The position numbers were made by a program, and so were the translations under genes. This document shows positions 1 to 24,147 of a DNA stretch of 24,147 bases, piece after piece. How positions within the stretch are numbered: position 1 is the first letter of the stretch; each line of letters begins with the position of its first letter. Origin of the DNA: Thalassiosira profunda (Eukaryota > Bacillariophyta > Thalassiosirophyceae > Thalassiosirales > Thalassiosiraceae); contig JALLAP010000261.1 of NCBI GenBank assembly GCA_036939355.1, positions 1 to 24,147 of the forward strand, read 5' to 3'. The notes under the pieces are model-generated. The model was not told where the DNA came from. It did no database searches and saw only the letters and a list, made by a program, of their open reading frames with translations.

Positions 1-50
1 GTGGCGTTGTCGACCGCTTTGAACGTCGCAGCTTTTGCTTTGTGCGCCAT
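1..50 (-). CDS. Possible N-terminal fragment of a gene running off the left edge
   Basis: A minus-strand ATG at 50 opens an uninterrupted frame of 16 codons to the window edge, reading MAHKAKAATFKAVDNA. It would be divergent to the CWF19-like gene, which fits the alternating layout of the window. There is too little sequence to recognise a family, and an open stretch this short could be chance. Confidence 0.22.
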   Translation of the reverse strand, partial: MAHKAKAATFKAVDNA

Positions 51-424
51 CGTGATCCGGTGTCTATCGCCGGTATCTCTGCCAATTGCAATCGCCGAGA
101 GCAGAGAGAGATTCGAGATGAAGTAGTGGTTCAAGACGTGGCCCTCGATGCAATATGAACAGCCAAGGCCACGACGTCCTGGAGCACAGTGGACAGCAAA
201 GGCGGGCGTTTGGAGTGGTCAAGCCCGCACTTAGTTGCACTCTCTCACATCGGTCCGCTTGCTTGCTGGCTGGCTGCGTGCTTCCTCTCCGGCTGAAAAT
301 TTGGCTACAGAGGAATTCAGTAGGCACAGAAAATTCATTGAGCTTGTAATCGGGAGTCCAAGAGAGTCGGGATCTCCCCGCTAGGTACAATACAGCAACC
401 TCCCAAACAGCGGAGCGCTGCACC
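51..424. other. Intergenic/5' untranslated region upstream of the CWF19-like gene
   Basis: No convincing coding exon is seen. A 64-codon plus-strand frame (155-349) has no recognisable features, and the minus-strand frame reaching into this region is the antisense of the Ala/Gly-rich N terminus of the next gene. The stretch probably holds the promoter and leader of the CWF19-like gene. One TTGCAA palindrome lies near 95. Confidence 0.4.
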
Positions 425-1954
425 ATGTTGAGCGGCATCAAAACCGGCAAGAAGCGGAAGCGGCCCGCCGCCGCCGCGGTGGCCGTGCCTCCCTCATCCG
501 TGGCGGCTGGCGGAGGCGCCGGCTTAGGCGGCAGCGGCGGCGGCGGTGGTGATGGCAACCGCTCGGCAGCCGAGGCACTCCGGGCGAGCCTGTTGGGCGG
601 TGGCGGTGCTGCTGCTGCCGCCAGCACGGGCGGCAAACAAAGCGACAGATCAGATGTCCAATCCAGGCTCGACGATCGCCTATCGTCCTACAAAAGCAAC
701 GAATCTGCAATTAGCAATTTGCAAAGCCGGGGGAGGATCTCGGGAGAAGCGGTCGCTGCACCAAAGGACGATTCCATTGTCGTGAATGCTGCAGGAAAGA
801 GCACCATCCAATACGAAAACGAGCAGGGCGTGCGGTACAATTCCCGTGGCAAATTGTCCCGTCATGCGCACGATCAATTGCGGCAAAAGACCGAGCAAGA
901 GATGACCATCGAGCAAATGGCCGCAGCGGAACGCCACGCTCCCTCCAACATGGACGAGATGTACGCTCGCAACGTGCTCAAAATGGGCAAGGGCTACAAG
1001 AAGCTAGACAAGATCATGGGGTCCTCTCGATCGGGGGCCGACGAGGACGATTATCAACAGTCTGCCGAACTGTCCAACCTCTACCGATCGAACGAGGACA
1101 AGCTCTCCCCGGCCGAATTGGCGGCGCGGAGCCAATCTCGGCAGATCGCGCAGCACGACGCCATCTCCAAGTGGACGGCCAAAAGTTGGTGGTGGATGGA
1201 GAGTCCCAAATTCGACAAGCGGTATCTCATCGCGTTGGGGGAGAAGACCAGCCTGGTCCTGACCCCGACGCACAAGCGATTGGAGCAGGATGTGAAGAAG
1301 GGAATGTGGGGCGGGGGGCAGTGCTACATCGTGCCGCTGTCGTACAGCGAATCCTTCGTGGGGTTGGACGAGGAGGTGTGGTACGAAGTGCGGAGGTTCC
1401 AATCGTCGCTGCGGCGGATGTTCCAGAGTGAGGGGCGGGGGGTGTTGTTTATTGAGACTGTGACGCGCACCTCCCGGGGTGGCGGGGGCACGGCCCTTCA
1501 GGCGAAGATGGAGGTAATACCGGTGCCTCGATCAGTTGAGCGGGATGCCCCATTGTACTTCAAGAGCGCCTTGGCGGAGGTGGCTCAGGAATGGGGCACG
1601 CACGGCAACAAACCAATCACGTTGAACGAGACCAAGACGCTGCGGACCGCCGTGCCAAAGGGATTCCCATACTTTTATTGCGGGTGGGAGGGACCCTCGG
1701 GGGGCTACGTGCAGCTGATTGAAAACGAGGACGACGGGGACGACGACGAGGGTGGGGCGGGAGGCATGCGGGCCGGCGGCGGGAGCAAGCGCTTCCCTCG
1801 CGACTTTGGGATCGACACCATCGGTGGGATGATGGGGTGCGATCCCATGCGATTCCAGCGCAAGAGCCCCGCCCCGGATGGAGACCGGTCCGCAATTTTG
1901 CAGTTCTGCGAGAAGTTCAAAGCGTTTGACTGGACGCTGGAATTGGACTCGTAG
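425..1954 (+). CDS. CWF19-like protein (CwfJ C-terminal domains), spliceosome/lariat-associated
   Basis: Single-exon gene of 509 residues. The N terminus (about 1-80) is low-complexity Ala/Gly with a basic KTGKKRKRP stretch that could be a nuclear signal. Residues about 150-250 match the linker that precedes the CwfJ domains in CWF19L2 (SNMDEMYARNV, then IAQHDAISK). CwfJ_C_1 spans about 255-400: YLIALGEKTSLVL, QCYIVPLSY at 299-307, FIETVTR. CwfJ_C_2 spans about 405-509: VPKGFPYF, GGYVQLIE, FPRDFGIDTIGGMM, then FDWTLELDS at the end. Family members act with the lariat-debranching machinery and late spliceosomes. Length is shorter than animal CWF19L2. Oddly, the usual CPFC-type cysteine pair is replaced by WWWM (255-258), the His of GHCLIVP-type motifs is Gln299, and a third conserved His before the IP(L/V)P motif also looks missing. 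Identification is firm; assignment to the L2 rather than L1 subtype rests on the C-terminal pattern. Confidence 0.9.
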   Translation: MLSGIKTGKKRKRPAAAAVAVPPSSVAAGGGAGLGGSGGGGGDGNRSAAEALRASLLGGGGAAAAASTGGKQSDRSDVQSRLDDRLSSYKSNESAISNLQSRGRISGEAVAAPKDDSIVVNAAGKSTIQYENEQGVRYNSRGKLSRHAHDQLRQKTEQEMTIEQMAAAERHAPSNMDEMYARNVLKMGKGYKKLDKIMGSSRSGADEDDYQQSAELSNLYRSNEDKLSPAELAARSQSRQIAQHDAISKWTAKSWWWMESPKFDKRYLIALGEKTSLVLTPTHKRLEQDVKKGMWGGGQCYIVPLSYSESFVGLDEEVWYEVRRFQSSLRRMFQSEGRGVLFIETVTRTSRGGGGTALQAKMEVIPVPRSVERDAPLYFKSALAEVAQEWGTHGNKPITLNETKTLRTAVPKGFPYFYCGWEGPSGGYVQLIENEDDGDDDEGGAGGMRAGGGSKRFPRDFGIDTIGGMMGCDPMRFQRKSPAPDGDRSAILQFCEKFKAFDWTLELDS

Positions 1955-2056
1955 GAAGAGAACGGGTAGAGGATGATCTTCTCATTTTCATTTCGTTGCA
2001 CCAATGTGAATACAAATATGAAACGTTCTACGCAATTGCAACGCCATCACACCGCC
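1955..2056. other. Convergent 3' intergenic spacer
   Basis: About 100 bases separate the stop codons of the CWF19-like gene and the LEA-like gene. The stretch is AT-richer than its flanks and contains CAATTGCAAC around 2033-2042. It must hold both 3' ends; no separate gene is seen. Confidence 0.4.
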
Positions 2057-2629
2057 CTACCTTGCAGGCACGGCGTCGTTCGTAGATTTCTTCCCGGCCA
2101 TCGACTTCGATATGAATTTGGCCCCAAGCGCCAATTTCTTCCCTGTGGCCACCGCCGCTCCCTTCGTCTTCTCAGCCACATGGTGCTTTTCGTTCACCTC
2201 CTTGGCCTTTGCAACTGCACTGCTCGTGGCGCTCTTCGCCTTCTCTGTCACTTTGTGCTTTTCGTTCACCTCCTTGGCCTTTGCCACTGCGCTACTGGTG
2301 GCAATCTTCGCCTTCTCTGTCACTTTGTGTTTCTCGTTCACCTCCTTGGCCGAGGTGGCCACCTTCTGCGCAGCCTCCTTCGATTTGTTAACCACGTGAT
2401 ACTTCGAATCGACCTCTTTTGCCTTTTGCACCGCGCTGCCCGCGGCCTTCTTGGTACTCTTCAGAACGGCCCCGCCCACCTGCCGGGCCGAGCTGCTGCT
2501 CGATCGCCCGTTGCTTTGTTGGACGTTGGGCGAATCGGCCGAATCGATGCCGTAGCATTCATCCGCCCCACAGGCGCTCTCGTCGACGAAGGCCGGGTTG
2601 AAAGCTGGCGTGGCATCGTCCCCGTCCAT
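2057..2629 (-). CDS. LEA-like protein with four 24-residue amphipathic repeats
   Basis: Single exon, 190 residues from the ATG at 2629, which sits in a strong Kozak-type context (GCGCCATGG). The same frame stays open upstream to 2680 but has no earlier ATG. Residues 1-50 are acidic and Ser-rich with an NPAF motif. Residues 71 to about 165 consist of four repeats of exactly 24 residues with core KEVNEKHKVTEKAK (starting at 71, 95, 119 and 143), Lys/Glu/Ala-rich and predicted to form amphipathic helix. This resembles LEA group 3-like proteins. It also resembles the short Y/HKVTEK-type segments found in some plant RRM/BPA1-like proteins, but no RRM is present. There is no signal peptide or membrane segment, so it is probably soluble. 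A desiccation/osmotic or membrane-binding role would be inference only. Confidence 0.75.
   Translation of the reverse strand: MDGDDATPAFNPAFVDESACGADECYGIDSADSPNVQQSNGRSSSSSARQVGGAVLKSTKKAAGSAVQKAKEVDSKYHVVNKSKEAAQKVATSAKEVNEKHKVTEKAKIATSSAVAKAKEVNEKHKVTEKAKSATSSAVAKAKEVNEKHHVAEKTKGAAVATGKKLALGAKFISKSMAGKKSTNDAVPAR
2132..2419 (-). repeat. 72-bp tandem repeats inside the LEA-like gene
   Basis: Four in-frame 72-bp units encode the 24-residue repeats. The second and third units are nearly identical at DNA level (TTCGTTCACCTCCTTGGCC recurs on the plus strand), while the first and last are diverged, suggesting expansion from the middle. Confidence 0.7.
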
Positions 2630-3217
2630 GGCGCTGCTGCTATTATGGAGCTGTGAGCAGTGGTGTCGATCTTCATTCACTTGCAGGTGTGCGTAGTGCG
2701 TTGTCGTCGTTGTCGCTCAAACGCGGGCGCCACTTCGGCCTACTCTAAAATAGGAGATATGTATAAGTTTTTAGGTTGTGGTGCACTGCCAACTTTTGTT
2801 AGGTACCCTGGCAGGCTTGAGGAGAGCTGACCGTAAATTTTGGTCGTGACATTCCAGGTTAGACCCCAAACTGAAAGCCTCAGTTCAACCTCAACACGGG
2901 AAAACATGGGGGTGCAACAGGGGGTGAGTCGTTGATCGAGTTTGGGGTCAGCAGTTTGCAAGTTTTCTGGGTGTACCTGGGGGTTTTAAGCACGACCCAC
3001 CGCGACGAAGCTAGGAGAGAGATGCGAAATCCGAGTGAAAACCTCCCCGAAACTTGAAAACTGCTGACCCCAAACTCGATCAGCCTGCCCGCGCTCAGAA
3101 AGCTAGCGTTGCACCCCCATGTTTTCCCGTGACCTCAACGCCCAGTCGCCACAAGACAACAACGACAACAACCGAGCACTTCAGTCCACGACCGCCGTCA
3201 AGACGACGACCGCCGCC
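2630..3217. other. Divergent promoter region between LEA-like and HA-domain genes
   Basis: Gene-free stretch of about 590 bases between two divergent starts. It contains the inverted-repeat element at 2895-3131; the rest shows nothing recognisable. The frames that open here (minus 2740-2961, plus 3054-3245) both read through the two arms of the inverted repeat and share the residues TADPKLDQ for that reason, so they are not genes. Confidence 0.5.
2895..3131. mobile_element. MITE-like fold-back element with 7-8 bp target duplication
   Basis: The two ends form an inverted repeat. The outer 24 bp (2895-2918 and 3108-3131; the arm starts CACGGGAAAACATGGGGGTG) are perfectly complementary. An inner 32 bp (2933-2964 and 3051-3082; contains CTGACCCCAAACTCGATCA) pair with one mismatch. 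Between them are unequal diverged stretches, and the central loop is 86 bases. Immediately outside lies the direct repeat ACCTCAA(C) (2888-2894/5 and 3132-3138/9), as expected for a target-site duplication. There is no coding capacity, so this would be a non-autonomous DNA element; the superfamily is uncertain. It lies just upstream of the HA-domain gene, and an ATG at 3119 falls inside the right arm. Confidence 0.7.
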
Positions 3218-4523
3218 ATGGATCCGATGGCCCAGCCGCCGCTGATGGGCGGCCAGCACGCGCCGCAGGACTCAGAGGGCTGGTCGGCCCAATATAAACA
3301 CCAAATCCACGACGCCGAGGCCGAGCTCCAGGCGGCCGAGAACCACCTCACCGACGCCGAGCGGGTCCTCCACGCGGCCGCCGAGGCCCGCGACGCCGCA
3401 AAAAAGGCGTACGACGCCACCGCCACCAAGGTCGCGCGGGTCAAGGCCCGCTTCAAGGACCAGATCATGGACGAGAACCTGCGCCAGACGTGCCGGTGGA
3501 ACGACATGTACTACAAGTTGATCGAGTGGAAGGAGACGCACGACGGAGACACGATCGTGCCGGTCAATGCCCAGAGCAGCGAGGAGACGAAGCGGCTGAA
3601 CCGGTGGGTGATCAACCAGCGGTCGGCGTACAAGTACTTCATGAACGGGGACCGGAAGCACATCAAGGACCATCGGATCGATGCCTTGAACCGGGTGAGT
3701 TGGATGCTGTGCAACAATTATGGGGGAATTTTGGGATTGTCGCGGGAGAGGGGCGATGAGTGTTTACCACATCTTGTGCACTAAATATTGTTCATGTTTC
3801 TCATCTCTCACTTCTTTGCACCGTCAGATCGGATTCGTTTGGAGCGTCAACGACCAACTGTGGGACCAGAACTTCGAGGCGCTGCAGCGCTACCACGAGG
3901 AGACGGGCTCCTTCGACGTCGCCGTCAAGCAGAACCGGAAGCTGGCCAACTTCGTCACCAAATTGCGGACCGCGTGGGGGCACCGGGAGGAGGGCCTCGT
4001 CCAGCACGAGTTGTCGGAGGAGAGGATTGAAAAGCTCAACTCGATCGGTTTCACGTGGGGGGCGAAGCGGAAGTCGCGGAAGCCGACGGCGAAGGCGACG
4101 GTCAAATTCGACGTGATGTATGGGCACCTCGTGGAGTTCAAGGATTGTTACGGACACTTGAAGACGAGCAAGAAGGAGAAGGAGTGGAAGGCCAAAACGA
4201 GCGTCCCGGAGAAGAAGGAATTCCGCCGCCTCCCGCAGTTCATGTCCTTCGTGCGAAAGGAGAAGCTGCAGTTCGACGAGGGACGACCCTCGGCCCTCGA
4301 CGCGGAGAAAGTGCAAATGTTGACGGACCTGGGCGTGGGGTGGAAGAAACCCGCGTCGGAGCCGCGGAAGAACACGGGGGGCGAGTCGTCGCGCCGGAAG
4401 AGGAAGCGGGAGGAAGAGCAGCAGGGTGGGATCCACTATCAGGGATATTCGCAGGATGGCATGTTGGGGACGGCTGTCGCTGCCATGGGCTCTCCCGACG
4501 CCATGCAAAACCAGATGGTATGA
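3218..4523 (+). CDS. Protein with coiled coil and three helicase-associated (HA) domain repeats
   Basis: Two exons, 3218-3694 and 3828-4523, with a 133-bp GTGAGT...CAG phase-0 intron, giving 390 residues. I chose ATG 3218 (GCCGCCATGG, ideal context) over 3119, which lies inside the transposon-like arm. Residues about 25-90 are an Ala/Glu-rich coiled coil (AEAELQAAENHL and following). Three HA-type units follow. The first starts RWNDMYYKL and ends LNRIGFVW across the splice. The second runs LWDQNFEALQRYHEETG...LNSIGFTW. The third starts FDVMYGHLVEFKDCYGHL and ends LGVGWKKP. The C terminus has a basic cluster (RRKRKR), a likely nuclear signal. HA domains occur singly or in arrays in many algal proteins, often without a helicase core, as here; DNA or RNA binding is presumed. 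It converges on the MYND gene at 4755. Confidence 0.85.
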
Positions 4524-4754
4524 TGGATGAATCTGGCGATGCAATGTGAAATGACACCGCTTTGGGGCTGAAACGGGTGCTAGGAGTACATTAGATGTTT
4601 ATGTCAAGGAATCATTCATAAATGTGCTGGCTGTTCATCTATCTTGCTTCAGCGTTGAAATTTGCATCGTACCTTATCGTCAGAGCATCGATCGGGGCAC
4701 TTGCATATCGTGTTTCCTGTTTCCCGCTAGCTCCCCACATTTATTTCGTGCGGC

Positions 4755-5938
4755 TTAGCGTTGAGACTCCCTCAATCCTCTTCGCCGCTCCTTCTCGTCG
4801 TTCAGCTCGGCGATGCGATTGTTCAGCCGTTCGAGGGCCGAGTTGTCAATGCCAATGCAATCGGACGCCTCAAAGAGGCCAGCGATAGTGTACTGAAAGG
4901 AATCGCCATGGACGGTTCGCTTCAAGCTGCTCATGATCTTGGCATCGTCCTCGCACGGATCGATATGCAGCTCGCGAAGCAAGCCCCGGCATTCCAGCAG
5001 CAGCGATACGACATTGTGGCACCGCACGGCGACCTTCTCGTCGTCCTTATCCGCCTTGCTGCGGAGCTCCTCCCCCTGCTCCAAGTTGAGGCTCGATATG
5101 TCGGCGTAAGCCTGCAACTCGCTCGCCATCGCAGCCTCCTCGACACTGCATCCATGCAAAGCGGCGTACGCCTCGTAGATCCGAGTCCGGATCGCCTCCA
5201 GCTCCTTCCGGGCGTCGTCCCTCTCCCGATTGCTTGCCACGATAACATCGCATCCCTCTTTGTGATCAAACCAATCAAGAGACTGACACGAGGCTGAACA
5301 ATCGCCACGGCGTGGCAACGACCACATATCTTGAGGGCGCTGCGATCATTGATTGCATGGCATTTGACGCAGGAGCTCTGTCTAATTGGTTGAGCTGCCT
5401 TGGCGTGCCGATACAATTCATCCAGGCACCCGCACGTTATTCTCTTTGAGAAGAAACGAATGATTTCACGCTCCCCAGCGTTCAGATCGCCACACCTGAG
5501 TTCTGATTTATGCATCCCCTCGGATATGTTCCCTGATGTACCACAATTCTCCAACAATAGAATTGCCCTTGCAAATGTGCTCGTATCGATGCGTGCTCTT
5601 GTGTTCAAGATGGCGTTTACTCCCATTCGAGTGAAAATGTCAGCAACTGTCTGCTTCTGGGCGTCGTTGACCCACACAGAAGGGTGATCGGCGCGAACAA
5701 CGTGCATAGAAGACATGAAGTCGCCGTCGCCGTTCGCGACGGCTTTCTCCGCGCGCCTCCAATCCTCCATGAGCTGGTAAGTTGGATCCTCTTCTCTGGT
5801 GGGGACTGGCGCGCATCCATGATCGCAGAACCTGCACATGGTTGCCAACGTCACCCACGGCGGCTCTGCTCCCTGCGCCTCTACTGCAGCCCCCTTTGCC
5901 TTTCTCGCCCTGCCCCGCTCGCGCTTTCGCGACGGCAT
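4755..5938 (-). CDS. MYND zinc-finger protein, reading frame broken inside the finger
   Basis: Starts at ATG 5938 (MPSRKRERGR). The first frame runs through a region shared with the neighbouring paralogue (IFTRMGVNAIL, GEREIIRFFSKR) into the first half of a MYND finger (SCVKCHAINDRSALKICGRCHAVA). The second half (CSASCQSLDWFDHKEGC) continues in another frame to the stop at 4755. The two halves abut at about 5301-5302, where GCG-AT-TGT stands in place of the expected Ala-Tyr-Cys codons, so exactly one base is missing. The paralogue at 6297-7195 has a phase-2 intron in the Cys codon just after this Tyr; here no intron is present. The downstream frame stays open for 165 more residues and ends in a charged helix (ALERLNNRIAELNDEKERRR). 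Without the break the protein would be about 394 residues. Either it is a young pseudogene or there is a base-call error. MYND fingers bind proline-rich partner peptides. Confidence 0.72.
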
Positions 5939-6296
5939 CCTTCCTCACCCGCGCCGACGGCGACGGACCAGGACCGCTCACTGTGCGACAGGGGAAACTG
6001 TGCCCCCCAGAACTGGGGGCGAGACGGAGGAGAGGAGCTGAGGCGAGCAGGCGAAGAGGGGGGCAAAAAATGACGGGAGCGGACCTAGCGGGCGAGTCGG
6101 TAACCCCGCTGGAGGCAGTTGAACAAAGCTAGGTGTATCTAACGAAGTCGGGCTAGATAGGGGGGATCGCCCGGCTACGGAAACGAACCGCCCCCTAAAA
6201 CCCCAAAGCAGCTGCCCAAAGTCGCCCCTCGCTCTGCTAGCTCCCCAAACCACAACCTGTGCGGCTGGCTCGCCTGTTGGGGGGCACCTGCTAACG
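5939..6296. other. Divergent promoter between the two MYND paralogues
   Basis: About 360 bases between two head-to-head starts with similar N termini (MPSRKR). The stretch contains CCCCCCAGAACTGGGGG, a short hairpin around 6004-6020, and GC-rich sequence. No TATA box is obvious. The arrangement suggests a shared bidirectional promoter created when the pair arose by inverted duplication. Confidence 0.4.
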
Positions 6297-7195
6297 ATGC
6301 CCTCGAGGAAGCGGAATAAGGGGAAGGGGAGAAGGGCAGCTGCCCTTGCCTCCCGCGCGCCAAACCAGGTCGCGGCGCCAGCGTCGATCGCGGCGCCCCT
6401 GGGCCCCCGCGAATGGGACTGGGAGTGGTGGGCCACCTGGCCAGGGGACGCAACCACCTGCGATCATTTCCTCCCGCTGCCCGCCCCCGACCACATTGTG
6501 TCGCAATTCATGAAGACGTGGGGGCGCCTCTTCCTGGACGAATACAAGAAAAAAGAGCCCCACCCGTTCAGCACAATGAAACAGATCATGGAGCGTCACC
6601 CTGAAGTGATGTGTTGCAATGCTCTCAGAAAAGTGGCGGCCGACCTGTTCACGAGGATGGGCATAAACTCAGTTTTGATGGGACCGAGGGAATTCCCTTA
6701 CTACAAGAACAAGTATTCGACGCTCCAACCCGGAAAGGTGCTGGAGACGATTGGGACCGTATATGCAATCACAATTCTCATGCTTGAGGACGACGATTGT
6801 TTCTGCACAAACGATGTCATGGGCAAAGTATCTGACCTTATGCACGGAGAACGAGAGCTGGTCCGATTCTTTGCAAAGAGGGCGTCGTGTTCCTGCCTCA
6901 AAGCAAAGTATGCGCAAGTCAAGGAGATGCAGCCATCTAGAACCGGACGCTGCTTCCACTGCAGAGCTATCAAAGATCGCCGTGAACTCATGGTCTGCTC
7001 TCGGTGCAAGGTGATGACCTACTGGTGAGTGCCGCACAGCTAATTGATGCAGATCGTATGTTGTTTTCATCTATCTCACCCGCCTCAAGCTCAAAAGAGT
7101 GCCAGCGACTTTCGTGGCCAACCCATCAGGAGGACTGCAACAAGCACTACAAAGCCCATGTTTGTGAAGAGACGGAGGCCCTGGCATACCGGTAG
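6297..7195 (+). CDS. MYND zinc-finger protein (intact paralogue)
   Basis: Two exons, 6297-7024 and 7090-7195, with a 65-bp GTGAGT...CAAG phase-2 intron, giving 277 residues. The N terminus MPSRKRNKGKGRR matches its divergent neighbour. A Trp-rich segment (REWDWEWWATWPGD) and a helical region (VAADLFTRMGINSVL, GERELVRFFAKRASCSCL) follow. The MYND finger is near the C terminus: CFHC, ten residues, CSRC, KVMTY, then CSKEC and WPTHQEDC, all ligands present. The Cys codon after Tyr is split TG^C by the intron, and without splicing the frame ends at a TGA right after that point. The protein stops about 14 residues past the finger, whereas the neighbour has a 130-150-residue extension, so one copy gained or lost a C-terminal part. 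Function is unknown beyond probable protein-protein contact. Confidence 0.82.
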
Positions 7196-7309
7196 ATTGC
7201 GGCTGCGCCTTGACAAAAGACAAGATGTGCAAAAGAATACCTAGCTGCGATTTCATTGCCAACACTTCTTTCCCGGTTTTCCTAGTACACGTCGACGCAC
7301 GGAATCTCC
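7196..7309. other. Convergent 3' spacer between MYND gene and DXR
   Basis: About 115 bases between the two stop codons; presumably holds both polyadenylation regions. No gene or clear element is seen. Confidence 0.35.
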
Positions 7310-8914
7310 TCATACTATCAACGGAGCATTCACCACATTCTTCGTGTTCTCCGCCACGTATTCCCTCGCCCATTCGTCGCAGCTCAGAATGTCGTCCAAC
7401 GTCACGTCCTTCTCCTTGAAATCCTCCTTGTGCGCCTCCATCGCCCCCTCGATCAACTTCGGAATGTCCAAGAATCCCAGGCCCACGTCCTCCCGGAACA
7501 TTTCGTTCGCCGCCTCGTTCGCCGCATTCAACACCGCCGTCATGGTTCCGCCCTTCTTTCCCGCGTCATATGCCAGCTGTATGCACGGATATTTCTCGCG
7601 ATCCGGAGCCTTGAACGTCAGGCTCCCAATTTCGGCCAAATAGAGCGGCTTGTACGGCATCTTGAGCCGGTGCGGCCACGAGACGCTGTACACGATGGGG
7701 AGGCGCATGTCGGCCCATCCCAATTGGGCGATGCAGGAGGTATCCTGCGTTTCGACCATGGAGTGGACGATGGACTGGGGGTGGATGACGATGTCGATGT
7801 CGTCGTAGCTCGCGCCGAAGAGGTAGTGGGCCTCGATGACCTGTTTGGTGCATGAGATGTGAGCACTTGCAATAGAATGCACAAACGAGCACAGGCGCTG
7901 CCCTTCAAGACATCCACACTTGCTGTTTCCTCCAAACATTACAGCGTTCACAGATCGATTCCATTACAGCACAATAGATGCATTCATCCCTTCCAACAAA
8001 CTCACCTCCAACCCCTTGTTCATCATCGTGGCACTGTCAAGAGTGATCTTCGCCCCCATGTCCCAATTCGGGTGCGTCGTCGCCTTCTTCTGCACCGCCC
8101 GCGGATCGTTCTCGCACATATCGAACAGCTCGTCCTTGCTCAAATCCCGGAACGCGCCCCCGCTCGCCGTCAGAATGACCCTCCGCAGCCCGCCGGGCGG
8201 CACCCCCTGAAGGCACTGGAAGATGGCGCTGTGCTCGCTGTCGGCGGGGAGCATGTTGATCCCGTGCTTCTCCACCAACGGGTTGATCACGGGCCCGCCG
8301 CTGATGAGGGTCTCCTTGTTCGCCAGCGCAATGTCCTTCCCGAGCTTGATCGCCTCGATGGTGGGGAGGAGGCCCGCCGCGCCGACGATGCCGGTGACGA
8401 CCGTGTCGGCGGTCGAGACCGTGGCGGCCTCGACGATGCCGTCGGCGCCGTGGACGATGTCGGGCATGGTCGCGCAGCCCCGGTCTTTGAGGATGGATCG
8501 GAGCTTGTCGGCGGCCTCCGGGGTGGAGAGGGAGGCCACTTTCGGGGAGTACTTCATGACCTGGTCGGCCATGAGCTCGGCATTGTTGCCGGCGCTGAGT
8601 GCATCCACCTCGAAATTATCCGGGCACGCGTCGACGATGTCCAGCGTCTGGGTTCCAATGCTGCCGGTGGATCCCAGAATGGAGATGCGCTTTTTGAACG
8701 TGGACCCCTTCAGGGTCTCCGCGAGCGTCTTCTCCAGGGACGCGGCCGTGTTCACCGGCGCGGAGGGATCGATCCATCCCTCGCCGGTGCCCTGCGAGCC
8801 GGGCGGCGAGAAGACATTCAGCGATGTGGCGGAGCGGCCGGCGCCGACTGACGGAGAGAAGGCGGCGACCCCGCTGGCGAGGAGGACGCCGGCGAGGGCG
8901 GCGGGGAGCTTCAT
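7310..8914 (-). CDS. DXR: 1-deoxy-D-xylulose 5-phosphate reductoisomerase, plastid-targeted
   Basis: Two exons, 8914-8006 and 7840-7310, joined over a 165-bp phase-0 intron; 479 residues. It converts DXP to MEP with NADPH and a divalent metal, the first committed step of plastid isoprenoid synthesis. Residues 1-19 are a signal peptide ending VAAF|SPS, followed by a Ser/Gly/Ala transit-like stretch to about 70, the heterokont plastid presequence. NADPH loop GSTGSIG is at 81-87, ANKETLI near 198-204, metal ligands Asp225 and Glu227 in [13 protein letters not shown] at 251-255, HPNWDMG at 281-287, and the third metal Glu at 303 in MNKGLE. Exon 1 ends exactly after Glu303, and exon 2 resumes VIEAHYLF with [11 protein letters not shown] soon after. 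No key residue is missing. It is divergent from the selenoprotein gene across about 250 bases. Confidence 0.96.
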
Positions 8915-9163
8915 GGTGCCGATTCTTCCTCTGTTGCAAAAAAGAAGTATCTATTGTATTGTACGAAGTACGAAGTGACGAGGAGGTTGAAGCGCTACGA
9001 AATGTGCATCTGGCGATTTTGGTCATCCACGTGGATTTATGGAGAAAGATTTCACCACGCGATCTTGTGCATTTATGCACCCCTATTTCAAAGAACAAGC
9101 CATGCACCTCCTCCGGGCCGCCGCACTGCCATACTGCTCGCTCGCCCGCTCCATATCGCCGCC
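8915..9163. promoter_or_regulatory. Shared divergent promoter, DXR / DsbA-like selenoprotein
   Basis: About 250 bases between the two starts, too short for separate large promoters. It contains AT-rich sequence with a short direct repeat (ACGAAGTACGAAGT, near 8964-8977) and GCCGCC just before the plus-strand ATG at 9164. No defined binding site can be named. Co-regulation of the two genes is only suggested by position. Confidence 0.35.
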
Positions 9164-10081
9164 ATGTCCACCGCCGCCTCCAGCAAGCGCATCTCCGTCA
9201 CGGTCTGTGAGTTTTGTTACCTCCGCCCTCTTTTTCTGGTGGTACAATATGTTCCCTGATGTCTGATAATGATGTGCACATCTCATGCTCTTTTAGTCAG
9301 CGATCTCGCCTGACCGTGGTGTTACGTCGGTCAGAAGAAGCTCAATGCGGCCGTCGCCTCGTTCGAGGCCGAGGGGTCTGCTCCCGTCGATGTGGAGTGG
9401 AAGGTGCGTAAATCGAAATTGTGATAATTGCAACATTGCAAATACAAGCTGACAATTGCAATTCGCCCTACTGTATCTGATTTTGCTTTTGCACAATGCA
9501 CCATGCACCAAATACAGCCCTACATGATCGACCCCGGCACAAAGACCGACGGGGAAGAATTTGAGGCCTACAACGTCCGCCGCTGGGGTGGGTCCGGGTG
9601 GACGCACAGCCTGAAGCGCAGCGGACGGAAGGTCGGCGCTAATTTTGACAACTGGGTGACCTGGCCCAATACTTTGAAGGCGCATCAAATGATAGCATAC
9701 GTGACCGACCCCAATCGAGCGGCGGATAACAAACCCTCGACGGCGGAATGCAATGCGGCCATCTTTGATGCCATGTACGAATGCGGGGAGAATGTGTCTC
9801 TCGCGGACACTCTGGTCAAGATTGCCCGGGAGCGGCTGGGAGTTACGGAGGACGAGGCAACGAAACTGCGATCCCACTTGCAAAGCAACGCGGGCGCCAA
9901 GGAGGTCCTGAAGGAAATTCAGACGGGACGGAGGCGCTACAACATCGGGGGCGTCCCATATTTCATCGTCGGGGCGGAGCAGGGTGGCAGCAAAGTGGGG
10001 AGGCCGTACGGATTCTCAGGGGCGCAGGACGCTAGCACGTTCGTGGAGATTTTCGAGGAGCTTTCAGAAAAGTTGGCGTAG
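9164..10081 (+). CDS. DsbA/FrnE-family thiol oxidoreductase, candidate selenoprotein (Sec-Pro-Trp-Cys)
   Basis: Three exons: 9164-9206, 9297-9403 and 9518-10081, with introns GTGAGT...TTTTAG and GTGCGT...TACAG; 237 residues if TGA is read through. Splicing gives ISVTVFSDLA-TGA-PWCYVGQKKL, an exact match to the start of the DsbA-like thioredoxin fold (family consensus SD-x-x-CPWCYIG), with TGA (9311-9313, residue 20) in place of the nucleophilic Cys; resolving Cys23 is intact. Downstream are VEWKPYMIDPG, a helical insert, the cis-Pro loop GGVPYFIVG and the SGAQD motif near the C terminus, as in FrnE/hydroxychromene-carboxylate-isomerase-like proteins. There is no signal peptide, so it is probably cytosolic. 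A SECIS-like hairpin begins 74 bases after the stop. The frame is otherwise undamaged, which argues against a pseudogene. The alternative is a TGC-to-TGA sequencing error or mutation. Confidence 0.85.
9311..9313 (+). other. In-frame TGA, proposed selenocysteine codon
   Basis: It is the only in-frame stop in the spliced 237-codon frame. It falls at the first position of the C-P-W-C redox motif, where selenocysteine would be chemically favoured. A single C-to-A difference from TGC would also explain it, so the SECIS-like element downstream is the decisive support. Confidence 0.75.
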
Positions 10082-10713
10082 GACGAGAACAATCGGAGCG
10101 AAGCGGGATCAGGGATCCAACAAAGAAGTGCAACGTGCCATCCTGGATTGCGTGAATGATCGAACAGTGGGCACTGGATTCGTCGCCCACTGTTCGTGAG
10201 AATCGCATGTGCTTGACATTCGCATGCATTATTATTTGTTGGACCTCAAGTTGTCTCCGGCTGCCTCTTCCTTCCACGGCGTAAAAACTGTATTTTCTAC
10301 TGTATTGTGTTACCGATGGCAACGCGTTTATTGTAATTGTACCCTCTATTTGTTGCAAGTCACGTGTCTCTCACATGCACCATCTTTACCTACACTTCCC
10401 AATCTGTCCGTGCTTTGGCAGCGGCAAGTTCGAGTCGGTCTTCTGCTCTCGCATTCCTTTGCAATCTCGTTGGGGCCGACCTTTCACGAAGGGGCTGTAT
10501 CAATGGACCGAGGTTAGGGGCGGCTGGACATTTTCGGAATGCGGCACTCCCCGGAACTCCCCGAAAAAATCGGGGCTGTGCTGCTGTGGTGAGTGAGTGG
10601 TGATTTTGATGTCAACTCAAGCACCCGCACGCAGAAGCGCCAGGGACAGCGCGAGACCACATTAATGGAGCACGCCATTGACCTCGCAATTGCAACTCAA
10701 AACACTCGCGACG
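10082..10713. other. 3' UTR of the selenoprotein gene and upstream region of the membrane-protein gene
   Basis: Apart from the SECIS-like hairpin there is no supported gene. A 73-codon Cys-rich frame at 10375-10596 resembles no family. A small GC hairpin, CCCCGAAAAAATCGGGG, lies near 10559-10575. A TTGCAA palindrome lies about 25 bases before the next ATG, perhaps in its leader. Confidence 0.45.
10150..10206 (+). promoter_or_regulatory. Candidate SECIS element in the 3' UTR
   Basis: ATGA (10156-10159) is followed after one T by CGAACAGTGGGC (10161-10172). A 12-base loop and the perfect complement GCCCACTGTTCG (10185-10196) come next, then TGA (10197-10199). This is the order of a eukaryotic SECIS: AUGA/GA non-Watson-Crick quartet at the base of a roughly 12-bp helix II. 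A weak helix I could form from TGCG before and CGCA after. The apical loop ACTGGATTCGTC lacks the usual AA or CC, so it is a variant or helix II pairs differently in part. Confidence 0.72.
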
Positions 10714-12650
10714 ATGAGGCCCTTCGTCCTCGCCCTCGTGGCCGCCGTGGCGGCCCTGCTCCCCTCCACGCACGCCTACGTCTGCGAGATCCCCACCAGC
10801 GGCTGCTCCAACGGCATGTTCAACCAGGCCAAGTGCGAGTGCGAGTGCTTGCCCCCCTTCTGCCCCGACCACAATGGGGATTGTACAATCGCCAGCAACA
10901 ACTGCGGGGGCAACCCGTGGACGGACTGTGAGCGGGGAAGGAACTGCCCCTGGTGGGCAAATCCGCTCAAGGCCGAGAGCTGCACGACCGGCCCGGTGGT
11001 GCGCTCTGCCGTTGTGTGCACGTGATGTGTTCATTTTGTTGCAATCAGCGTCCAACTCACCAATATCATATGCTACTACTCCATTCAATGCAGGTGCCCC
11101 CCGGACTGTGGAACATATTCAACACCAAGACCGTCTGCTGCAACACCAACTTCGCCTACTCGGACGTGTGCGACGCCCCTCCCGTCACCGCCCAACCGAC
11201 CAAGCATCCCACCATGGCCGCCGTCGAGGACGACGAGTACGAGATTGTCCCGATCAAGTTCGAAGTGGCCGGATTGCCCGACGAGGTCAACAGGCGCGAA
11301 CTCAAGGAGGAGATGATGACGGTCATGAAGCGCATTCTGCTGCGGCTGGCCGGTAGGGTGCCGGGGTTGAAGATAAGCCGAGTGGAGGAGAAGGCCGTGC
11401 TGGACAAAAACTTGCTCAGGAGGCTGCGGAAGCTGGAGAAGACTGTGACTCTGTATTACAACGTATACGTCGTTCGATCCGATGAGAAGAGGTTCGGCCC
11501 TCTAATCATTGAGGAGATGAGGGATTCTTACGGCGAGGTCTTGGAGCAGATCCAGTGAGTTGCAGTAGATTGGAGATTTGATCGTTGCGATCTCTCGTTC
11601 TCTCATGTTCTTCTTTGCGTTTCGCCCGCAACTAGACAATTCACGGACACCCAGTTCGTCGGAGGCGGCAACCTCAGCATGAATTGGTGTACAAGCAAGA
11701 ACGGCAAGTTCGAGGATTGCGTCCAGGGGTCTTCCGCGCGTACGCCAGTGGCGGCGCCGTCGTCCGCGACCTTCCAGTCGGACGCAGACTCGGGCATGGC
11801 GGGGTGGGCAGTGTTCCTCCTTGTTCTTTTAATGCTCGTGCTGGCGTGCTGCATTGGCTACGGGGTGTGGTTCGGCTGCTACCGGGAGGGTCGGGACGAC
11901 AAGGCGAAGGAGATAGAGAACGACATTTACTTTGACGACAAGAGCCGCGCGTCCCGTCAGCCCCGGGATGCCCGCTCCAAGAGGAGCAAGTCAAAGTCGC
12001 GCCGCCAGATCGCTTCGACCGCTCACAGCGAGTACGATGATAGGTACGACGATAGGCCCTACGTTATTGAGCCAAAGAGGATCGGGAGAGACCCGTCCAT
12101 CTACATTCCGGGGCAGGAAGACAAGCCGGACCCTGAAGGGTCGGACATCCTCATGATCACCGATGGGGCGAGTAGGAGCAGCCGGAGGTACTACGAGGAC
12201 CCGCCCCTCAAGCCCAAGCGCGAGCCTACAATGTATGTGGATGGAGTGATGTCCGTGGAGGATCCGTCGTTGAGCTCCTCCAAGAAGTACATCGGGGGAG
12301 AACCGGCGCAGGAGCACACGTCGATGGCGGGCGAGAAATCGTACGGCGCCGAACGCATGCGGGCCGAGGGCGGCGAGGACGGATACGGAATGGAGGGCAT
12401 AGACGAGGGAGAGGCTTATGGACACTACGATCTGCCCCCGTACTATTCCAGCGGCCACGGCGATGGACGCGCGGACGGACAGAGCCACGCGAGCTTCCGC
12501 ACAGAGGAGCCCAGCCTGGCGAGCAAACTGTCGGGGAGGAGCAAGCGGAGCGAACGGAGCAAACGGAGCGAGCGTTCGAGGCGATCGAAGAAGAAGCGCA
12601 GCAGTGTCCACCATGAGCATGCCGGAGGCGAATGGCCTGAGGAAGAATGA
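10714..12650 (+). CDS. Type I single-pass membrane protein with Cys-rich ectodomain and charged tail
   Basis: Three exons, about 10714-10998, 11094-11554 and 11636-12650, give 586 residues. ATG 10714 opens a signal peptide (MRPFVLALVAAVAALLPSTHA). The ectodomain (about 22-300) has a Cys-rich first part (CEIPTSGC, CECECLPPFC, NCPWWANP, VCCNTNFAYSDVC). A charged region follows, with a predicted helix-strand pattern (RELKEEMMTVMKRILLRL, VTLYYNVYVVRS) that could be a SEA-like fold, then a final Cys pair (NWCTSKNGKFEDC). One transmembrane helix lies at about 305-331 (WAVFLLVLLMLVLACCIGYG). The 255-residue tail is Ser/Arg/Lys/Glu-rich and ends in SKRSERSKRSERSRRSKKK. The first intron's donor is ambiguous among phase-0 GTG sites at 10996, 10999 and 11014; I prefer 10999. 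I do not recognise the family; an adhesion or receptor role is a guess from architecture. Confidence 0.75.
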
Positions 12651-12824
12651 GGATGCGAGGCAGACCAGTCCTGGTAAAAGGTTTGTCATGTTCATGTGGT
12701 GCGAGTGAAGTGTACAGCTCAGATAAACGTCGATGCGAGAATGGTAAGAGGTAACGGAACGTTGCAACAAGCCTATCACGACGCCGTTGCATGCACTGTT
12801 GCTTTGTAGAGAAATGAGCCGCAT
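12651..12824. other. Convergent 3' spacer
   Basis: About 170 bases between the stop codons of the membrane-protein gene and DRC1. It holds a TTGCAA palindrome near 12760. No gene or defined terminator is seen. Confidence 0.35.
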
Positions 12825-14360
12825 CTACTTGGCGCCGTCGCCGACCGAGATCATCACAGAGGGAGGATATGCGAGCGAGACCTCTTCCGTCAATCTCGAG
12901 TGGAGATCCTCCTCCAGCTTCTCATTCTGCCGCTCCGCCGCCACGGCCTCGTCGCGGAGGCCTTCCCGCCGCTCGAGGACGGCGCGATAGTTCAACATGA
13001 GGGACTCGGCGTTTGTCCACTCAGCGCCCTTGGCCGGGTTGTCGCCCTCTGGTGCCAGTCCCAACTCGTCCGACGCATCCATCTTGCACTCGTTCGTCCG
13101 GTTTGATCGAAGGCAAGATGGGTTTGTCACCTCCGATGTGCAGCTCTGCTCGGCACAGCCGATGGCACCCTCGAAGATAAATTCCTGCGACCGCCGCAGC
13201 TCGCCCTGCAGCTGCTGCAGGTCGTCCCGATGCATACCCCGCACGGCCCGGTACTTCTCGTCGTCCGTCGCCCGGAACCGCTCGAACTTGTCCCGCAGCC
13301 CGCCCGACTGCGCCTCGATCCGCTCGCAGGCGCCCTCCAGCGCTTCGTTCTGGCGCAATCCCAGCGCCTTGGCGCGCTGCCGCCCCTCCAGCTCGCGGGC
13401 CAGCTCCTCTTTTCCCTTGAGGATGCGCCGCTTCTGCTTGTTGGCCGCGGGCGAGTGTTCCGACAGCTCCGCGAGGACGCGGACGTTGTGCTCGAGCTTG
13501 TCCGTGTCGAAGTCGTGGCGGGCGCGGGTGTCCTCGAGGTCAATTTCGAGGTGGCGCACGCCGTCCTCGAGGCGCCGCTGGAGGGCCTCCCTCTCCTGTT
13601 CGCCCTGGGCCTCGCTCTCCTCGATGCCGCGACGGTGCTCGTCGATGATTTGACGCTGCCGCTCGAGGCCCTCGGCCTCGGCCCGCTCGCGTTGCGCGAG
13701 GAGGGCGCCCAGCTCGTCCCGGTTGGTGTTGAGAATGTAGTCTCGGTCGGCCGCGAGGGACTCCTCGATGAGCTTGAGCTCCCGCTCGAACGCCTCCTTC
13801 AATTTGGCGTGCTCCTCGGCGATGGTTTGCTGCATCGCTTCAACCTCGAGGCGGTTCCGCTTCAAGGCGGTGACGTACTGGTGGTCCTTCTCGCGGAGCT
13901 CGGATCCCAATTCCTGGCCGATGCGCTGCAACTTTTCCAAGGCCGTCTCGCAGACGCTTTGCTGGTTATCGAGCAGCTTTACCAGATTTTGGACGTTCGT
14001 CGCCTCCTGGCATTGCTTCCACCCCGCCGTAACAGTGTCGTCTTGTTGGACATCGTGGACCTGGGCCAGGAGCTCCTCCCTCTTTCGGTCGCTGCACTGC
14101 TCCTCGTCCCGCCTTTGGGCCTCGCGTTGGTCGGTCTTGACGCGTGCTTCGGTCACCAGATCCGTGCTCTGTCTGAGTTTGGCGTCGAGGTGTTTGAAGG
14201 ATGCCGAAACGGTTTCCTCACTCGCCAACGTTGTTTCGTTCGGCGACGATTGTTCGTCGCTCGGAGCGTCGGTGCTGCGACTTCCGGCGATGCGTTCGCG
14301 ACGAAGTTGCTTCCGTCGTGCCTTGGCCTGCGATTCTTCGTCGTTGGCGGTGGGCGGCAT
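12825..14360 (-). CDS. DRC1: Dynein regulatory complex protein 1-like (nexin-DRC, axoneme)
   Basis: Single exon, 511 residues, almost wholly coiled coil from about 50 to 410. The pattern matches DRC1/CCDC164: a WKQCQ-containing segment, then LREKDHQYVTALKR (family: ELKEKDDQYVKDLK-like), repeated Glu/Arg helices, DFDTDKLEHNVRVLAEL, and KQKRRILKGKEELARELE. The C-terminal block has the Trp-Asn-Tyr-x-Leu-Glu pattern (EWTNAESLMLNYRAVLERR...QNEKLEEDLHSRL). The protein anchors the nexin-dynein regulatory complex to the outer doublet and is needed for regulated flagellar beating, so the organism should make a motile flagellum at some stage. It is shorter than the animal protein. Confusion with the related DRC2/CCDC65 is possible, but the KDxQYV and C-terminal motifs favour DRC1. 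CCTTTACCTTTACCTTTAG lies about 40 bases upstream of the start. Confidence 0.8.
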   Translation of the reverse strand: MPPTANDEESQAKARRKQLRRERIAGSRSTDAPSDEQSSPNETTLASEETVSASFKHLDAKLRQSTDLVTEARVKTDQREAQRRDEEQCSDRKREELLAQVHDVQQDDTVTAGWKQCQEATNVQNLVKLLDNQQSVCETALEKLQRIGQELGSELREKDHQYVTALKRNRLEVEAMQQTIAEEHAKLKEAFERELKLIEESLAADRDYILNTNRDELGALLAQRERAEAEGLERQRQIIDEHRRGIEESEAQGEQEREALQRRLEDGVRHLEIDLEDTRARHDFDTDKLEHNVRVLAELSEHSPAANKQKRRILKGKEELARELEGRQRAKALGLRQNEALEGACERIEAQSGGLRDKFERFRATDDEKYRAVRGMHRDDLQQLQGELRRSQEFIFEGAIGCAEQSCTSEVTNPSCLRSNRTNECKMDASDELGLAPEGDNPAKGAEWTNAESLMLNYRAVLERREGLRDEAVAAERQNEKLEEDLHSRLTEEVSLAYPPSVMISVGDGAK

Positions 14361-14646
14361 CTTTGCCGCGCCCTCTCCGGGCTTTCTAGGTTGAGTCGTA
14401 CCCTTTACCTTTACCTTTAGCGCCTCGACAATGAATTGCCGAGGATCCCCACTCCAGAACCCCGGCCGACCGAGGATGTTTCACAATATCGAAATATTCA
14501 GGCGCTTTTCGCGCGTGTGTGCGCGCGCTGGTATTGGAGATTTGGCATATTGATATGACAGGAATGTGCAGAATTATATTCGGTCTCCGGCGGCGCATCC
14601 TGATTCTCCTTCGCCATTTGATGACCGAATCCAAATCGAATCCGGC
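14361..14646. other. DRC1 promoter and 3' end of the SPT-repeat gene
   Basis: About 285 bases between two minus-strand genes. Next to the DRC1 start is a triple ACCTTT repeat (14403-14419). The middle is AT-rich with alternating GTGTGTGCGCGCGC. No gene is seen. Confidence 0.4.
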
Positions 14647-16660
14647 CTACGAGCACGGGTTTGTACAACTGCCGGGGCAGTTGCTGCCACCATCGCAGCA
14701 GCAGGACGTGAAGCCACTTCCAAAGTTGATGTCGTCACAGACAGCGGAGCCACTAAGGCACGTCAATTGGACGGTAGGTGCATCGAAAGTAGCTGCCTTG
14801 CATGCTGCCGTCCCTGCGCAGTACGCAATGATGGTGTTTAGGCTGCTGAACCTCCTATCTTGGCATGCATCTTCAGCTCCGCACTCTAGATTGAGCGTGT
14901 TCTTAGCTGCCATATTGCCTGCCTTACAAGCAGCTTTCGCTGAGCAACAGGCCGTAAGGTCTCCTGGAGGGGGGCCTAAGTTCCCCATATCCTGGCAGGA
15001 GTCTTCGCCGCTACAATCAAAGTAGAAATGGGGGCTGCCCAAACCATCGTTGTCGATGCTTCCCTTATCCGCCGTAGATTTGCAAGAAGCCTTTCCCTTA
15101 CACTTCCACAGAGTGTCTAAACTATTGTTTTCACATATCCCCCCTGCGCAATTGATGCATTCATCGTCCTCCGTACAATCATATGTATTTTGGACGTCGG
15201 TGGGCTGTAGGTTCTGAATTACTGTGCACGCCTGTGGCGTCATTGTGGGAGACTGCAAGAGACGTCATGAGCAATTGAGCGAGAGGTACAAAAGGCTTGC
15301 GAGTACCAGCATCAAACGATTTTGTACTCACCTCGGCAGGATTCCTCGTCGGCGATTCAGTCGGATTCTTCGTCGGAGACTGCGGGCGGGAGATGAGATG
15401 TGCACGTGATGTGAGCGAGATGGAATGAGAGGCTTGCAATCGAATCAGCGTCGAACGAGACCCTGCACTCACTTCAGTGGGGTTCTTGGTCGGCGACTCG
15501 GTCGGGTTCTTTGTCGGCGACTCGGTCGGATTCTTCGTGGGAGACTGCGGGCGGGAGATGAGATGTGCACGTGATGTGAGCGAGATGGAATGAGAGGCTT
15601 GCAATCGAATCAGCGTCGAACGAGACCCTGCACTCACTTCAGTGGGGTTCTTGGTCGGCGACTCGGTCGGGTTCTTTGTCGGCGACTCGGTCGGATTCTT
15701 CGTGGGAGACTGTGGGCGGGAGATGAGATGTGCACGTGATGTGAGCGAGATGCAATGAGGGGCTTGCAACCTATCAGCAAGAACAAGACTCTGCACTCAC
15801 TTCGGTGGGGTTCTTCGTCGGCGACTCGGTCGGGTTCTTCGTGGGAGACTGCAGACAAAACAACGCATGTGAATGAGATGTGAGAAAGAATGGTCAAAGA
15901 TAGATTTTGCAAGTGGTGCGCCCGAGAAGACAATTGTGCTCACCTCCGTGGGGTTCGTCGTTGGCGAGACCGTTGGGCTCGCCGTGCCACCGCAAAATCC
16001 TGATTTGGATGGATCGCATACAAGGCCTGGGCAGCAAGGCTTCTTCGTAGTCCCGCCACAATCCGGTGACTTCTGGCCGGTGATGGCGCAAACCTCCTCC
16101 TGGAGGTGCCGCCGAGACTGCTTCTTTTTGCGAGCGCCCTTCAGGACGGGGGCGAGGGGCTGGCGGCTGCTGTCTTCATCGGCGTGAGTGTCGGCGCCGA
16201 CGCCATTGCGGTGGCGGCGATCGCCTGGGATGTCGGGACGACTGACGTCGTCACCGCCGCGAGCGGCACGCGCGCTGCGGGGATTCACCGAACCGCGCGC
16301 GCCGTACCCGCCGCGGAGGACGCCCTCTTGCCCCGGCGCGGCCGGCCCTTCGGCCCCAGCGCCGCCGATGGCGCTGCCGTCGGCGCGTCGACCCTCGCTG
16401 CTGCCGGGGACGTCAGCGTCCTGCTCCTCGCGCGCGCCCTCGGCGGCGCCTGCCGACAGGAGCCCGGCCCCACCGGATGCACCGACAGGGGGCTCGCCGC
16501 CGAGGTCGGCGCGGAGGCCGCCCCCGGCGACAGGAGCGATGTCCAGCAGCCGGCGATGCGCCCGGGGCGCCGTCTTGGCCGCGCGGAGGCCGCCCGCGGG
16601 GTGATCGGCGGACGCGGCCGCGCAGAGCGCCGCGGCGAGGACGAGGGAGCGGAGGTGCAT
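14647..16660 (-). CDS. Secreted Cys-rich protein with duplicated SPTKNPTE linker exons
   Basis: Six exons, all phase 0: 16660-15944, 15848-15801, 15709-15638, 15544-15473, 15379-15332 and 15252-14647; introns are 79-95 bp. The product is 520 residues. Exon 1 has a signal peptide (MHLRSLVLAAALCAAASA), an Ala/Gly/Arg-rich stretch likely to be a propeptide or disordered, and a six-Cys knottin-like module (VCAITGQ, DCGG, PCCPGLVCD, GFCGG) leading into SPTVSPTTNPTE. Exons 2-5 encode only SPTKNPTE units (2, 3, 3 and 2 copies). Exon 6 begins SPTMTPQ and holds about five repeats of C-x-G/A-x-x-A/S-C spaced about 20-25 residues, perhaps a disulfide-rich solenoid, ending CCCDGGSNCPGSCTNPC. Such Pro/Thr linkers are common in heterokont extracellular and wall proteins and probably carry O-glycans. 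Family not named. Confidence 0.78.
15380..15709 (-). repeat. Two identical 165-bp tandem repeats, each one exon plus one intron
   Basis: 15380-15544 and 15545-15709 appear identical base for base, each made of a 72-bp exon (three SPTKNPTE) and a 93-bp intron. A third, diverged unit at 15710-15848 has a 48-bp exon and 91-bp intron sharing GTGCACATCTCATCTCCCGC. Identity extending into the intron means the duplication is very recent or the copies are homogenised by gene conversion. Confidence 0.88.
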
Positions 16661-16701
16661 GGCTTGGGGCTCCCTCTTCGAACGACGGTGGCGACGGAGG
16701 G

Positions 16702-16740
16702 TTGCAACTTGCAACTTGCAACGCCGTCAGGGTTGCAATT
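16702..16740. promoter_or_regulatory. Cluster of four TTGCAA palindromes upstream of the SPT-repeat gene
   Basis: The plus strand reads GGTTGCAACTTGCAACTTGC onward, three copies at 7-bp spacing and a fourth about 16 bp later. They lie 45-80 bases upstream of the ATG at 16660, in the presumed promoter or leader. The tight spacing of a palindrome suggests a dimeric protein-binding site or a small tandem expansion; no factor can be named. Confidence 0.4.
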
Positions 16741-16894
16741 GGCTGCTTCGGAAGATTTGTGGGTGCAGGTGCATGCAGCACCGCTGCCGTTGTCGCCGCA
16801 TCGCTCCGCCGTGTCGCCGCCGGCACTTGATTGAGGGGCACACCGAAAAATCGTTGCACCATCTCCGCGGCCGCTCAAACAGCCGGACTTGAGA

Positions 16895-17426
16895 ATTAAC
16901 CTTTTTCCGGTGACAGACAGACGGGTTTTTGCGGGGCAACGCTCTCGCGCGACCAAATTTTGAGGTGCGCCGTCGCGAGAAACACGACGGGACTGCGAAT
17001 CGCAATAATGCAATATCGATGAAGGATAATGCACCAACATTGTTCTAGGCCTAGAATTGCATGTAGAATTGATATCCGATGTCTTTTTGGGTCCTAGATC
17101 GGCGCTCGAGCCGTTATTCCGTGATCGATTTGCACTAGGTTGCTCAGTGCGGCTTTTGCTTGCTTTAGAGGCCTACTGTTTAAACCTCTATCCGGGATGT
17201 TGAAACCATGGATCACATCACAACATATCTCTTTGGTGCATTTGTGACTTGTTTGCAACGTTGGATGGACCCCCCAACCCATTAGAATTGATCATGGGTA
17301 GCTAACAGGCCATCGATGCCAAGCATGTAATTGTATGGATATGTACTAAAAAGTACGTACGTAAAATTAGCGTTGCTCCGCAAAAAGTTCCACCTGGAGG
17401 TCTGTAGTCACCGGAAAAAGGTTAAT
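16895..17426. mobile_element. Inverted-repeat element, probably a degenerate MITE
   Basis: ATTAACCTTTTTCCGGTGAC at 16895-16914 recurs as its exact reverse complement at 17407-17426. Further in, TTTTTGCGGGGCAACGCT (16926-16943) pairs with 17369-17386 with one mismatch. Each arm is about 50-58 bp with a small gap, and the interior of about 425 bp is non-coding. No target-site duplication is found outside the arms, so it is old, rearranged, or bounded differently. Confidence 0.45.
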
Positions 17427-17514
17427 CCCGCCGGGTCCCCAGCTAGCCGCGCGCCTCCAGCCACAGCAAAAAAATAATGAGCCCAAAAAAACCAACGGTC
17501 GTGTGAGTGACAGG

Positions 17515-17938
17515 CAGGGCTTTGCACCCGAGTTGATACCCGACACCCGACACCCGTGATTTTGGGGAATTTCGGGTACGGGTAGCACTCGTTGGTACCC
17601 ACCCGACCCTTCTCAAAATTCGGGTAGATACCCATACCTACTCACCCGTCGACTGCGGGTAAACGGGTGGACGACGGGTGGCAGATTTGGGGGCATTTTG
17701 GGGTTAGCCCCGAAACTTTTCGCCTGCGAGGCCAAAGTACGGTACAATTTCGGTACTTAAGTACCTTATGTACGTAGGAATTAGTACATAGATATACCCA
17801 ATACCCGACACCCGAAACCCGCAGAATTCGTCTCGGGTGTCGGGTATCCACCCGACACCCGACCCGAATGAGAGCACGAAATGGGTGCCACCCGATACCC
17901 ACCCACCCGAGGCATTTTTGGTCGGGTGCAAAGCCCTG
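17515..17938. mobile_element. Non-autonomous hAT-type element (MITE)
   Basis: The 17-bp terminal inverted repeats CAGGGCTTTGCACCCGA (17515-17531 and the reverse complement 17922-17938) are perfect. They are flanked by a perfect 8-bp duplication GTGACAGG (17507-17514 and 17939-17946). An 8-bp duplication with CAGGG-type ends is the hAT superfamily signature. The 424-bp body is full of subterminal (T)ACCCG/CGGGT(A) motifs in both orientations, which in hAT elements typically bind transposase, and encodes nothing. Intact ends and duplication mean insertion is fairly recent. It ends 38 bases before the FKBP start codon. Confidence 0.85.
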
Positions 17939-17976
17939 GTGACAGGCAGCAACCAAAAATCAAAGGCAACGCACCG

Positions 17977-19194
17977 ATGAGGATGAGGATGCCGCCGCTG
18001 CCCTCCCTTGCGCTGCTGGCGCTCCTGCCGGTCGTCGTTTCCGGCTTTGCGGGCCCATCAAAGTCGCGATGTAGCCGTCTGCGCGTGATGATGGCCAGCA
18101 ACTCAGATGAATACAGTGATGGCTCTCTCATGTCGCGGCGCACAGCCATGCAACAGGCCGTTGCCGTCGGTGCATCCCTGTCAGCATCTCTACCCGCCTC
18201 GGCGGCCATGACGGACGAGACAACCACCTTTGCACTCCCTTCCACGGACGCATCCTACCGGCAGCAGACGCCAGAAAATGTGATGGCAGGTGCATCTCCC
18301 CGCACCGCCTCCGCCCCCATCCTATCCGACGAAATCTCTTTCACCATCACAAAGGCGGATTTGCAAAAGATGCAGGGAGGCCTGGGTTTGGAACTGGGCG
18401 AGGTATCCTTCCGAACCAACTTCCGAGTGATTGTGAAGTCGGTGGCGCCCAATTCGCTAGCAGAAAAGCTGGGGATTCAACCCGGTTGGGTCGTTGTTTC
18501 AGTGAATGGAGCCGACGGGGAGCGAACAAACGCATCGGGGGTGGCAATCTACTTCAGCAGGGCAGTGAAACAGGCACTGAATGCGCCTGATGGTTCGACA
18601 CAGGCGAGTCTGACGCTTGAGTTTAGAGATCCGTCGAAGTTTAGGAGCGAGTTGGAGAACTTTCCGACAAGCGATGTGGCCGCCAACCGGGGAGGGACGC
18701 CGTCCGTCTCTACCAAGGTGGCACCGGCAGGGGACACTACTCAGCGTTACAACGATGGATCATTGAGACCGGGCGCTTCTGTGACAGAACAAGGCGATCA
18801 AGTGGTGACAATCAGTCAGCTAATTCCGCCGAAACTTTGCAATCGACGGGCCACCACTGATGATCTACTGGAAATCTCCTACATTGGCTCTGTGTTAGAA
18901 ACTGGTGCCATTTTCGATGGGAGCGCAGTGAAGATCGAAGGCAAAGCAATTCCGGGCAGGGGCAACGACATTTCTGTCTTCTTCGTGCTAGGGAAGCAAC
19001 CTTTCGGCCAATTCCCTCCCGGTTGGGATGTTGGCCTGGAGGGAATGTGCGTTGGAGAGCGTCGGCGGCTGATTATACCACCAGTGCTTGCGTATGGGGC
19101 GACGGGCGTTCCTCGACGCGGCATACCTCCAAACGCCACTCTCCAGTACGATGTCACGCTGGTGTCGTTGAATGGCTTGGCAACTCCTCAATGA
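17977..19194 (+). CDS. Thylakoid-lumen FKBP-type peptidyl-prolyl isomerase with PDZ-like domain
   Basis: Single exon, 405 residues. The frame opens at 17881, but that ATG lies inside the hAT element, so ATG 17977 is preferred. The targeting sequence is tripartite: a signal peptide (about 1-23) ending VVSGF|AGP, a basic Ser-rich transit part, then a twin-arginine signal SRRTAMQQAVAVGASLSASLPASA (Arg at 54-55) for Tat import into the thylakoid lumen. Residues about 122-217 look like a PDZ fold (LGLELGEV, VIVKSVAPNSLAEKLGIQPGWVVVSVNG). Residues about 276-400 are the FKBP domain (LEISYIGSVLETGAIFDGS, PPGWDVGLEGMCVGERRRLIIPPVLAYG, IPPNATLQYDVTLVSL). It should catalyse prolyl isomerisation, perhaps during photosystem assembly. 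The VI-GW core motif is FPPGW, so activity may be reduced. It converges on the PI4K gene with 71 bases between. Confidence 0.9.
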   Translation: MRMRMPPLPSLALLALLPVVVSGFAGPSKSRCSRLRVMMASNSDEYSDGSLMSRRTAMQQAVAVGASLSASLPASAAMTDETTTFALPSTDASYRQQTPENVMAGASPRTASAPILSDEISFTITKADLQKMQGGLGLELGEVSFRTNFRVIVKSVAPNSLAEKLGIQPGWVVVSVNGADGERTNASGVAIYFSRAVKQALNAPDGSTQASLTLEFRDPSKFRSELENFPTSDVAANRGGTPSVSTKVAPAGDTTQRYNDGSLRPGASVTEQGDQVVTISQLIPPKLCNRRATTDDLLEISYIGSVLETGAIFDGSAVKIEGKAIPGRGNDISVFFVLGKQPFGQFPPGWDVGLEGMCVGERRRLIIPPVLAYGATGVPRRGIPPNATLQYDVTLVSLNGLATPQ

Positions 19195-19265
19195 GTACCA
19201 TGGTACAGACGCGAAAGGTGCTCAGGCAAGTTTGCTTAAATTACCACTCAATCTAAAGGGGTGTG

Positions 19266-22200
19266 TCAGGTTGCAATGCCCTGCGACAAATACTGGAAGT
19301 AATCGTACTGCGCTGTGCCGTAGGAGGTCGTGGCAAACTTGATGAGGTCCAACGCATATGCCACCGTCTGGCTCTTGTCCAGCTCTGGACAGAAACGTTC
19401 TCGCAGTTTGGACACGACCTCTTCGGGTTCTTTGCCCTGAAAGCAGGGGAAGTTGCTCCCTCGGCATGTAACCTCGACGACCGTGAGGAAGGTGTCCGCG
19501 TGTGCTTGCAACGCCAGGAAGCCGCAACAGAAGAGGGTCACAAACTCGGAAAAGAGCGGGGAGCCGATGCCGCCCATTACCTCGAGCATTTCCTCCGTGA
19601 GCTTGAAGGGAGTCGACTGCTCCAGGCTGAAGGATCCTCCAGGGGCAATGCCAAATACGAAGCCAAAGTCGATGTGGATAACATGCCCGGCAGTATCGAG
19701 GAGCAGGTTTCCATTGTGCCTGTCCTTGAACATGAAGAGATAGGACATGAGAGAGTACGCCGCCAGGCTCGAGACGAAGTTCTCCTTGGCCTCGTTCAGA
19801 GCCTTGAAAGGATCGGCGGCGATCTCGGTCATCCTTTGGAAATGCCCCACCAATCCGTCTGTGCCATACCCTGGCCTCTTCTTCAGGGAGTCGAACGACA
19901 TTGCGTTGCGAACGCATTCAATAATGCCCGTTGTGAGGCCAGTTGCCACGATCTCGTAAGGATGGACCCAAAGGTCGAGCCCGGCCGTGTCGAAGGCCTC
20001 CTGGCAGAGCCCAATCAGTTGCATCACAAAGGCCTCTTGCCGCAAATCATCGTTTGATTTGACGATGCAGCCGCATAGGTCCCACCCCGGCAGGGATCCA
20101 TGAGGGCTAGACGCCGCCAGCCGCGCTTTCTTCTCGGCCCAGCGCTCGCCAAACGAGAATCGGCCCCAGAATGCCGAATCTNGACGCCGCCAGCCGCGCT
20201 TTCTTCTCGGCCCAGCGCTCGCCAAACGAGAATCGGCCCCAGAATGCCGAATCTTCAATGAGCTTCCGTTCGTTGGCAGAGCCAAACACTGCCGATTGCT
20301 TGAGGAACTGCAGGTCTTTTTGGACGAGCTCGAGGAGCTCTCCATTGCTGACAATGCCACCCTTCCAGAGCCGCAAGGCTGAAAGAACAGAGGATGATAT
20401 TGGGCCACATCCGGCTAGCCGTTGGTCAACTTCACCAGCATCTACCCCCTGCGTTCGATCCGACTTCTCTGACACCGCCTCAGGTGGCTCAGTCGAACTC
20501 GAGGTGCCATTCATCTTGGCTGCGTTCTCTGGGCTCAGATTTTCCTGCGCGGCACGATTCTGGATAATAAGCAAGCGAAGGGCCTCCATGACTTCATCCT
20601 CGTCAATTTCCGCATTGATGGTGATGTCGCTGTTGCCTAGCTGCGTCGTTGCTCCCGGGCTGTCTCCCAGAGGGTGGTCTTCTTCGTAGCGCTTCGCAGC
20701 TTGCTCGTTCATGAGAGCAATCGCTCGTTTCCGGTCCATCGTTTGGATGGCACGACGAGCTGCGGTTGCTGCTCCTTTGGCGATGACGTTGCTGCCCCTC
20801 ATACCTCTTTCCATGATGGCAAACAAGACGTCGCGGCGGAACTGCTTCTCGGCAGTCAGTTGGATTCCGGCACTCTTTGCAAAGTTGGCAGAGGAGTCTG
20901 TTCGTCCCGAGGGTGGGAAGACAGATCCGAGCGCAGACATTTTCCGACTGGACAAAGACATTTGCTGGGATCCCTGTGAAGAAGTAGGCGGCTGGATCTT
21001 GCTGTCTCCATCCGCCTCTAATGGATGGGGAAGCCGCGTCGCGTCTCCAGAGATACCATTTTCAGTGTCGTGATCATCAAAGACAGGCGGCTCAAGACCA
21101 AGAGGCGGAGGAAGATTTTTGATCTTCTCGTGATCGACCAGAGTGGCGATCATGTCAGCCATCTTTCCCTTCTCCTCGTCGGTCACATCAAGAGATGATC
21201 TTGGCGTAAGGGAGAGTACCCTGTGGTGAGACACTAAGATTGAGAAATGAAAACACGAGGGCGTTAGGAACGAGTGGGAAAGGGAAGGTAGAAATACAGT
21301 GGAGGGCAACTCACGTCTCCCGGGACTTGCAGAAGCATCAGAAAGCTGTATTTGCGAAGCACGCGGTGATTCAGGAGGGGCCAATTGAACTTCAGTCAAC
21401 GGATCGTCCCAAAGAACTGTCTGTTTCTCCTCTGGGTCAGAACCATCGCCGTTCTTTTCAGAAGCATTCTCTCCTTCAGCACCGATCTCTTCGGGGGCAC
21501 TCGCTCCTTCTTCATCTTCAACTTCTTCAGAGGCCATCACCTCCCCTTCCGGTTCTTTTGCCGTCTTCGCTTCCCCTACTCCTTCAGCGGGCTCCTCTGC
21601 GGTTGTCAATCCATAGTCTTTGACTACTTCAGTGAGCAGGAGCACTGGCGTGCGCTCCTTACTCCTGAAAACGTGGCCTTCGTTGACCGGAATTCGCACC
21701 GTCCTCAGGAACTGGCCATATCCGCACACTCTATTCAGCGGATCGCCACCCAACACTTTGCCAGAGGACGAATTAATCTCTTTCAGCCCGTCTTGCAAAG
21801 CTTTGGGACGACTTGCGATGTCAAGGAACCTCAGTTTTTCGGCAATGTCCCCAAGTCTGCGAGCAAAGGAAATGTGCTGCGAAAAGTAGACAGCGTTTGT
21901 AGCAATTTCGGCCTTCACGTTGGCTGCATCAGGTCGCAGGGTGTGAGCTCCCAAAGAATCGAGTGCTTCGGACTTGATCTTGTCGAGGCGGACACTTCTC
22001 GTCAAATAGTGTGATCCAAACCTCCTCCAGAGCTGTAGAAGGGAGAAAGATTCGCGCAGCAGCGTCGCCTGATGTTGGGAGGGAGCGAGCATTCCCTGTA
22101 GGCTGACCCCTCCCCCACCCCAACCTCCGTCGAAACCAAACAGCAAGCTCTCCAGCTCTGACACAAAGCGGATGATTGCGAAGCGCCGTCTCCGACTGTG

Positions 22201-24142
22201 TGAATTGCCACTGGCCGCTCCCAGGCTTTCTTCGAGATCAGCCATGAGTCCCCACACAAGGTCAAGGGCCAGATGCACTGAATAACGAGTCGAAACAGTG
22301 AGGAGAAAGTCCTCCATCAGCTCGACTCTGATCATTTCTTCTGCATCCTTAGGAGGGAGCATCTGCACGTGGATGTGACACAGCTGCGGCCAAAAGAAGG
22401 CAACCGCATCCAACTCGCCCTCTTCACACAAGTCCAAGAAAAACTCAAGGATGGCTGCAAGCATGTCCGCGTTGTTTCTCGAATGCGAGCAGTAGGCGTA
22501 CGATTCCGGGGGCAAACTCCTTCGCTCGGACGGCAGGGCGTACTCGTACAAGAGCTTGAGCGCGGCGCTCATATCTCCGGCGACCTTGAACGCCTCCTTT
22601 TTCAGGCAAATCTCTTCCTTTGGGCGCACGTCCTCATTTCCACCTTCCTGATCTGCCCCGTTTCCGTGAAAGCAAGAACTTTCTGCAGCTTTAGCGCACT
22701 CCTCAATGCTCTCAAGAAAGTCAGACGCACAGTCCACGCCGTGTCTCTCAAACACCTTGCACAGGGAGTCCACCGTGTTCGACCTCTGGCGGTAAGCAAG
22801 GAAATTCTCGGTGCTAACGAGATCAAACAGCGCCTGCGATAGTCCCTTTTCTCCCCCTTCACGATCATGAATGCACATGTAAGAAGAGGAAGATTGTTTG
22901 TGAAACCAACAGAACACTGATATTTGCTCACCGTTCATTTGCACTTTGCCGTTGCCCTTCTCGGCGCTCTCCAATCCAGCGTTTTCCCACTGCAGCCGAT
23001 CCACTTCTTCCTTCACCTCGTCCCAAGCCTGGCAAATGGCAGCCCTGTCGCGTGCCTCCACTTCGTACAGCCACCCCAAGTAGCGCACGTGTTGCAACAC
23101 ACCTTGGGCAAGCCAACAGTCGTGGCAGAGGTCCACGCGAACTTCCATTCCATACTCAGGAAGGGGCGCGGCGTCAATTCTCATTGCATGCTCGGGTGGA
23201 TAGCGCCCACAGGCAGTGCAGTGTGTTTCAGACCGAGGCGCAGATTTGTCGTCACAGGGAGATTGGTATCCAGTTGTGGGAGGGTTGCAACTAGTGGTCG
23301 TCACGGATCCCTCGTAGTATGCCGATTTTCTGCGGGGATGTCCGCGTGGGAGGGGCGGCACGAGAGGGGAGAAGGAAGTTTGCGCTTCAAATGCCTCTCT
23401 GGCGCTTGCAATTGCTGACTGCGCCATATCCTCAACTTGCGTTGATGATCTGAGGTCGCGACAACTTTTTCTGGTGTCCCCGTCATCGCCAGAGTGGTGC
23501 GAATGTTGCGTGGTTCTCTCACCATGCTGCTTGCTCAAAACCACCAACGTCTCCACTCTATTCTCCATGATGTTTCCCTCGAGGCCGACATGCAATGCTT
23601 CCAACCACTCATCTCTATCCGAAGGAGTGGGTGCTGCACATCGCACATGTGTTCCAGAATACGTCACAATCAGGAAATCAACCGATTTGGAGGGAGATGA
23701 TATCGATTCGGATACCAGGCCGGCTTCTTTGGGCGCAACCTTACGAGCAGTGGATGATGATGGCGGATTCCACGCCGATGCCCCAACGATCCGTATTTCA
23801 GACTGCAGTGGCAACAATAATGATGAGAATGAGGAGGAATAACGTTGCAATGCGTGATATCCGAGGGAAGCTCAAGCTCACCGTCGGCGGGTCTCCCTTC
23901 GCATACGCCCACACGTCCGAATAGCTCCACAGCGTATTCCCCACCAGCACGCAAAATTCGTGCGTCCGCTGCCTCTCGTTCGCCTCGGCCAGAATGCCGT
24001 CCAAGGTGGAGTCGGGGGAGGTTCGTCGTGGTGCACCGTTGGATGCATCGTCCTCTAAAATGGAGGCGACGATGCGCGTGTGAGACTTCCACAGCGACCC
24101 CGTGCACGTTCCATTGCGCCGCACGGCTGGATGGGGGCTCAT
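19266..24142 (-). CDS. Type III beta-like phosphatidylinositol 4-kinase with N-terminal PH domain
   Basis: Exons 24142-23882, 23802-22932, 22856-21315 and 21233-19266, about 1522 residues after removing an assembly duplication (73 bases at 20110-20182). It phosphorylates PtdIns at the 4 position, typically at Golgi or endosomal membranes. The PH domain is built across exons 1-2 (FCVLVGNTLWSYSDVWAY, EIRIVGASAW, FLIVTYSGTHVRCAA, DRDEWLEALH). A CTACG...LCHDCW Cys cluster follows, then an alpha-helical lipid-kinase unique region (LALDLVWGLMADL). After a long acidic linker, the catalytic domain starts RSKERTPVLLLTEVV and continues DDLRQEAF, KDRHNGNLLLD (catalytic loop), HIDFGFVFG (metal/activation loop), to YDYFQYLSQGI. 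These motifs match PI4KB rather than PI3K. Introns of 75 and 81 bp contain no stop and could be retained. The start is uncertain, as the gene may begin beyond the right edge. Confidence 0.87.
20110..20254. other. Assembly seam: 72-bp exact duplication flanking an N
   Basis: Bases 20110-20181 and 20183-20254 are identical 72-mers separated by a single N at 20182. This is the signature of two overlapping contigs joined with a token gap rather than merged. The extra 73 bases shift the reading frame of the PI4K gene. Counting the 72-mer once restores one continuous frame from the linker (KLIEDSAFWGRFSFGERW) into the kinase core (GWDLCGCIVKSNDDLRQE). Confidence 0.93.
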
Positions 24143-24147
24143 TGCAG

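Follow-up and report, generated by a model that had tools for sequence, protein, structure and literature searches.

A probable nuclear selenoprotein gene of the DsbA/FrnE family in the diatom Thalassiosira profunda, followed by a SECIS-like hairpin of atypical form

The stretch of DNA analysed here (the window, 24,147 nucleotides, which is contig C260 of the assembly that we searched, 21.8 Mb in 1366 contigs) carries what is very probably a nuclear diatom selenoprotein gene of the DsbA/FrnE family, in which the UGA at codon 20 would be read as selenocysteine (Sec) through a SECIS-like hairpin (probability about 0.93). Sec insertion in this gene is well supported but unproven. Sequence and translation together give three exons on the plus strand (9164-9206, 9297-9403 and 9518-10081) that join to 714 nt and a single open frame of 237 codons, both introns having GT..AG borders. 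In the spliced translation the sole in-frame internal stop is the TGA at 9311-9313, and the frame ends at the TAG at 10079-10081. The features of the gene are the following:

9164..9206, plus strand: exon 1, with the start codon and MSTAASSKRISVTV, from sequence and translation
9207..9296, plus strand: intron 1, gtgag...ttttag, from its GT-AG borders and the frame
9297..9403, plus strand: exon 2, with the redox motif; 107 nt, so that skipping it breaks the frame
9311..9313, plus strand: proposed Sec codon, an in-frame TGA at residue 20, position 1 of (U/C)PWC, from translation and from those homologues that carry C or W here
9320..9322, plus strand: resolving Cys of U-P-W-C, TGT, from sequence
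9404..9517, plus strand: intron 2, gtgcgt...acag, from its GT-AG borders and the frame
9518..10081, plus strand: exon 3, coding for the helical insert and the C-terminal portion of the DSBA domain, from the PF01323 match; stop TAG at 10079-10081
9956..9958, plus strand: codon for the cis-Pro in GVPYF, from sequence and translation

The spliced product reads MSTAASSKRISVTVFSDLA-U-PWCYVG...GVPYF...GFSGAQ, with the TGA at the first residue of C-P-W-C, so that UPWC occupies residues 20-23. The earlier note on this DNA, made from the letters alone, had proposed just such a frame with a lone TGA at the first Cys of C-P-W-C, and it holds. The note had also taken the remainder of the DsbA fold to be intact. 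The translation has PWCYVG, GVPYF and GFSGAQ, and the product (with C placed at the TGA) scores 64.7 bits against Pfam DSBA (PF01323), over residues 12-227 and for a curated cut-off of 25.6. Both the CxxC redox motif near the N-terminus, with Sec allowed, and the cis-Pro loop are present, as UPWC and GVPYF; the Pro encoded at 9956-9958 is what we take to be the cis-Pro position of the fold. A phmmer search matched the product to the FrnE structures PDB 5cnw and 5cp1 (E 6e-17, residues 4-219), and a search of NCBIfam with the product matched no family model.

A hairpin stands at 10149-10207, its ATGA 75 nt past the stop codon. After the ATGA come a single unpaired T, a stem of 12 bp without mismatch and a TGA, and in the fold an internal loop sets the 12-bp upper stem apart from a 4-bp lower stem. 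The claim that such a hairpin follows the true stop was thereby confirmed, at 10156-10199. Its parts are these:

10149..10152, plus strand: 5' arm of the SECIS-like lower stem, TGCG, from the fold
10156..10159, plus strand: SECIS-like core ATGA, within GAATGAT, from the structure scan and the layout rule
10161..10172, plus strand: 5' arm of the SECIS-like upper stem, 12 bp, from the structure scan and the fold
10173..10184, plus strand: apical loop ACTGGATTCGTC, which lacks AA and CC, from sequence and the pattern test
10185..10196, plus strand: 3' arm of the SECIS-like upper stem, from the structure scan and the fold
10197..10199, plus strand: 3' TGA of the core, the G.A/A.G partner, from the structure scan and the layout rule
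10204..10207, plus strand: 3' arm of the SECIS-like lower stem, CGCA, from the fold

On both strands of the 24 kb window the arrangement ATGA-N-(at least 8 uninterrupted bp)-N-GA is found in this element alone; when up to two bulges were allowed and at least 9 bp demanded, one additional window site appeared, at 13645 on the plus strand. Among 3000 shuffles of the 600 nt after the stop, 17 had a stem of at least 8 bp and one reached 12 bp. The element has a folding-energy z-score of -2.7, and 5 of 200 shuffles fold equally well. As a check for a dispersed repeat, 184 bases of the 3' region were searched against the genome and matched only themselves and their own palindrome, with no second copy. 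We call the element SECIS-like because its core, its stems, its position and its association with Sec genes are those of a SECIS and its apical motif is not; judged from sequence, it appears to work as a SECIS of atypical form.

Expression of the gene would proceed from an mRNA spliced from the three exons. At UGA codon 20 the ribosome would meet a Sec-insertion complex recruited by the hairpin past the stop, and Sec would be inserted in place of termination. The predicted product is a 237-residue thioredoxin-fold oxidoreductase of DsbA/FrnE type in which the Sec of U-P-W-C would attack and the Cys would resolve. Its most likely action is to reduce, oxidise or isomerise disulfides, and it would do so at a higher rate than a Cys form; the direction of the redox reaction and the cell compartment, like Sec insertion itself, we infer.

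The genome of the host contains further signs of Sec decoding. A genome profile search returned two genes for the Sec synthase SepSecS, at about 320 bits each; these lie at L006 (contig C266) and L007 (C517), and their nearly equal scores would fit a duplication or two alleles. An in-frame TGA is found in SelW (YCGG-U), in GPx (VASK-U-GLT), in two Prx-like genes, L047 (C1018) and L051 (C632), within AA-U-PIC(Q/L)YNVDR, and in a SelU-like gene of PF13911 (L041, C553:1-2372, minus strand) within RRPG-U-VLC. In each of these families this is, we assume, the known Sec position. From the two SepSecS genes and the TGA codons at the Sec sites of other families it is very likely that the host decodes UGA as selenocysteine. 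A tRNA-Sec was not found, RF01852 giving two matches in the genome, both under cut-off, and the assembly may be incomplete; ARAGORN reads these two as tRNA-Leu(taa) and tRNA-Ser(tga), and they were discarded as tRNA-Sec candidates. Other families of this genome have Cys forms, MsrA (GCFWG) among them. Sep15/SelM had no match in the genome, and none in the control genomes either. Among 30 thioredoxin-domain matches, 25 of them with loci, a motif scan of the loci gave no convincing Sec gene, and the internal stops of one thioredoxin-domain locus, L035, look like intron read-through. The central proposal of the earlier note, that ORF calling had missed a eukaryotic selenoprotein of DsbA/FrnE type whose nucleophile is Sec, is well supported by the frame, the DSBA match, SepSecS, the TGA in other Sec families and the SECIS-like layout described below.

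A genome search with PF01323 returned three genes, and all three, the window gene and two paralogues, have a TGA at the same column. In the first paralogue (L001, C1073:2481-6044, minus strand) the frame breaks right after U-P-W, which may reflect either true decay or an assembly error. In the second (L003, C351:9956-13123) the translation reads ISDTL-U-PNG-FIGKK, that is, a Sec without a resolving Cys (U-P-N-G), the TGA lying upstream of the PF01323 match. The best 120 of 529 homologues of this paralogue include three with WPNG and one with CPNG, while 110 begin after the column and six could not be read cleanly; the second Cys is absent in all four that are cleanly readable. The U-P-N-G sequence suggests that a Sec-only, monothiol-like action may occur within the DsbA/FrnE family.

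The 3' ends of the Sec genes have a layout in common. In a relaxed scan a match was found at four of the five Sec genes then known (the exception being the C1073 paralogue), with 12 sites across the two strands of other loci (237,824 nt). A stricter layout rule (GAATGA-Y, an upper stem, a TGA and a lower stem, with 4 bp or more in each stem), which was written after six of the seven elements had been seen, found all six known elements and gave a single match in 349,684 nt of background that holds 29 copies of GAATGAY. This background is made up of other loci on both strands, some of them overlapping and mostly fetched for redox families, together with the rest of the window, and one of its families, PF13911, has known Sec members. 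The single match lies 20 nt past the stop of the PF13911 gene on C553. It was through this match, at which the rule had not been aimed, that the SelU-like gene was recognised as the seventh selenoprotein, its locus having been fetched because PF13911 has Sec members. The layout of GAATGAY, stem, TGA and lower stem therefore follows all seven Sec genes with readable 3' ends, with the ATGA 20-113 nt past the stop; an eighth Sec gene, the Prx-like gene on C632, stands outside the seven, its contig ending before the 3' element.

Shuffles of the seven 3' regions satisfied the layout rule in 1 to 6 of 1000 trials. The element of the C1073 paralogue is the weakest, having four uninterrupted upper-stem pairs and folding no better than 37 of 200 shuffles; those of the C351 paralogue (21/200) and SelW (15/200) are modest and that of GPx (4/200) is better. 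A MAFFT alignment of four elements was poor, since the stems vary in sequence and in length.

The earlier note had pointed to residue 20 as the place to compare homologues, and in the best 120 of 319 homologues of the window gene this column is C in three and W in two; two others skip it and 113 begin after it. As far as these sequences indicate, homologues have Cys where the window gene has the TGA, and a W in place of the catalytic Cys is best read as a TGA that a gene caller rendered as Trp. Among the homologues listed, the nearest with a named source come from Thalassiosira exigua (79% identity), Skeletonema and Cyclotella, a similarity that makes a thalassiosiralean diatom the most likely host; an unnamed ENA protein is 95% identical across 78% of the query. 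Scans of viral and prokaryotic contigs gave no relative.

These data bear on three other readings. The gene could be an ordinary Cys-DsbA gene whose codon is truly TGC or TGT and was altered by a sequencing or assembly error. Assembly errors do exist here, as single-N joints with duplicated flanks (L015 and the window at about 20.1-20.2 kb) and perhaps as the frame break on C1073, but a TGA stands at the Sec column in three DsbA genes and five others, seven of which, all those with readable 3' ends, are followed by the SECIS-like layout, and the two homologues with W among the best 120 of 319 also speak against it. We consider an error very improbable. Alternatively the TGA could be a true stop, leaving a gene in decay, or one whose product is a short N-terminal peptide or else a protein of 185 residues that starts at Met53 and has no active site. 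In favour of this, 42 of the 113 late-starting homologues (best 120 of 319) begin at residue 53, a position just inside exon 3, for which reason introns partly explain the late starts; against it, 217 further codons are open after the TGA with GVPYF and SGAQ intact, the ENA protein retains such high identity over most of the query, and the distant relatives P0070, P0115 and P0116 keep SDLA-C-PWC upstream. A true stop is accordingly a reading to which we give hardly any weight. Removal of the TGA by alternative splicing, so that Sec would not be needed, is favoured by a Skeletonema marinoi gene model (P0007) that joins ISVT directly to CYVGQ and leaves the motif out, but skipping exon 2 breaks the frame, none of the six AG sites that exon 2 has past the TGA is in frame and the product would lose its redox residue, making this extremely improbable.

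The reading of UGA as Sec, which we prefer, has to accommodate the apex of the hairpin. The published SECIS search pattern, according to the available text of PMC2375036, is NTGA, 10-13 nt, AA or CC, 15-39 nt and GA. We tested for it with a spacer of 9-13 nt and no fewer than 7 bp in the stem, up to 1000 nt past the stop (482 nt for C553; for C351 counted from the end of the Pfam match), and in the stretches tested it followed none of the seven Sec genes. Between 8 and 16 nt past the ATGA no element of the seven has AA, and the lone CC, at 8-9 nt in the C351 paralogue, sits in the stem. An invented positive control, not a real SECIS, was found by the test and was lost once its AA was changed; 298,026 nt of other loci gave 28 matches. 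Rfam SECIS_1 matched neither the window, the 3' region nor the whole genome, nor any of six Sec loci at a lax threshold, an absence that counts little against the element because the model missed the GPx and SelW loci too. As to the hairpin being a SECIS, then, the proposal stands for the core and the stems; the usual apical AA or CC is absent, as it is in the other six readable elements.

It is conceivable, at somewhat less than even odds, that the SECIS of this diatom lineage has lost its apical AA or CC in every Sec gene that could be examined (7/7) and kept the tight GAATGAY...TGA core and both stems, so that Sec would be inserted without the apical adenosines described as required elsewhere, and that DsbA proteins with U-P-N-G form a subfamily alongside, in which the Sec stands alone with no Cys to resolve it. 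That the group as a whole is AA-less is disfavoured by the 16 T. pseudonana genes that a search requiring AA or CC did find, which suggests an AA/CC SECIS in a related diatom. In the available text of the literature searched on unusual and diatom SECIS, we recognised no description of an AA-less diatom SECIS.

Some other features of the window are recorded here. Two head-to-head ORFs, 4931-5938 on the minus strand and 6297-7028 on the plus strand, both start with MPSRKR and have similar Cys-rich, zinc-finger-like stretches; they are probably an inverted gene duplication. An ORF at 15179-15796 on the minus strand contains SPTKNPTE repeat units and longer internal duplications. At about 20107-20250 of the window, and likewise at about 1466 of L015, a single unread base lies between duplicated sequence, and both places look like scaffolding artefacts.

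As a real selenoprotein gene, for which the support is good, the window gene adds a diatom member to the Sec-DsbA/FrnE family. It also illustrates why such genes escape annotation: the TGA lies in the active-site exon, and the SECIS-like element falls outside the usual search pattern. Thalassiosiralean diatoms are major primary producers of the ocean. If the AA-less form were general among them, their selenoproteomes may be undercounted, searches that require AA or CC overlooking them, and the role of the apical adenosine could be tested in a natural system.

The family itself is known. The earlier note erred in stating that reports of it with Sec are rare: Sec-DsbA/FrnE proteins are described in the available parts of PMC2398784, PMC2874816, PMC3473315, PMC6627142 and PMC7539508. 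From what is accessible of these sources, the GOS marine microbial data contain DsbA 1-3 with UxxC or UxxV (PMC2398784), Sec-DsbA occurs in Micromonas, Ciona and amphioxus (Branchiostoma) (PMC2874816), further marine invertebrates have Sec-DsbA/FrnE (PMC3473315), Mamiellophyceae and Mesostigma have Sec-FrnE (PMC6627142), and DSBA ranks with the most widespread algal Sec proteins, diatoms having 20-44 selenoprotein genes (PMC7539508). FrnE is also listed in SelenoDB, in the text of PMC3965025 available to us.

The proteins of algae and marine invertebrates (PMC2874816, PMC3473315, PMC6627142, PMC7539508) are, as far as their available descriptions go, likewise DsbA/FrnE proteins with Sec. In the accessible text of PMC2874816 it is the upstream Cys of CxxC that is replaced, as here, and annotation had gone wrong around the TGA in the genes of Ciona and amphioxus; the DsbA SECIS of Ciona and Branchiostoma carry AA or CC, whereas the window element has neither. 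The host here differs in being most likely a centric diatom, with three such genes found, one of them with U-P-N-G.

The FrnE protein of 5cnw and 5cp1, presumably bacterial, has the motif CPWCYIG, with Cys where the window gene has Sec.

With the eukaryotic SECIS of forms I and II, as the available parts of PMC3328465, PMC2375036 and PMC11227280 present them, the window element shares two stems, an internal loop, the AUGA/GA quartet, an upper stem and a position after the stop; they differ in the apical AA or CC, which is absent from all seven elements here, with no Rfam SECIS_1 match. The 2007 selenoproteome of T. pseudonana lists 16 genes and, in the text of PMC2375036 available to us, no DsbA, its search having demanded NTGA..AA or CC..GA, a pattern present in none of the seven elements found here. 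By the same text T. pseudonana is a centric diatom in which GPx, SelU and Prx occur as selenoproteins (PMC2375036), and in this it resembles the host studied here.
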